Shown: positions 1 through 64,000 of the stretch, piece by piece
Layout: each line of letters opens with the position of its first letter
How positions within the stretch are numbered: the first letter of the stretch is position 1
Origin: an uncultured Clostridia bacterium
Lineage (GTDB): Bacteria; Bacillota; Clostridia; Lachnospirales; Anaerotignaceae
Assembly (NCBI GenBank): GCA_944384265.1
Contig: CALWSR010000007.1
Location: 1 to 64,000, forward strand
Reading direction: 5' to 3'
DNA: 64,000 bases
Translations under genes and position numbers: made by a program
Notes under the pieces: generated by a model
What the model saw: the letters and a program-made list of their open reading frames with translations, nothing else
What the model was told of the DNA's origin: nothing
Database searches by the model: none

Positions 1-450
1 TACGCACTATGAAAAAAATCTCCTTATTAGCGAATATTTTTTATGGTCATGAGTGCTTTGACTCAGCAGTTTGCAAAGCAAACGCAGGAAAAGCACGAAT
101 ATAAAAAATAAGAGCGGTTTTTCTTACGCACTATGAAAAAAATCTCCTTATTAGCGAATATTTTTTATGGTCATGAGTGCTTTGACTCAGCAGTTTGCAA
201 ACCAAACGCAGAAAAAGCACGAATATAAAAAATAAGAGCGGTTTTTCTTACATAGTATGAAAAAAATCTCCTTATTAGCGAATATTTTTTATGTTTATTT
301 ATCATCACTTTTCCTGCGGAAAAGCCAGCCTTCAGCTGTCTGCCCCTTCTTGGGCAGTGAGTTGTGTTTGAACGTAGTGTTTCCGCAGGAAACACAGGTA
401 AAACACGAATATGAAAAATACGAACGGTTTTTCATACGTAGTATGAAAAA
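1..450. repeat. Tandem 124-bp repeat array at window edge
   Basis: Units at 1-124 and 125-248 are the same length and differ at only two bases that I can see. A third unit starts at 249 and is identical for about 45 bp. It then carries foreign sequence before the unit tail returns near 385-434, giving a 186-bp period, and a fourth start appears at 435. Each complete unit could encode a 31-residue peptide starting MKKISLLANIFY, but no ribosome binding site precedes the ATG, so I do not call genes. The array probably continues left of the window. Function is unknown. Confidence 0.85.
310..392. repeat. Nested inverted repeat in third repeat unit
   Basis: TTTCCTGCGGAAA at 310-322 is the exact reverse complement of TTTCCGCAGGAAA at 380-392. 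Each arm is itself nearly palindromic. Between them CTGCCC at 340-345 pairs with GGGCAG at 352-357. The block interrupts the third 124-bp unit, so it looks like a small insertion or a structured RNA/DNA segment. No T-tract follows, so a terminator is unlikely. Confidence 0.6.
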
Positions 451-1395
451 AATTTCCTTTTTTATTTATATACAAAGAGTTGGGAGCAATGGTTTCTGTG
501 CTGACTGCCTGGCAAAAGTGCCAATCCCTCCCATACTTTTTCCATAAAGCTGTCACAGCATAAGTGATTTTTATCATATCTCTTTTGATATTTCATTTTT
601 TATTTTCTCTGTTCATATCATTTCTGCTCCCCAATTTTTTATACTGTTCCTTTGGGATGTTTTACCATCATTTTCAGCAAATCTCTCTTACTGCAATCAC
701 CAAGTCAAAATAACATTTCATACTATAATTCCCTTTTTACAAACAGAAAAGACAAACCAAAAGCATCCATCCGTTTAGGGAATGGTTTTTCACATAAGCA
801 TATAGCCCTCTTTTCCTCAATTTATATATAAACCCATAAACTCATCTGCCAACTGTGTTCCTGTTTCTCTTAAAAGGGTTTTCTGATTTCAGTATCAGCT
901 TTGCTATATATCCTTTGTATTCCTTCCTGCCGCATCAGCCTTTACACCAGAATTCTTTATTTCTAAATTTGAACTTACTAAATGCTTCATACAGCATCAT
1001 ACTGCTTTTCCCTTTTCAATCTCTTACAAAGCTTAATATGCCCATTTTAAACGGTATTTCCACCAGCATATAATATAAAATTTGGGCATACCGCAGTTTT
1101 TATTATACTTACTTCCATTCATGCAGCTTTCTCCCTATTTCTCCCACGGCCTTTTTTGCATAATAAAATACTTTATACTTTGATGCAAATATACTATAAA
1201 CAATTATAAATACATTGAAAATAAAAAATGACCCATCATATAATGGGGCAAAATAAAAATGCTCCAGCCGTTCATTTTTCATTTTGATAGCAGAAGCTCA
1301 ATGAACTATTGATTTTTTTAAATATGTTTTTTCATGTTTTTCAGCTAATTATATTGTATTTCTTATACTATTTTATGCTCCCCATAAGCTTGGAT
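451..1395. other. Intergenic, no convincing gene; holds part of a dispersed repeat
   Basis: This AT-rich stretch has short open frames in several phases, but none with a ribosome binding site or protein-like composition. The part at about 830-1075 resembles 19538-19815: both contain a variant of AACCCATAAACTCATCTG, then TTGCTATATA, then a TACAAAGCTTAATATGC-like block in the same order. I read this as a decayed copy of a dispersed intergenic element. Confidence 0.5.
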
Positions 1396-1756
1396 TTATC
1401 GTTCTGACATATATTTCTGTATTTCATCAGAAGTTAATTTTCGTATTTGTGTATTCTTTATATTCTCCGGCAGTATAAACAGGTTTCATCCATTTACAAA
1501 ATTTACCCTTATTCTTTTTCAGGTATAATTGCAAATCCTTATCACCTGCAAAAATTTTATAAAAATGTCTGCCATTTTCATCTTCTATTTCATAAATACC
1601 ACAAGATTTTTTCATACTGTAATCAGCAGTACACAAATACATTTTTGCAATCTCTAATGATTTAAAAGGGAAATTCCACCGTTGTAATCCACGTTTGGGG
1701 TCACGTTCAATACAAATACACCGTCCGCAAGTCCCACATATATTGTGTGTGATTTT
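1396..1756 (-). pseudogene. Decayed small zinc-ribbon protein gene
   Basis: Reading the minus strand from 1756, an open frame of about 110 codons begins just after a TAG stop, with no ATG, GTG or TTG start and no ribosome binding site at its head. It contains a Cys cluster, CGTCGRCIC, like a zinc ribbon, followed by a basic segment, RDPKRGLQRWNFPFKS, and a hydrophilic body that looks truly coding. It stops with TGA near 1427. Shifting frame by one base there continues with TSDEIQKYMSER and a TAA at 1396-1398. The missing start plus a 3' frameshift argue for a decayed gene of roughly 120-130 residues. The product family is unknown to me; the zinc-binding role is inferred from the cysteines. 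Confidence 0.65.
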
Positions 1757-1757
1757 C

Positions 1758-2302
1758 TAAACAATCCAATGGATTTCAAAGTGGGGTTATCCTGTTTTTA
1801 TCAATATAACATTCCATACACATATTATGTCATCTCCCTAAAAATTCCAATTTCTCTTTTTTGTTATAGCATATATAGTCAAGAAAAGGCATCACAAATG
1901 TGTTATTCCCCTATTACAATATATATTTATTTTTAAAAGGTCCATCGCAGGCCCATACTATTGGATTGAGCATAGGCCCTTGCAGAAAACTTCAGCTTCA
2001 TAAAAAATGTGTGAGCGTTTTAAACCTTAATATCCATGTTTGATTAAAAATTAGTTGACTTTTTCAAGGTTGGCTCAATTTTTACATGAAAATTGTTATA
2101 TTTACTTCATGATACTATGATATGATTCCATTTTGTGTAGGATAAACTATATATCCCTAATTTCCATATACAGACCCCCTTTTCATTCTATTTTTTGCAG
2201 CTGCAAACCGCAATCTCATGATAGTGAAAAAGAGTTTTTACTTCTTCCCCAACGCCAGAAGGCTTTTGGAACCACCCATCTAACCCATGGTTTTCTTTAT
2301 AC
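1758..2302. other. Intergenic with dispersed repeat copy A
   Basis: No gene is supported. The part from about 2150 to 2302 matches 61170-61310 (shared CCATATACAGACC, TTGCAGCT, GAACCA, TAACCCATG in order) and, in its second half, 19825-19955 (shared CTATTTTTT, AGTTTTTACTTCT, CCAA-GCCA, GAACCA). All three copies end in a run of A that runs into a GGAC or GGGG sequence beside a terminator or inverted repeat. Confidence 0.55.
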
Positions 2303-2332
2303 AAAAAAAGGACATGACAACCGCCATGCCCT
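2303..2332 (-). terminator. Terminator of the ribosomal protein operon
   Basis: On the minus strand AGGGCATG pairs with CATGTCCT (one G-T pair) around an 8-nt loop and is followed by seven T. It sits 9 nt past the rplQ stop codon, where the long ribosomal transcript should end. Confidence 0.85.
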
Positions 2333-2340
2333 GCATTTTT

Positions 2341-2883
2341 TTACACCAATTCAATGATGACCTCTGGTGCGCCATCGCCTTTACGCATACCAATTTTGAT
2401 GATTCTTGTATAACCACCTTTACGGTCAGCATATTTTGGCGCAATTTCATCAAAAAGCTTTGCAGCCATATCCACTTTCTTTGTAAGGCTTCTTTTCTTT
2501 CTGCCATCCTTTGGTACTTCTGTCACAGGATAAAGTATGCTCAAAATCTGTCTTCTTGCATTCATTCTGGATGGTCTGTCTTTTTTAATTGTTTTTTTCT
2601 TTTCTTCGTAAACAGTCACTTTTTTGCCGTTTACAACCTCTTTTACACGTTTGCCGTCAGCATCCTTTTTGGCAACCTTTGCCAAAACCTCTACCTCGTC
2701 AAAATTATCTTTTTCTTTTACAGCAAGTGTAATCAGCTTTTCTGCAATTCTTCTTACTTCCTTTGCTCTTGTTTCTGTTGTTTTGATTTTGCCATGATAC
2801 AATAAATTTGTAACCTGGTTTCTCAAAAGAGCCTTTCTTTGTGATGATGTGCGTCCAAGTTTTCTGTAACCTGATCCATGCAT
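2341..2883 (-). CDS. rplQ: 50S ribosomal protein L17, enlarged form
   Basis: L17 of the large ribosomal subunit, last gene of the alpha block after rpoA. The N-terminal signature [20 protein letters not shown] and the C-terminal [19 protein letters not shown] are typical. At 180 residues it is about 60 longer than most L17. The extra is a lysine-rich insertion at roughly residues 58-105, between the [16 protein letters not shown] stretch and [12 protein letters not shown]. Similar enlarged L17 proteins are known in some Clostridia. A terminator follows directly. Confidence 0.97.
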
Positions 2884-2975
2884 AATTGTGAATCCTCCTT
2901 GTTATCGCCTGCAAAACTGAACCCGAAAAAACAACTCGTCGGTATTACGTTTTTTCGTAATTTTGCAGAATACTA

Positions 2976-3935
2976 TTATTCATCGCTTGGACGTAATGCC
3001 AAGCCCAACTCTGCCATTTTATTAAGCACTTCTTCCAAGGATTTTCGTCCTAAGTTTCTCACCTTCATCATTTCTTCTTCTGTTTTGTTTGCCAAGTCCT
3101 CCACAGTGTTTATGCCGGCACGTTTCAAACAGTTGTAGGAACGTACAGAAAGGTCAAGCTCTTCAATGCTCATTTCAAGCACCTTTTCTTTTTTGCCCTC
3201 TTCCTTTTCCACCATAATCTCTGTGTTCTTTGCACTGTCAGATAAATCAATGAAAAGATTCAAATGCTCATTTAATATCTTTGCACCAAAGCTGACTGCT
3301 TCGTCCGGCGCAATGGTTCCATTAGTCCAAACTTCTAATGTCAATTTATCATAGTCGGTGATTTGACCAACACGGGTATTTTCCACCAAAAAGTTGACTC
3401 TTGTCACTGGTGTGAATATACTGTCCACTGGCAGCATACCAATGGGCTGGTCATCTTTTTTGTTTTTATCGCTGCCGATATACCCACGCCCCTTGTTGAT
3501 TGTAATCTCCATGGAAAGACGTGTGTTTGCTCCGCCGCTTAATGTTGCAATGTGATGGTCAGGATTCATGATTTCAATGTCTTCATCACATTTCAAATCT
3601 GCTCCTGTCACTTCCCCTTCCCCTTCTACATCAATATAAGCAATTTTAGGCTCATTGCCTTCGCTTGTATTTTTGATTGCAAGGCCTTTTAAATTGAGTA
3701 TAATTTCTGTCACATCTTCTTTTACACCAGAAATCACACTAAATTCATGAAGTACACCATCAATTTTAACATTACTCACCGCCGCACCAGGTAAAGAAGA
3801 AAGCAGTATTCTTCTTAAAGAATTGCCCAATGTTGTGCCATAGCCTCTTTCCAAAGGCTCCACCACAAACTTTCCATAGGTTCCGTCCGGTGCCATATTA
3901 GCAATTTCAATGCGAGGTTTCTCAAATTCAAACAC
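2976..3935 (-). CDS. rpoA: RNA polymerase alpha subunit
   Basis: Alpha subunit, scaffold for RNA polymerase assembly. It is 319 residues. The N-terminal domain carries the assembly motif around [21 protein letters not shown] flexible linker rich in Lys and Glu (about 245-255) joins a C-terminal domain with helix-hairpin-helix character ([19 protein letters not shown]), which contacts activators and UP elements. It lies between rpsD and rplQ, the standard alpha-operon order, with a 72-nt gap to rpsD. Confidence 0.98.
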
Positions 3936-4007
3936 TCATGCAAACCTCCCTTTTTTATGATAGTTTGCCGCAGAAATTTCTGCGGCTGAATAATTGACTT
4001 TTTTTCA

Positions 4008-4610
4008 TTATTTGGAGTACAATTCGACAATGAGTGTTTCCTCAACAGGAACATCAATCTGTGCTCTTTGAGGTTTTGCTAAAACTGTACCGCTCAATGC
4101 CTCATGATTTGCAGATAACCATTCAGGAACAATTCTTGCACCTGTCACTTCCAAAACATCTTTATATCTTTGTATGGATTTGTATTTTTCTTTGATTTCG
4201 ATTGTATCTCCCACTTTCACTTGGTAAGAAGGAATGTCCACTGCTTTTCCATTTACCAAAACGTGTTTGTGGCGTACAATTTGTCTTGCTTCTTTTCTTG
4301 TTCTGCCATATCCCAGTCTAAACATAACATTGTCCAGTCTCATTTCCAGAATCATAAGCAGGTTTTCACCAGGGATACCTTCTTTTTTTGCAATCTGCTC
4401 TGCTTTTGCATAGTATCCTCTAAATTGTCTTTCCAATACACCATATATAAATTTTGCTTTTTGTTTCTCTCTCAGCTGTAAGCCGTATTCGCTCATTTTT
4501 TTACCGGCTCTCAGGTTTTGTTTTTTAGATTTTTTCTCAATTCCTAAAAAGATGGGGTCTAAGTTTAAAGATCTGCATCTTTTTAAAACGGGAACTCTGT
4601 CTCTTGCCAT
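4008..4610 (-). CDS. rpsD: 30S ribosomal protein S4, zinc-free form
   Basis: S4 initiates 30S assembly and, in bacteria, often represses its own operon. It is 200 residues with a central S4 RNA-binding fold (about 92-155, starting [20 protein letters not shown]). The N-terminus has only Cys12, not the four cysteines of zinc-binding S4, so this is the zinc-independent type. It lies 30 nt downstream of rpsK and upstream of rpoA. Confidence 0.97.
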
Positions 4611-4640
4611 TTTCTATCGCACCTCCTGTTAGATTTCAGA

Positions 4641-5039
4641 TTACACTCTTCTGCGTTTTGGTGGTCTGCAGCCATTGTGTGGCACAGGTGTCACATCTTT
4701 AATCAGTGTCACATCCAATCCTGCTGCCTGCAATGCACGGATTGCCGCCTCACGTCCGGAGCCGGGTCCCTTTACAAACACCTCAACTGTTTTCAAACCA
4801 TAGTCAGAAGCAGCCTTTGCCGCTGTGTCTGCTGCCTGCTGTGCAGCATATGGTGTGGATTTTCTGGAGCCTCTAAAACCTAACTGTCCTGCACTTGCCC
4901 AGGAAAGCGCATTTCCTGCCGCATCTGTAATGGTAACGATTGTATTGTTAAAAGTAGACTGAATATGTGCCTGACCACGTTCCACACGTCTTTTGTCACG
5001 ACGTCTACGAGTTGTCTTTTTTACTGCTTTTTTTGCCAT
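4641..5039 (-). CDS. rpsK: 30S ribosomal protein S11
   Basis: S11 lies on the 30S platform near the mRNA exit and E site. It is 132 residues with the usual basic N-terminus and the signatures [16 protein letters not shown] and [17 protein letters not shown], ending in PPKRRRV. It follows rpsM by 30 nt and precedes rpsD. Confidence 0.98.
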
Positions 5040-5069
5040 CTTTGATTCAAACCTCCTTACGAAATATGA

Positions 5070-5438
5070 TTATTTCTTCTTATTGGCTACTGTTTTTCTT
5101 GGACCTTTTCTTGTTCTTGCATTTGTCTTTGTTTTTTGTCCTCTTACAGGAAGACCTTTTCTATGACGAATGCCTCTGTAACAGCCAATTTCAATCAGTC
5201 GTTTGATATTTAAGGCAATTTCACGTCTCAAGTCACCTTCTACTTTTTGAGAACGGTCAATCACTTCACGAATACGAGATACTTCTTCATCTGTCAAATC
5301 TCTTACTCTTGTGTCAGGATTGACTCCTGCTTCTTTTAATATTCTAATTGCGCTTGGTTGTCCGATGCCATATACATATGTCAAACCAATTTCAACCCGC
5401 TTCTCTCTTGGTAAGTCTACACCAGCAATACGTGCCAT
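5070..5438 (-). CDS. rpsM: 30S ribosomal protein S13
   Basis: S13 sits in the 30S head and contacts the P-site tRNA and the 50S subunit. I start it at [15 protein letters not shown] (122 residues), with an AGGAGG 12 nt upstream. An in-frame start 11 codons earlier would add a non-homologous leader. The helix-two-turn-helix signature LTYVYGIG and the basic tail [14 protein letters not shown] are present. Upstream is an unusual 255-nt gap before rpmJ. Confidence 0.96.
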
Positions 5439-5693
5439 GTATCTATTACACCTCCTGAATAATTCTATCACCGTGTTATTTTTTTTATTTCAAACAATCT
5501 CTTTTTTATCTACCAAAACAGCTTGACAATATATTTGTCATGCTTTGTATCGTTGGGCATTACAAATAGAGAAAATAGACCGTCATCTATCAGCTGCCTC
5601 CACTTTTAACTGTATGCTCCTTCGATACTCTGACGGATTTTCTTTCCGGTCTTGGTAAGGATTCTTGACCCTCCCATCACCATACACAGATTA
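5439..5693 (-). other. Unexplained 255-nt gap between rpmJ and rpsM
   Basis: Gaps in this operon are usually 5-80 nt, so 255 nt stands out. On the minus strand the rpmJ-proximal part can be read as GSRILTKTGKKIRQSIEGAYS, but stops interrupt it and it has no start. I see no strong terminator. It could be a leader that controls rpsM-rpsK-rpsD-rpoA, a decayed short gene, or an internal promoter region. Confidence 0.4.
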
Positions 5694-5807
5694 TCAGCCT
5701 TGTTTTTGTTTATGCTTTGGATTTTCACAAATGACCATTACACGACCTTTTCTTTTGATAATTCTGCATTTTTCACACATTGGTTTTACAGATGGTCTTA
5801 CCTTCAT
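5694..5807 (-). CDS. rpmJ: 50S ribosomal protein L36, zinc form
   Basis: This 37-residue gene begins [14 protein letters not shown] and ends [11 protein letters not shown]. Cys11, Cys14, Cys27 and His32 form the zinc knuckle of the zinc-containing L36. It stabilises 23S rRNA folding near the peptidyl transferase region. It starts 17 nt downstream of infA, the normal position. Confidence 0.95.
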
Positions 5808-5824
5808 TGTGAGTCGCTCCTTCC

Positions 5825-6043
5825 TTATTTTGCTCTCCAAATGATTCTTCCCTTTGTCAAATCATATGGTGACATTTCTACTAATACTTTATCCCCCGGC
5901 AGTATTCTGATAAAATTCATACGAAGCTTGCCGGATATGTGTGCCAGAATTTGATGTCCATTTTCCAGCTCCACCTGAAACATTGCATTTGGCAACTTTT
6001 CCAATACAGTTCCTTCTACTTCAATTACGTCATCTTTTGACAA
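5825..6043 (-). CDS. infA: Translation initiation factor IF-1, TTG start
   Basis: IF-1 occupies the ribosomal A site during initiation. The 72-residue protein is a single OB fold with the signatures [16 protein letters not shown] and [18 protein letters not shown]. The start codon must be TTG at 6041-6043: two codons upstream in the same frame lies the TAG stop of the preceding gene, so no ATG is available. GGAGG lies 10 nt upstream of the TTG, inside the end of that gene. The weak start codon may limit yield. Confidence 0.96.
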
Positions 6044-6046
6044 GGC

Positions 6047-6322
6047 CTAGAAACCTCCTTCATCTTTACTATATTCTCTCAAAACCTTTACAATATCAGC
6101 ATTTAATAAATAGCTTCTTTCAATCAGCTTCTTTTTTAAAACCTCGCTGACAAATTTTGTCGGCTGTATATGCTTGATTTTTTTTCGTTTTGGCTTTTCC
6201 AAGCTGCGGCATTTCCCATCTGCAAGATATACATATTCTTCTTCTACACATATAATTACAAATATCTTGCCTTTGTCATGGCCGCTTTTTGAATAAACAA
6301 TCTGCCCGACTTCATATTCCAT
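6047..6322 (-). CDS. KOW-domain RNA-binding protein
   Basis: A 91-residue protein with an N-terminal KOW/SH3-like segment (EVGQIVYSKSGHDKGKIFVI) and a basic middle (EKPKRKKIKHIQ). Clostridia commonly carry such a gene, annotated as an L14e/L6e-like KOW protein, between map and infA. RNA or ribosome binding is inferred from the domain and position; the exact role is unknown. I choose the ATG of MEYEV, which has AGAGGTG 6 nt upstream; the GTG three codons earlier overlaps that site. Confidence 0.85.
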   Translation of the reverse strand: MEYEVGQIVYSKSGHDKGKIFVIICVEEEYVYLADGKCRSLEKPKRKKIKHIQPTKFVSEVLKKKLIERSYLLNADIVKVLREYSKDEGGF

Positions 6323-6334
6323 GGTCGTCACCTC

Positions 6335-7087
6335 TTATGGCAGTAATGTGAGAATTTCCGGTTCCCCATCCGTAATCACTACTGTATTTTCATAATGTGC
6401 TGCATAAAGGCCATCCTTTGTCACAGCTGTCCAGCCGTCTTTTAATACCTTCAGCTTGTGGCCTCCCATATTTACCATAGGCTCTATGGCAAGCACCATG
6501 CCCTTTTTTAGCTTCACACCTCTGTTTGGTGTTTTATAATTGGCAACAGAAGGGTCCTCATGCAGATTCCTTCCAATGCCATGGCCCACATACTCTCGCA
6601 CAACGGAAAAACCATTTTTTTCTACATATTGCTGTATTGCAGTGCCAATTTCATTCAAATGACACCCCTCTTTGGCATATTGTATTCCTTCAAAAAAGCT
6701 TTGCCTTGTCACATCAATGAGCCTTTGGGCTTCTTTGGAAATTTCTCCCACAGCATAGGTTCTGGCTGCATCTGCATGAAATCCTCCAATAAAGCTGCCC
6801 ATATCTATGCTGATGATGTCACCCTGCTTCAAAATTCTCTCCTTTGGAATGCCATGAACAATTTCATCATTGACAGAAGTGCATATGGAACCAGGAAATC
6901 CTCCATATCCTTTAAAAGAAGGGACTGCACCCTCTTTTCGGATATATTTTTCTGCAATTTTATCTAATTCCTTTGTAGTAATGCCGGGTTTTACAGCCTC
7001 CTGCAATATGCCATCCAGCCTTGCCAATATGGCTCCCGCCACCTTCATTTTTGCAATTTGTTCTGCTGTCTTAATATAAATTGCCAT
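6335..7087 (-). CDS. map: Methionine aminopeptidase, type I
   Basis: It removes the initiator methionine from nascent proteins using two metal ions. The 250-residue protein carries the pita-bread fold ligands: Asp in SIDMGSFIGGFHAD (two Asp), His in GHGIGRNLHEDP, and two Glu in AIEPMVN and HYENTVVIT. It lies 2 nt downstream of adk, in the usual secY-adk-map block. Confidence 0.97.
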   Translation of the reverse strand: MAIYIKTAEQIAKMKVAGAILARLDGILQEAVKPGITTKELDKIAEKYIRKEGAVPSFKGYGGFPGSICTSVNDEIVHGIPKERILKQGDIISIDMGSFIGGFHADAARTYAVGEISKEAQRLIDVTRQSFFEGIQYAKEGCHLNEIGTAIQQYVEKNGFSVVREYVGHGIGRNLHEDPSVANYKTPNRGVKLKKGMVLAIEPMVNMGGHKLKVLKDGWTAVTKDGLYAAHYENTVVITDGEPEILTLLP

Positions 7088-7089
7088 GC

Positions 7090-7725
7090 TTATGCCTGCT
7101 CTCCCAATTCTGCTATAATAGATTTGGAAATTTCTTCAACACCCTTTAAGCCGTCTACCTCAAACAGTATTCCCTGTTTTTGATAAAATTCTACCAAAGG
7201 CTCAGACTGCTCATGAAATGTTGCAAGACGGGCTTTGCCTGCTTCCAAGGTATCGTCCTTTCTTTGGGTCAAACCTTCTTTGCATACATCGCAAACCCCT
7301 TCTATTTTTGGAGGAAGTGATATTTTGTTGTAGGAAGCGCCGCATTTTGGGCAGGTTTCTCTTGCTGTCAGTCTTGTAAGCATCACATCATCCGGTGCGT
7401 TGATATAAATTGCTTTATCCAGCTTTACCATTTCCTCCAGCTTTTCTGCCTGTGTTGTTGTGCGTGGAAAACCGTCCAGTATGAATCCGTTTTTACAGTC
7501 ATCTTGCTTAATGCGCTCTTTTACAATGGCTATAATCAGTTCGTCAGATACCAAACCGCCGGAAGCCATAATGCTCTGCGCTTTCTTGCCCAGTTCAGTA
7601 CCTTTGCTCACTTCCTCTCTCAGCATATCGCCTGTGGAAATATAAGCCAATTTATAATATTCTACCAGTTTTCTTGCCTGTGTTCCTTTTCCTGCAGCCG
7701 GTGCGCCTATCAATACCAGTCTCAT
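7090..7725 (-). CDS. adk: Adenylate kinase with zinc lid
   Basis: It interconverts ATP and AMP with two ADP. The 211-residue protein has a P-loop GAPAAGKGTQA near residue 7, the AMP-site motif DGFPRTTTQA, and a long LID domain with four cysteines (CPKCG near 130 and CDVCK near 150) expected to bind zinc, as in many Gram-positive enzymes. It lies between secY and map. Confidence 0.98.
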   Translation of the reverse strand: MRLVLIGAPAAGKGTQARKLVEYYKLAYISTGDMLREEVSKGTELGKKAQSIMASGGLVSDELIIAIVKERIKQDDCKNGFILDGFPRTTTQAEKLEEMVKLDKAIYINAPDDVMLTRLTARETCPKCGASYNKISLPPKIEGVCDVCKEGLTQRKDDTLEAGKARLATFHEQSEPLVEFYQKQGILFEVDGLKGVEEISKSIIAELGEQA

Positions 7726-7799
7726 ACGATTTTCCTCTCCCTTCTACTTCTTCCTCTCTTATAACCTTTGGAAATGCCAGGCATTTCCAAAAGGTCAAA

Positions 7800-9065
7800 T
7801 CAACGGCCCAAAAATCCCTTATAGTGCCTCATTAACAGCTGGGATTCCAAAGCTTTTACAATGTCCAAAGCAACACCAACAACGATAATCAATGTTGTAC
7901 CGCCAAAGCCCACATTTACTTTAAATATCCACTGCATTACAACCGGTACCATGGCCAGTATGGCATAGCAAATGGCTCCTACCAGTGTAATACGGCTTAC
8001 AACTCTTGTAATATAATCGCTGGTTGGCTGTCCAGGACGGATTCCTGGAATAAATCCACCGCTCTTTTTCATATTTACTGCAATCTGATTGGGATTTATC
8101 ACAATAGAGGTATAAAAATATGTGAATAATATAATCAGTATTACATATAAACACGCACCAATGGGGTGTGTCATACGAAGTATTTCGATTATCTTTGTAA
8201 ATGTTTCACCTTTGTTTGGTATAAATTGACCAATCTGTTCTGGAAACTGTAACAAAGAAATCGCAAAAATGATGGAAATTACACCAGAAGTATTTACTTT
8301 AATCGGCATAAATGTGCTTCTTCCGCCAACCTGCTTTCTGCCTGCCATTTTGGCAGAATACTGCACAGGCAGCCTTCTTTCTCCACCGTTTAGTTCTACA
8401 ATAAATACCAGCACCACAAGCAGTATCAAAAGTATTCCGCCTACGGTGGCAATCCCCCTCATGCCGGAGCCTGCCGCCATATCATACAGGCTTTTTGCCG
8501 CAATGGGCAGGCTGGATACAATGTTGATAAAGATGACCATAGAAGAACCGTTTCCAATGCCCTTTGCCGTAATCTGTTCCGCCAGCCACATAATAAATGT
8601 GGAACCACAAACCAATGACAGCACTGCACTGATGTATAAAAGCATACTATTTGATACAAACAGCTCTCTATAACTATATGTTACACCAACAGCCTGCAAC
8701 AATGCAAGTACTACTGTCAAATATCTGCTGTAAGATTGTACTTTTTTTCGTCCTTCTTCGCCCTCTTTTGACATTTGCTCCAATTTTGGTATGGCAATCG
8801 TCAATAACTGCATAATGATGGAGGATGTGATATAGGGTCCGATACCCATTGCAAATATGGACCATTGCGCATTGGCTCCTCCGGCAATCATGCTGTAAAG
8901 CGTTCCGATTCCCGCTGCCTGCTGCGCCTGCTTTACGCCCACCACATCAATTCCTGGTATCGCAATAATGGTACCCAGTCGGATGATTGCAAATATCATC
9001 AGCGTATAAAGTATCTTATTGCGGATTTCTTTTACTTTCCAAGCGTTGATGAAAACATTGAACAA
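7800..9065 (-). CDS. secY: Preprotein translocase subunit SecY
   Basis: Central channel of the Sec translocon, 421 residues with about ten membrane segments. The N-terminal segment AWKVKEIRNKILYTLMIFAI, the plug-region GTLYSMIAGG and the cytosolic loop GGRSTFMPIKVNTSGVI are typical. It begins 1 nt after the rplO stop and is followed by adk. SecG is encoded elsewhere in the window at 61344-61694. Confidence 0.98.
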   Translation of the reverse strand: MFNVFINAWKVKEIRNKILYTLMIFAIIRLGTIIAIPGIDVVGVKQAQQAAGIGTLYSMIAGGANAQWSIFAMGIGPYITSSIIMQLLTIAIPKLEQMSKEGEEGRKKVQSYSRYLTVVLALLQAVGVTYSYRELFVSNSMLLYISAVLSLVCGSTFIMWLAEQITAKGIGNGSSMVIFINIVSSLPIAAKSLYDMAAGSGMRGIATVGGILLILLVVLVFIVELNGGERRLPVQYSAKMAGRKQVGGRSTFMPIKVNTSGVISIIFAISLLQFPEQIGQFIPNKGETFTKIIEILRMTHPIGACLYVILIILFTYFYTSIVINPNQIAVNMKKSGGFIPGIRPGQPTSDYITRVVSRITLVGAICYAILAMVPVVMQWIFKVNVGFGGTTLIIVVGVALDIVKALESQLLMRHYKGFLGR

Positions 9066-9066
9066 T

Positions 9067-9510
9067 TTAAATCACCTCTGCTTTTCCGCCGGCAGCCTCA
9101 ATTTTTTCCACAGCAGATTTGCTAAAATGCTGTACCTTAATTGTAAGCTTTTTATCAAGCTCTCCAACACCCAGTATTTTTACACCATCCTTTGGATTGC
9201 TGATTAAACCAACAGCTTTTAAAGCATCGATGTCCACAACTGCATCATTTTCAAATCTATTATTTAACATACCTACATTTACTGTAATGATTTCTTTAGA
9301 GTTTCTGCATTTGAAGCCTCGTTTTGGAAGTCTTCTGTATAAAGGCATCTGTCCGCCTTCAAATCCTGTCTTTCCGCCGGAACCAGAACGTGCTCCCTGT
9401 CCTTTATGACCTCTGCCAGCTGTTTTGCCATTTCCTGAACCATGGCCTCTGCCTCTTCTCCAATTATTTTCTCTGGAGCCTTCTGCGGATTTCAATTCGC
9501 TTAAGTTCAT
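9067..9510 (-). CDS. rplO: 50S ribosomal protein L15
   Basis: L15 is a late-assembly protein of the 50S subunit. It is 147 residues with the glycine- and arginine-rich N-terminal extension ([20 protein letters not shown]) that threads into 23S rRNA and a globular C-terminus ending GGKAEVI. It lies between rpmD and secY. Confidence 0.98.
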
Positions 9511-9538
9511 TTTGGCACCTCCTTCACATTTGCTTTCA

Positions 9539-9718
9539 TTAAATTTCTTCCACTTTTACAAGATGGCTCACCTGTTTAATCATGCCACGGATTGCCACAT
9601 TATCTTGTTGGATTTTGCTGCTGTTAAGCTTTTTTAAGCCCAAAGCCTGCACTGTTTTTTTATGCTTTGGAATTGCTCCGATTGTTGATTTCACTAATGT
9701 GATTTTAATTTCCGCCAC
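9539..9718 (-). CDS. rpmD: 50S ribosomal protein L30, GTG start
   Basis: A 59-residue protein beginning (M)[13 protein letters not shown] and containing the L30 signature [15 protein letters not shown], ending SHLVKVEEI. The start is GTG at 9716-9718, with AGGAGG 8 nt upstream. It lies between rpsE and rplO, exactly where spc operons carry rpmD. Confidence 0.96.
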
Positions 9719-9731
9719 CGTTCATTCCTCC

Positions 9732-10235
9732 TTAGCTCAAGAGTTCTTCCACTGTTACGCCACGCAGCTTTGCAACAGCTTCTGGTGTTGTGACTCTGGA
9801 TAATCCTTCTATTGTTGCGCTTACAACATTGCGCTTGTTGTTAGAGCCCAATGATTTTGTTCTGATGTTGCGGATACCCGCCAATTCCAATACCGCACGG
9901 GCAGGACCGCCTGCAATGATACCAGTACCTTCTGCAGCTGGCATAAGCAATACACTTGCACTGCCATATTTTCCTGTTGTTCCGTGATGAATACTGTCTA
10001 CTTCATTTCTTTCCACTTTAATGATGTTTTTCATGGCATCTTCTTTGCCCTTGCGTATGGCGTCCGGAATTTCTGCTGCCTTGCCCAGTCCACAGCCAAC
10101 GTGTCCGTTGCCGTCGCCAACTACAACCAATGCAGCAAATCTAAAAGTACGTCCGCCTTTTACAACCTTTGTAACACGGTTGATTGTCACGACTTTATCT
10201 TGAAGATCTAAAGTACTTGGGTCGATTCTTTTCAA
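9732..10235 (-). CDS. rpsE: 30S ribosomal protein S5
   Basis: S5 supports decoding accuracy at the mRNA entry of the 30S subunit. It is 167 residues: an N-terminal double-stranded RNA-binding fold ([33 protein letters not shown]) and a C-terminal domain with [18 protein letters not shown]. It is positioned between rplR and rpmD. Confidence 0.98.
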
Positions 10236-10255
10236 TTTCTCTTCCTCCTTGCCTT

Positions 10256-10624
10256 TTAGAATTGTAATCCGGCTTCTCTTGCAGCGTCAGCCAGTGCTTG
10301 AATTTTACCATGGTATACAAATCCGCCTCTGTCAAATACAACTTCCTTGATACCCTTGTCTAATGCTTTTTTTGCAATGGCTTCGCCTACAACCTTTGCA
10401 GCCTCTACTGTGGATGTAAACTTCACCTTGCTTGCAATGTCAGCCTCCATTGTGGATGCTGCACACAGTGTATGCTGTGCCACATCGTCAATGATTTGTG
10501 CATAAATATGTTTATTTGAACGAAATACAGCCAGTCTTGGTTGTTGTGCAGTGCCGCTTACCTTGTTACGAATTCTTTTATGACGTTTGATGCGGGCAGC
10601 CGCACGGGATGGCTTATTAATCAT
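10256..10624 (-). CDS. rplR: 50S ribosomal protein L18
   Basis: L18 binds 5S rRNA in the central protuberance. I start at [19 protein letters not shown], 122 residues, with AAGGAG upstream. A longer in-frame start would add about 90 residues unrelated to L18. The signature [18 protein letters not shown] and the C-terminal [19 protein letters not shown] are present. A 139-nt AT-rich gap separates it from rplF. Confidence 0.96.
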
Positions 10625-10763
10625 GGAATTCACTCCTTCTTTACTACCCTTCAAAGCAAAAAAACAATTTTTTATTTTTATAAAAAGTATTTTCAAAAAA
10701 CATTGCTTTTTTACTTTGTCAGCTTCTAAATTAGTCACTTTCCGATATAAACAATCTCTAAAA
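10625..10763 (-). other. 139-nt AT-rich gap between rplF and rplR
   Basis: The gap is long for this operon. On the minus strand an AAAGCAA / TTGCTTT inverted repeat encloses A- and T-runs, which may fold weakly in RNA. No gene is visible. Confidence 0.35.
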
Positions 10764-11306
10764 TTATTTCTTACCGGTCTTACCAACTTTTCTTCTGATA
10801 TGCTCATCGGCATATTTGATACCTTTTCCTTTGTATGGCTCTGGAGGACGTTTTGTTCTGATTTCAGCTGCAAATTGTCCAACCTTTTCTTTGTCAATTC
10901 CTTTTACAGTGATTTTGTTTTGTCCCTCCAGCACTGTTTCAATGCCCTCTGGGTCCTCCATTTCCACTGGATGAGAATAACCCAGTGTCAATGTCAATTT
11001 CTTTCCGGATTTTGCCGCTCTGTAACCAACACCATTGATTTCAAGCACTTTTTCATAGCCTTGTGTCACACCCACAACCATGTTAAATATCAATGTTCTT
11101 GTCAAACCATGCAATGATCTGTGTCTTTTTAAATCACTTGGTCTTGTCACTGTAATTTGTCCGTTTTCTATTGCGATGTTCATGTCATCAGCTAATTTAC
11201 GCTCTAAAGTTCCTTTAGGGCCTTTCACTGTAATGTGGTTCCCTTCACCAATCTTCACTTCCACACCTGCTGGAATTTCGATAGGCAGTTTACCGATACG
11301 TGACAT
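10764..11306 (-). CDS. rplF: 50S ribosomal protein L6
   Basis: L6 lies near the sarcin-ricin loop and the factor-binding site. It is 180 residues of two similar folds. The start [17 protein letters not shown] has AGGAGG 8 nt upstream, while a GTG three codons earlier overlaps that site. The C-terminal signature [19 protein letters not shown] is intact. Confidence 0.97.
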
Positions 11307-11332
11307 GGTCTGCACCTCCTATTTTTTTCTCA

Positions 11333-11734
11333 TTACCAGATATAAGCAATTACTTCGCCGCCAACGCCTGCGTTTCTTGCCTGTTTATCTGTCATCAATC
11401 CCTTACTTGTTGAAATAATGGCTGTGCCAAGTCCGCCTAGCACTCTTGGCAGCTCTTCTTTTCCGGCAAATACACGAAGACCTGGCTTTGAAATTCTTTT
11501 CAGTCCTGTGATTACCTTTTCGTTTTTATCCTTGCCATATTTTAATGTGATGCGCAGTGTTGCTTTCACACCGTCTTCAATCACTTCATATCCTTTGATA
11601 TATCCTTCTGCTGTCAATATGTCTGCAATGGATTTTTTCATCTTTGATGAAGGTACATCCACTGTGTCATGTTTTGCTGTGTTACCATTTCTGATTCTTG
11701 TAAGCATATCTGCGATTGGGTCGCTCATTGACAT
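11333..11734 (-). CDS. rpsH: 30S ribosomal protein S8
   Basis: S8 binds 16S rRNA helix 21 and in some bacteria represses the spc operon. It is 133 residues with N-terminal [14 protein letters not shown] and C-terminal [20 protein letters not shown]. It is preceded by rpsZ (20-nt gap) and followed by rplF. Confidence 0.98.
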
Positions 11735-11754
11735 ATGAAAATCCTCCTTTCCGT

Positions 11755-11940
11755 TTACCAGCTTGCTTTTTTCACGCCTGGAATTTGTCCTTTATATGCT
11801 AATTCACGGAAGCAAATACGGCAAATTCCAAATTTTTTCAGCACAGCATGGGGTCTGCCGCAAACTCTGCAACGTGTATAAGCTCTTGTAGAAAACTTAG
11901 GTTTTCTCTGCTGCTTTACAACCATTGATTTTTTAGCCAT
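11755..11940 (-). CDS. rpsZ: 30S ribosomal protein S14, zinc type Z
   Basis: The short 61-residue S14 has the zinc ribbon C24-x2-C27 and C40-x2-C43 (CRVCGR, CRICFR). It lies between rplE and rpsH, the usual place for the zinc-binding paralogue. It assembles into the 30S head. Confidence 0.97.
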
Positions 11941-11955
11941 TTTTGTCCCTCCCTA

Positions 11956-12495
11956 TTATCTTGCGAATGGCATTCCGAATAATCTTAACAATTCTCTTGC
12001 TTCTTCGTCTGTTTTGGCAGTTGTCACAAATATAATATCCATACCTCTGATTTTGTCCACTTTATCATATTCGATTTCAGGGAAGATTAATTGTTCTTTG
12101 ATACCCATTGTATAGTTTCCTCTTCCGTCAAAAGAATTTGCCTTTACACCACGGAAGTCACGCACACGAGGCAATGCAATATTAATGAGTCTGTCTGCAA
12201 AGTCATACATTCTGTTGCCTCTCAGTGTCACCTTGCAGCCGATTGGCATCCCTTCACGCAGCTTAAATGCAGCAACAGATTTTTTCGCTTTTGTAATAAT
12301 TGGTTTCTGACCTGAAATAATGGTCAAATCCTTTACAGCACCGTCCAATATTTTTGCATTGTCCTTTGCCTCGCCAACACCCATGTTGATGATGATTTTT
12401 TCAATTTTTGGCACTGCCAATTTATTTTTATAAGAAAATTTCTTAGTCATTTCTGGAATTATTTCATTGTTATAAAACTCTCTTAATCTACTCAT
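11956..12495 (-). CDS. rplE: 50S ribosomal protein L5
   Basis: L5 bridges 5S rRNA and the P-site tRNA in the central protuberance. It is 179 residues with [15 protein letters not shown] near residue 30 and the C-terminal segment [20 protein letters not shown]. It lies 20 nt downstream of rplX. Confidence 0.98.
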
Positions 12496-12515
12496 TGTTT
12501 ACCTCCTTTCACAGC

Positions 12516-12827
12516 TTAGTCAATTACCTCGCCTGTTTTTTTGGCAATTCTTACCTTTTTGCCGTCTTTGATTTGATAGCCGATTTTTGTTGCTTTTCCA
12601 TTATGCACATACATTACATTGGATACATGAATGTAATTTTCTTTTTTGATGATGCCCCCCTGCTGGTTCACTGGGTTTGGCTTCATGTGCTTTGAAACCA
12701 GGTTTACACCTTCTACAAGCACTCTGTTCTTTTTCAAATCCACTTTCAGTATCTTGCCTTCTTTTCCTTTATCTTTTCCGGCGATGACTACTACCTTATC
12801 ACCGCTTTTCAATTTCATGCCAGCCAC
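12516..12827 (-). CDS. rplX: 50S ribosomal protein L24, GTG start
   Basis: L24 is an early 50S assembly protein near the exit tunnel. It has the KOW motif in [20 protein letters not shown] place the start at GTG 12825-12827 (103 residues), 8 nt after AGGAGG. An earlier GTG at 12834 abuts that site, and the next ATG is three codons further in. The exact start is the only doubt. Confidence 0.93.
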
Positions 12828-12842
12828 CCGATACACCTCCTA

Positions 12843-13211
12843 TTATAATACTTCCGGTGCCAGAGATAAAATTTTCATAAACTGTTTTTCTCTCAGCTCT
12901 CTTGCCACAGGTCCAAAAATACGAGTTCCTCTTGGGTTTTTGTCATCTCTGATGATAACGGCTGCGTTTTCATCAAATCGAATGTAGCTGCCGTCTGGTC
13001 TGCCCACAGCGTTTACTGTTCTTACCACAACTGCCTTCACGACATCCCCTTTTTTCACAACACCTCCGGGTGTTGCATCTTTAACAGAAGCAACGATGAC
13101 ATCGCCAACACCTGCATATCTTCTTGTAGAACCTCCAAGCACTCTGATACAGAGAAGTTCTTTCGCACCTGAATTGTCTGCTACTTTTAATCTGGTTTCT
13201 TGCTGAACCAT
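12843..13211 (-). CDS. rplN: 50S ribosomal protein L14
   Basis: L14 is at the subunit interface and binds 23S rRNA. It is 122 residues from [20 protein letters not shown] longer frame starting 21 codons earlier runs into rpsQ and has no homologous content. The C-terminal [20 protein letters not shown] is typical. Confidence 0.97.
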
Positions 13212-13237
13212 ATAAATGCCTCCTCTCGTAACAGATA

Positions 13238-13495
13238 TTATTTTGCTTTTTCCATAATCTGAACCAGTCTCCATCTTTTATCCTTGGATAAAGGTCTTGT
13301 TTCCATCACTTTTACACGGTCGCCAATGCCGCATTCATTGTTTTCATCATGGGCCTTCAGCTTGTAAGTTCTGTTTACAATCTTACCATATAAAGGATGT
13401 TTTACTTTATCTTCTACTGCCACAACAATGGTTTTGTCCATTTTGTCGCTGATTACTCTGCCCACTCTTGTTTTACGAAGATTTCTTTCTTCCAC
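13238..13495 (-). CDS. rpsQ: 30S ribosomal protein S17
   Basis: S17 is a primary 16S rRNA binder with an OB fold. It is 85 residues, with [20 protein letters not shown] at the N-terminus and [19 protein letters not shown] in the centre. It lies between rpmC and rplN. Confidence 0.98.
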
Positions 13496-13532
13496 GAGGT
13501 GTGCCTCCTTTCCTTTGACATTCGCTTTTTAT

Positions 13533-13739
13533 TCAGCCTTGTTTTTGTTTCTGAGTAATAATTGTCTGAATTCTTGCTATATTTCTGCGAACTTCCTTAA
13601 TTCTTGCAGTATTGTCCAACTGGTTTGTTGCGTTTTGGAATCTCAGGTTAAACAATTCTTTTTTTGCAGAAACAAGGTCGTTTTTCAATTCATCTGCTGT
13701 TTTTCCAACTAATTCATTAACGTAGCCTTTTGTTTTCAC
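13533..13739 (-). CDS. rpmC: 50S ribosomal protein L29, GTG start
   Basis: L29 is at the polypeptide exit and helps form the chaperone docking site. It is 68 residues, two helices, with the signature [19 protein letters not shown]. The start GTG overlaps the rplP stop by 4 nt (GTGA), implying translational coupling. Confidence 0.96.
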
Positions 13740-14176
13740 TGCTGATCACCTTCCATTTCCGCCTGTTGCTCTGCACGAGAAACAATTTTACATTTGATTG
13801 GCAGCTTATGAATGGCAAGTCTTAATGCTTCTCTTGCTGTTTCTTCCGCAACACCACCGATTTCAAACATAATTCTGCCTGGTTTTACAACTGCAACCCA
13901 GTATTCCGGTGAACCCTTACCAGAACCCATACGGGTTTCAGCAGGCTTTGCTGTGATTGGTTTGTCCGGAAAAATTTTAATCCATACATTACCACCACGT
14001 TTGATATATCTTGTCATAGCGATACGGGCTGCTTCAATCTGGTTTGATGTAATCCAGCTTGGCTCGCAAGCCTGAATGCCAAATTCACCATAAGTGATTT
14101 TGTTTCCTCTCATCGCTTTTCCTTTTAAACGCCCTCTCATTTGTTTACGTCTTTTTACTCTTTTAGGCATTAACAT
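13736..14176 (-). CDS. rplP: 50S ribosomal protein L16
   Basis: L16 contacts A-site tRNA and shapes the peptidyl transferase region. It is 146 residues with [18 protein letters not shown] and the signature [19 protein letters not shown]. It starts 2 nt after rpsC and its stop overlaps rpmC. Confidence 0.98.
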
Positions 14177-14178
14177 AA

Positions 14179-14838
14179 TTATTTAGCGCCTCCTTCCTTT
14201 TTTGCTGCTTTTACAGGAAGTACCTCTCCTTTATAAATCCAAACCTTTACGCCCAGTTTGCCGTATGTTGTGTCTGCTTCTGCAAAACCATAATCAATGT
14301 CTGCACGCAATGTCTGAAGTGGAATAGTACCTTCATGGTAGCTTTCGCCACGTGCCATGTCTGCACCGCCCAAACGGCCGGAAACAGCAGTTTTAATTCC
14401 CTTTGCACCAAATTTCATTGTTCTGCCCATTGCCTGTTTCATTGCACGACGGAATGTCACACGGTTTTCCAGCTGCAATGCAATGTTTTCTGCCACAAGC
14501 TGTGCGTCCAATTCCGGTCTTTTGATTTCTTCAATGTTGATTGCCACTTTATGCTTTGTCAGCTTTTGAATCTGGTTTTTCAGCTCTTCAATGGCCTGGC
14601 CATTTCTGCCGATGACAATACCTGGCTTTGCTGTGTGAACAGTGATTTTCACTCTTTCTGCTGTTCTTTCAATGGCAATTTTGGAAATTCCTGAGGAATA
14701 TAATTTCTTTTTGATAAACTTTCTGATTTTAACATCTTCTACTAAGTAGTTTGCAAACTCTTTTTCAGCATACCACTTTGTATCCCAGTCCTTGATAATT
14801 CCGACTCTTAATCCATGTGGATTTACTTTCTGTCCCAT
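14179..14838 (-). CDS. rpsC: 30S ribosomal protein S3
   Basis: S3 lines the mRNA entry channel and has helicase-related function. It is 219 residues with a KH domain ([19 protein letters not shown] near 70) and the C-terminal signature [20 protein letters not shown]. It follows rplV by 11 nt. Confidence 0.98.
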
Positions 14839-14849
14839 TGTTTACCTCC

Positions 14850-15239
14850 TTATCTCTCATTGAGGATTATGGATATATGACTTGATCTTTTCAGTATTCT
14901 ATATGCTCTGCCCTGTGCTCTTGGACGAATTCTCTTCATTGTTGGTCCTTGGTCTGCACTCACTTCTTCTACATATAATTTGCTGATATCCATACCCAAA
15001 TTATTTTCTGCATTGGCCACTGCTGATTTTAATACCTTTGCAATAATTTCTGCCGCATATCTTGGAGAGTAGTTTAACAAAGCCGCTGCTGTGGCAACAT
15101 CCTTGCCTTTAATCTGGTCTAAAACAATTTTTGCTTTTGTAGCTGGAATGCCAACATACTTAGCCGATGCGTGTGGTCTTTTCTCTCTGTTTTCCATATT
15201 TCTCTGTTTTTTGATTTGGCTTCTATGTCCCTTTGCCAT
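14850..15239 (-). CDS. rplV: 50S ribosomal protein L22
   Basis: L22 reaches into the exit tunnel with its hairpin. It is 129 residues: N-terminal ASAKYVGIPATKAKIVLDQI and the hairpin signature MKRIRPRAQGRAYRILKRSS. It has a slightly long basic N-terminus (MAKGHRSQIKKQRNMENREK). Confidence 0.98.
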   Translation of the reverse strand: MAKGHRSQIKKQRNMENREKRPHASAKYVGIPATKAKIVLDQIKGKDVATAAALLNYSPRYAAEIIAKVLKSAVANAENNLGMDISKLYVEEVSADQGPTMKRIRPRAQGRAYRILKRSSHISIILNER

Positions 15240-15268
15240 GACGAAACCTCCTTTCGGTATTTATATGC

Positions 15269-15553
15269 TTAACGAACTCTTGATTTCTTTTCTGCGTCTT
15301 TTCCGTGACCTCTGTATGTTCTTGTCAGTGCAAACTCACCCAGCTTGTGACCAACCATATCTTCTGTAATATATACAGGCACATGCTTTCTGCCATCATG
15401 CACTGCGATTGTATGACCGATCATGTCCGGAAAAATTGTGGAACGACGAGACCATGTTTTAATGACGCTTTTTTCGCCGGATGCATTCATTGCATCAATT
15501 TTTTTCAAAAGATGTTCATCAGCAAATGGTCCCTTTTTCAGTGATCTGCTCAT
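15269..15553 (-). CDS. rpsS: 30S ribosomal protein S19
   Basis: S19 partners S13 in the 30S head. It is 94 residues from [15 protein letters not shown] with [20 protein letters not shown] and [15 protein letters not shown]. It lies between rplB and rplV. Confidence 0.98.
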
Positions 15554-15601
15554 ATTTTAATCCTCCTTATGCCATATTAAGCACACATTTGTGCCAAGCT
15601 A

Positions 15602-16432
15602 TCAGCCGTTTCTACGACGAACAATGTATTTATTGGAAGCTTTGTGTTTTTTGCGTGTTTTGTATCCCATTGCTGGTTTGCCCCAAGGTGTCATTGGTGA
15701 TGGACGCCCAATTGGCGCTCTACCTTCACCACCGCCGTGAGGGTGGTCGTTAGGGTTCATAACAGAACCTCTTACCGTAGGTCTGATACCCATGTGACGT
15801 TTTCTTCCTGCCTTACCAATGTGAACCAATTCATGGTCAATGTTTCCAACCTGTCCAATGGTCGCTCTGCAATCAATAGGGAGCATTCTCATTTCGCCGG
15901 AAGGCAGCTTTACAGTTGCATATTTTCCTTCCTTTGCCATCAGCTGTGCCACATTTCCTGCCGAACGAACAAGCTGTCCGCCTTTTCCCGGTTTCATTTC
16001 AATGTTATGAATGTTTGCACCAACAGGAATGGCTCTCATAGGGAGTGTGTTTCCCACTCTAACCTCTGCCTCCGGTCCGTTCATAACAGTATCTCCTACC
16101 TTCAAGCCAACAGGAGCCAAAATGTAGGATTTTACACCGTCAGCATACACAATCAATGCAATGTTTGCTGTTCTGTTTGGGTCGTATTCAATGCCTGCTA
16201 CCTTTGCGGGAATGTTGTCTTTGTTTCTTTTAAAATCAATGATTCTATATTTTAATTTTGCACCGCCGCCTTTGTGACGTACCGTAATTTTACCCTGATT
16301 ATTTCTGCCTGAATTCTTTTTAATATGCACAACCAAAGATTTTTCAGGAGTTGATTTTGTGATTTCATCAAATGCAGACACTGTCATGTGTCTTCTGGAT
16401 GGTGTATATGGTTTATATCTTTTAATAGCCAC
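15602..16432 (-). CDS. rplB: 50S ribosomal protein L2
   Basis: L2 is needed for subunit association and peptidyl transferase activity. It is 276 residues with an N-terminal OB fold, an SH3-like domain and the C-terminal signature [20 protein letters not shown], which includes the conserved histidine. It follows rplW after 79 nt. Confidence 0.98.
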
Positions 16433-16511
16433 CTGATTCCACTCCTTTCAGTACCTTATCTATCTTCATTACACGTTTCCGTGTGTGTCATTTTTCAAAA
16501 AAATTTTTTCA

Positions 16512-16811
16512 TTACATTCCTTGGAAAATTTCAATATCTTTGCTTTCCGCAGTCAGTTTTACAATTGCTTTTTTTCTTTTTGCTGTTTTTCCCCAAATCA
16601 TGCCTCTTCTTTTGGGCTTGCCTTTGTAATTCATTGTGTTGACAGAAGCAACCTTTGCACCGTCAAACATTTTTTCTACTGCTTCTTTAATCTGTATTTT
16701 TGTTGCATCTGGGTGTACCAAAAAAGTATACTTCTTTTCGTCCATGATAGACATACTTTGTTCTGTGATGACCGGTTTTTGAATAATGTCATAATATTTT
16801 AAATCTGCCAT
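16512..16811 (-). CDS. rplW: 50S ribosomal protein L23
   Basis: L23 is the trigger factor and SRP docking protein at the tunnel exit. It is 99 residues with [20 protein letters not shown] and the basic loop [18 protein letters not shown]. Its ATG overlaps the rplD stop by one base (TAATG). Confidence 0.97.
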
Positions 16812-17431
16812 TATGCGTACACCTCCTCAATTTTTGCTACTGCTTCCTTTGTCACAACCAATGTGTTGTATTTCAAAATGTCATATACATTGATTGTATT
16901 GACAGAAGCTGTTTTGACATCAGGAATGTTTCTTGCAGAAAGTATTACATTTTTGTTGGAGCCGTCCATTACAAACAATGCCTTGCCGCAGTTAATGTTT
17001 GCAATCACCTTTGCCATTTCCTTTGTTTTGATTTCAGGCAGTGTCAGCTCATCCAGCACAATGATTTTGTTTTCAGCCACCTTTGTAGAAAGCGCAGACT
17101 GCAAAGCCAGTTTTTTCACCTTTTTGTTCAGTTTAAAAGAATAATCTCTTGGCTTTGGAGCAAATACAACACCGCCGCCCTTCCATTGTGGGGAACGTAT
17201 AGAGCCCTGTCTTGCTCTGCCTGTGCCTTTTTGTCTCCAAGGCTTTCTACCGCCGCCTCTTACTTCTGCACGTGTTTTTGCACTTTGTGTGCCCTGTCTT
17301 TGGTTTGCCAAATATTGTAACACTGCTAAATGCATAACGTGTTCATTTGCTTCTATTGCGAAAATAGCATCGTTAAGCTCAATATCGCCAACCTTTTCGC
17401 CATTGATATTTATTACTGCAACATTTGCCAT
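16811..17431 (-). CDS. rplD: 50S ribosomal protein L4
   Basis: L4 lines the exit tunnel; in Proteobacteria it also represses the S10 operon. It is 206 residues with the tunnel loop signature [19 protein letters not shown] near 65-85. Whether L4 controls the leader upstream of rpsJ here is unknown. Confidence 0.98.
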
Positions 17432-17459
17432 GTTATTGTTCCTCCTTTCGTAAAGTAAA

Positions 17460-18095
17460 TTAAGCCTTTACGCTGTCTTTGATTACAAGTACTGCACCCT
17501 TTGGTCCGGGTACTGCACCCTTTACCAAAATAATGTTCTTTTCAGCGTCTGCACGAACCACTTCAATGTTTTGTATTGTTACATTTACATGACCCATGTG
17601 ACCGGGCATTTTTTTGTTTTTCTTTACACGGCCTGGTGTGGTGCCGGAGCTCATAGAACCTACCACTCTGTGAGATTTGGAGCCGTGTCCCATAGGTCCT
17701 CTTTGTGCATTGTAGCGTTTGATGGTGCTTTGGAAGCCTTTACCCTTTGAAACGCCGCTGACATCTACTCTATCGCCTGCTGCAAACACGTCTGCTTTGA
17801 TTTCTGCACCCACTTCATATGCACTGATATCTTCCAGTCTAAATTCCTTTACATATTTTTTCGCTGTTACGCCGGCTTTATCAAAATGACCTTTCATAGG
17901 CTTTGTCACTTGTTTTGCTTTTGCATCTGTGTAACCAACCTGTATTGCTTCATAGCCATCATTTTCCATTGTTTTCTTTTGCACAACAACACAAGGACCT
18001 GCTTCTAAAACCGTGACAGGAATCAATGTGCCGATTTCTGTGAAAATTTGTGTCATTCCCACTTTTTTTGCAATAATTGCTTTTTTCATTTTCAT
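17460..18095 (-). CDS. rplC: 50S ribosomal protein L3
   Basis: L3 is an early 50S assembly protein near the peptidyl transferase centre. It is 211 residues with [13 protein letters not shown] at the N-terminus and [19 protein letters not shown] in the centre. Two ATGs, two codons apart, follow AGGAGG; the first is only 4 nt away, so the second (MKKAII) is also possible. Confidence 0.97.
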
Positions 18096-18196
18096 TGCAC
18101 CTCCTAAGTTTCTACAGCGGATTACTTCCTATTATCATATAGAAAGAAATCATTCTAGTTTCATATAAGATTTTTTTCTTATACAAACCACTTGGA

Positions 18197-18511
18197 TTAT
18201 TTCATCACTTTTAATACAATATCAACACCAGCTGGCAAATCCAGTCTGCTCAAAGCATCTGCTGTTTTTGGGCTTGGTGAAATAATGTCAATCAGTCTTT
18301 TATGTGTTCTCATTTCAAACTGTTCTCTAGAATCTTTGTACTTGTGTACCGCTCTTAATATTGTCACTACTTCCTTTTTGGTAGGCAGTGGAATAGGTCC
18401 GCTTACCTGAGCACCTGTTTTCTTTGCAGTCTCAATGATTTGAGCTGCGGACTGGTCGATCAGCTTGTGATCGTACGCTTTCAGACTGATTCTAATTTTT
18501 GGGTTAGCCAT
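18197..18511 (-). CDS. rpsJ: 30S ribosomal protein S10 (NusE)
   Basis: S10 is in the 30S head and, as NusE, pairs with NusB in antitermination; nusB is at 52288-52704. It is 104 residues with [19 protein letters not shown] and [17 protein letters not shown]. It is the first gene of the ribosomal block, followed by about 100 nt before rplC. Confidence 0.98.
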
Positions 18512-18766
18512 AAAAAAAGTCCCCTCCTTTTCGCACTATTGAACTTCAGCACGACAAGTGGTGACTGCACACTCATTTCGGATGTATCTGCAACGTAAGA
18601 CACACATAAAGAATCTTCTTAATAAAAAGAAGAATCCTTTTCCAATATTCAGTACAGTGACCATGTCGCCCGGTTTCTTGAACTGGACATCGCTCCGCAG
18701 AAAAACCAACACACAACTCATTTTGTATGCCGCAACCTTCTGCCTCAACGCTCGTATGTCACAACA
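18512..18766 (-). promoter_or_regulatory. Leader of the S10 operon
   Basis: About 250 nt separate the predicted transcription start from rpsJ. The leader is distinctly richer in G and C than other gaps here. It contains a stem in which TTCTTCTTTTTATTAAGAAG folds on itself (18611-18635), without a good T-tract. Long structured leaders in front of rpsJ are known autoregulatory sites in other bacteria. That this one works that way is inference. Confidence 0.6.
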
Positions 18767-18772
18767 TGGTTT

Positions 18773-18801
18773 AGTATACCTGATAAATGCTGTCATTGCA
18801 A
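18773..18801 (-). promoter_or_regulatory. Promoter of the S10-spc-alpha operon
   Basis: On the minus strand TTGCAA (18796-18801), a 17-nt spacer and TATACT (18773-18778) make a near-consensus sigma-A promoter pointing at rpsJ. An A/T-rich stretch just upstream could serve as an UP element. Confidence 0.85.
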
Positions 18802-19529
18802 GCTTTTTTTTTATTTTGACCCCAAAATATTATAATAATTATTACCATATTTCACAGCATTTATTATACAATTTATACAAATGCATATCTTTTCATCATG
18901 CTTTTGCATAATACTATACTTTCCTTTCTGCACTGTTTTATTCAATTTGTATGAGCTTTATATTTACAAATTCTATCAAAATCATACAAACAAATCATTG
19001 TAATGGTCCATACCTTCCTTTATCAATGGCAATTCCTCCTTAAATATATGGATTCAACCCTTGTGTTATATTAAAGCATTTCTTATCATTGCAATGTTTC
19101 TGGCATTATACCATTTTATCATTCATATGAAAATAGACAGCACTTGGCATTTCTTTTACAAATTTTCTCTGTTTTTCATTTTTTATTATGATATGGTATC
19201 CCTTATTTTTCATATTGTCCTTATAAAATAGATTTTTATAACCCCCTTCATTTTCTTATCTCCCTTTTATTGTTTAGATACAGTTGCCTTCATGGGAAAT
19301 AGAAGGCTGTGAAGCATTCATTTTTCAACCAAAATCGCTCCTCTGCATTTCTCCCTTTTCATAGACTGCAAAAAGGAAAAGTGTTAACAATGCCCTTAGT
19401 CCATTTCTTTTATGTCCATCCTCTTGTTATGTGTTTAAACAGCACCATATCCTTTTTTATATCAATGCCCCCCATTGTTTACAAAACAAATTCTTACATA
19501 TCATTTTGTTTTTATCATTTAAAAAATCG
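18802..19529. other. Intergenic, no gene seen
   Basis: AT-rich DNA upstream of the S10 promoter. Short open frames occur but lack ribosome binding sites and protein-like composition. Nothing structured stands out before the repeat at 19530. Confidence 0.5.
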
Positions 19530-19955
19530 CTTATGGGTAAACCTATAAATTCATCTGACAACTGTTTTTTTGCTGCCTGTTGCCCTTGTTATACCATTCT
19601 AGTATTCATTATTCCTCTAGTTGGTATTCCTTTCATTGATTTGCTATATACTCCTCCATTTTTACTGCTGTATCCATGTAATCACATTGACACCAAAATA
19701 CTTATTTCTATATCTACATATTAGTTTATTAAACTGCTTTTATAACATAATATTGCCCTTTCCTTCTCTTCCATAAAGCTTGATATGCTTATTTTTAAAA
19801 ATATTTCTACTAACAACTGATTTTTCTTTCACTCTATTTTTTATCATCGGCAGACCACCATTTTACTATTGTTAAAAACAGTTTTTACTTCTGTCCCAAT
19901 GCCAAAGGCCTTTTTGAACCATGTGTCTAATATGTATTTTTATTTATACAAAAAA
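19530..19955. repeat. Dispersed intergenic repeat, copy B
   Basis: The first half resembles 830-1075 and the second half resembles 2180-2302, in the same order and orientation. In copy B the two halves are joined by about 20 nt; in the first region they are about 1.1 kb apart with the broken gene between them. Similarity is clear by eye but decayed. No coding potential. Confidence 0.55.
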
Positions 19956-20107
19956 GGGGCTGTTGCAAAACAGTCCTCTTGCAATAACAGTGTACAAAAA
20001 CCGGTTGCTTTTTGAGAAAATTCCACTCAGAAAACAGCCGGTTTTCTATTGTTTTCAAAAATTCTTTGTACAAGCTGCTACTGCAATTTCATTTTGCAAC
20101 GGCTCCC
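19956..20107. mobile_element. Inverted-repeat element, MITE or IS remnant
   Basis: The ends GGGGCTGTTGCAAAA (19956-19970) and, reversed, GGGAGCCGTTGCAAAA (20092-20107) form imperfect terminal inverted repeats. The similarity continues inward through GTACAAA, and an inner AAACCGG / CCGGTTTT pair follows, so nearly the whole 152 bp can fold on itself. The GGGGCTGTTGCAAAA-type end is common on clostridial insertion sequences. There is no transposase, so it is a small non-autonomous element or internally deleted copy. It sits at the A-run end of repeat copy B. Confidence 0.65.
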
Positions 20108-20325
20108 AGACCATATCCAAAATAATTTTTACATTTTAATAGGAAACAAAAAAGTAAAAAACAAATCATTTTTCAAATATATGCTTTCATTCTTTTTCTC
20201 TCATTTGTCAAAGACCTGCACGAAATGCCCTTTAGACAGCACTTGAAATAAGCTTATTTGTAAATACATTGCACATCCAAATACAAAAATACCATTCAAA
20301 AATGTATTTTATTGTACTTCGAGCT
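20108..20325. other. Gap downstream of the DUF4173-like gene
   Basis: No gene and no strong terminator is seen. Only a short AAATAC / GTATTT pairing is present about 30-60 nt past the stop of the minus-strand gene. Confidence 0.4.
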
Positions 20326-21876
20326 TTATACATAGGGGACAATTTCATTTAAATATTGCTCGGCTGCCTTTTCTGCCTTTTTTGCTCCAATATGATAAGC
20401 TCTTCCCCTTCTTTTTTCACAATATATTTTGACATTTTCAAAGTATTCTCTCATAATTTCTTCCCCGCTATGTTCAGATTCTACTATGATTTTATCAGTA
20501 TCTATTTTGGCCAGCTCCGGAGCAGCATCATAGGATAAATTCATCATATATGTCAAATCATCCATACTATACCATTGCATATGACTTAAATTATATCTTA
20601 CAACCAATGCATGGGGCTTGATACCGCTGATTGCAATGAAAAATACCAATGCCACAATAAACACATATCGAAATAGGCCATATTCCTTTTTCCATATGGA
20701 ATAAATCACTCCAACCATGCTCACCGTCAATGCCGCCAAAAACCACAGCACAAATACCCTCAGGGTAGTCAAATGATATGCACCTATGTACAAAAGCATA
20801 CGATAGGCAGAGGAAGCAATCAATATCATGTTGCATACAGAAATTCCAATCAGTATGCCATCCAGCCATTTGCTTTTTCTAAAATTGATATTGCATATGA
20901 CCACCATCAAAAAGTTAATGACGCTGACAACAAGCAGCTCAAAAAATCCTCTTCTGGCATAGCTGGAATAGGTATATCCCTGAGGAAGATTGTTTTCTCC
21001 TCCTGCAAATAAATATACGATTTGTATTACACAAAACAATATATAAATAGCCAGCAATACGCTTGTAAATGTAATGGCAATGACAGGCTCGGCCTTTTGT
21101 ATTTGTTTTGGCGCTGTTTTTATATTCATTTTGGACAATCCTGCCATAAAACAATAAAACACCCAAAATCCAAATAAAAATAAAAACAATATCAAAATCA
21201 TATTTTTAGGAAGAAACAAATTCCCAAACAAATTTACAATCATATTTTTAAATACCACATCGGCAACACTGAGCATAATGCCAATAAACAATACAAGCGG
21301 TACAGCAATGGCTATGCCCAAAAGCACATAAATCCCCTTTTTGATTTCCACCTTTTCCTTTTGCAGCTGTTTTAAAAACTGCTCTGCCGGCTGAAATAAA
21401 CTGACAATGCCATTGCATACTAATGTCAATGTATAATAAAGCTCATCCTTTAGCCTCCAGCTTTGATAGGTGTATAGCTGATGCAGCAGCATCATCAAAA
21501 ACAATATCAATATTGCTCTTTTTTGAAAAAAGTGCAAAAAAATTTGATTGGTCCACAGCATCATAACGCTGAGTGCCAAAATCATGACAATATAAAAAAG
21601 GATATCTTTTTTGATTTCCATTTTCCATTTTTTCACCATTGCCAGACAACAAGCAATTTCTCCAACAGTCGCTGCAAAAAGGCCCAATCCCGATTCTATA
21701 TTGTATGTGCCAAAAACATAACAAAATCCAAAGCAAATGCTTATCATCAAAAAATAAAAATAATTTTCGTCCATGCTTTTTTCATAAATAGTCTGTTGTT
21801 TTTCAGCCTCCTTTTTTTGCTCCAAAGCTTGTTTTTCTTCCTGCATTTCTTTTTCCCATTCCTTTTTTGCTTCCAA
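20326..21876 (-). CDS. Polytopic membrane protein, DUF4173-like
   Basis: A 516-residue membrane protein with a charged, probably coiled N-terminus (about 1-30, rich in Glu, Lys and Gln), then roughly ten to twelve hydrophobic segments, and a soluble C-terminal tail of about 110 residues. The segment YSSYARRGFFELLVVSVIN resembles the core of the DUF4173/DUF4153 family. It is the last gene of a three-gene unit with an XRE regulator (3 nt upstream) and a DUF2975-like protein. Function is unknown; the context suggests a regulated envelope protein. Confidence 0.75.
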   Translation of the reverse strand: MEAKKEWEKEMQEEKQALEQKKEAEKQQTIYEKSMDENYFYFLMISICFGFCYVFGTYNIESGLGLFAATVGEIACCLAMVKKWKMEIKKDILFYIVMILALSVMMLWTNQIFLHFFQKRAILILFLMMLLHQLYTYQSWRLKDELYYTLTLVCNGIVSLFQPAEQFLKQLQKEKVEIKKGIYVLLGIAIAVPLVLFIGIMLSVADVVFKNMIVNLFGNLFLPKNMILILFLFLFGFWVFYCFMAGLSKMNIKTAPKQIQKAEPVIAITFTSVLLAIYILFCVIQIVYLFAGGENNLPQGYTYSSYARRGFFELLVVSVINFLMVVICNINFRKSKWLDGILIGISVCNMILIASSAYRMLLYIGAYHLTTLRVFVLWFLAALTVSMVGVIYSIWKKEYGLFRYVFIVALVFFIAISGIKPHALVVRYNLSHMQWYSMDDLTYMMNLSYDAAPELAKIDTDKIIVESEHSGEEIMREYFENVKIYCEKRRGRAYHIGAKKAEKAAEQYLNEIVPYV

Positions 21877-21879
21877 CAG

Positions 21880-22089
21880 CTATTCCTCCTTTACAAATTC
21901 CAGTATATCTCCCGGCTGACAATGCAATGCCTCACAAATGCTTTCCAGTGTGGAAAACCGAATTGCTTTTGCTTTATTGTTTTTTAAAATAGATAAATTT
22001 GCCATGGTAATATCTACTTCCTTTGCCAGCTCTGTCAGTCCCATTTTTCTTTGTGCCATGACCACATCCAAATTTACTCTGATTGGCAT
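21880..22089 (-). CDS. Small XRE-type DNA-binding regulator
   Basis: A 69-residue protein made almost only of a helix-turn-helix: MGLTELAKEVDITMANLSIL (about 16-36) is the recognition region. It resembles the YozG-like regulators that sit beside DUF2975 membrane proteins in Firmicutes. It lies between the two membrane-protein genes, with gaps of 3 and 10 nt. It probably regulates its own operon through the repeats at 22596-22646; that is inference. Confidence 0.85.
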   Translation of the reverse strand: MPIRVNLDVVMAQRKMGLTELAKEVDITMANLSILKNNKAKAIRFSTLESICEALHCQPGDILEFVKEE

Positions 22090-22099
22090 ATGCTACCTC

Positions 22100-22549
22100 C
22101 TATATGGTCAAGTCATTTTCTTCTTTGTAATCAACGGCCTGCTCAAATACCTTTGATAACACAAAGCTAAATAATCCTGCTATAAAAAATATGACAATGA
22201 TAATAACCGTAGACGGCGTAATGGTATAAAACAGCCGAATGGCCGTGACAACAGCTATGGCTATGCTATACCTGCCCATTTTTTTTAAGCTTTTGACATT
22301 TTCTTTTACAAAACAATTTTGCTCCAGCACAGTACAAAACATTTTTCTCAATTCTCCAATAATCAGCACAGACAAGACCCCTGCTGCAAAAAACAATATG
22401 CACATTTCTGCATAATTTGTTTCAAATACAGAATACCATTTGCCCATATAACGAAAAATAATGGGCAGGGCAATGCATACCACACAACCACTGTAATACA
22501 TAAAATCCAGCATTATTTTCACCCATTTTTCCAATGAATTATCTTTCAT
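22100..22549 (-). CDS. DUF2975-like membrane protein
   Basis: A 150-residue protein with about four membrane segments (around 17-37, 50-70, 95-115 and 120-140) and a short cytosolic tail ending KEENDLTI. I start at MKDNSLEKWVK, with an AGGAGGGAAAGGA site just upstream; an in-frame start 12 codons earlier would lie inside the promoter. DUF2975 proteins commonly pair with a small XRE regulator, as here. Function unknown. Confidence 0.75.
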   Translation of the reverse strand: MKDNSLEKWVKIMLDFMYYSGCVVCIALPIIFRYMGKWYSVFETNYAEMCILFFAAGVLSVLIIGELRKMFCTVLEQNCFVKENVKSLKKMGRYSIAIAVVTAIRLFYTITPSTVIIIVIFFIAGLFSFVLSKVFEQAVDYKEENDLTI

Positions 22550-22573
22550 ATTCCTTTCCCTCCTGTTTTTTTT

Positions 22574-22602
22574 AATATAACACAATATTTTTCGTTTTTC
22601 AA
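22574..22602 (-). promoter_or_regulatory. Promoter of the DUF2975-XRE-DUF4173 unit
   Basis: TTGAAA (22597-22602), 17 nt, TATATT (22574-22579) on the minus strand, about 20 nt upstream of the DUF2975 start. The -35 box is part of the direct-repeat array next to it. Confidence 0.75.
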
Positions 22603-22646
22603 TATTATTTTATTGTTTTTCAATAAATATTTTTCTATTTTCAATA
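22596..22646 (-). repeat. Three direct repeats spaced exactly 21 bp, probable operator
   Basis: On the minus strand TATTGAAAA occurs at 22638-22646, 22617-22625 and 22596-22604, with start-to-start distances of 21 and 21 bp, two DNA turns. The promoter-proximal copy contains the -35 box. Same-face sites like this suit a regulator that stacks on the DNA, perhaps the XRE protein of this unit. Confidence 0.6.
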
Positions 22647-23034
22647 AATCATGTTTTTATATCCATCTTCCCAAAATACATTTTTTTGCAAGCCTTGGCA
22701 GTATGGTTTTTAAATTGATTCCTTGTTTTATGCTTTGTTTGCCATCCTTTTCATTTTTATCCATTTTGCAGTTTTTCTTTTATCCCTCCTATTCAATGCC
22801 CCATTCTATTTTTAAATTCCTATGGATGTTTGACAAAAAATTTTATACATAGGAATAGATTTTTAAATTGCAGCATATTGGCAGCAGTCTTCAAACCTCA
22901 TGCAGTATTTTATATTTTTATCTGTTCCATTGCTTTTGCAGCCATGCAATATATTTTGTCACAAGCCATATTTTCATAGCCTCTTCATTATGGTATCTAA
23001 GCCCATAAAGCATTCCATGAACACCTTCATAAAA
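22647..23034. other. Intergenic, nothing recognised
   Basis: AT-rich with no supported gene on either strand. Confidence 0.5.
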
Positions 23035-23062
23035 TAAACAAAGGACAGCTAAAAAGCTGTCC
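23030..23062 (-). terminator. Probable terminator after XRE gene
   Basis: GGACAGCT and AGCTGTCC form a perfect 8-bp stem with an AAAA loop on the plus strand. Read on the minus strand the hairpin is followed by TTTGTTTATTTT. It lies about 180 nt beyond the stop of the XRE gene at 23239. Confidence 0.6.
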
Positions 23063-23238
23063 CAACCATCCAAAAATATTTTTACAGCAATATAAATTGC
23101 TTTGTTAAATAAAATATGCTATGTGGACTTTGTTGCTATAAAAAAATAAACGTTTCATGCTCTCTATCTCTTTTTCAAAAATACTATACAAATTATACTT
23201 TTTTATTTATCATGCCAAAAAAAAGAGCCGGATTGTCT

Positions 23239-23445
23239 TCATACTCCACCACTTTTTCCTTCTTCAAAAAGCTCATCTACTGTTATATCCAGCTGTTTTG
23301 CCAAACGGAATGCCAATGCCAGTGTAGGGTCATATTTATTGTTTTCAATGGCATTGACTGTCTGTCTGGAAACATCACATTTTTTTGCCAATTCCTCTTG
23401 AGAAATTCCTATTTTTTTTCTGATTTCCCGAATTTTATTTTTCAT
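23239..23445 (-). CDS. XRE-family regulator
   Basis: A 68-residue single-domain helix-turn-helix protein from MKNKIREIRKKIGISQEELA, with the recognition stretch CDVSRQTVNAIENNKYDPTL. The ATG lies inside the end of the upstream membrane-protein gene (11-nt overlap) and has no good site of its own, suggesting translational coupling. XRE regulators paired with small membrane proteins of this kind are common in Firmicutes. It may act on the palindromic promoter at 23901-23952. Confidence 0.85.
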   Translation of the reverse strand: MKNKIREIRKKIGISQEELAKKCDVSRQTVNAIENNKYDPTLALAFRLAKQLDITVDELFEEGKSGGV

Positions 23446-23752
23446 ATCCAGCACCATATTTTTTCTTAAAATATAAAAGCTGAACAAAATATATTATAGA
23501 CATTGCTGTCAGTATAATAAAAGGATTTTTTTCCTCTATGGGTATTTTTTCTGTAAAAGATTTTATCACGCCTTCTGTCACACAATATGCCAAATACACT
23601 GCTGTTATCATAAAAGTGTTGCTTCCTGCCTTCTCCACAATCATTTTTCTTCTTTCATCCCCTTGTCTGATGATGGAAAAAAATAAAAACACATTGATTG
23701 CAATGAGAAAAAGCAATGAAAAAATGCCAAGCATCGTATAAAATTCATGCAT
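23435..23752 (-). CDS. Small membrane protein paired with XRE regulator
   Basis: A 105-residue protein from MHEFYTMLGIF, with AGGAGG 8 nt upstream; longer in-frame starts lie in the leader. Membrane segments are near 5-27, 42-62 and 75-95. A cytosolic GDERRKMIVEKAGS segment sits between the first two and resembles the DERxxxIxxKA motif of DUF2178-type proteins. Function unknown. It overlaps the downstream regulator gene. Confidence 0.7.
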   Translation of the reverse strand: MHEFYTMLGIFSLLFLIAINVFLFFSIIRQGDERRKMIVEKAGSNTFMITAVYLAYCVTEGVIKSFTEKIPIEEKNPFIILTAMSIIYFVQLLYFKKKYGAGYEK

Positions 23753-23900
23753 ATCCCATACCTCCTTATGAAATGCTTCTTTTCTGAGCGGCATGATTTT
23801 TGAGCCAAGACATAAATGAAACATCCCCAAAATCTCCATTCTACCACATTTTTATACTTTTTTGACAAATGATACTGTTTCTGCCATATGTAAAATACTT

Positions 23901-23952
23901 TTGACATTTTTAGTATAGCTTTTTATTCCAAAAATGTCAAGAGTTTTTGACA
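23901..23952 (-). promoter_or_regulatory. Promoter and palindromic operator of the membrane-protein/XRE pair
   Basis: On the minus strand TTGACA (23935-23940), 17 nt, TATACT (23912-23917) form a near-consensus promoter. TTGACATTTTT at the -35 box has its inverse AAAAATGTCAA at 23901-23911, just past the -10 box, so a 40-bp inverted repeat brackets the promoter. A third TGTCAA box lies upstream at 23947-23952. This layout fits repression by the XRE protein of the operon. Confidence 0.75.
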
Positions 23953-24576
23953 TAATACAATAAAGACACCCATTGATATTTCATTTTTTTGAAAAATATG
24001 TTTCAAAAATAATTTTCTATGCCAATATGAATCAAAAAATCATATTTACAGCTGTTTCATTCTCTTGTTTCTTTATTGTAAAAAACAGCAAAATATGCTA
24101 CTATAAAAAACAGTATTTGAATTTTGGCATCAAAAGGTGTTAGACTGTAAAGAAGCTTGCTTATACTAACTTTTTTGTTGATTAGAGTATCAAAACAGCA
24201 AGGCTGTTTGACGGTTTTGTACCCAGAATTGTATAAAACCATACAGACAGATAGAAAAAAACAATACGATTGCAAGGGCAAAAGCACTGGTTGCTTTCCT
24301 TCTCTTGGCTGACTTTGCTGCTTCTAAACAGAAAAGACAAATGGCAGTATCGTTCACACACTTATGGTAAAATAATGCCATATGAAGCAGTGGATTGGGC
24401 ATACTTCCAACAATCAAAAAGCTCTCTTGCTGTCACAGGCAAAAAGATTCCTTTTTCACTCTAAACAAGTGGCATTCCCCCCATTCCAAATCAATAAATT
24501 GTTTTCCCATAAGGCAAAGCCATCCGTATTGATATGGTGGAATGGAAAATTTGAATTTGGAAAGGAGCTTTATAAA
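23953..24576. other. Intergenic, no supported gene
   Basis: Open frames on both strands here lack ribosome binding sites and conserved features. The base composition is a little less AT-rich around 24200-24540, so decayed coding DNA is possible. Confidence 0.4.
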
Positions 24577-24736
24577 GTGGAAAAAAGAAAAATTGTTCGT
24601 GGGATTATATTAGCAATCCTTCTGATTTGTACAGTGTTTTTGGTTTATTCCATCAAATCCATTGGGTGAACATGATACTATCCTTGCCCTTGCTGTTACA
24701 GCAGGATTTATTGCATTAGGGCAAAACAAAAGATAA
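24577..24736 (+). pseudogene. Frameshifted small membrane protein gene
   Basis: A GTG start at 24577 has GGAAAGGAG about 9 nt upstream. The frame reads MEKRKIVRG, then a hydrophobic helix to KSIG, and stops at TGA 24667-24669 after 30 codons. Skipping one T at the stop restores EHDTILALAVTAGFIALGQ and a second stop at 24734-24736, giving a sensible two-helix protein of about 53 residues. One inserted base explains this best. A functional 30-residue peptide or a sequencing error are alternatives. Confidence 0.6.
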
Positions 24737-25187
24737 ATCCCATTTGATACAACTGAGAAAATTATAACCCCAATACAAAAAAATTTTGAGTATTTTTTTA
24801 AAATGTTACGCAGTGAAAGGGCATTTTTGAGAAAAAAGATATAAACACATTGCACCATTGGTTTTGGTGTTTAAAAAATACTGCATTGCAAGCTTCCGTT
24901 GCGTAACATAACAGCATAAATACAAGCATCCTTCTAAACTGTCTATGTATGCTTGGTAATGCGGCTTTGTGCCGATTGCCTGTGGTGCTAAAATGAGCCA
25001 GGCTTTACAAAACCAAATGATGCAAAGATAGCAAGCCATAAACAGAAATGTGGGGAAAAAACTGTTTTCAGCCACTTTCTGCAAGCACTTACAAAGGCTT
25101 ATAATACGCTTTTTGTCCATAAAATCAATAGAAAACAATGTTATTTTAATATGCTATACATCAAAAATTAGAAAAGGTGGAAATCAT
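24737..25187. other. Upstream region of mnmA
   Basis: A 110-codon minus-strand frame crosses 24806-25138 but has no ribosome binding site and unusual Cys- and aromatic-rich composition. I do not call it. The mnmA promoter must lie near the right end, where a TATGCTATACAT stretch precedes the ribosome binding site, but no confident -35 box is visible. Confidence 0.4.
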
Positions 25188-26276
25188 ATGAATCAACCAA
25201 CTGTTGTTGTAGGTATGTCCGGTGGTGTGGACAGCTCTGTGGCAGCATTTTTGTTAAAAGAACAGGGATATCATGTCATAGGTGTCACAATGCAAATTTG
25301 GCAGGAGCAGTCCCGTCAGTGTCAAGAGAACAACGGGGGCTGCTGTGGACTTTCCGCTGTGGATGATGCCCGCCGTGTTGCCTTCAGATTAGATATTCCT
25401 TATTATGTCATGAATTTTAGAAAAGAATTTCAAAAAAATGTCATAGACTATTTTGTTTCAGAATATGAGCAGGGACGCACACCCAACCCCTGCATTGCCT
25501 GCAACCGATATGTCAAATGGGAGGAACTTTTGCATCGCAGCAAAGAAATCGGTGCAGATTTTATTGCCACAGGACACTATGCCCGCATCGAAAGGCATCC
25601 AAAAACAGGCCGCTATGCCATCAAAGCCTCTGTCACTGAAAAAAAAGACCAGACCTATGCTCTTTACAATCTCACACAAGAGCAGCTGCAATCTACTCTT
25701 ATGCCCATTGGGGCATATCATAAAGAAGAAATCAGAAAAATTGCAGAAAAAATTGACCTTCGTGTTTCTCAAAAAGCCGACAGCCAAGAAATCTGTTTTG
25801 TACCCGACCATGATTACAGCAGCTTTATAGAAAAGGAAACAAACAAAAAATATCCTTCCGGCAATTTTGTGGATTTAGACGGAACTGTTTTGGGAAGGCA
25901 TAAAGGCATCATTCATTATACCGTAGGGCAAAGAAAAGGACTTGGCATTTCATTTGGAAAGCCTATGTATGTCTATGCCATTGATGTGCAAAATAATGAG
26001 GTGATACTTTGTGAAAACAATGCTTTGTTTCACCATACTCTTTTTGCAGGAAACATCAATTTTATGTCATTGGAAAAAATAGAAGGGGAAATGCGTCTGG
26101 AGGCAAAAATACGATACAGCCACAAAAAAGCTTGGTGCAGCGTTCGTATGAAAAATAAAAATGAAATAGAATGTATTTTTGATGAGCCTCAGCGTGCCAT
26201 CACGCCGGGGCAGGCCGTTGTGCTGTACGATGGTGAATATGTAGCCGGAGGAGGCACCATATTAGGCTTTCAATAA
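25188..26276 (+). CDS. mnmA: tRNA-specific 2-thiouridylase
   Basis: It thiolates U34 of Lys, Glu and Gln tRNAs using sulfur relayed from a cysteine desulfurase. The 362-residue protein starts at MNQPTVVVGMSGGVDSS (the ATP-binding PP-loop), with AGGTGG 7 nt upstream. Cys102 in TPNPCIACN and Cys203 in QEICFVPD are at the expected catalytic positions. A C-terminal domain with RAITPGQAVVLYDGEYVAGG binds tRNA. The likely sulfur donor, nifS, is at 41131 rather than adjacent. Confidence 0.97.
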   Translation: MNQPTVVVGMSGGVDSSVAAFLLKEQGYHVIGVTMQIWQEQSRQCQENNGGCCGLSAVDDARRVAFRLDIPYYVMNFRKEFQKNVIDYFVSEYEQGRTPNPCIACNRYVKWEELLHRSKEIGADFIATGHYARIERHPKTGRYAIKASVTEKKDQTYALYNLTQEQLQSTLMPIGAYHKEEIRKIAEKIDLRVSQKADSQEICFVPDHDYSSFIEKETNKKYPSGNFVDLDGTVLGRHKGIIHYTVGQRKGLGISFGKPMYVYAIDVQNNEVILCENNALFHHTLFAGNINFMSLEKIEGEMRLEAKIRYSHKKAWCSVRMKNKNEIECIFDEPQRAITPGQAVVLYDGEYVAGGGTILGFQ

Positions 26277-26296
26277 CAAAAAGGAGTGTTGCCATT

Positions 26297-27109
26297 ATGC
26301 ATTTTTATGCCGATTATCATATGCATACAAATTTTTCTTCCGACAGCCATGCAGCTATGGAGGATATGATTGAAAAAGCAATTTCTTTTGGCTTAAAGGA
26401 AATTGCAATTACAGACCATTTAGACTGTCAATATCCTGATAAGGAATTTCCTTTTTTGCTGGATTATCATGCTTATAGTGAAAAAATAGCACAAATGCAA
26501 AAAAAATATGCAGAAAAAATCATCATTCGCAAAGGGGTAGAGTTTGGCTTGCAGGCCCATGTAAAAAAAGAAACAGACACCTTTTATGAAAACGGTACAT
26601 TTGATTTTGTAATCGGTTCTACCCATTGCGTTAAGGGGCTGGAGCTGCATGGCAACAGCTTTTATGAGGGCAAAACCCAGCATGATGCTTATTTAGAATA
26701 TTTTGAGGATTTATATCACAATATACAAATCTATGATTGCTTTGATGTCTACGGCCATATAGATTATGTCAATCGTTATGGCAATTATGATAACAGAAAT
26801 CTAAATTATATGGAATTTCAAGAAATAATAGATGAAATACTAAAGCTTTTGATACAAAAAGGAAAAGGGATTGAAATCAATACCTCCGGTATAAAATACG
26901 GCTTAGGCTATGTTCATCCAAAAATAGAAATTTTAAAGCGTTATAAACAATTAGGAGGGGAAATCATCACAGTGGGCTCCGATGCCCATGCTCCGGACCG
27001 TGTATGCGCAAATTTTAAAGAGGCCTATGAATTGCTTCATGCTGTTGGAGTGAAAGCCATTACTGTGTTTGAAAAACAACAGCCTCGTTTTATTTCTATT
27101 TCCAAATGA
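26297..27109 (+). CDS. PHP-domain phosphatase, histidinol-phosphatase (HisJ) family
   Basis: A 270-residue protein of the HisJ branch of the PHP superfamily, which hydrolyses L-histidinol phosphate in Firmicutes. Metal ligands visible are His8 and His10 (DYHMHTNFSSD), ITDHLD, the Glu of KGVEFG, GSTHCV, VYGHIDYV and GSDAHAPD. It follows mnmA by 20 nt with its own GGAGT site and shares a terminator with it. No other his genes are in the window, so a different phosphoester substrate is possible. Confidence 0.85.
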   Translation: MHFYADYHMHTNFSSDSHAAMEDMIEKAISFGLKEIAITDHLDCQYPDKEFPFLLDYHAYSEKIAQMQKKYAEKIIIRKGVEFGLQAHVKKETDTFYENGTFDFVIGSTHCVKGLELHGNSFYEGKTQHDAYLEYFEDLYHNIQIYDCFDVYGHIDYVNRYGNYDNRNLNYMEFQEIIDEILKLLIQKGKGIEINTSGIKYGLGYVHPKIEILKRYKQLGGEIITVGSDAHAPDRVCANFKEAYELLHAVGVKAITVFEKQQPRFISISK

Positions 27110-27118
27110 AAAGCATAT

Positions 27119-27160
27119 CTATTCACAAATGATTTCTATTTGTGAATAGATTTTTTGTTT
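27119..27160 (+). terminator. Terminator of mnmA-PHP unit
   Basis: CTATTCACAAAT (27119-27130) pairs perfectly with ATTTGTGAATAG (27138-27149) around a 7-nt loop, followed by ATTTTTTGTTT. It lies 10 nt after the PHP gene. Confidence 0.9.
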
Positions 27161-27220
27161 ATCCATGCTTTGATACAGCAATTCCCCTTCCCAAATGAAT
27201 GGAAAAAAACAGCCATCTGT

Positions 27221-27253
27221 ATTATATCCCTCGGTTTTCCCCGGGGATATAAT
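27221..27253. repeat. Inverted repeat, function unknown
   Basis: ATTATATCCC (27221-27230) and GGGATATAAT (27244-27253) form a perfect 10-bp stem over a 13-nt loop of CGG- and CCCCG-containing sequence. CTTTTT follows on the plus strand. It may be a backup terminator; no gene starts beside it. Confidence 0.5.
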
Positions 27254-27455
27254 ACTCTTTTTATATTTCTTCCCATTGTCTTTCCTTCTTTTATTTCACA
27301 TATCATTTTGCTTCTTTCCTTTTGATAAAGCCTCTTTATATTTTTATTTGGAAATATGCCACATTATATTTCCATTGCTCTCTTTGTTTATCCTTTCATT
27401 ACAGTACAATAATCAAAAAATTTTTTCTGTTTTATAAAAAATACGGGGTATAGAA

Positions 27456-27480
27456 AAAAAGACAGCAACGCCGTCTTTTT
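27456..27480. terminator. Bidirectional terminator after thrC
   Basis: AAAAAGAC-GGC, loop, GCT-GTCTTTTT on the minus strand, with T-runs on both sides. It lies about 25 nt after the thrC stop. Confidence 0.8.
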
Positions 27481-27504
27481 TATACACCTTTTTCTCTGCA
27501 AAAA

Positions 27505-28971
27505 TTATCCCAAAAGATAGTTTGTCACAAAATCCTTTATATTTTCTTTTTCACAAATATGATGATGTATCACTTTTTTTGTTTCAATTTCTCTAATAGA
27601 CTCCGGAATGGGAACTTTAGAAACAGCTTCCAGCTTTTTCATCAATGCAAATGTATCTTCCTTTGCATTGCTTTTGTCTAAGGCTGTCATAACATCCTTT
27701 GCAAATTTGTAAGGACTTGCAGTAGCCGCAATCACCATGGGAGTGGTATCCTTTGTTTTATTTTTATATTTTTCATAGGAAGCATATGCCACTGCTGTGT
27801 GGGTATCCATCACATAGCCGGATTGGTCATACACTTTTTTGATTGCTTCAAAGGTTTCTTTCTCAGTAGCATATTCTCCTGATATTTCACTATTTTTTAG
27901 CTCTTGTGTTTCATAGCTCCCCTTTGACTGTAATGCCTCCATCCACGCCTTTGTTTTCTGCTGTCCTGCCAGCTGGCAAAGAAATCTTTCCAAATTGCTT
28001 GAAATCAATATATCCATAGATGGAGAAACCGTCACATGAAATGTTCTGTTTTTATCATATACACCTGTTTCAAAAAAATCATACAACACTTTGTTGTCAT
28101 TGGAAGCACAAACAAAATGATGCACAGGCAATCCCATACATTTTGCATAATAGCCTGCCAAAATATCTCCAAAATTTCCAGTAGGCACTGTAAAATTCAG
28201 CTTTTGCCCAATGGTGATTTCTCCTTGCTTTACAGCTTGCATATAGGCATAAAAATAATATACAATTTGAGGTACCAGCCGTCCAATGTTAATAGAATTT
28301 GCAGAAGAAAACAGATATCCCCTTTCTTCTAATTTTTGAGAAAGCTGCTCATCTGTAAAAATGCTTTTTACAGCAGACTGGGCGTCATCAAAATTGCCCC
28401 TGATGCCCACAACACAAGTGTTTTTTCCTTCTTGTGTGGTCATTTGCAGCTTTTGTACAGGGCTTACGCCATCCTCCGGAAAAAATACTATAATTTTTGT
28501 TCCCTCCACATCTGCAAAGCCCTCCAGTGCTGCTTTTCCTGTATCTCCTGATGTGGCTGTCAATATCACAATCTCTTTGTCTATGCCATTTTTTTTGGCG
28601 GCTATTTTCATAAAATAGGGCAGTATGGAAAGTGCCATGTCTTTAAATGCCAATGTTTTTCCATGAAACAGCTCCAAAAATAAAGCATCTGCTTTTTTTA
28701 CAAGAGGTACAATTTTTGTTGTATCAAATTTTTCATCATAAGCATTTTCAATACAGTATTTTAATTCCTCCTCTGTAAAATCAGTTAAATACAGCTTTAA
28801 CACTTCATAAGCCAATGCTTTATAATCCATTTCCATCAGCTCTTGTAATGATTTATCCATTTTAGGAATTTCATTTGGCACAAAAAGTCCTCCATCGTTG
28901 CAAATTCCTTTTAATATGGCCTGTGATGCCGTTGCTGAAATGGTTTCATTTCTTGTTCCGATATAATGCAT
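27505..28971 (-). CDS. thrC: Threonine synthase
   Basis: A PLP enzyme that makes threonine from O-phosphohomoserine. The 488 residues fit the long bacterial form. MHYIGTRNETISATASQAIL is the typical N-terminal segment. The PLP lysine lies in FHGKTLAFKDMAL (about residue 110), and the phosphate-binding loop is TSGDTGKAALEGF. No hom or thrB is adjacent. It is co-directional with the YgiQ-like gene upstream, 81 nt away. Confidence 0.97.
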   Translation of the reverse strand: MHYIGTRNETISATASQAILKGICNDGGLFVPNEIPKMDKSLQELMEMDYKALAYEVLKLYLTDFTEEELKYCIENAYDEKFDTTKIVPLVKKADALFLELFHGKTLAFKDMALSILPYFMKIAAKKNGIDKEIVILTATSGDTGKAALEGFADVEGTKIIVFFPEDGVSPVQKLQMTTQEGKNTCVVGIRGNFDDAQSAVKSIFTDEQLSQKLEERGYLFSSANSINIGRLVPQIVYYFYAYMQAVKQGEITIGQKLNFTVPTGNFGDILAGYYAKCMGLPVHHFVCASNDNKVLYDFFETGVYDKNRTFHVTVSPSMDILISSNLERFLCQLAGQQKTKAWMEALQSKGSYETQELKNSEISGEYATEKETFEAIKKVYDQSGYVMDTHTAVAYASYEKYKNKTKDTTPMVIAATASPYKFAKDVMTALDKSNAKEDTFALMKKLEAVSKVPIPESIREIETKKVIHHHICEKENIKDFVTNYLLG

Positions 28972-29052
28972 AGCTGTTTTCTTCCTTTCTCATGATAAAT
29001 ATTGTTTTAAATACAGCAAACAAATTTTTTTAGAAAATAAAAGCATATTCCT

Positions 29053-30966
29053 TTATGTCTTTTTTTTATGAATATTTCTGATGGTTTTCTTTTTAGAGGC
29101 ATATTTTTTTTCTGTTTTTTTGCTCTTTGCAACAAAATTTTGAGTATGCCTTCCCCTTCCCTCCCATGCTTTTTCAGAAGCCCTGGGGCGAATCAGACAA
29201 TGCTTGTCATATCCTATCAAATCCTCTCTGTGGGCTTTTTTCAATGCTTCCAAAACCAAATGATAATTTTGAGGCGCTCTGTATTGCATCAAAGCTCTTT
29301 GCATTGCCTTTTCATGGGGTGTTTTTGGTACATAAACCCTTTCCATGGTTCTGGGGTCCAGCTCTGTATAATACATTGCCGTAGAAAGTGTGCCAGGTGT
29401 AGGATAAAAATCCTGCACCTGCTCCGGCTGGTGTCCAATATCTCTTAAATACTCCGCCAGTTCAATGGCAGAATGCAAATCACTTCCCGGATGACTGCTC
29501 ATCAAATAAGGCACCAAATATTGTTCCTTATCTATTTTTTTATTGATTTCATAATATCTTTTTACAAATTTGTCATAAACCTCTCTGGTGGGCTTTCCCA
29601 TTTTTTCAAGCACCTTGGAGGAAACGTGCTCCGGCGCCACCTTCAGCTGTCCGCTTACATGATGTTGGCAAAGCTCATAAAAAAACGTTTCGTCATTGTC
29701 ATATATCAAATAGTCATATCGTATGCCCGAACGGATAAATACCTTTTTTACTTTAGGCACTTCTCTCAGCTTTCTCAAAAGCTTGATATAATCCTTGTGG
29801 TCCACATTCAGCCTTTGACATTTTTGAGGCCACAGGCATTGTTTGTTTTTGCAGGCCCCCTGTGTCAGCTGTTTGTCACAGGCAGGTCCTCTAAAATTTG
29901 CGGTTGGTCCGCCCACATCATGGATATATCCTTTAAAATCCGGCTCCCACACCAATTTTTTGGCTTCCTCCACAATGGAGGCATGGCTTCTGGCTGTCAC
30001 AACACGTCCCTGATGAAATGCCAATGCACAAAAATTGCAGTTTCCAAAACAGCCCCTGTTGCTGATTAAACTAAACCTTACCTCTTCAATGGCAGGCACG
30101 CCTCCCTCTTTTTCATACATGGGATGATATGTCCTCATATAATGCAAAGCATATACCTTGTCCAGCTCCTCACTTTGCAAAGGTGCAGAGGGAGGATTTT
30201 GCACCACAATCCATTCATCATATTTTTCCACAAGTGCCTTTGCCGTAACAGCATCTGTGTTTTCATACTGTATCAAAAAGCTTTCTGCAAATTTTTTTTT
30301 GGATTTTACCACATCATTGTAATGGGGCAGCTCTATAAAATCATAAGCCCTGTTTTCATCCTTTGTTTTATACACAGACCCCCTTATAAATGTAATTTCC
30401 TCTATGGGTATGCCGCTGTCCAAGGCCTCCGCCAATTCTATAATTTGATGCTCTCCCATGCCATACAGCACCAAATCTGCACCGGAATCCAGTAATATGG
30501 ACCGTCTTACCCTGTTGTCCCAATAATCATAATGGGACAATCTTCTTAAACTGGCTTCAATGCCTCCTAATATAATAGGCGTTTTTTTATAAATTTCTCT
30601 TAATTTATTTGCATATACAATATCTGCCCTGTCAGGACGCAGTCCTCCTTTTCCTCCCGGCGAATAGGCGTCCCTTTGCCGTCTTTTTTTTGCCACACTG
30701 TAATGATTGACCATAGAATCAATGTTGCCGCTGCTTACCAAAAAAGCCAGCCTTGGCTGCCCCAATTTCATAAAATCCTCTTTTTGATTCCAGTTTGGCT
30801 GTGGTATCATACCCACCTTGTACCCTCTGCTTTCCAGCGTTCTGCAAATAATTGCCGCACCAAAGGAAGGATGGTCCACATAGGCATCTCCGCAAATATA
30901 AATAAAATCCAGCTGCTGCCAGCCTCTTTGTTCTACTTCTTCCATTGTTACAGGTAAAAAAGGCAT
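29053..30966 (-). CDS. YgiQ-family radical SAM protein
   Basis: A 637-residue protein of the UPF0313/YgiQ family. An N-terminal B12-binding-like region ([20 protein letters not shown]) is followed by a radical SAM core with [12 protein letters not shown] (C-x3-C-x2-C, near residue 315) for the iron-sulfur cluster. The C-terminus has the family stretch [16 protein letters not shown] and a basic tail. The reaction is not established for the family. It lies 25 nt after the RsmF-like gene. Confidence 0.92.
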
Positions 30967-30991
30967 AACATTCCTCTCTTTTCAATATAAT

Positions 30992-32368
30992 TTATTCCCA
31001 TTTCCATCCAACGGCATATTTGTTTTTGAGCCGTCCCTTTTGTACCTTGCCCCATCCCAAGGGATAGCTGTCTACACAAACAATGTGCCAGCCTTGTTTT
31101 TGCTGCGCCGTTTCTATGGTTTCTCCCTTCAAATATCTTATGACATTGTCATCATTGTATGAAAAATCAATGACATTTTTCACATCCTCTTTTGTCAATG
31201 CCATAGCAAAGGCCTGAGAAGGTTCAAAACGATTTTTTTTAAATGTTCCCAAAAGCAATCCGCTTCTAAGCACTCTAAGCCCCTTCAGGGAAGGGACCCC
31301 TTTGGGAAGATAGCATAAATCATCTCCATATATTTTAAAAATTCCCTTTGTTTTTTTCCATTGCTTTTGCAGCACTTCTTTTTCAAAATCCTCAAACAGA
31401 CCAATTCTTTTGTCTGTATCCTCTTTTTCTTGTTGAAAAACAGCTTCTTGTTTTTTTCCTTTTTTTTGCAGCAGTGCCAAAAAATGTCCTTCTCCCCTTA
31501 TTTTGTGGGGAAACAGCCGGCCGCAGTATTCCAGCTCTTTTTTGCCTCCCTCAATCCATTGGGGTTTTCCTTTGTCAAATCCCAAAATGGGGTCAATGGG
31601 TACCAAAAAAAATTCATTGTGTTTTTCCAAAAATGCCTGTATGATGCCTTCGTTTTCCTCCGGAGAAAATGTGCAGGTGGAATATAAAATCATACCTTCC
31701 TTTTTTAGCATATCTGCGGCACATTCCAATATGTTTTTTTGCTGTTGTATACAAAAATCAATCAACTCTTTGTTCCAGCTTTTTATCATATCCGGCTCTT
31801 TGCGAAACATCCCCTCTCCGGAGCAAGGGGCATCTATGAGTATTTTATCAAAATAGCCGGGAAAGCTTTCTAAAAGTCTTTTTGGTGTTTCACTCATTAC
31901 AATGCTGTTGTCAATACCAAATCGTTCTATGTTTTTTAAAAGGGCTTTTGTTCTGCCGGCACTGATGTCATTTGCAATCAATACACCTGTATGCTGTAAT
32001 TTTGCCCCCAGCTGTGTACTTTTTCCTCCGGGGGCTGCACAAATATCCAGCACACAATCCCCCTCGCTGATTGGCAGCACGCAAGCAGGTGCCATAGCAC
32101 TTGGCTCTTGTATATAATATAGCCCTGCAAAATAATAAGGGTGCTTTGCCGGACGTACCTCTTGTGAAATATAAACTCCTTGCTGACACCATGGCACATC
32201 CTCTGTGTCAAATATATGGCTTTGCAAAAGCTGTTTTTTGCTCCATTTTAATGTATTGATGCGCAGTCCGGCTTGCTTTTTTTCTGCAAAGGCATCCAAA
32301 TATTGCTGATATTCCTTTTCACCAAAAAGGCGCCTCATTTTTTCTGTATATTCCTTTGGTAAATTCAT
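30992..32368 (-). CDS. RsmF-like 16S rRNA cytosine-C5 methyltransferase
   Basis: A 458-residue NOL1/NOP2/Sun-family methyltransferase. The start MNLPKEYTEKMRRLFG has GGAAGG 8 nt upstream; the ATG five codons earlier overlaps that site. The SAM loop CAAPGGKSTQLGA, the motif IV cysteine DAPCSGEGMF and the motif VI catalytic cysteine STCTFSPEE are present. The C-terminal third matches the RNA-binding domains of RsmF-like proteins. The target base is inferred only from the family. Confidence 0.92.
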   Translation of the reverse strand: MNLPKEYTEKMRRLFGEKEYQQYLDAFAEKKQAGLRINTLKWSKKQLLQSHIFDTEDVPWCQQGVYISQEVRPAKHPYYFAGLYYIQEPSAMAPACVLPISEGDCVLDICAAPGGKSTQLGAKLQHTGVLIANDISAGRTKALLKNIERFGIDNSIVMSETPKRLLESFPGYFDKILIDAPCSGEGMFRKEPDMIKSWNKELIDFCIQQQKNILECAADMLKKEGMILYSTCTFSPEENEGIIQAFLEKHNEFFLVPIDPILGFDKGKPQWIEGGKKELEYCGRLFPHKIRGEGHFLALLQKKGKKQEAVFQQEKEDTDKRIGLFEDFEKEVLQKQWKKTKGIFKIYGDDLCYLPKGVPSLKGLRVLRSGLLLGTFKKNRFEPSQAFAMALTKEDVKNVIDFSYNDDNVIRYLKGETIETAQQKQGWHIVCVDSYPLGWGKVQKGRLKNKYAVGWKWE

Positions 32369-32383
32369 TTTCAATCCTTCCAT

Positions 32384-32746
32384 TTTATGATAGTATCAAA
32401 TCATAAATTTTACTGTCAAATATTCTGTTTTATATGATATCAAAAAAATGAAATAATTACAATTCCTTTCCTACGCTTCTGTTTATGGATTTTATCATAG
32501 AAATTTTAAAAAATTTACATTTTGTACTTTACAAAACTGCTGTTGTCTTATACCATATACAAAGTATTACCATTTACATTTGTTTTGTGAATACAAAAAT
32601 CATTTTATATCAAACACTGCAAAAAAACAGTGAAAAATGCAGAAACATTTGCCAATGTTTGTCTGCTGAATCTAGTCAATGCTTTGACAAGCATTTGTCT
32701 ATAATGTTATCAAAACAATCCATTTATCATAAAGAGGAGGAAAAAA
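32384..32746. promoter_or_regulatory. Divergent control region of RsmF-like and flavin reductase genes
   Basis: No gene is supported. A palindrome ATGCTTTGACAAGCAT lies at 32679-32694, immediately before a TATAAT at 32700-32705 and 47 nt upstream of the flavin reductase start. It would cover the spacer of the promoter and may be an operator. The -35 box is not clear. Confidence 0.5.
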
Positions 32747-33325
32747 ATGGGGAAAATTCATTGGAAGCCCGGCACCGTGCTTTATCCTGTTCCCGTTGTC
32801 ATGGTTTCCTGCGGTGACATGGCAGGGCAAAAGGACATTGTGACAGTTGCATGGACAGGTACCGTCAACACAGCACCGCCTATGACATATATTTCATTAA
32901 GACCCTCCAGATATTCCTATGACATCATCAAAAAATCCGGAGAATTTGCCATCAATTTAGTGTCCAAAAAGCTGGCCTTTGCCTGTGACTATTGCGGTGT
33001 CAAAAGTGGGCGGGAAATTGATAAATTTCAGAAAATGCATTTAACCGCAGTAAAAGGAGAAAAAATTTCAGCACCAATTATTTATCAAAGCCCTGTCAAC
33101 ATTGAATGCCGTGTCAAAGACATCCTTCCCCTTGGCACACACGATATGTTTTTGGCTGAGGTGGTTCATGTTTCCGTTACAGATACTTATTTAGATGAAA
33201 GGGGAAAATTCCATTTTGATAAAACAAATCCTGTTTGTTATGCTCATGGCAGTTATTATACATTGTCAAAGGCTTTGGGAGGATTTGGATATTCTGTCAA
33301 AAAAAAGAAAAAACATAAAAAATAA
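32747..33325 (+). CDS. Flavin reductase-like FMN-binding protein
   Basis: A 192-residue split-barrel flavoprotein. The stretch PVVMVSCGD, TVAWTGTVNTAPPMTYISLR and SGEFAINLVSK match the flavin reductase-like family that uses NAD(P)H to reduce FMN. AFACDYCGVKSGREIDKF is a cysteine-containing variant seen in anaerobe members. A Lys-rich tail ends the protein. GAGGAGG lies 6 nt upstream of the ATG. Partner and substrate are unknown. Confidence 0.88.
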   Translation: MGKIHWKPGTVLYPVPVVMVSCGDMAGQKDIVTVAWTGTVNTAPPMTYISLRPSRYSYDIIKKSGEFAINLVSKKLAFACDYCGVKSGREIDKFQKMHLTAVKGEKISAPIIYQSPVNIECRVKDILPLGTHDMFLAEVVHVSVTDTYLDERGKFHFDKTNPVCYAHGSYYTLSKALGGFGYSVKKKKKHKK

Positions 33326-33337
33326 GGAGGTTTCAAA

Positions 33338-33568
33338 ATGCTTCAAATTACAGAGGTTTGTATCATCAGTGCAGACAAAAGTGACAGTAATTGGGAAATA
33401 GAAGGGGAGGTGTTTTTTGATGAGGATTTAGATACGGCATTTACTGTAACTTATATCAGTGAAGAAGACGAATTTGAAAATATTTCATTGGAGTTAGACA
33501 TTACAGATTATGATAAACAAGCTTTGAAGCATAAAATTTTGCAGGCCCTTTCTGAATATGAAGAATAG
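33338..33568 (+). CDS. Small acidic hypothetical protein
   Basis: A 76-residue acidic protein (many Glu and Asp, strands such as FTVTYISEEDE) with no membrane segment. GGAGG is 7 nt upstream and it begins 12 nt after the flavin reductase stop, so the two are co-transcribed. I do not recognise a family. Confidence 0.75.
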   Translation: MLQITEVCIISADKSDSNWEIEGEVFFDEDLDTAFTVTYISEEDEFENISLELDITDYDKQALKHKILQALSEYEE

Positions 33569-33652
33569 TGTAAAAGCTTTTTTGTCATAAAAAATCGGTC
33601 TGCATTCATTATTAAATGGCAGGCTTTCCAATATTTTATATGCAAACAAAAA

Positions 33653-33690
33653 ACGGTACATATTTTTTGTTCATGTACCGTTTGTATTAT
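33653..33690. terminator. Bidirectional terminator between convergent genes
   Basis: ACGGTACAT and ATGTACCGT pair perfectly over an 11-nt loop. On the minus strand TTTTTTGTTTG follows, and on the plus strand TTGTATTATATT. It ends both the plus-strand pair and the acyl-CoA dehydrogenase transcript. Confidence 0.85.
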
Positions 33691-33743
33691 ATTAGCCCAA
33701 TGCCATGATTTTCATATTACTTTGTTGGCAGCAATATGTATCA

Positions 33744-34886
33744 TTATTTTAATTTCAGCCAGTTGGCAATCACAATTTTTTGTACCTCAGAAGTACCTTC
33801 ATAAATTTCTGTGATTTTGGCATCTCTCATCATTCTTTCAGCAGGATATTCTCTTGTATAGCCATATCCTCCATAAAGCTGCAAGCATCTTCTTGTCACA
33901 TCACTTGCTGTTGTGGCAGCATAATATTTTGCCATAGAAGAAAGATGTCCATAGGGTCTGTGCGCATCCTTTTCACAGGCTGCTTCATAAACCAAAAGCT
34001 TTGCCGCTTCTGCTTTGGTTGCCATATCAGCCAATTCAAACTGTGTGTTTTGGAATTGACCTATTTTTCTTCCAAATTGTTTTCTTTCCATTACATATTT
34101 AATACACTCTTCAATGGCTCCCTCTGCAATGCCCAATGCCTGAGAAGCAATGCCAATACGTCCGGAATCCAATGTCTGCATAGCAATTTTAAAGCCCTGT
34201 CCTTCCTTACCCAAAAGATTTTCTTTGGGGATACGGCAATTTTCAAATATCAGCTCACAGGTTGCAGAGCCTCTGATACCCATTTTTCTTTCTTTTTTGC
34301 CGACAGAAAATCCCGGTGTGCCTTCTTCTACAATAAATGCAGAAATGCCTCTGGTGCCTTTTGAAACATCTGTCATGGCAATGATAACATATACTTGGGC
34401 ATAGCCTGCATTTGTAATAAATATTTTTGTACCATTTAATACATATTCATCCCCATCCAAAACAGCCTTTGTCTGCTGCATGGAAGCGTCTGTGCCGGCA
34501 CTAGGCTCTGTCAATCCAAATGCACCCAATTTTTCACCCTTTGCCAATGGCACTAAATATTTTTGTTTTTGTGCTTCTGTACCAAATTGATAAATAGGCT
34601 GGCAGCACAATGAAGTGTGGGCAGATACAATCACTGCTGTTGTGGCACACACCTTTCCCAGCTCCTCCACTGCCATGGAATATGCCAAATTATCTGCACC
34701 ACAGCCGCCGTATTCCTTTGGAAAGGGAATGCCCATAAAGCCATATTTCGCCAGCTTTTCAACGGTTTCCACAGGAAAACGCTCTTCTTCATCAATTTCC
34801 TCGGCCAAGGGTTTTACTTCTGTTTCGGCAAATTTTTTGTACAAATCCCGCAACAGCATATGCTGCTTTGATAAACTAAAATCCAT
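33744..34886 (-). CDS. bcd: Short-chain acyl-CoA dehydrogenase, butyryl-CoA dehydrogenase type
   Basis: An FAD enzyme reducing crotonyl-CoA to butyryl-CoA in clostridial fermentation. The 380 residues fit, with FGLTEPSAGTDASMQQT and RGSATCELIFENCRIP for flavin/substrate binding. The catalytic Glu is probably Glu363 in TEIYEGTSEVQ, and GGYGYTREYPAERMMRDAKI is a family signature. Unlike usual butyrate loci, no etfBA, crotonase or thiolase is adjacent. A Rex-like operator overlaps the promoter. Substrate chain length is inferred from similarity. Confidence 0.9.
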   Translation of the reverse strand: MDFSLSKQHMLLRDLYKKFAETEVKPLAEEIDEEERFPVETVEKLAKYGFMGIPFPKEYGGCGADNLAYSMAVEELGKVCATTAVIVSAHTSLCCQPIYQFGTEAQKQKYLVPLAKGEKLGAFGLTEPSAGTDASMQQTKAVLDGDEYVLNGTKIFITNAGYAQVYVIIAMTDVSKGTRGISAFIVEEGTPGFSVGKKERKMGIRGSATCELIFENCRIPKENLLGKEGQGFKIAMQTLDSGRIGIASQALGIAEGAIEECIKYVMERKQFGRKIGQFQNTQFELADMATKAEAAKLLVYEAACEKDAHRPYGHLSSMAKYYAATTASDVTRRCLQLYGGYGYTREYPAERMMRDAKITEIYEGTSEVQKIVIANWLKLK

Positions 34887-34941
34887 AAAAATGCTCCTCC
34901 TTAATGATTTTTGAAAAAAAGCCCTTTCAAAAGCATAAAAC

Positions 34942-34992
34942 GGGAAAGCCGGATTTGAATTTGCTAAGGCGGTTACAGAAAATGGCTTTCCC
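34942..34992 (-). promoter_or_regulatory. Leader hairpin of the acyl-CoA dehydrogenase mRNA
   Basis: GGGAAAGCC (34942-34950) and GGCTTTCCC (34984-34992) form a perfect 9-bp stem with a 33-nt loop, near the predicted 5' end of the mRNA. It may protect the transcript or regulate it. No T-run follows, so it is not a simple terminator. Confidence 0.55.
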
Positions 34993-35014
34993 TTGTGAAT
35001 CTATTCACATTATA
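34993..35014 (-). promoter_or_regulatory. Rex-like operator overlapping the bcd -10 box
   Basis: TTGTGAATCTATTCACAT (34993-35010) matches the Rex consensus TTGTGAAnnnnTTCACAA except for the last base and overlaps a minus-strand TATAAT at 35009-35014. Rex represses fermentation genes when NADH is low. Control of this gene by Rex is inference from the site, its placement and known regulation of butyrate genes in clostridia. Confidence 0.65.
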
Positions 35015-35148
35015 CATGAATGATATAAAAAATTCCATAGTGTTTTGAAAAAAATGCAACTAAAATTCTATTTTTACTATCATAGTAAACAAAATTATCA
35101 TCATGATTTCATACGATTGTATATTCCTTTTATAAATAGACCCATATT

Positions 35149-35697
35149 TTATTTTTTTGCAAACGGCTCTCTAAAAAGCGGACGATATACCAGCTTGCCT
35201 TTGATTCTCACACTTTCAAACAATGTAATGGCATCTACCAGCATTTCTTTTTGTTCCACAACAACATTTCTTTCCATTTGTAAAAAAGAACCGTAAGCAA
35301 CCGCTTCTCTTGCCAGTGTAATGTGGGGCCGCAGTGCTTTTTTCTCTCTTGCAAATCCCTGTCTGGACAAATTCCGCTCCAATGCTTCAAATAAACGAAA
35401 AAGCTGCTTGCTTTCTTTGACTCCGGCCCAAATAATCCCCTTTTCTCCCCTTTGAAAAAAACCGATTCTGTTTAAATATAATGGAAAAGCTTTATTTTTT
35501 TGTGCTGTTTCAAAAACCGCTTGTTTTAAATACGATATGTCATCCCTTGTGGTTTCCCCAAAAAAATGTAATGTCATATGAAAATTTTCTTTTTCTGTAA
35601 AATTTCCCTTTTTGCAGTTTTTTTGACACTGCTGTTGTATTTGTGCCAAAGCCTCTTTCATTTCCTCTGACATACCAATTCCAATAAATGTTCTCAA
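35149..35697 (-). CDS. thpR: RNA 2',3'-cyclic phosphodiesterase
   Basis: A 182-residue 2H phosphoesterase (LigT/ThpR family) that opens 2',3'-cyclic phosphates on RNA. The two catalytic motifs are visible: H40-M-T42-L in NFHMTLHFFGE and H124-I-T126-L in LRPHITLARE. MRTFIGIGMSEEMKEAL is the typical N-terminus. It stands alone, upstream of the acyl-CoA dehydrogenase. Confidence 0.93.
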   Translation of the reverse strand: MRTFIGIGMSEEMKEALAQIQQQCQKNCKKGNFTEKENFHMTLHFFGETTRDDISYLKQAVFETAQKNKAFPLYLNRIGFFQRGEKGIIWAGVKESKQLFRLFEALERNLSRQGFAREKKALRPHITLAREAVAYGSFLQMERNVVVEQKEMLVDAITLFESVRIKGKLVYRPLFREPFAKK

Positions 35698-36204
35698 ATG
35701 CTTCTTCCTTTCTGTTTTTTGATATTGTTATTTTCACATAGATTTTAAAGTAAAAAACAGTTCTTTCCATTTCTCTGTTACAATACAAAGCAATGTTTTT
35801 TTGCCTCCTTCCGCCATAAGGGTTTAGAAGCATACTCAATTTTTTTGATTACTTCTTTTCATATGACACCAATGGTATTGTTCTGTTTTAAATACCACTG
35901 TCAATCCTTTTTCCTATGCAATGAAAACACATACTGTTTTATTTGTTAAAAAAATCTCCATTGCACAAAACAGATAAAACAAACCTTCCTTATTTATACA
36001 TAACCAAGTCATATGCTTCAAAATTGCTTCGTATTTTGTTTCACATTGGCTGTGATTGCTTTGATTTTTTGTATTTTCTATACAAAATAAAATGGACAAA
36101 AAACCTTTTTCGTATTTTTCCACATTGCTTATGATTCCGCAAAACCATATAAAATACATTCGTGCTATCACCATTAGCTTTTCATAAACCAAAGGCTTTA
36201 AAAT
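35698..36204. other. Intergenic, no supported gene
   Basis: A 92-codon minus-strand frame (35914-36192) has no ribosome binding site and random-looking aromatic-rich sequence. I see no strong hairpin. Confidence 0.45.
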
Positions 36205-36681
36205 TCATGCAGCCAGTCCATTTTGGGATAAAGCTTCCCTGTCCAAATGAAATATATTCCACTTTACACCCATATCAATATCTGTGATAGCCTGCATTTT
36301 AGCAATAGGAGATTGACCGCCGCTGTTTAAAGGAGTATATATACTTTTATCAAAAAAATTGCCTTTCATAACCTCATTTGCAGTATGGGCAAAATCCCCA
36401 TTATAAGAATAATAGTCGCCATCACAACAATATGAAAGTGCTATCCATTTCCCGTCACAGTTTACTTCCAGCCACTCCTCCTCTCCATAGGGTACAAGTG
36501 ACAGATACAGATTCAATCCAGCAGGAATTTTTTTCAAAATCTTTTCAATCACTTTTTCTGTAATTTCTTCTCCTTCCTATTCATGATACGGAGGGTCAAA
36601 ATATCTAATATGCTGTAATTTTATTGCCTTTTTATCAAAATCAGAAGCTATTTCTTTTTTAGAAATGACTTTAAATTCCAT
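36205..36681 (-). pseudogene. Hypothetical gene interrupted by an in-frame UAG
   Basis: From ATG 36679-36681, with GGAG 6 nt upstream, the frame reads MEFKVISKKEIASDFDK and onward for 34 codons to TAG at 36577-36579. It then continues in the same frame for another 124 codons (EGEEITEKVIEKIL to REALSQNGLAA). Both parts have the same hydrophilic, protein-like character, so the intact product would be about 158 residues. The part beyond the stop could also be started from GTG 36550-36552 (115 residues). I do not recognise the family. A nonsense mutation is likeliest; readthrough, re-initiation (AGGAAGGAG overlaps the stop) or a sequencing error are possible. Confidence 0.65.
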
Positions 36682-36869
36682 ATTTTCTCCTTTCACACTT
36701 TCAAATTGAAATTCATTGCTTTTTTTCATTGTTTTATAGAGTATGCTTTTCTTCTTCCATAATCCCCTTAAATTTTTTAAAACCTTTTTTTGTGTCAGAT
36801 TGCTATTATTTTATCAAAATCGTCTTTTAATAAACAGCATAGGCAATATGGCTGACTATCTAACACCCA

Positions 36870-36911
36870 TAAAACAAACAGCAAAACGGCATAGCCAAAA
36901 TGACTATGCCG
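36870..36911 (-). terminator. Terminator of transketolase gene
   Basis: CGGCATAG (36887-36894) pairs with CTATGCCG (36904-36911). On the minus strand the stem is followed by TTTTGCTGTTTGTTTT. It lies about 45 nt past the tkt stop. A near-identical stem ends the chemoreceptor gene at 54675. Confidence 0.75.
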
Positions 36912-36955
36912 TATACAGGGAAACCATTTTTTATTGTGAGTATGAAACCTCTTTT

Positions 36956-38941
36956 TTATTTTCCTACTACATTCATAGCTGTTTCCACTACATTTTCTAC
37001 TGTAAAACCATATTCTTGAAACAATGTATTTGCCGGAGCAGAAGCACCAAAGCCATCTATGCCAATGACAGCCCCGTCCAAACCAACATACTGATGCCAT
37101 CCAAAGGAGGAGGCTGCTTCTACGGCCAATCTTTTTCTGATTTCGTTTGGCAATATACTTTGTTTGTATTCCTCTGTCTGTTCTTCAAAAAGCTCAAAGC
37201 TAGGCATACTGATAACACGGGATTTGATGCCTTTTTCTGCCAAAACATCATATGCCTTGTATATCAGTTCCACCTCAGAGCCGCTTGCCAAAAGCAATAT
37301 GTCTGGAGTACCTTCACAATCTCTTAATATATAAGCACCCTTTAATGCCTCTTTGCCTGTGCCTTCCAGCAATGGCAAATTTTGTCTTGTCAATATCAAT
37401 GAGGTGGGAGATGTGGTTCTGCTCAATGCCGCCAGCCAGCCGGCCGCCGTTTCTCTGGTGTCACAGGGGCGGAACACGGTATAATTTGGCATACTTCGTA
37501 GTGCTGCCAAATGCTCCACAGGCTGGTGGGTTGGCCCATCCTCTCCCACACCAATGCTGTCATGGGTCATAATACTGATAACAGGCAATCCCATCAGTGC
37601 TTCCATTCTCAATCCGGCTTTCATATAATCGCTGAATACAAAAAATCCTGCAATATAAGGCCTTAATCCTCCATGAATCGCCATGGCATTTGCCATTGCT
37701 GTCATGGCAAATTCTCTGATACCAAAATGGATGTTAGAGCCTTCCGGTGTTTGGGCAGAATAATATGCTCTGTCTTTCATCACAGATTTGTTGGAAGGTG
37801 CCAAGTCAGCAGAACCTCCAAAAAGATTTGGTATCACTTTGGAAAGCTTTTGCAGCACTTGTTCAGAAGATGCTCTTGTGGCAATATCTCCTTCATACTG
37901 CCAATAATCTTCTTCCTCCAGCAAATTTACAGGCAATTCTTTGCTGTGCCAAATTTCCCATTCTTTTGCCAGCTGAGGATTTGCTTTTTTGTATGCTTCA
38001 AAAAGCTTGTTCCATTGCTCTTCTTTTTGTGCAAATGCAGACTGCAATGCTTTCATATGCTCTGCAACATCTGCAGGTACAGCAAAATCTTCTGTTTCTG
38101 TCCAGCCAAGGGCTTGCTTTGCCGCTTTCAGTTCTTCTTCTCCCAAGGGTTCTCCATGCGCTGAGGCCTTGCCTTGCTTGTTTGGAGCACCATATCCAAT
38201 GATTGTATTGATTTTAATGATAGAGGGCTTTGTGGTTTCTGCTTTTGCCAATGCAATGGCATTTTCAATGGCAGCTATGTCTGTGCCGTCTTTCACCTCT
38301 TGAGTATGCCAGCCATAGGCTTCAAAGCGTTTTAATACATCTTCTGTAAATGCAATTTGTGTATCTCCTTCAATGGTAATATTGTTAGAATCATAAAGCA
38401 GTATCAGCTTATCCAATGCCATGGTAGCTGCCAGGGAAGCCGCTTCTGCCGCCACTCCCTCCATCAAGCAGCCATCTCCGCAAAGTGCAAATGTATAATG
38501 GTCTACAATATGATATTGTTCTGTATTAAATTTTGCCGCCAAATGCTTTTCTGCCAGGGCAAAACCAACGGCATTTGCAATGCCTTGTCCCAAGGGTCCT
38601 GTGGTTATCTCCACTCCCTTTGTATGGCCATATTCCGGATGTCCCGGAGTGAGAGAATTTCTTTGACGAAATTGTTTTAAATCCTCTATTGTCAAACCAT
38701 ATCCAAACAAATGGAGTAAGGAATAAAGCAGAGCAGAGCCATGTCCTGCGGAAAGTATAAATCTGTCTCTGTCTACCCAGTCAGGATTTGCCGGGTTATG
38801 CTTCATTTGCTTTGCCCAAAGGGTATAGGCGGCAGGGGCCGCACCCAAGGGCAGTCCGGGATGTCCGCTTTTTGCCTTTTGTATGGCATCTGCGGACAGA
38901 AAACGAATTGTGTTAATAGATAATTGGTCAATATGATTCAT
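36956..38941 (-). CDS. tkt: Transketolase
   Basis: It moves two-carbon units between sugar phosphates in the non-oxidative pentose phosphate pathway, using thiamine diphosphate. The 661-residue, full-length protein has the N-terminal [18 protein letters not shown], the cofactor motif [16 protein letters not shown]...NN, ATGPLGQG-type loop [14 protein letters not shown] and a pyrimidine-binding region [19 protein letters not shown] transaldolase lies 528 nt upstream on the same strand. Confidence 0.98.
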
Positions 38942-39469
38942 ACAATATTTCTCCTCCTACTGTTTCATTGGTTTTGTTACATTAATACGAAATAAAAAGC
39001 TATGAAATATCAATTTAATAGTCAAGCAGTTTTCCTTTTTCATAGTCTGTATACAAGGATTTTGAAAAATAAACTCCAATTTCTCTCTTTTATCCTTGGA
39101 AGCTCCCTTCATTTTTTTGATTACTTTTTTGTAAAGCTCCTCATTTTTAAGCTTCCCAATTACAATACCATATCATTTTTCATATTAAACATAACATATC
39201 CTTATCATTGTAAATTTTTATGTTTCATTTGGCTAAAATTCCCCCTCATGCCAGCCAATTCAGAGGCCATGTTAAGAGGGGGAATGTACTTTTTTCTTTC
39301 ACCATTGGCATTGGTGAATGTATCCTGTTGTGTTTTATAAATTCTGAAGAAAACACCTTCATACTATATGACACTTTCTATTTTAAATACAACAGCATAT
39401 TTTTATCATACCCTTTGGGCATAAAAAATAGCTTGTCCATATTATGCCATATATCAAATGACAATGCTT
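38942..39469 (-). other. Gap between transaldolase and transketolase, with large hairpin
   Basis: TTCCCCCTC (39239-39247) and GAGGGGGAA (39276-39284) form a perfect 9-bp, GC-rich stem with a 28-nt loop. On the minus strand only TTTT follows. It may terminate the transaldolase transcript partly or be a processing or regulatory hairpin. No gene is seen in the remainder. Confidence 0.55.
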
Positions 39470-40117
39470 TTATTTTTTTGGAACTGCCTCCCAATCCTTT
39501 AAAAATCTTTCAATGCCAATATCTGTCAAAGGATGCTTTGCCATTTGTACAATCACATTGTAAGGAATGGTTGCAATGTGGCAGCCCAAACGAGCTGCTT
39601 CAATAACATGAAGAGGATTTCTTACACTGGCTGCAATGATTTCTGTATCTATGTCATGTATTTGAAAAATATCTGCAATTTCTTCAATCAGCTTCATGCC
39701 CTCTGTGCCAACATCGTCTAATCTGCCAAGAAAAGGACTCACATAGCTTGCTCCGGCTCTTGCCGCCAGCAATGCCTGTGTTGCAGAAAAAATCAATGTA
39801 ACATTTGTTTTGATACCCTCTGCCGACAAAATTTTTACTGCTTTTAAGCCTTCCAATGTCATAGGGATTTTGATTACAATGTTTTTATGTATTTTTGCCA
39901 ATTCTCTTGCTTCTTTTACCATGCCTTCCTGTTCCAATGAAATGACCTCTGCGCTGATGGGGCCATCTACAATGGCTGTAATTTCTTTTACCACTTCTAT
40001 AAAATCTCGTCCTTCCTTTGCAATCAGAGAAGGATTTGTTGTCACTCCGCAAATCACTCCCAAATCATTGGCTTGTTTAATATGCTCCACATTGGCAGTA
40101 TCAATAAAAATTTTCAT
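39470..40117 (-). CDS. tal: Transaldolase, TalC/fructose-6-phosphate aldolase family
   Basis: A 215-residue class I aldolase from [18 protein letters not shown]; a longer frame starting 36 codons earlier has no homologous content. The Schiff-base lysine is Lys83 in NIVIKIPMT, and [19 protein letters not shown] is the family signature. This subfamily includes true transaldolases and fructose-6-phosphate aldolases. The nearby tkt favours transaldolase in the pentose phosphate pathway. Confidence 0.92.
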
Positions 40118-40638
40118 TGTTTTGTCGTCCTTTCTTTTATATTTTTTGGTCACAGTATTTCTTTTTTCTATTTTAAAACATATTTTTTGTAAAAGCAATA
40201 CTTCTGACAAAAAACATGGTCCCATATTCCTATACTATCTGCTTTTCCAGAATTCTGCCGTCAAAGCATTTTATTTGATTTCATCATTGCTTTTTGGTAT
40301 GCAGCTTTGTCACTGATTTATATCATTCTACACATTGCAGACAGATTGACATAATACCATACGATTTACGGCTGTCACAGCCCGCACCACCCGAAAATTT
40401 ATGTATATCTTTTATTCCCATATACATACCTTATTTTGACGTTACATCTGACAGACCAAATTATTATTGTAAAAAGGCATTTTTATTTTAACACCAAATG
40501 CTTTTGAACCACTTCACAATCACTTATGCGGCTGTAATTTCTTGGCATAATAAAACCTCCTATGATAATTTAATTCTACCATAGGAGGTCTTTTTTTCTA
40601 TTGTCCGTTTTTTACAGACTTGTTCATTTTATTATTTT
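40118..40638. other. Gap between nifU and transaldolase
   Basis: No solid gene. Part at about 40451-40515 (CAGACCA, TATTATTGTAAAAA, GCTTTTGAACCAC) resembles the dispersed repeat seen at 2200, 19850 and 61250. A 21-codon minus-strand frame (MPRNYSRISDCEVVQ...) at 40489-40554 has AGGAGG 7 nt upstream, but that site is inside the hairpin at 40555-40589, and the frame may be chance. Confidence 0.45.
40555..40597. terminator. Bidirectional terminator after nifU
   Basis: ACCTCCTATG (40555-40564) pairs perfectly with CATAGGAGGT (40580-40589). A run of seven T follows on the plus strand and TTTTATT on the minus strand. It is about 45 nt past nifU. Confidence 0.75.
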
Positions 40639-41079
40639 TTATGCTTCTTCAGGCAAATCATGGAGATGCTCAATGTCATCCACCGGCTCTTTCAAGCCTT
40701 CAATCACAATGCCATTTTTTTGTGCATAATCCCACAGTGCGGCATGAAGTGCTTCCTCTGCCAAACAAGAACAGTGTACCTTTACAGGTGGCAAGCCATC
40801 CAGTGCTTCCATCACCGCTTTGTTGGTCACTTCCAATGCTTCCTGCACACTTTTTCCCTTCACCAGCTCTGTCGCCATAGAACTGGTTGCAACAGCAGCA
40901 CCGCAGCCAAATGTTTTAAATTTTGCATCCTTTATTACACCATTTTCAATGTCCAGATATACCTTCATAATATCTCCGCATTTTGCATTGCCTACGGTAC
41001 CTACACCACTGGGATTTTCCATTTCTCCCACATTTCTTGGATTCATAAAATGGTCCATTACCTTTTCACTATATTCCAT
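40639..41079 (-). CDS. nifU: Iron-sulfur cluster scaffold, NifU/IscU N-terminal type
   Basis: Scaffold on which iron-sulfur clusters are built from sulfur supplied by NifS. The 146-residue protein starts at MEYSEKVMDHFMNPRN, with GGAGG 10 nt upstream; an ATG three codons earlier is too close to that site. Ligands Cys34 (GNAKCGD), Cys59 (TFGCGAA) and Cys103 (VHCSCLAEEA) are present. It is 51 nt downstream of nifS. Confidence 0.95.
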   Translation of the reverse strand: MEYSEKVMDHFMNPRNVGEMENPSGVGTVGNAKCGDIMKVYLDIENGVIKDAKFKTFGCGAAVATSSMATELVKGKSVQEALEVTNKAVMEALDGLPPVKVHCSCLAEEALHAALWDYAQKNGIVIEGLKEPVDDIEHLHDLPEEA

Positions 41080-41130
41080 GATTTTCATTCCTCCGTATTT
41101 TTTATCAAAAAGACTTTTTCCATTGCTATA

Positions 41131-42312
41131 TTATTTTTGCTTTTTTATAAATTCTTCATACAATGGTGACATTTCTCTCAGTCTTGAAACAATATCAGGC
41201 AGCTCTTCCAATACCTTATCTACTTCCTCCTCTGTGTTGTAATGCTCCAATGTCAAGCGCAGTGAGCCATGGGCTTTTTCATGGGGCAGTCCAATGGCCA
41301 AAAGCACATGGGAAGGGTCCAAAGAGCCTGATGTACAGGCAGAACCGCTGGAAGCAGCAATTCCCTTGCTGTCCAGCAGAAGCAGCATGGATTCGCCTTC
41401 TATAAATTCAAATGAAACATTACAGTTGCCGGGCAGTCTGTCTGTTGGATGTCCATTGAGCTTGCTGTATGGAATTTTTTCTAAAATACCATGGATTAAC
41501 TTATCTCTCAAAGCAACCAATTTTTTGGTGTTTTCTTCCAGCTCCTCAGATGCCAGCTCTATGGCTTTTCCCAAGCCCACAATGCCTGCAATGTTTTCTG
41601 TACCTGCACGTCTTCTTTTTTCCTGTGCGCCTCCGTGAATCAAAGGCTTTATGTTAACGCCCTTTTTGATATAAATGGCACCAATGCCCTTTGGCCCGCA
41701 AAGCTTGTGTCCGGACAATGAAAGCAGGTCAATATTCATTTCCTCCACATCAATTTTCACATGGCCCACTGCCTGCACTGCATCTGTGTGAAAATAAATT
41801 CCCTTTTCTCTTGCAATGGCTCCAATTTCTTTAATGGGCTGTATTGTGCCGATTTCATTGTTGGCAAACATGACAGAAATCAATATGGTATCATTGCGGA
41901 TGGCCTTTTTCAGCTCCTCCAGGCTGATTTTTCCATATTCATCCACAGGCAAATAGGTTACTTCAAATCCTCTTTCTTCTAAATATTCACAGGTATGCAG
42001 TATGGCATGATGCTCAATTTTTGTTGTAATAATATGTTTTCCTTTTTTTTCTAATGCTTCTGCCACACCCTTGAGGGCCATATTGTCACTTTCAGAGCCT
42101 CCTGCTGTAAAATAAATTTCACCAGGGTCAGCATGCAGTGCCTTTGCCACCTGCTCCCTTGCTGTTTCCAATGCCTTTTTGCTTTGTCTTGCAATGGTAT
42201 ATACACTGGAGGCATTTCCATAATATTGCATAAAATAGGGCAGTATTTCTTCATACACTTCTTTTCTTACTGGTGTTGTTGCGGCGTTGTCAAAATAAAT
42301 TTTTGTTTCCAT
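41131..42312 (-). CDS. nifS: Cysteine desulfurase, NifS type
   Basis: A PLP enzyme that takes sulfur from cysteine for iron-sulfur clusters and thio-tRNA. The 393-residue protein starts at [15 protein letters not shown]; the longer in-frame start lies across the promoter leader. The PLP lysine is Lys203 in [13 protein letters not shown] and the persulfide cysteine is Cys326 in [17 protein letters not shown]. It forms an operon with nifU. No Rrf2/IscR-type regulator is next to it. Confidence 0.97.
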
Positions 42313-42414
42313 AGCATTATACACTCCTTTAATATATGAACAGTTATATGATATCATTTTTCTTTTGAAACAAATAAGCAAAATTCATACTATTTCTATA
42401 TGATTTATGGTATA

Positions 42415-42443
42415 AGCATAGCACTTTTGGCGTTTTCTGTCAA
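42415..42443 (-). promoter_or_regulatory. Promoter of nifS-nifU
   Basis: TTGACA (42438-42443), 17 nt, TATGCT (42415-42420) on the minus strand, giving a leader of about 95 nt to nifS. Confidence 0.75.
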
Positions 42444-42625
42444 TATAAAACTCTAAAAAATTTCTTTTCTTTTTTTATACAAAAAACAACAATATCAGTC
42501 ATTTATTGCGAATTTTTTTATTTTTTCCCTCGATGATTATGACATCATATTCCTGTCTAAATATTTTTTCAATATAATAAATAAAAATACAAGAAGTTTT
42601 ATTGAATGAACTTCTATTCTTTAAG

Positions 42626-42641
42626 CATACTATATAGTATG
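42626..42641 (+). promoter_or_regulatory. Perfect palindromic operator upstream of XRE gene
   Basis: CATACTATATAGTATG is a perfect 16-bp palindrome 25 nt upstream of the regulator start. A TTGAAT lies 18 nt before CATACT, so the palindrome probably covers the -10 box. Autoregulation by the XRE protein is the simplest reading. Confidence 0.7.
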
Positions 42642-42666
42642 TGAAATACTTTAAGAGGTGATTATA

Positions 42667-43128
42667 ATGCAATTCAAAGACAGACTGAGAATGCTGAGAA
42701 AAGAAAAAAAAATGACTCAGGTACGTCTGGGAAAAATGTTAAACTATGGCTACACAGCAATCGCAAATTATGAATCTGGTAGAAATAGCCCTTCTATTGA
42801 AGACCTGAAAAAAATTGCTTCCATATTTAACGTTTCTATGGACTTTCTCCTTGGTGTAAACGACATTCGTTATCCTTATATCAGAGATGACAACTCTAAC
42901 GAATTTAACGAAGTACGCCGTCATTATGCCAATATTTCCAACAACCCCAAAAAAATAGAAGAGCTTCTTTTCTTTATGGAATGGCTGGAGGCCCGCAAGG
43001 ATGAAGGAGACGAAAACATTGTTTATGGACAACCTCCTCAGCAGGAGCCAGTACTGCAGGTGGCTGAGCCTGTTGCGGCCTATGGTGCAGAAGAAAATAA
43101 AACACAATCCCCACAAAAAGAGGGCTAA
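42667..43128 (+). CDS. XRE-family transcriptional regulator
   Basis: A 153-residue protein starting MQFKDRLRMLRKEKKMTQVR, with AGAGGTG 6 nt upstream. Residues about 5-60 are a helix-turn-helix domain (GYTAIANYESGRNSPSIEDL is the recognition region, FNVSMDFLLG the end). The C-terminal half is a linker and a low-complexity tail rich in Gln, Pro and Glu, with no recognised sensing domain. The target is unknown; its own promoter is the best candidate. Confidence 0.88.
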   Translation: MQFKDRLRMLRKEKKMTQVRLGKMLNYGYTAIANYESGRNSPSIEDLKKIASIFNVSMDFLLGVNDIRYPYIRDDNSNEFNEVRRHYANISNNPKKIEELLFFMEWLEARKDEGDENIVYGQPPQQEPVLQVAEPVAAYGAEENKTQSPQKEG

Positions 43129-43240
43129 GCCATTCTAATCATGATATTTGTAAGCAATGTATCAAGTGGAAGGTCAGTCCGTTTTTTATAAAAAATTGCT
43201 TTCCTATAAAATCATTTTATACTAAAATGTTTTATTTATA

Positions 43241-43267
43241 AACCCCTATTTTGATAGGGGTTTTTTT
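43241..43267 (+). terminator. Terminator of XRE gene
   Basis: AACCCCTA, 6-nt loop, TAGGGGTT, then a run of T. It lies about 110 nt after the stop codon. Reversed, it could also serve recN. Confidence 0.9.
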
Positions 43268-43507
43268 ATCATTGGTTTTATATATCCATTATTATAAAAT
43301 GGCAGTCATTTTATACTCTAATAAAATCATATTGCTTTTAAAAATGTTTTTTCTAAATGAATTATATTATGACGCCTTTTTTTCATTTCCTCCATTTTGC
43401 TGTATGGCTATTGCCCCCATTTTTTGGAGTACAATTTTTTATGCTTCATCATACCATGTCTTTTGTGGTTTTGCTCTAAAAAACAAAGAGGCAGCCATAG
43501 CGCTTTT

Positions 43508-45208
43508 TTAGTTTGCTTTTTTCCAATTATCCGCCTGTTCCTTCAATTCCTTTGCCGCCGTCCAGGTTGCCTCTGTCATTTTTGCCCCTCCAATCAAACG
43601 GGCAATTTCGTGGGCAGATTCCGTAGCATTCAATGGTTTTATTTTTGTAATGGTTTTTTGCTGCTGCGTTATTTTTTCAATCAAAAAATGGTGGTCTGCC
43701 ATTGCAGCAATTTGAGGCAAATGGGTAATGCAAATAATTTGATGGCTTTTTCCAATGAGAGTCATTTTTTCTGCCACCTTTTGGGCCGTTCTTCCGCTCA
43801 CCCCTGTATCAATTTCATCAAATATAAAAACCTCTATGCTGTCAGCCTCTGCCAAAACCGTTTTCAATGCCAGCATCACACGGGACATTTCTCCTCCGGA
43901 GGCAATTTTGGCCAATGGCTTCATTTGCTCACCGGCATTTGCAGAAATCAAAAATTCTACTTTATCCTTTCCGTTGTGTGAAATTTCTTTTTTATCTTCT
44001 ATGGCAATTTCAAATCTGGCATATTTCATTTCCAAATCCCAAAGCTGCTGTTCAATTTCCCTTTGTATTTGTCGGGCCTTTTCTTTTCTGATGCTGCTTA
44101 ATGCTTCTGACTGCTGCTGCAGCTGTTTTTCTATCTCTTTTTTCTGTTTGTTTAATTTTTGGGCAATTTCTTCACTATTGGACAAAAAATCCAATTCTTT
44201 TTCTGCATTTTTATAAAAATCCAATATTTCCGCAATACTGCCGCCATATTTTCGTTTCAGACCATAAATCAGCTGGAGCCGTTCTTCCACATTTTCCAAT
44301 TCCTCCGGCTCTTGAAACAGCATGGTATCTGCATAATGCTTTAAATCCCTTACAGCATCATCCATTTGTGCATAAACAGAAGAAAGTGTCATGGCAATAT
44401 TTTGGATGCTGTTGTCATATTCTGCCAAGTCCTCCACCTCTTCCAATGCTCTGGAAAGCTGGTCAATGGCAGAGCTTTCTGTCTGCGTGCCATGATATAA
44501 CAAAATCAAACTGTTTTCTGTCAAGCTTCTGATTTTTTCTCCATTTGCCAATATCCTTCTTTTTTCCAAAAGCTCTTCTTCTTCTCCCAGCTGCAGCTTT
44601 GCCTGTCCAATCTCCTCCATTTGAAATTGGAGCAAATCCATTTTTCTGGCTCTTTGTTTTGCATCTCCTGTAATCTCTGCCAATTTTTTTTCTACTTCCT
44701 TCAGCTCTTTATAGGTTGCTTGAAAGGCCTGCTTTGCCTGCTCCAGCCTTTTGCCGCAGAAACGGTCAAGAATTTGTATATGTCTTGCAGTATTCAATAA
44801 GGATTGATGGGAATGCTGTCCATGTATATCCATAAGTCCGTCTGCACATTCTCTCATCATGCCCACAGTGACAGTGGAGCCATTGATGCGGCAAACTGTT
44901 TTTCCCGATTGATTCATGGTTCTTGTCAAAAGCACTGTGCCGTCGCATTCCACTGTGATTCCGTTTTCATACAATTTTTTTAATATGTTTTGGTCCTTTA
45001 CCGTAAAAAGTGCTTCCACAACAGCCATTTTTTCTCCCTGTCTTACAAAATTTCCGCTTGTTCTCTCTCCCAAAGCAAAATTTAAAGAATCAATGACCAT
45101 AGATTTTCCTGCACCTGTTTCTCCTGAAAGAATATTGAGTCCCGGTTCAAAATCAATTTCACTTTCTGTAATCAAAGCTACATTTTTAATATGTAAATGC
45201 TCTAACAT
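43508..45208 (-). CDS. recN: DNA repair protein RecN
   Basis: An SMC-like ATPase that acts early at double-strand breaks. The 566 residues include Walker A GETGAGKSMVIDSL near 30, long coiled-coil arms in the middle (about 160-370), the ABC signature ASGGEMSRVMLALK and Walker B VFIFDEIDTGVSG. It is the last gene of the asp23-nusB-recN block. In many Clostridia spoIVB and spo0A follow recN; here they do not. Confidence 0.97.
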   Translation of the reverse strand: MLEHLHIKNVALITESEIDFEPGLNILSGETGAGKSMVIDSLNFALGERTSGNFVRQGEKMAVVEALFTVKDQNILKKLYENGITVECDGTVLLTRTMNQSGKTVCRINGSTVTVGMMRECADGLMDIHGQHSHQSLLNTARHIQILDRFCGKRLEQAKQAFQATYKELKEVEKKLAEITGDAKQRARKMDLLQFQMEEIGQAKLQLGEEEELLEKRRILANGEKIRSLTENSLILLYHGTQTESSAIDQLSRALEEVEDLAEYDNSIQNIAMTLSSVYAQMDDAVRDLKHYADTMLFQEPEELENVEERLQLIYGLKRKYGGSIAEILDFYKNAEKELDFLSNSEEIAQKLNKQKKEIEKQLQQQSEALSSIRKEKARQIQREIEQQLWDLEMKYARFEIAIEDKKEISHNGKDKVEFLISANAGEQMKPLAKIASGGEMSRVMLALKTVLAEADSIEVFIFDEIDTGVSGRTAQKVAEKMTLIGKSHQIICITHLPQIAAMADHHFLIEKITQQQKTITKIKPLNATESAHEIARLIGGAKMTEATWTAAKELKEQADNWKKAN

Positions 45209-45390
45209 ATTTTTTCTCCTATCATTTTATAAGCTTTTGTTGCTTTCATATGAAACAAAATGCCATACAGCATTGGCTTTTCAGTTGTTGGAGGCAAAAG
45301 CTTTGACATTATAAAGCTTTCTGCTTTATTTTGTTTCACATAAAATCCACAAAACCCTTGCTATGGGTTATAAAATGTTTTTCAATGCAT

Positions 45391-45849
45391 TCATTTTTTT
45401 TCATGTATCACACTGTATAATTTTTCAATGATTGCAGCAGCCTGATGCTGTGTTTTGACAACACAAAACACAGTATCATCTCCTGCAATGGTGCCCAATA
45501 TTTCTGTTTCCTGCATACTGTCCAGCGCAACGCCAACGGCCATTCCCATACCTTCCAATGTTTTTATGACAATCATGTTTTGGGCATAATCCATTTTGAT
45601 TACAGCTTCTCGAAATACACGAATCAACCGTTCTGCAATTTCAGAATCTGTTCCGGAAATGGCAGAATATTTTTGTCTGCCTTTATTGGTGGCAATTTTT
45701 GTCAGCCGCATTTCTCTAATATCCCTTGAAACGGTAGCCTGTGTCACAGAAAAGCCCGCTTCCTGCAATTTTTTTGCCAGCTCGTCTTGGGTTTCAATGT
45801 CATAGGTATCTATCAATTCTAAAATTTTTGCGTGTCTGGAAACCTTCAA
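45391..45849 (-). CDS. argR: Arginine repressor ArgR/AhrC
   Basis: A 152-residue regulator: N-terminal winged helix (RHAKILELIDTYDIETQDEL, VTQATVSRDIREMRLTKI) and a C-terminal arginine-binding hexamerisation domain with GTIAGDDTVFCVV. It represses arginine synthesis and may activate catabolism. It lies 15 nt downstream of nadK and upstream of recN, a conserved Firmicutes arrangement. No arginine genes are in the window. Confidence 0.97.
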   Translation of the reverse strand: MKVSRHAKILELIDTYDIETQDELAKKLQEAGFSVTQATVSRDIREMRLTKIATNKGRQKYSAISGTDSEIAERLIRVFREAVIKMDYAQNMIVIKTLEGMGMAVGVALDSMQETEILGTIAGDDTVFCVVKTQHQAAAIIEKLYSVIHEKK

Positions 45850-45864
45850 AATGATGTACCTCCT

Positions 45865-46716
45865 TTATCTGCCTAATTTTTGACGTAATACATCATAAAA
45901 GCCTAAATGATGTGTTTTGATAATTGTCGCAAAATACGGAGATTTTTTGACCTGCACAATATTTTTTCTTTTTAAAGACATAGAACATTGGCCGTCTGTG
46001 TTAATCACAAAATCCTCCTCTGCTCTGTTGCAGACCTTTATTGTCACTTTGTCGTCTGCCGAAACAATAATGGAACGGCTTGTCAATGTATGGGGACAGA
46101 TGGGTGTGATGGCTATGATTTCTGCATCTGCCTTTAATATAGGCCCTCCGGCAGAAAGATTGTAGGCTGTTGAGCCTGTGGGCGTACAAATAATCACACC
46201 GTCTGCCCGCAATGTATCCACATATTCTGTATTGACAAATATATGAAATTCCAATATTTTGGAGGAAAACCCTCTTGTAATGCAAACATCATTCAATGCC
46301 ACAAGTCCTTCAATTCTTTTTGGTTCTGCATACACAGAGGCCTCCAGCATCATTCTTTTTTCTATGGTGTATTTTCCCTGCAATACTTTGTCAATGGCAT
46401 ATTGAGCATGGTCCTTTTCTTCTGCTGTCAAAAAGCCTAGATTCCCCAAATTGATGCCCAATATGGGTGTGCCGTATTTTGCCGCACGCCGTCCAACGCC
46501 TAAAAGTGTGCCATCTCCTCCCAATGAAATCAAAAAATCTGCTTTTTCATATATCCATTCCTCTTCTTGGGTACAGCACTCCAGCTGAAGGGTTTGTGCT
46601 GTCTGTTTTGTAAGCATAGGCTCACAGCCCTTTTCCAATAAATAGGTTATCAAATTTTTTGTTACAGAACAACTGTTTTCTTTTGCTAAATTGGGCAATA
46701 TACCAACCCTTTTCAT
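45865..46716 (-). CDS. nadK: NAD kinase
   Basis: It phosphorylates NAD to NADP. The 283 residues contain the catalytic GGDGTLLGVGR loop near 66, NLGNLGFLT, and the NAD-binding stretch GSTAYNLSAGGPI. Its start overlaps the tlyA stop by 4 nt. Confidence 0.97.
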   Translation of the reverse strand: MKRVGILPNLAKENSCSVTKNLITYLLEKGCEPMLTKQTAQTLQLECCTQEEEWIYEKADFLISLGGDGTLLGVGRRAAKYGTPILGINLGNLGFLTAEEKDHAQYAIDKVLQGKYTIEKRMMLEASVYAEPKRIEGLVALNDVCITRGFSSKILEFHIFVNTEYVDTLRADGVIICTPTGSTAYNLSAGGPILKADAEIIAITPICPHTLTSRSIIVSADDKVTIKVCNRAEEDFVINTDGQCSMSLKRKNIVQVKKSPYFATIIKTHHLGFYDVLRQKLGR

Positions 46717-47549
46717 ATGCTTCCTTCCTTTCCTTCTCCATCTAACAGAACATGAGAAGCATTTACAACGGTTTCTGCCAAAGCATAGGCTGTTTCTTTT
46801 GTCATATCTGAATTATTTTTTTGCATATAAATCAAATATTCAATGTTGCCTTCTGGTCCTTTGATAGGAGAAAAACTGATATTGTGTATTGCTAAATTTT
46901 GCTCCAAGGCATAATCTATTATTTTTTCAATCACTTCTTTGTGTACCTTTTTATCTTTTACAACGCCCTTTCTGCCTACCTTTTCCCTGCCGGCTTCAAA
47001 CTGGGGCTTAATCAGACAAACTATTTTTCCCTCATGGGTCAATACGCCTGCCACAGCAGGCAATACCTTTGTCAATGAAATGAAAGCCACATCTACCGAG
47101 GCAAAATCAGCCTGCTGGGGTATCTGCTCCTGGGTGATATATCTTACATTTGTTCTTTCCATACAGACAACACGAGCATCGTTTCTCAGCTTCCAAGCCA
47201 GCTGTCCATGTCCCACATCCACGGCATATACCTTTTTTGCACCGTTTTGCAGCATACAGTCTGTAAAGCCTCCTGTGGATGCTCCCACATCCATGCAAAT
47301 GCAGTCATTGAGGGAAATTTGAAATTCCTCCAGGGCTTTTTCCAGCTTATAGCCTCCTCGGCTTACATATTTCATTTGATTTGCTTTTATTGTGATTTCT
47401 GCTGTCACAGCAATTTTTGTTCCGGCTTTTTCTTCCTTCACACCATCCACATAAACATTGCCTGACATAATGTATGCCTTTGCCAATTCTCTTGACGGAG
47501 CAAGCTTTTTTTCTATTAACAATACATCTAGTCTTTCTTTTTTAATCAT
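46713..47549 (-). CDS. tlyA: TlyA-family rRNA 2'-O-methyltransferase
   Basis: A 278-residue protein with an N-terminal S4 RNA-binding domain (ERLDVLLIEKKLAPSRELAK) and an FtsJ-like SAM methyltransferase domain (DVGASTGGFTDCMLQNGAK, VDVGHGQLAWKLR). TlyA proteins methylate ribosomal RNA, and some are called hemolysins. It overlaps dxs by 8 nt and nadK by 4 nt. The rRNA target here is inferred only from the family. Confidence 0.93.
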   Translation of the reverse strand: MIKKERLDVLLIEKKLAPSRELAKAYIMSGNVYVDGVKEEKAGTKIAVTAEITIKANQMKYVSRGGYKLEKALEEFQISLNDCICMDVGASTGGFTDCMLQNGAKKVYAVDVGHGQLAWKLRNDARVVCMERTNVRYITQEQIPQQADFASVDVAFISLTKVLPAVAGVLTHEGKIVCLIKPQFEAGREKVGRKGVVKDKKVHKEVIEKIIDYALEQNLAIHNISFSPIKGPEGNIEYLIYMQKNNSDMTKETAYALAETVVNASHVLLDGEGKEGSI

Positions 47550-49431
47550 TTTTTACTCCTTTTAAACCAACTTTCTTTATTATTTTTTCATAAATCCCTT
47601 CTCCGTCCAAACCGTACAAAGCATATAATTGTTCAGGTCTTCCCTGCTCAATATATTTGTCAGGAAATCCTATGTTGATTACATTGACTGCATTTATTTG
47701 TTCATCACTGTAATATTCCAGCACCTTTGAGCCAAATCCTCCCTGACGCAGCCCATCCTCCACAGTCACAATATATTGGCAGCACTCTGCCGCCTTTTTT
47801 AGCATTTTTGTATCCAAAGGCTTTAAAAACCTCATATTGACAACAAGGGGCGTAATGCCCTGTTCTTTTAATTTTTCTGCGGCTTCCATGGCAAAGCAAA
47901 GCATATGCCCCTCTGTTAATATGGCAATTTGACTTCCCTGCTGTATGACTTCACTTTTTGCATACACAATGGGGCTTCTTTTTTCCAAAAAATCCTCTGA
48001 AGCCTCTCCTCTGGGGTAGCGTACTGCCACAGGCTTTTTCAAGCCAATGGCAAATTCCAGCATATCCTCCAATTCCCATTTGTTTTTGGGCGAAAGCAGT
48101 ACCATATTGGGTATGTGGCTCAAATAAGCAATGTCAAACAATCCTTGGTGGGTTTCACCGTCTGCTCCCACAATACCTGCCCTGTCCACTGCAAACACCA
48201 CAGGCAGGCTTTGCAGACAGACATCGTGTACAATTTGGTCATATGCCCTTTGCAAAAATGTAGAATATACTGCAAATACAGGAATCATGCCTTGTGAAGC
48301 CAATCCGGCAGAAAATGTCACACCATGCTGCTCTGCAATGGCAACATCACAAAAACGAGTGGGAAATTTTTTTTGAAACTCCAAAAGCCCCGTGCCGGAG
48401 GCCATAGCCGCTGTCAAAGCCAATATTTTTTCGTTTTTTTCTGCCAGCTGCATCAATTTTCTGCCAAATACGGCAGAATAGTCCTCTTTTCTTTTTTTAT
48501 CGGCCATTTCTCCTGTTTTCACATCAAATTTTCCAATGCCATGATATTTCCATGGTGCCTGCTCTGCATAGGGATATCCTTTTCCTTTTTTTGTTTTGAT
48601 ATGAACCAGCAGAGGCCCCCTCATGTTTTTAACATTATGAAACACCTCTTTCAATTCCTCCAAATCATGGCCATCAATGGGACCAATGTAATGAAATCCC
48701 ATTTCCTCAAAAAGCATTCCCGGCAAAAGCAAATATTTTGCTCCGGAACGCACCTTTTCAAATAAAAAATTGGCAGACTTTCCTACAATGGGCATTTTTT
48801 CAAAAAAGTCTTCAAAATGCTCCTTTGCATGAATATAGGCCGAATCTGTTCTTAAATGGGTCAAATATCTGGACATGGCACCCACATTGTTTGAAATAGA
48901 CATTTCATTGTCATTTAATATCACAATCAAATTTGTGTTTTCCTTTGCCGCATTGTTCAATGCCTCATAGGCCAATCCTCCTGTCATGGCGCCATCGCCT
49001 ATTACAGCAATAATATGGTTGCTTTCTCCTTTTAAATCTCTGGCCTTTGCTATGCCCAATGCCGCCGAAATGGATGTGGAGCTGTGTCCTGTTGCAAATG
49101 TATCATATTCACTTTCATTTGGCTTTGGAAAGCCGCTCAAGCCATTGAACTGGCGCAGCCTGCAAAATTTTTTCTTTCTTCCCGTCAGTATTTTGTGAAC
49201 ATATGTTTGATGCCCCACATCCCATATGATTTTGTCCTCAGGCAAATCAAAGCAATAATGCAGTGCCAATGTCAATTCCACCACACCCAGATTGGATGCA
49301 AGATGTCCTCCTGTTTTCGAAACCTGTCTTACCAAAAAATGTCTGATTTCATTTGCTAATTTCTCCAGTTCCTTTTCATTCATATTTTTAATATCCTTCG
49401 GAAAATTCACTTGCTTTAACAAATTCCCCAT
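47542..49431 (-). CDS. dxs: 1-deoxy-D-xylulose-5-phosphate synthase
   Basis: First enzyme of the MEP isoprenoid pathway, condensing pyruvate and glyceraldehyde 3-phosphate with thiamine diphosphate. I start at MGNLLKQVNFPKDIKNMN (629 residues), with an AGGACAGGTG stretch just upstream. The cofactor motif GDGAMTGGLAYEALNNA and DRAGIVGADGETHQGLFD are present. It lies in one operon with ispA, so the start of the pathway and prenyl chain elongation are co-expressed. Confidence 0.97.
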   Translation of the reverse strand: MGNLLKQVNFPKDIKNMNEKELEKLANEIRHFLVRQVSKTGGHLASNLGVVELTLALHYCFDLPEDKIIWDVGHQTYVHKILTGRKKKFCRLRQFNGLSGFPKPNESEYDTFATGHSSTSISAALGIAKARDLKGESNHIIAVIGDGAMTGGLAYEALNNAAKENTNLIVILNDNEMSISNNVGAMSRYLTHLRTDSAYIHAKEHFEDFFEKMPIVGKSANFLFEKVRSGAKYLLLPGMLFEEMGFHYIGPIDGHDLEELKEVFHNVKNMRGPLLVHIKTKKGKGYPYAEQAPWKYHGIGKFDVKTGEMADKKRKEDYSAVFGRKLMQLAEKNEKILALTAAMASGTGLLEFQKKFPTRFCDVAIAEQHGVTFSAGLASQGMIPVFAVYSTFLQRAYDQIVHDVCLQSLPVVFAVDRAGIVGADGETHQGLFDIAYLSHIPNMVLLSPKNKWELEDMLEFAIGLKKPVAVRYPRGEASEDFLEKRSPIVYAKSEVIQQGSQIAILTEGHMLCFAMEAAEKLKEQGITPLVVNMRFLKPLDTKMLKKAAECCQYIVTVEDGLRQGGFGSKVLEYYSDEQINAVNVINIGFPDKYIEQGRPEQLYALYGLDGEGIYEKIIKKVGLKGVKND

Positions 49432-49451
49432 AGCACACCTGTCCTTTTCTA

Positions 49452-49880
49452 TCAAAATAACACACCTGTCAATGTTCCCAATATGGCTCCTGCAATCACC
49501 TCCAAAGGTGTGTGCCCCAGCAATTCCTTCAGCTGCTCTTGAGGGGTAATGCCCTGCCTGTGTATCAATATGTTTAAAAGCGCCGCCTGCTTTCCTGCCG
49601 CCCTTCTCACTCCTGCCGCATCATACATCACCACAAATGCAACAATGATGCTTATGGCAAAGGAAGGCCCGTCAAAGCCATAATGCTTTCCTATGCTCAA
49701 TGACAGTGCCATCACCAATGCAGAGTGAGAGCTTGGCATACCTCCCGAGCCATAAAAACGGGATAAATCCAATTTATCATTTTTGACAAATGAAAGTATG
49801 GTTTTGATTATTTGTGCAATGGCCCAAGCCAATATTGCCGCCCAAATGGGTTCATTTTCTAATATTGCTGCAAATTCCAT
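49452..49880 (-). CDS. Divergent PAP2-family membrane protein (DUF212)
   Basis: A 142-residue membrane protein of the family annotated as acid phosphatase/vanadium haloperoxidase-related. GGMPSSHSALVMALSLSIG holds the PAP2-like Ser-His motif, and there are about four hydrophobic segments. Between ispA and dxs it may dephosphorylate a prenyl diphosphate, but that is only a context inference. Confidence 0.88.
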   Translation of the reverse strand: MEFAAILENEPIWAAILAWAIAQIIKTILSFVKNDKLDLSRFYGSGGMPSSHSALVMALSLSIGKHYGFDGPSFAISIIVAFVVMYDAAGVRRAAGKQAALLNILIHRQGITPQEQLKELLGHTPLEVIAGAILGTLTGVLF

Positions 49881-49944
49881 ATCATCACCTGCTGTCCTTT
49901 CTCAAAATCGATAAATTCGATTTTGTGAGAAAACATTTTATTTC

Positions 49945-50829
49945 TCAATTTTTTCTTGCAATCAAATATTGTGTCAAATTTATTAAAAAATCTGCTTTTT
50001 CTCCAAATGCTTTTAATAAAGAAATGGCTTCTTCAGAAAGCGCCTCTACCATTTTTTGGGAGGCTTCCACGCCATACATGGTAACATATGTGTTTTTTTC
50101 ATTTTTTTGGTCACTATGCACCGGCTTGCCCAATTCCTCTAATGTACCTGTAACATCTAATATATCATCGGAAATTTGAAATGCCACACCCATTTTTTCT
50201 CCCACCTGCTCCATCATGTCAAGCTGCTTTTGTGTGGCTTGTCCCAACAATGCGCCTGCTTTTAATGCAGCTTGCAGCATAGCGGCAGTTTTATTTTTGT
50301 GTATAAAATACATTGTTTTTTCATCCATGGCTTTGCCCTCATTCAGCACATCTGCCACCTGTCCGCAAACCATGCCATACACACCGGCTCCATGGGCAAT
50401 GGCATTCATGGCTTGTAAGGAGGACATGGAAAAATCATTGATACAAGCCTCTGTCATGGTTTCAAAGGCATGGTGCAGCAATGCATCCCCTGCCAATATG
50501 GCCATGGCTTCTCCAAATTTTTTATGGCTTGTCAGTCTGCCTCTTCTGTAATCATCATTATCCATAGCCGGCAAATCATCATGTATCAAAGAATAGGTAT
50601 GAATCATTTCTATGGCACAGGCAAAAGCAATGGCTTTTTCTTTTTTTCCTCCCACTGCTTCACAGGCAGAAAGCAGCAGTATGGGACGCAGTCTTTTGCC
50701 CCCTGCAAACAGGCTGTATGCCATTGCCTCATACAGCATGGCAGGGTAAATTTGTTTTTTTTGCAAGGCTTTTTTTAACTCGGCTTCTATTTCCACTGCT
50801 TTTTTTTGTAATATTTCTTTCAAATTCAT
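49945..50829 (-). CDS. ispA: Polyprenyl (farnesyl/geranyl) diphosphate synthase
   Basis: It condenses isopentenyl diphosphate with allylic diphosphates. The 294-residue protein has GKRLRPILLLSACEAVGG, the first Asp-rich motif DDLPAMDNDDYRRG and the second DDILDVTGTLEELGK. Length and motifs fit the IspA type that makes C15 products. Its start overlaps the xseB stop by 4 nt. Confidence 0.95.
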   Translation of the reverse strand: MNLKEILQKKAVEIEAELKKALQKKQIYPAMLYEAMAYSLFAGGKRLRPILLLSACEAVGGKKEKAIAFACAIEMIHTYSLIHDDLPAMDNDDYRRGRLTSHKKFGEAMAILAGDALLHHAFETMTEACINDFSMSSLQAMNAIAHGAGVYGMVCGQVADVLNEGKAMDEKTMYFIHKNKTAAMLQAALKAGALLGQATQKQLDMMEQVGEKMGVAFQISDDILDVTGTLEELGKPVHSDQKNEKNTYVTMYGVEASQKMVEALSEEAISLLKAFGEKADFLINLTQYLIARKN

Positions 50830-51068
50830 TCCTCCATCTCCTCCGGCAAAAAGGGGCTTTGTTCTATTTTTCCTTCCATATCCTGTTGTAAAAGCAGCAC
50901 TTCAGATTCTGCCGTTGTCAGCTTTTCTTTGCAAAATGCGGCCAATGTCATACCTTCTTTATATAGCCCAATGGACTTTTCCAGTGAAACCTCTTCTGTT
51001 TCCAATGTTTGTACAATTTCCTCCAGCTTTTCCAGTGCCTGTTCAAATGTCATCTTCTTTTTTGCCAC
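50826..51068 (-). CDS. xseB: Exodeoxyribonuclease VII small subunit
   Basis: An 80-residue helical protein (TFEQALEKLEEIVQTLETEE, YKEGMTLAAFCKEKL) that binds XseA in the single-strand DNA exonuclease. Its start lies 26 nt inside the xseA end, so expression is coupled. Confidence 0.95.
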   Translation of the reverse strand: MAKKKMTFEQALEKLEEIVQTLETEEVSLEKSIGLYKEGMTLAAFCKEKLTTAESEVLLLQQDMEGKIEQSPFLPEEMEE

Positions 51069-52275
51069 TTTTTAGGATACTCCTTTCTGTTATGGTTGCC
51101 TTTGCAGTGCCGTCTTGAAAATGCAGTAAAATCCTTTCCCCTTTTTCTACTTCTGCCGCCATTGTGACAGCCATGCCCTTTTCATTTTCTGCCAAAATAT
51201 AGCCTCTTTTTAAAACCTGCAAAGGAGAAACTGCTTCCAGCTGCTGTTGCAATGCGCTGTATTTTTGATATTTTTTTTGCAAAACAGAGTCCAACTCCCT
51301 TTTCAGCTGTTTTTGGAGCTGTTCTATATCATACTGCTGTTTTTGTATTTGTATCAAAGGCTGCTGCAATACCCTTGCCTGCAAAACAAATTCCAATCGT
51401 TTTTTCCATTGTTCCATATTGTTTGTAAAAGCATATTTCATACGATTTATCACATTTTGAAATTGTTCCGTCATATCTTCTGTGTTTTTTACAGCCAGCT
51501 CTGCCGCCGCAGAGGGTGTGGAGGCTCTCAGGTCTGCCACAAAATCTGCTATGGTAAAATCTGTTTCATGTCCCACAGCAGAAATGACAGGTATTTCAGA
51601 GGCAAATATTGCTCTGGCCACCTTTTCTTCATTAAATGCCCATAAATCCTCTATGGAGCCGCCTCCTCTTCCTACAATGATGGTATCGGCCTTTCCCCAT
51701 TGATTGACAATACGAATTCCTTTTACAATGGAGTCTGCTGCATATTCTCCCTGTACCAAAACAGGCGCCACCACGATTTTTACACTCCGGTTTCTTCTTT
51801 TGATAATGCGTATCACATCTCTTACAGCCGCTCCTGTGGGAGATGTGACAACAGCAATGCATTTGGGATAGGGCGTAATTTCTCTTTTATATTCCCCGTC
51901 AAAAAGCCCTTCCACGGCCAGCTTTTCTTTCAGCTGTTCAAAGGCAAGGGAGAGGCTGCCTATGCCCAATGGCTCTATCAGCTCTGCATACAGCTGATAC
52001 TGGCCTGTTTTTTCATACACAGAAACATAGCCGCAAACAGCCACAGAAAGGCCATTTTCAGGCAAAAAAGGGAGCAACTGGGCTGCCCCCGCAAACATAA
52101 TGCATTGTATGGAAGCAAAAGCATCTTTTAATGTAAAATATAGATGACCTGAAGAATGTGCCTTAAAATTGGAAATTTCTCCCTTTACCCAAAAGCTGTT
52201 TAATATAAAGTCATTTTCCAATAAATTGCGTATATAACGATTGATTTGCTCTACCGTATAAACCTTTACCTCCAT
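51043..52275 (-). CDS. xseA: Exodeoxyribonuclease VII large subunit
   Basis: Catalytic subunit for processive single-strand DNA degradation. It is 410 residues from MEVKVYTVEQINRYIRN; AGAGGTG precedes this ATG, and the GTG three codons earlier overlaps it. An N-terminal OB fold (FWVKGEISNFKAHSSGHLYF) is followed by the catalytic region (SPTGAAVRDVIRIIKRRN, GRGGGSIEDLWAFN, GHETDFTIADFVADLRASTP) and a coiled coil. Confidence 0.96.
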   Translation of the reverse strand: MEVKVYTVEQINRYIRNLLENDFILNSFWVKGEISNFKAHSSGHLYFTLKDAFASIQCIMFAGAAQLLPFLPENGLSVAVCGYVSVYEKTGQYQLYAELIEPLGIGSLSLAFEQLKEKLAVEGLFDGEYKREITPYPKCIAVVTSPTGAAVRDVIRIIKRRNRSVKIVVAPVLVQGEYAADSIVKGIRIVNQWGKADTIIVGRGGGSIEDLWAFNEEKVARAIFASEIPVISAVGHETDFTIADFVADLRASTPSAAAELAVKNTEDMTEQFQNVINRMKYAFTNNMEQWKKRLEFVLQARVLQQPLIQIQKQQYDIEQLQKQLKRELDSVLQKKYQKYSALQQQLEAVSPLQVLKRGYILAENEKGMAVTMAAEVEKGERILLHFQDGTAKATITERSILKSGKKEDDI

Positions 52276-52287
52276 AAAATGCACCTC

Positions 52288-52704
52288 TTATTGATTTTGT
52301 CTTTCTGCCGCAATGCTGCCCAAAATACCGTTGATAAAAGAAGGCGCTTCATCAGAGCTGAATTTTTTTGCAAGCTCCACTGCCTCATTGATGGCAACAC
52401 TGGTGGGAATTTCCTCAGAAAAACAAATTTCATATATTGCTAAACGCAGTATGGCCAAATCCACCTTGGACATTCTGCCTGTATCCCATTTTTTTGCTTT
52501 TTTATCAATCATTTCGTCAATTTCTGCCAAATGCTTTTTGGTGCCTTCTGTTTCTTTTAGTATAAAAAGCTTTTCTTCCTCCTCCACTGCTTCCTCCTGA
52601 TGGTCAAAAAAAAGTTGTTTTGCTTCTTCAAATGCCTCTTTTTCGTTAAAGTCCATTTGGAATACTAAAAAAAACGCATTTTTTCTGGCATTTCTTCTGT
52701 TCAT
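52288..52704 (-). CDS. nusB: Transcription antitermination factor NusB
   Basis: It pairs with S10 (rpsJ, 18197) on boxA RNA for rRNA antitermination. The 138 residues have the N-terminal NRRNARKNAFFLVFQMDFNE and the C-terminal VAINEAVELAKKFSSDEAPSFINGILG. An internal acidic stretch is slightly long. It follows asp23 and precedes xseA. Confidence 0.96.
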   Translation of the reverse strand: MNRRNARKNAFFLVFQMDFNEKEAFEEAKQLFFDHQEEAVEEEEKLFILKETEGTKKHLAEIDEMIDKKAKKWDTGRMSKVDLAILRLAIYEICFSEEIPTSVAINEAVELAKKFSSDEAPSFINGILGSIAAERQNQ

Positions 52705-52754
52705 GGCTTCCTCCCATATCTGTTTTTACCACTGTTATTTCTTTATGATAGTAT

Positions 52755-52780
52755 AAATACCACTCTTTAGAGTGGTATTT
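52755..52780 (-). terminator. Perfect inverted repeat between asp23 and nusB
   Basis: AAATACCACTCT (52755-52766) and AGAGTGGTATTT (52769-52780) are perfectly complementary with only TT between. The T-tract on the minus strand is short (TTTATACT), so it may attenuate rather than stop transcription, or be a protein-binding palindrome. It begins 8 nt after the asp23 stop. Confidence 0.6.
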
Positions 52781-52787
52781 AACTCAT

Positions 52788-53198
52788 TTAGTTTTCTTCT
52801 ATTTCGGCTCTTGCCCCTTTGGGCTGTTTTTCCTTTACAATACCACAAACATTTACATTTACCATTGCCACCGGCAGGCCTGTCATGGTTTCCACAGCAG
52901 TTTTCACTTTTTTCTGCACTTCTGTTGCCGCCAGCTGTATTTTTGTGCCAAAAAGCACAACAATGTCTACCTCCAATGTCAGCTCTCCTCCGTCAGAGTC
53001 CACTTTCACACCTTTTGTCTGACTTTTTTTTCCAAAAAACTCTACCAAGGCATTGCCGGATGCACTGGAGGCATTCAAAACACCTTCTATCTCCATAGCT
53101 GCGGTTGCAGCAATCACAGCCACTACCTCATCTGCAATTTGTATCTGTCCAAAGCATTCCTTTTTTTCAGGCACAGCTGTCCCTCCTTTGTTTTCCAA
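52788..53198 (-). CDS. Asp23/Gls24-family envelope stress protein
   Basis: A 136-residue protein of the Asp23 family (IQIADEVVAVIAATAAMEIEG, VKVDSDGGELTLEVDIVVLF, VNVNVCGIV). Such proteins associate with the membrane in Gram-positives and are often encoded just before nusB, as here. GGAGGG precedes the start. Its promoter is clear. Confidence 0.93.
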   Translation of the reverse strand: MENKGGTAVPEKKECFGQIQIADEVVAVIAATAAMEIEGVLNASSASGNALVEFFGKKSQTKGVKVDSDGGELTLEVDIVVLFGTKIQLAATEVQKKVKTAVETMTGLPVAMVNVNVCGIVKEKQPKGARAEIEEN

Positions 53199-53222
53199 AT
53201 ATTGTTTTGTATATCTGTCCTC

Positions 53223-53250
53223 ATTATAACAGATTTTTTACCATTTGCAA
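53223..53250 (-). promoter_or_regulatory. Promoter of the asp23-nusB-recN operon
   Basis: TTGCAA (53245-53250), 16 nt, TATAAT (53223-53228) on the minus strand, about 25-30 nt upstream of asp23. Confidence 0.8.
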
Positions 53251-53286
53251 ATAAATATACAGCTTTGTCTGCATAATTTACATTTT

Positions 53287-54615
53287 TTAACCAATACCAT
53301 TATAAAAAATACCCATAATATACACCAGCATTGTCAGCCCCACAAAAACATATTTTGTCATAGGCTCAAACCATTTCCCAATTTGTTTTTTTCTGCCCAT
53401 TTGCACCTGTTCTCTTGCAAAGGCACTGCCGCATACCCAAAAAAACATAATGGCCGCCAGCAATGCCCCCAAGGGTATGATATAAATAGAAACAATATCC
53501 ATCCATATGGAAACACTCTCTCCGCTTTCAATACATATCCCCACCGCACCTGCTATGAGTGCAATGCAAATCACTGCTTTTTTTCTGGAAAATCCAAACC
53601 TCTCCTCCAATGCCTCCACAGGTGTCTCAAACAAATTGACAAGGGATGTGACAGCGGCAAAAAACACTGCCAAAAAGAATATAACAGCAAACAAACCTCC
53701 CATGGGCATCATTTGAAATACTTTAGGCATTGTAATAAACATCAAAGGAGGGCCGGAGGCAGGGTCAAGTCCAAATGCAAACACCGCAGGAATGATTACA
53801 AATGCAGACAGCAAAGAGGCCAATGTGTCAAACAACGCCACATTTTTTGCACTTTCCACCACATCCTCTGTTTTTTTCAAATAGCTTCCGTATACAATGG
53901 TGCCTGAGCCTGCCAGCGACAGTGAAAAAAACGCCTGTCCCAATGCATACACCCATGTTTCCGGCTTTGCCACCTGCTCCCAGTTTGGCTTTAGCATATA
54001 AAGTATGCCTTCCTTTGCTCCCTCCAGCATAAAAATGCGTACTGCCATAATCAAAAATAGCAAAAAAAATGCAGGTATCATTACTTTATTGATTTTTTCA
54101 ATGCCCGTAGAAATGCCATATGCCATACAAATAAATACAACTGCAAGGCCTGCCATATGCCAGCCAATGCTGCCAAAGCTGACTGCCAATGCACCAAAAT
54201 AGCTCTCTGCTTCTCCAGAAAGTGCAGAGCCTGTAAAAGAGCCAATCAAAAATCGTATAATCCAGCCCACCACCACAGAGTATCCTATGGCAATGCCCAA
54301 TGACCCAACTACCGGTATGACTCCAATCCATTCTCCCCAGTTGCCTCCCCGCATTTGAGAGGCCTTGCGAAACGCCCCCAACGGGCCTGTATTCATGGCT
54401 CTTCCAAAGGCCATTTCTCCAATCACTCCCGAAAAACCAATGATAACAATAAACAAAAAATAGGGAATCAAAAATGCGGCACCGCCATATTGTCCTACCC
54501 TGTATGGAAAAAGCCAGATATTTCCCATACCCACTGCCGAGCCAATGCAGGCCAGCACAAATCCAAATCGGCTGTTAAAACTATCTCTTTTTTTTGTTTT
54601 TTGATTTTCTTTCAT
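53287..54615 (-). CDS. Neurotransmitter:sodium symporter family transporter
   Basis: A 442-residue sodium-coupled transporter (NSS/SNF family, LeuT fold), usually importing amino acids or amines in bacteria. Membrane segment 1 has the signature SAVGMGNIWLFPYRVGQYGG, and about eleven to twelve segments follow. The start MKENQKTKKRDSFNSRFG is chosen because a longer frame overlaps the terminator upstream. The substrate cannot be told from sequence. Confidence 0.93.
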   Translation of the reverse strand: MKENQKTKKRDSFNSRFGFVLACIGSAVGMGNIWLFPYRVGQYGGAAFLIPYFLFIVIIGFSGVIGEMAFGRAMNTGPLGAFRKASQMRGGNWGEWIGVIPVVGSLGIAIGYSVVVGWIIRFLIGSFTGSALSGEAESYFGALAVSFGSIGWHMAGLAVVFICMAYGISTGIEKINKVMIPAFFLLFLIMAVRIFMLEGAKEGILYMLKPNWEQVAKPETWVYALGQAFFSLSLAGSGTIVYGSYLKKTEDVVESAKNVALFDTLASLLSAFVIIPAVFAFGLDPASGPPLMFITMPKVFQMMPMGGLFAVIFFLAVFFAAVTSLVNLFETPVEALEERFGFSRKKAVICIALIAGAVGICIESGESVSIWMDIVSIYIIPLGALLAAIMFFWVCGSAFAREQVQMGRKKQIGKWFEPMTKYVFVGLTMLVYIMGIFYNGIG

Positions 54616-54674
54616 TTTTTTGTCCTTTCTTTCTATCATATTTTGACCATTGCTATTTTCTATTCTATGCAAAA

Positions 54675-54705
54675 ACGGCATAGTTAAACAACTATACCGT
54701 TTTTC
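54675..54705. terminator. Terminator of chemoreceptor gene
   Basis: ACGGCATAGTT (54675-54685) pairs with AACTATACCGT (54690-54700). TTTTT follows on both strands. It lies 20 nt past the chemoreceptor stop. Confidence 0.85.
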
Positions 54706-54719
54706 TGTTTTTACAAATT

Positions 54720-56948
54720 TTAATACTTGTCAGAATGCTCATGTGAGTCAAAATGATGATATTCTTCAAAATATGTATCACTGTCATTTGAAGCAAAATC
54801 CATATCAAAGCCGCCTTGCTGTGCATCATAAGAAGCAGTGCCTTGATTTAAATGGAATTTGTTAACTACCTTTTTTAATATGCGTGCTTGGCCGGACAGC
54901 TCTTGGCTTGCCGCAGCACTTTGCTGCGCCGTTGCCGAATTGGTCTGTATGATGCTGGAAATGTGGTCCATTCCCAATGTAATTTGACCAATGGCATCTG
55001 CTTGGTCTTTGGAAGCCAATGAAATTTGGTCAACGGTTTTTGCCATTTCCTTTGCTCCTTCCAGCACCACCACAAGAGACTGGGCTGTTTCATTGGCAAT
55101 CCTTTCTCCATTTTTTACTGCTATAATGGAGGATTCAATGAGGGAAGCCGTATTTTTAGATGCTTCTGCACTTTTGCTTGCCAAATTTCTCACCTCGTCT
55201 GCCACAACGGCAAAGCCTTTTCCTGCTGCGCCGGCCCTTGCCGCCTCCACTGCCGCATTCAAAGCAAGTATATTGGTTTGAAAAGCAATGTCTTCAATGG
55301 CTTTTATAATTTTGCTGATTTCTTCAGAGCTGTGTGTAATTTCTGCCATTGCCTGAAGCATTTCTTCCATTCTTTTGCTGCTTTCTGTGGCTTCTTCTCC
55401 CACAGCATTGGCTTGTGAGCTGGCCTGCTGGGCTGTTTTTGCATTTTCTGTTACCTGATGAGAAATCTCATTGATGGTAGTTGCCAATTCTTCTGCGGAG
55501 CTGGATTGCTCCGTAGCACTTTGAGAAAGTATCTGCGCTCCGCTGGAAACCTGCTCTGCGCCTCTTGCAACCTGGTCTGCTGTTTCATTGATTTCTCCAA
55601 TGGCTTGGTTTAAATTTTCTATGATACTGTCTAAAGATGCTTTTACATCTGCAAAATCACCTATGTAATGAGAAGAGGTCTGCACATCCAAATTATTTTT
55701 TGCAATGCTGCCCAAAATTTCAGAAATTTCATGAATCATATTTTTCAAAAATTTTGCTGTTACATCAAACCGTTCTGACAAAATTCCAATTTCATCATCG
55801 GAATGGGACTGTATATGAATGTCCAAATTTCCATTTGAAATATTATCTGCCGCCTGCACAATTTCATTAATGGGGCGCAGTTTTCTTTTTAATATCACGG
55901 CTGATATGGATGCCATAATGACCAATGCAATAACAGCCAGCACAATCAATATAATTGTCATGCTTCTAACAGCATCTATCATATCATCATATTCCACAGT
56001 GTTGGCCACAACCCACGTTCTGCTGCCTGCTTCAATGGGATAAAAAAAGCGGTATGTTTTTACGCCTTGGCTGTCATCTGCAATAAATGAAATCGGCTCA
56101 TTGTTGTCAATGGATGCTCTGGCTTTTTGGTCATCCTCCGGATTTGCAAATGTGGCAGCAAGGCTTTGTCCAATAAAGCCATCGTTTGTGCTGTGATATA
56201 TCACCGTTCCGTCCTCTTTTGCCACACTGTATCTCATAGAAGGATATTCCGATATTGGCATATTGATAGAAGAAATTCTGTCGATGGAAATGTCTACTGT
56301 CACTACACCCTGCTTTTGACCGTCCACAATAATAGGTCTTGCCGCTGTCACCATAAGTATGCCGGATGTTTCATCTGTATAAGGACTTGTAAAAATCACA
56401 TCCTCCGATGCCATGGCCTGTGTATAATAGGGCTGATTGGCATAAGAAGCATAGTCAAGGGCATAGGACTGCTCTGCACCTCCGTTATGCGCATAAATAT
56501 AAAAATTATAGGTCTCTTGATTGTCTGCAAAAGCATATGGTTCAAAATATACACCCACGCCTGCAATGTTGTCATTGTTCAGCACAGCATTTTCTGCTGT
56601 CGTAATCAAAAATTTCTCTACATTGCTTCCCAGCATTGTCAAATTTAAACCGGGATATATCTGGCTTGGCATCGTATAATCCCTCATCTGACCTTGACTG
56701 TTTTGTGTCTGATAGGCATCCAGTATATATTTTTGCATATCCCTTTGTGTAATCAATGCACTGTATACCATTTGCTCCACATACTGTCCATTGGATTTTG
56801 CAATGGCCTCCAATTCATTGACAGTTGCTCTTTTTAATTTGGTCTGTGTCTGCAATACCACAATGCCAATAAATACTACAAATGTAATCAACAGCACAGC
56901 ACATTGCATCAGTGCCAGCTTTGTAGAAAGCTCCTTTTTCCTCATCAT
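54720..56948 (-). CDS. Methyl-accepting chemotaxis protein, dCache type
   Basis: A 742-residue chemoreceptor. Membrane segment 1 lies at about 13-33; a large extracellular sensor (about 35-330) with the double-Cache look (YQTQNSQG...[18 protein letters not shown]) follows. Segment 2 is at about 333-355, a HAMP domain at 356-408, and the signalling domain has the conserved hairpin tip [20 protein letters not shown]. The C-terminus is His- and Asp-rich and lacks a CheR-binding pentapeptide. It is a stand-alone gene; ligand unknown. Confidence 0.96.
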
Positions 56949-57655
56949 AAAACCTCCTTCATCCCCTCATTATATCAATCCTTATTTTTTCCTTTTTTAT
57001 ATTTTTTTATCATAACACAATACATTCAAATAGTAAAATTCCTTTTTATGACTTTTTGTCATAAAATATTATAAAATGATATCCAAAAAAGTCAATGTAT
57101 TATATATCCTTTCTTTTTTTATAAAATCATAGAAATGGTTGTTTTTACAGCAATATTTTTTATAACATTTTTATTTTTGGATATTTTTTACAGCAATATC
57201 ACATATTTTTATATCGTTTTTATATTATTGATGATATGATATCTCATTCTTATTTGCTTTTATGGCAAACTCTTACAAAATTTTACCATTCAAAATTTTG
57301 TTTTGATGGTATCTCCCTTCATCTGGGAATGGCTTTTTTTGCTGCATAAAATGCTTTTACCCACCCATATATATCCGAACATTTTTATACAATGTTTTTT
57401 ATGCTGTTATATGCAATAAAATCACTGAATATTTTTCAGCAAAAAAATCATTTGTCTAAAATGCTCATTGCCTCCATGGAAAAACAGATAAGCCTTATAA
57501 AACTCCACAGCCTTTGCCCATTGGCACCACAACACAAATGTTTTATGGCAAATGCTTTTTTTATTTTCTTTACTAAAGCCTCTATATTAGTGCAAAACAA
57601 AAGCCTCTGTTTTTCATAAAAAAACCTGAGGCCTCCGTTTTATGGCTTTTATACA
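56949..57655. promoter_or_regulatory. Region upstream of chemoreceptor and downstream of rnr
   Basis: No gene is supported. An inverted repeat TTTTATGAC / GTCATAAAA with a 5-nt loop sits at 57044-57066, and next to it TTTACT, 17 nt, TATGAT could be a minus-strand promoter for the chemoreceptor, so the repeat may be an operator. At 57618-57640 a GC-rich AAACCTGAGGCCTCCG palindrome followed on the minus strand by T7 may terminate rnr. Confidence 0.45.
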
Positions 57656-59812
57656 TCACTGCTCTTCCAAAAATGCAAAATAAATTTCTTTTAGTTCTAC
57701 ATCCACTTTGGCTGTTATCACATTCACCCTTTGTCCTATGGTATATTTTTTATGAGAATGCTCTCCTACAACAGACATATTTTCTTCATCATAAATATAA
57801 AAATCATCCTCCAGACTTTGCAGTGGTATCATGCCTTCCACTGTATTGGGCAGCTCCACATAAATGCCCCAATTGGTTATGCCGGAAATAATCCCTTCAT
57901 AAATCATACCAATTTTATCCGACATATATTCCGCTTTTTTCAAATTATCTGTTTCTCTTTCTGCTTCCTCAGCAAGCCTCTCTCTCATAGAGCATTGCTT
58001 TGCAATATCAGGCATGGCTTTTTTCAATGACATTTCTTTTTTCTGGCTCATACAGCCATCCAATACCATTTTTATCACTCTGTGTATCTCCAAATCAGGA
58101 TATCTTCTGATAGGAGATGTGAAATGACAGTAATATTTTGCCGCCAAACCAAAGTGTCCTCCATTTTCTGCCATATATCTGGCCTGTTTCATGCTTCTTA
58201 AAACCACTCTTGTGACAATTCTTTCCTCTTCCTTTCCTTCTGCCAATGACAATACCTGCTGTATGGCCTTTGGATGAATTTCTTCCTTGCTGCCCTTTAA
58301 ACGATATCCAAAATTTCTGATAAAATCATCCATTTTTTGCAGCTTTTCTCCATCAGGCACTTCATGATTACGGAATAAAAAAGGAATCTCCTGCCAAAAA
58401 AAGTCCTCTGCCACTGTTTCGTTGCAAACCAGCATAAACTCTTCTATCAAATTGGTGGCAATGCTTCTTTCATAGGGCTTAATTTCTATTGGCACCCCAT
58501 TTTCATCCAATATAATTTTAGACTCGGGCAAATCAAAATTCACAGAGCCTCTTTTTTTTCTTTTTTCTGCCAATATACCTCTTAGCACATTCATGTTTTC
58601 AAACATTTTCACAAAATCGGAATATTCCTCCACCAATGCAGGGGTTTTATCCTCCAGTATTTCTCTGACAGCGGTATAGGTCATTCTTTTGTCGGAATGT
58701 ATCACAGATTTTACAATGTTATGGTCCAGCACATTTCCCTTTTTGTCAATTTCCATCACACAGCTTAATGTAAGCCTGTCTGTATCCGGATTTAAAGAGC
58801 AAATGCCATTGGAAAGCTTATGGGGCAGCATAGGAATCACCCTGTCTACCAAATAAATGCTTGTCCCCCTTCTGTATGCCTCCTTGTCCAAAGGGGAATG
58901 CTCCTGTACATAATGGGATACATCTGCAATATGCACTCCCAGCTGAAAATTGCCGTTTTCCAGTATTCTAAGAGAAACCGCATCATCCAAATCCTTTGCA
59001 TCCTCTCCATCAATGGTGACTGTCTGCCAGCTTCTAAAATCTTCTCTGCCTTCCAGCTCTTTTTGAGAAATTTCTGTGGGCAAATCTTCTATTTGTTCAT
59101 ATACCTCCTTTGGAAAATCCACAGGCAGGTCATATTGTCTGATAATGGATAATATGTCCACTCCCGGGTCATTGATGTGTCCCAATATTTCCAGTATTTT
59201 TCCTTCCGGATTTCTCCTTTCATCCCCATATTTTATAATATCCACCACAACCTTATGGCCTGTTACGGCACCCATGCTGTTTTCTTTTGCTATAAAAATA
59301 TCCTGTGTTATTTTTTTATCGTCTGGCAGTACAAATCCAAAGCCCCTTCCCTGTTCAAATGTCCCCACAATTTTTGTACTGCCTCTTTGCAGTATTTGTA
59401 CAATTTCTCCCTCTGCCCTTTTTCCGTTGGAAGCCTTTTTTGAAATGCGAAAAAGCACTTTATCTCTGTGCATAGCCCCGTTTATTTTATCTGCCGGTAT
59501 AAAAATATCCTCTCCTTCTTCCACGGATATAAATCCAAAGCCTCTGGAGTGGGCCAAAAATGTACCGCTTTGCATATTAAACGCCTTTGGAGAAACCAGC
59601 TTTCCCTTTTTGGTTTCCATTGCCTTTCCCTCCTGCAAAAGAGCATTGATGATTTGCTCAAACATGGCTCTGTCTGCGGAAGGTACACCAAGCAGTGTAC
59701 AAATATCTTTTCTTTTCATGGGAACATATTCTTTGCTTTCCAAATAATGTTGTATTTTTTGTTTTCTTGTTTCCATTTGCTCCTTTTTTTCTATATCATC
59801 ATAATAATCCAT
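57656..59812 (-). CDS. rnr: Ribonuclease R
   Basis: A 3'-5' exoribonuclease that degrades structured RNA. The 718 residues hold an N-terminal winged helix (about 20-80), two cold-shock domains (GFGFISVEEGEDIFIPADKI), the RNB catalytic domain with Asp cluster IDGEDAKDLDDAVS, and a C-terminal S1 domain (GIISGITNWGIYVELPN). In many Firmicutes rnr lies with secG, smpB and ssrA; here secG is near (1.5 kb, same strand) but smpB and ssrA are not seen. Confidence 0.97.
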   Translation of the reverse strand: MDYYDDIEKKEQMETRKQKIQHYLESKEYVPMKRKDICTLLGVPSADRAMFEQIINALLQEGKAMETKKGKLVSPKAFNMQSGTFLAHSRGFGFISVEEGEDIFIPADKINGAMHRDKVLFRISKKASNGKRAEGEIVQILQRGSTKIVGTFEQGRGFGFVLPDDKKITQDIFIAKENSMGAVTGHKVVVDIIKYGDERRNPEGKILEILGHINDPGVDILSIIRQYDLPVDFPKEVYEQIEDLPTEISQKELEGREDFRSWQTVTIDGEDAKDLDDAVSLRILENGNFQLGVHIADVSHYVQEHSPLDKEAYRRGTSIYLVDRVIPMLPHKLSNGICSLNPDTDRLTLSCVMEIDKKGNVLDHNIVKSVIHSDKRMTYTAVREILEDKTPALVEEYSDFVKMFENMNVLRGILAEKRKKRGSVNFDLPESKIILDENGVPIEIKPYERSIATNLIEEFMLVCNETVAEDFFWQEIPFLFRNHEVPDGEKLQKMDDFIRNFGYRLKGSKEEIHPKAIQQVLSLAEGKEEERIVTRVVLRSMKQARYMAENGGHFGLAAKYYCHFTSPIRRYPDLEIHRVIKMVLDGCMSQKKEMSLKKAMPDIAKQCSMRERLAEEAERETDNLKKAEYMSDKIGMIYEGIISGITNWGIYVELPNTVEGMIPLQSLEDDFYIYDEENMSVVGEHSHKKYTIGQRVNVITAKVDVELKEIYFAFLEEQ

Positions 59813-59840
59813 AGGAAATGACTCCCTTCTTTTTTATTTT

Positions 59841-59869
59841 ATTATACTATTTTCACAAAATACTGGCAA
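59841..59869 (-). promoter_or_regulatory. Promoter of rnr
   Basis: TTGCCA (59864-59869), 17 nt, TATAAT (59841-59846) on the minus strand, about 28 nt upstream of the rnr start. Confidence 0.75.
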
Positions 59870-60175
59870 CCACAAATAGTATTTTCCTATAACCACAAAA
59901 TTTTTACGGTATTTTTCTGTATATACTGCACAATTATGTTATAATGTGTTATAATATAAAAATAGTATTGTCCGGTTTTGTGAAAAATCATTTTCTCTGC
60001 CACGCAGAAGGCCAATGTGCCAAACAGCAAAAATGTACATACTATCATGTGCTTATTCCATTTTATGACAGTATGCTTTTTAGGCATTTTTGTAAATGGG
60101 CTGAAAAAGCAACATTTACAGAGTTCTGATGCCATAAAAGCAACAAAACCCGTTTTTTGAAAAGGAGGTATTTTT
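59870..60175. other. Divergent gap between rnr and the HhH gene
   Basis: It holds the rnr promoter region on one side. Near 59935-59960, repeated TTATAATGTGTTATAATAT boxes could give plus-strand promoters for the HhH gene. No gene is seen. Confidence 0.45.
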
Positions 60176-60424
60176 ATGAAAACTGATTTGAGAACCATTC
60201 CAGGTGTAGGACAAAATATTGAACAGCATTTGATACAGCTGGGTTATACTTCCGTTTCCTCTTTAAAGGGGCAAAATCCCGAAGAAATATTTCAAAAAGA
60301 CTGTGCTTTGCAAAACTGTTGTTTAGACCGTTGTTTATTATATGTGTACCGCCTTGCAGTGTATTATGCAGAAAATACAATTTATGACCCTGAAAAATTG
60401 AAATGGTGGCATTGGAAGGATTGA
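60176..60424 (+). CDS. Small helix-hairpin-helix protein (Cdd1-like)
   Basis: An 82-residue protein. TIPGVGQNIEQHLIQLGYTS near the N-terminus is a helix-hairpin-helix DNA-binding motif. The cysteine-rich middle (CALQNCCLDRCLLYVYR) and Trp-rich end match the family labelled pathogenicity locus Cdd1. GGAGG lies 6 nt upstream. The role is unknown; DNA binding is inferred. Confidence 0.85.
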   Translation: MKTDLRTIPGVGQNIEQHLIQLGYTSVSSLKGQNPEEIFQKDCALQNCCLDRCLLYVYRLAVYYAENTIYDPEKLKWWHWKD

Positions 60425-60533
60425 CCACAAATCTATTTTTTGCTCCATAGGAAAATATGGCTTTCACCGTAAAAAGCAATCATGCTGTTTTTAAAAACTA
60501 TTTTCTCACACATTACTTTTTATATCCATTATA

Positions 60534-60568
60534 ACAGCCGGTATTGTAGCAATGCCGGCTGTTTATTA
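60534..60568 (+). terminator. Terminator of HhH gene
   Basis: ACAGCCGGTATT (60534-60545) pairs with AATGCCGGCTGT (60551-60562), with one mismatch, followed by TTATTAT. It is about 110 nt past the gene. Confidence 0.75.
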
Positions 60569-61310
60569 TCATCCATTGCCCCTATTCCTACGCTGGAGTG
60601 TACCCTTTTTCCTGCACCTCCTGTTTCCAATACTTTCCTTTTGCAGTGAACTATAATCACAGCATTAGTCTATTCCGGCATACACATTTTTATCCATTTC
60701 TATGGCATTTGATTTCCCTTATGATGTTGCTGCTTTTATATTTTAATTTTCTGTTCTTTTTCATCCCTGTCAAAATAGGTTATTGTGCTGCAACAGGCCA
60801 TGGCCTTTTCTACAAGGATTTATGACAGCAGCTTATGGGACCGTAAAAAGGAATACCATTTTTATATTTGTACTATTTACAATGCTTTTTTAAAATTATG
60901 AAAGGAATGGCATTTTCATCTCAAAAATATGGATAAATAAAAAAGCCAGGCATAAATGACACAAACAGCTTTGATTTTCATATAAAAAATATAGGAACCC
61001 ATAAAACTGCTCATTTTATAAAAATTGATATGCCGCCGTATAGGTATGCCATGGGGACCTATTTCCATATTGATAGTATTTATGCCTTTATACTCATAGA
61101 ATTGAATTCCTTTTTCCCCATTGCTCTTTTAGCATAAAGCCTTTTTTGTCTATATTTGAGTTATGCCAATTTGTATGCCATAAACCATATATATGGCTTA
61201 TTCCCATATACAGACCTTCTTTTGCTCATACCTTTGCAGCTATCAGCCCTCAATTTTATGATGGTCAAAAGGCCTATTGAACCAACCATATAACCCATGA
61301 TTTTATTGAT
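60569..61310. other. Intergenic with dispersed repeat copy C
   Basis: No gene is supported; the 75-codon frame at 60598 has no ribosome binding site. The segment from about 61170 to 61310 matches 2150-2302, sharing CCATATACAGACC, TTTGCAGCT, ATGATGGT/ATGATAGT, GAACCA and TAACCCATG before an A-run. Confidence 0.5.
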
Positions 61311-61340
61311 AAAAAAAAGGACACAATACCTGTGTCCTTT
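61311..61340. terminator. Bidirectional terminator after secG
   Basis: AAAGGACACA (61316-61325), 5-nt loop, TGTGTCCTTT (61331-61340) with A- and T-runs on both sides, directly after the secG stop. Confidence 0.85.
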
Positions 61341-61343
61341 TTT

Positions 61344-61694
61344 TCAGCTTAACAAATTGATTGCAAAAGCAATTATCATAAACAATGCTCCGCCTATTTT
61401 TGTATAACGCTCCAATGCGCCCTCCATAGAGTTTCCTTTATTTCTGCTCCAATAAGTGTCTGCACTGCTTGCGGCACTGACAGCGCCCAATCCGGCAGAA
61501 CGCTTTGACTGAAGCAGTATGATGGCACACAGCATTACGCTAATTATCATCAACACCACAGCCAAAACGATTACAATGGTGCTGACGCCAGAATTTGTCA
61601 CAACAGAAACCGCCGCATTGCCTGCTTCGGTCACTGTACTACCCACATCACCTGCTGTGTTTGCAGCCGTATTTGCTGTATCTACAACGTCCAT
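61344..61694 (-). CDS. secG: Preprotein translocase subunit SecG, N-terminally extended
   Basis: SecG assists SecYE protein export. The C-terminal 78 residues are typical: a first membrane helix, the loop LLQSKRSAGLGAVSAASSAD, and a second helix ending AINLLS. The best start, MDVVDTANTAANTAGD, has AGGAGTG 6 nt upstream. It adds about 38 Ala-, Thr- and Val-rich residues in front of helix 1. A GTG nearer the helix is possible but lacks a site. It is divergent from purE. Confidence 0.92.
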   Translation of the reverse strand: MDVVDTANTAANTAGDVGSTVTEAGNAAVSVVTNSGVSTIVIVLAVVLMIISVMLCAIILLQSKRSAGLGAVSAASSADTYWSRNKGNSMEGALERYTKIGGALFMIIAFAINLLS

Positions 61695-61800
61695 GGCCAA
61701 CACTCCTTTCTGTTTCTTATTTTGCAGCAATCTGCAAAAAACCAATGTGTTTATTTTACCATAAACATTTCTTGCAGGCAATAAAAAAATTTTGTATTTC

Positions 61801-61862
61801 TTCTTTTGTTTGCTCAAAAACTGTGCTACAATACAAAAAACATAAACTGTTATTTGTATTGT
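61801..61862 (+). promoter_or_regulatory. purE promoter with inverted repeat
   Basis: An extended -10 box, TGCTACAAT (TACAAT at 61827-61832), lies 48 nt upstream of purE; the -35 region (TTTTGT) is poor. ACAATACAA (61828-61836) is repeated in inverse as TTGTATTGT (61854-61862). The first arm covers the -10 box and the second lies just before the ribosome binding site, so it may be an operator or an RNA hairpin. Confidence 0.55.
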
Positions 61863-61879
61863 TATAAGGAGGTTATATA

Positions 61880-62404
61880 ATGCAACCACTTGTTGGTATT
61901 ATTATGGGAAGTGATTCAGACCTTACTGTGATGAGTGAAGCTGCAAAAGTACTGGACAAGCTTTCTCTTTGTTATGAATTAACCATTATTTCTGCTCACA
62001 GAACACCGGAAAGAATGTATGACTATGCCAAAAATGCTGCTGAAAGAGGGTTAAAGGTCATCATTGCCGGTGCCGGAGGCGCAGCCCATCTTCCGGGCAT
62101 GACAGCGGCATTGACTTCACTGCCTGTTATTGGTGTGCCTGTAAAAACCTCCACATTAAGTGGTGTTGATTCTCTTTATTCTATTTGTCAAATGCCTCCC
62201 GGTATTCCTGTTGCAACCGTTGCCATCAACGGAGCGCAAAATGCCGGCATATTGGCGGCCCAAATCATAGGAGCATTCCAGCCGGAGGTTTTCAAAAGAA
62301 TCACTGCCCTTAAAACAGAATTGCTGGAAATGGTGGAACAAAAGGCGCAAAAATTAGAAAGCATAGGCTATCAAGACTATATTTCTCAAATGCCAAAAAA
62401 ATAA
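61880..62404 (+). CDS. purE: N5-carboxyaminoimidazole ribonucleotide mutase
   Basis: It converts N5-CAIR to CAIR in purine synthesis. The 174-residue class I PurE has [11 protein letters not shown] at the N-terminus, [10 protein letters not shown], and [17 protein letters not shown] is 7 nt upstream. Unusually it stands alone: no purK, purC or other pur gene is beside it. Confidence 0.97.
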
Positions 62405-63399
62405 TGCCCTCCATACAAATATATCCCAATTCTTTTTTCAAAAAAGCATCCATTCTTTCAGTCAATGGCGCAAATTTCATAAAAATTTGTTTTGATAGGC
62501 TTTTTAGAACATAAATAAATTGTATTTTAGGGAGCTGCCAAGGGTTTATACCCCTTGGCCTCCCTTGCATATATAAGCCTTTCACCAAAGGGGTATCTAT
62601 ATGCCTTTTATTCCGTTTTATTTCTCGTTTATGGATTTATTGTTCCTTTCAAAAGCTTTTTTCATTGCAATGTCAACTGCCCCATACTTGGCTCCATATC
62701 CATAATAGGCTTTAGAGCAGCATTTTCTGTATGTTTCAAATCATTTTATAGCATAATATTTTTTTGTTTTCAAATTCTTACTAAAATTTCATATTCTCAT
62801 TTTGGGCAGCATGACTGGCGGCGTAGATAATATCCTATGGAACATACCTTTTTTACTGTTTCTTTTATATTTTTTTGTACTAAATATTCTGTATTAATAC
62901 ACAAACACTGCCCTTGTGTTTACAAAAAGTGCCAATCATAGCAGAAGCTTATCACAGTATTTTCTAAAAGCAAAAATAACCATGGGAAAAGGCAGGTATA
63001 GAAATCCCAGCCTGTCAAAACAGATGGATGGATTGCTGCCTTTTCCATAAATGGGAATGCAGGAAGCTATTGTAAATTTCAATACTATCTGCATTCTTTT
63101 TTCATAAATAGGGTTAATATTTGGAGAAAATAGATGAAATCACTTCTTTGTCCTGTTTCCCCTTTTTTCATATATCTATATTAAATGAAATGAGCAGTGC
63201 CATACCCATTTTTATACAAAATTGCTTTTTCAAAGTCATATGGGCTTTGAAGCCATTATGCCTCTCTTTATCACAGCTTTTCATTTTTCAGCGGCAGGGC
63301 ATACCACTGTCTGTATGTTTTTTTGAAAGCTGTATGTTTCATGTTCACATATGCCTCAAATCCAAAAATTTTTTTCCTCATGGCTTTTGGTTTTGTCCA
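62405..63399. other. Intergenic with two strong hairpins
   Basis: No gene is supported over nearly 1 kb. At 62530-62564 GGGAG...CCAAGGG folds onto CCCTTGG.CTCCC, a 12-bp GC-rich stem 125 nt past purE, with no clear T-run. At 62985-63046 GGAAAAGGCAG and CTGCCTTTTCC make an 11-bp stem over a 40-nt loop. Both could be structured RNAs or terminators. Confidence 0.5.
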
Positions 63400-64000
63400 T
63401 TATGAAACGGTTTTCTTTCTTTTTAAAGCATATTTTTGAATGGCCTTTACAGCCTCCATTTGAACAATAGAAGCAATAGAAAGCAGCAGCACAATCATCC
63501 ACTGTATTGCATCCAATGCTGTTACTTTAAATGCTGTCTGCAAATATGGCATCCACAATATGCAAAGCACCAGCAAAAGGGATACAATAAAGGATACCTT
63601 CAGCCAAGGGTTATGTCCTTCTGCCCTCACCCATATATATTCTGTGTTGGAACGCTGATTAAAGGCACGAAACATTTGTGAAAATGCCAAAATGCTAAAT
63701 GCCATTGTCTGCCCTGTGGTTTGTCCCGAAAGGGATACGCCTATCCAATAGCCCGTCAGTGTCATGGCCGCCACAAATATACCTTGGGTAATCACTCTTT
63801 GTATCAAATTTTTTTCAAACAGTGTGCCGGATTTCACAGGCTGATGCTTCATAATATTTTTACTTGCCGGGTCCACACCAAGGGCCAATGCCGGCAGTGT
63901 AGCCGTTGCCAAATTCACCCACAATATATGCACTGCCAAAAGAGGGGCGTCCCAGTTAAAAATGGTTGCAATCAGCAGTGTTGTAATTTCTGCAATATTG
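63400..64000 (-). CDS. P-type cation ATPase, C-terminal part (P2A-like), partial
   Basis: The last about 200 residues of a calcium-type P-ATPase; the start is beyond the window. NIAEITTLLIATIFNW is transmembrane segment 5 with the cation-site Asn and Glu kept. VHILWVNLATATLPALALG is segment 6. In calcium pumps this reads NLxTD; here the Asp position is Ala (codon GCT). GVDPASKNIMKHQP, the following helices and a basic tail complete the C-terminal domain. The change would remove a key calcium ligand, so ion specificity is uncertain. Confidence 0.9.
   Translation of the reverse strand, partial: NIAEITTLLIATIFNWDAPLLAVHILWVNLATATLPALALGVDPASKNIMKHQPVKSGTLFEKNLIQRVITQGIFVAAMTLTGYWIGVSLSGQTTGQTMAFSILAFSQMFRAFNQRSNTEYIWVRAEGHNPWLKVSFIVSLLLVLCILWMPYLQTAFKVTALDAIQWMIVLLLSIASIVQMEAVKAIQKYALKRKKTVS

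What the first reader, a model, noticed from the sequence alone, without database searches (positions are those of the whole stretch)
36205..36681. Gene of about 158 codons interrupted by one in-frame UAG at codon 35
The frame is open and protein-like on both sides of TAG 36577-36579, starts with a good ribosome binding site, and has no frameshift. An AGGAAGGAG overlaps the stop. This could be a fresh nonsense mutation, a sequencing error, programmed readthrough, or two coupled products.
Basis: seen in the sequence. Interest (0 to 1): 0.55.

Follow-up and report, generated by a model that had tools for sequence, protein, structure and literature searches.

The report
Decayed bacterial toxin-immunity gene remnant
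A gut-bacterial gene that probably once protected its owner from a rival's toxin has been broken by both an early stop codon and a frameshift; it is an ordinary dying gene, not evidence of recoding.

Summary
The TAG at 36577-36579 (codon 35 of a 158-codon frame, minus strand) is real, but the claim of no frameshift is wrong. The eight closest homologues found are single uninterrupted proteins of 150-173 aa. In 6 of 7 aligned, the codon opposite the TAG is tyrosine. All eight end in YFxxTGxxxPxIxW. The window copy still encodes such an ending, but in another frame (36260-36198), so it carries two lesions. In a same-genus genome (Ca. Coprocola pullicola) an intact copy sits in the same place, between transketolase and a LigT/ThpR-type gene. 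In three other genomes of the genus those two genes adjoin with no such gene between them. A second, distant family member elsewhere in this genome is also cut by a stop. Release factor 1 is present; no PylS over its cut-off and no CUA-reading tRNA were found, though the tRNA set is incomplete. The intact proteins match no Pfam, NCBIfam or PADLOC model over its cut-off, but the intact relative's predicted fold matches DddI, the immunity protein of the deaminase toxin DddA (Z 12.5). Best reading: an orphan DddI-like immunity gene, probably acquired horizontally, now a pseudogene. Readthrough and two-product readings lack support.

The parts
36205..36681 (-).
36687..36693 (-). AAAGGAG, likely ribosome binding site, 5 bases before the ATG
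   Evidence: consensus recalled, not tested for function
36577..36579 (-). In-frame TAG (lesion 1); Tyr codon in 6 of 7 aligned relatives, Ile (ATA) in the seventh
36570..36578 (-). AGGAAGGAG; most likely former coding sequence before the conserved Ile-Thr, not a dedicated start signal
36252..36262 (-). Frameshift zone (lesion 2): net two-base offset relative to the intact same-genus copy
36198..36260 (-). Displaced C-terminal coding sequence, GIYFIWTGKLYPKMDWLHEF then TAA, in another frame
36956..38941 (-). Flank upstream of the gene in transcription direction: transketolase, 661 aa, intact
35149..35697 (-). Flank downstream: LigT/2'-5' RNA ligase-like protein (ThpR-type by recall), 182 aa, intact

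Best explanation
The locus is a pseudogene. An ancestor in this genus carried, between the transketolase and thpR-type genes, a single gene of about 160 codons for a small alpha+beta protein of DddI-like fold, most likely an orphan immunity protein that bound and blocked a deaminase-type toxin delivered by competing bacteria. In the window's species the copy has a nonsense codon (TAG at codon 35) and a frameshift that throws the conserved C-terminal helix and strand out of frame. Translation would give a 34-residue peptide; even readthrough or a restart would give a protein without the conserved end. SHOWN: the TAG, the frame offset, intact homologues, the same-site intact copy in one same-genus genome, three same-genus genomes without the gene at the site, and the predicted fold. 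INFERRED: immunity function, a deaminase as target, horizontal arrival, and loss because the toxin threat was absent.
For: Read-through search finds homologues without a stop; further searches give 8 close intact members of 150-173 aa. Tyr codon opposite the TAG in 6 of 7. The family-type C-terminus lies out of frame. Same-site intact copy in G004, none in G001, G002, G003, where the thpR-type gene begins 70-76 bases after the transketolase stop. The G000/G004 DNA match (68% over 415 columns) runs about 180 bases past the gene's end, so the site content is probably shared by descent. Neighbouring transketolase and LigT genes are intact. The second, distant member in this genome (contig C62) is also cut by a stop, TGA. 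Model of the G004 protein, mean pLDDT 91.7, matches DddI in 6u08: Z 12.5, 117 residues, rmsd 2.5, next unrelated row Z 4.1. SUKH domains in neighbours of L013 and L016, and a SUKH-Deam_C protein 1.5 kb from the L016 member. Changes unique to the window copy fall more on codon positions 1 and 2 (30 of 44) than those of three relatives pooled (43 of 84), one-sided Fisher p 0.048.
Against: Constraint is not gone: the window copy departs from 4 of 26 family-invariant columns, and intact members depart from 1 of 27 to 8 of 34 when left out in turn, so decay is recent or incomplete. The Fisher result is marginal and ignores the tree. The tree does not place the window copy with the G004 copy, which groups with copies from Anaerofilum and Oscillibacter MAGs, so strict orthology is unproven. 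Foldseek's own best E-value for DddI is only 0.011, the PDB profile search did not find DddI by sequence, and no Imm1 profile match was found. Of the loci whose neighbours I scanned (L007, L013, L016), L007's neighbour matched nothing. No reads were available.
Confidence: 0.86

Rival explanations
1. Sequencing or assembly error at one or both places; the organism has an intact gene.
For: The genome is a 104-contig draft and no reads can be inspected. Codon constraint is largely preserved.
Against: Two independent errors within about 320 bases would be needed, while the flanking transketolase and LigT genes are intact. A single error would leave the gene still broken. The other member in the genome is broken too.
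Confidence: 0.08
2. Two coupled products: the short peptide plus a restart downstream that makes the C-terminal piece, as was proposed for the two ORFs of the S. aureus immunity pseudogene esaG4 (PMC9484751, passages seen).
For: AGGAAGGAG overlaps the TAG; an in-frame ATT lies 5 bases and a GTG 17 bases downstream of it (counted by eye).
Against: None of the 8 close relatives found is split there. The purine run coincides with relatives' coding codons. GTG is too far and ATT is a rare start (recalled knowledge). The C-terminal piece would still lack the conserved end.
Confidence: 0.04
3. Programmed UAG readthrough or UAG recoding yields one protein.
For: TAG is a rare stop here: it ends 1 of 53 mechanically picked long ORFs of the window. 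The tRNA set found is incomplete (no Trp, His, Gln, Asn or Ile tRNA named), so a suppressor tRNA could be unassembled.
Against: prfA present, 546.6 bits against a cut-off of 423.25. PylS profile: 3 matches, the best 36.6 bits against a cut-off of 178. No tRNA with anticodon CTA among the loci covering all 40 matches. Readthrough would still miss the conserved C-terminus. The relatives found have no stop there.
Confidence: 0.02

Closest known systems
DddI, immunity protein of the T6SS deaminase toxin DddA (PDB 6u08)
   Same: Predicted fold of the intact same-genus protein aligns over 117 residues of the 123-residue chain, Z 12.5, rmsd 2.5; small stand-alone protein. The chain is numbered 1-123 whereas papers number DddA residues in the 1300s and 1400s, so the matched chain is DddI (inference).
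   Different: 9% identity; not found by profile search of PDB sequences; extra N-terminal part (the alignment starts at model residue 23); no toxin gene beside it in the window.
Imm1 family (PF14430)
   Same: An alpha+beta immunity family that the 2012 survey lists with deaminase toxins (PMC3482391, passages). Resemblance of the GGQxP...YFxxTG...W pattern to Imm1 is recalled, not tested.
   Different: No Pfam match for the intact members scanned and none in the whole genome.
esaG4 of Staphylococcus aureus (immunity pseudogene)
   Same: A T7SS immunity gene annotated as pseudogene because a premature stop splits it into two ORFs (PMC9484751, passages).
   Different: Different immunity family, and it lies in a tandem array beside its toxin gene; the window gene stands alone and has a second lesion.
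Orphan immunity genes of gut bacteria (rAID)
   Same: Immunity genes without their toxin, fast evolving, in gut bacteria (PMC12247911, abstract and outline only).
   Different: Those are in recombinase-associated arrays of Bacteroidales; this is a single gene in a Clostridia genome between housekeeping genes.

Membership tests
Pseudogene of a known single-gene family | Intact homologues with one uninterrupted frame across the stop | tested here: met
   8 close members uninterrupted; stops inside: none for the other genomes' rows
Pseudogene of a known single-gene family | More than one disabling lesion | tested here: met
   TAG and frame offset with displaced C-terminus
Pseudogene of a known single-gene family | Neutral substitution pattern | tested here: inconclusive
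   Shift towards codon positions 1 and 2, p 0.048, but position 3 still changes most
DddI-like immunity protein | DddI fold | tested here: met
   Z 12.5 over 117 residues; Foldseek E 0.011, probability 1.00; model made from the G004 relative, not from the window copy
DddI-like immunity protein | Cognate deaminase toxin gene beside it | tested here: not met
   Flanks are transketolase and LigT; Deam_C (PF24241) in 1 of 6 genomes searched, and not in G000
DddI-like immunity protein | Binds and neutralises a deaminase | not testable with these tools
   needs a binding or rescue experiment
Imm1 (PF14430) | Match to the Pfam profile over its cut-off | tested here: not met
   no Imm1 match for the members scanned or in the own genome
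UAG readthrough / pyrrolysine | PylS present | tested here: not met
   best 36.6 bits, cut-off 178.15
UAG readthrough / pyrrolysine | CUA-reading tRNA present | tested here: inconclusive
   none among loci covering 40 tRNA matches, but tRNAs for five amino acids are also missing

The most novel reading that the evidence does not exclude
The split is functional: as proposed for esaG4, the 34-residue piece and a re-initiated C-terminal piece with a new ending are both made and together form an altered DddI-like immunity protein with changed toxin specificity.
Probability: 0.03. Interest if true: 0.5.

Novelty: new member of a known kind. Interest (0 to 1): 0.13.

Why it matters
It removes a candidate for readthrough or recoding. 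It also points to a small DddI-fold family in gut Clostridia that no Pfam, NCBIfam or PADLOC model recognised here, with an intact copy, a decayed copy and gene-free sites at one locus within a genus: a modest, clear case of turnover of a presumed orphan immunity gene.

Tried and rejected
Family searches that gave nothing useful: Pfam on the read-through and on the C-terminal piece, 0 families at E up to 1; NCBIfam, only MinC at E 0.006 far below its cut-off for the read-through, and LRR/internalin models for L009's LRR part; PADLOC, nothing for 5 proteins; Pfam WVELL at E 0.1 below cut-off for L006. Scan of genome contigs with the broken protein: none confirmed; the second scan, with intact members, found 7. 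Viral contigs: none. PDB sequences by profile: only M-Ras at E 0.43. LXG toxins: 0 of 2 genomes, G000 and G004. Two other fold rows above Z 5 belong to 6anz (Z 8.5, hypothetical protein) and 6u08 chains; nothing was concluded from 6anz.

Rows left out: L008 (G039, E 0.007, 54 residues) was dropped as too weak; L009/L021 (domain inside a 337-aa LRR protein) and L022 (distant, long branch) are not among the 8 close members; L083 was not in the DNA alignment (it shows Tyr near that place by eye). Neighbours were scanned with Pfam in three member loci only (L007 one ORF, L013 one ORF, L016 six ORFs).

Considered and rejected: alternative start for a second product; frameshifted ending as a natural new C-terminus (kept only in the section on the most novel reading); TGA reading as Trp for the C62 member (TGA ends 12 of 53 long ORFs of the window).

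Full report
OBSERVATION. On the minus strand, ATG at 36681 is preceded by AAAGGAG and followed by 34 sense codons, TAG at 36577-36579, and 123 more codons to TGA at 36205. With X at the TAG, the translation finds a protein of a same-genus genome at E 1.9e-32. In one search, 6 of 98 genomes have a match at E up to 0.01, including the window's own genome and one weak row (G039, E 0.007). So the observation of an interrupted real gene holds.

SECOND LESION. The alignment of the read-through with relatives breaks down after residue 140. The intact same-genus protein matches the window in two separate pieces in different frames: residues 1-144 and residues 148-164, the latter with 82% identity, E 7e-6. 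The second piece, GIYFIWTGKLYPKMDWLHEF followed by TAA, lies at 36260-36198. The DNA alignment puts a net two-base offset at about 36262-36252. The gene therefore has two independent lesions about 320 bases apart.

RELATIVES. They are 150-173 aa long and end in YFxxTGxxxPxIxW (8 of 8, read). In a DNA alignment of seven of them with the window, the codon opposite the TAG is Tyr in six and Ile in L016. The AGGAAGGAG that overlaps the TAG coincides with relatives' coding codons just before a conserved Ile-Thr (for example GAAGGTAATGAAATCACA in L014), so it needs no separate explanation as a start signal. The family is rare: 7 of 392 genomes sampled from the order, the own genome included, and 5 of 58 from the family.

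THE SITE. In G004 the intact gene lies between the transketolase and LigT/ThpR-type genes, as in the window. In G001, G002 and G003 the thpR-type gene begins 73, 76 and 70 bases after the transketolase stop, and the best hit of the G004 protein there is E 6.2. The G000/G004 DNA similarity continues about 180 bases beyond the gene. The simplest history is one insertion before the two species split and decay in the window's species. Against this, the protein tree groups the G004 copy with Anaerofilum and Oscillibacter copies (97/94 and 100/99 support) and leaves the window copy unresolved, so replacement of one copy by another is possible.

STATE OF DECAY. At nucleotide sites where three relatives agree, the window copy has 18, 12 and 14 unique changes at codon positions 1, 2 and 3 (of 82, 92 and 42 sites); G004 has 6, 4 and 12 (of 70, 84 and 40), L012 8, 6 and 11 (of 72, 86 and 39), L013 9, 10 and 18 (of 73, 90 and 46). 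Pooled comparison: 30 of 44 against 43 of 84 at positions 1 and 2, one-sided Fisher p 0.048. This is a weak sign of relaxed constraint. The copy still keeps 22 of 26 family-invariant columns, as expected if decay is recent. A second, distant member in the same genome, on contig C62, is also interrupted, by TGA.

RECODING TESTS. prfA is present over its cut-off. PylS: three matches, all far below cut-off; I take them for other class II synthetases, untested. Forty tRNA matches; loci covering all of them were read by ARAGORN and none has anticodon CTA, but no Trp, His, Gln, Asn or Ile tRNA was named either, so the set is incomplete. The window itself has no tRNA gene. TAG ends 1 of 53 long ORFs in the window (mechanical selection, not a gene list).

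WHAT THE INTACT PROTEIN IS. None of the members scanned has a Pfam, NCBIfam or PADLOC match over a cut-off, apart from L009, whose weak matches concern its LRR part. An AlphaFold2 model of the G004 protein from the 8-row alignment A4 has mean pLDDT 91.7 and pTM 0.90. Foldseek ranks 6u08 first, with E 0.011 and probability 1.00, and no match reaches E 0.001. VIA-align gives Z 12.5, rmsd 2.5, 117 aligned of a 123-residue chain, then 6anz at Z 8.5, then 4.1. 6u08 is the DddA-DddI complex; DddI blocks the DddA active site by DNA mimicry (PMC10442228, passages). Two member loci have SUKH-domain neighbours, and in L016 a SUKH protein is fused to a putative deaminase C-terminal domain; SUKH proteins are a common immunity superfamily and orphan immunity loci are well described (PMC3482391, passages; PMC12247911, abstract). 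So an immunity role against a deaminase-type toxin is the best guess; a shared fold does not show function. Part of what is lost in the window is the C-terminal helix (model residues 139-152) and last strand (161-164).

PRECEDENT AND VERDICT. An immunity gene split by a premature stop is known: esaG4 of S. aureus, described as a pseudogene encoding two small ORFs (PMC9484751, passages). The finding is thus an ordinary decayed orphan immunity gene.

Noticed in passing
L034 (contig C62 of the same genome) 1870-2172 +: A second, distant member of the family, without the usual N-terminus and cut by TGA, near ORFs that look like IS200/IS605-type transposase pieces (named by eye).
   Followed up: partly
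L009 1435-2448 - (G023:C1): The same domain forms the C-terminal part of a 337-aa protein with leucine-rich repeats, like a multi-domain immunity protein.
   Followed up: no
L016 1523-7467 +: The Acetatifactor locus is an apparent immunity island: LRR-SMI1/KNR4 protein, the family member, SUKH_5-Deam_C fusion, DUF285-DUF6911 protein.
   Followed up: partly
L007 / L017: The family member of G023 lies directly beside ORFs that look like the ATP synthase beta and epsilon subunits (by eye): again a lone copy beside housekeeping genes.
   Followed up: no
window 1-64000: TAG is a rare stop: among 53 non-overlapping ORFs of at least 120 codons, 40 end in TAA, 12 in TGA and 1 in TAG (22100-22585).
   Followed up: partly
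window 35700-35900: About 200 bases upstream of the LigT gene are present here and not in the matching interval of G004 (alignment); no gene recognised.
   Followed up: no
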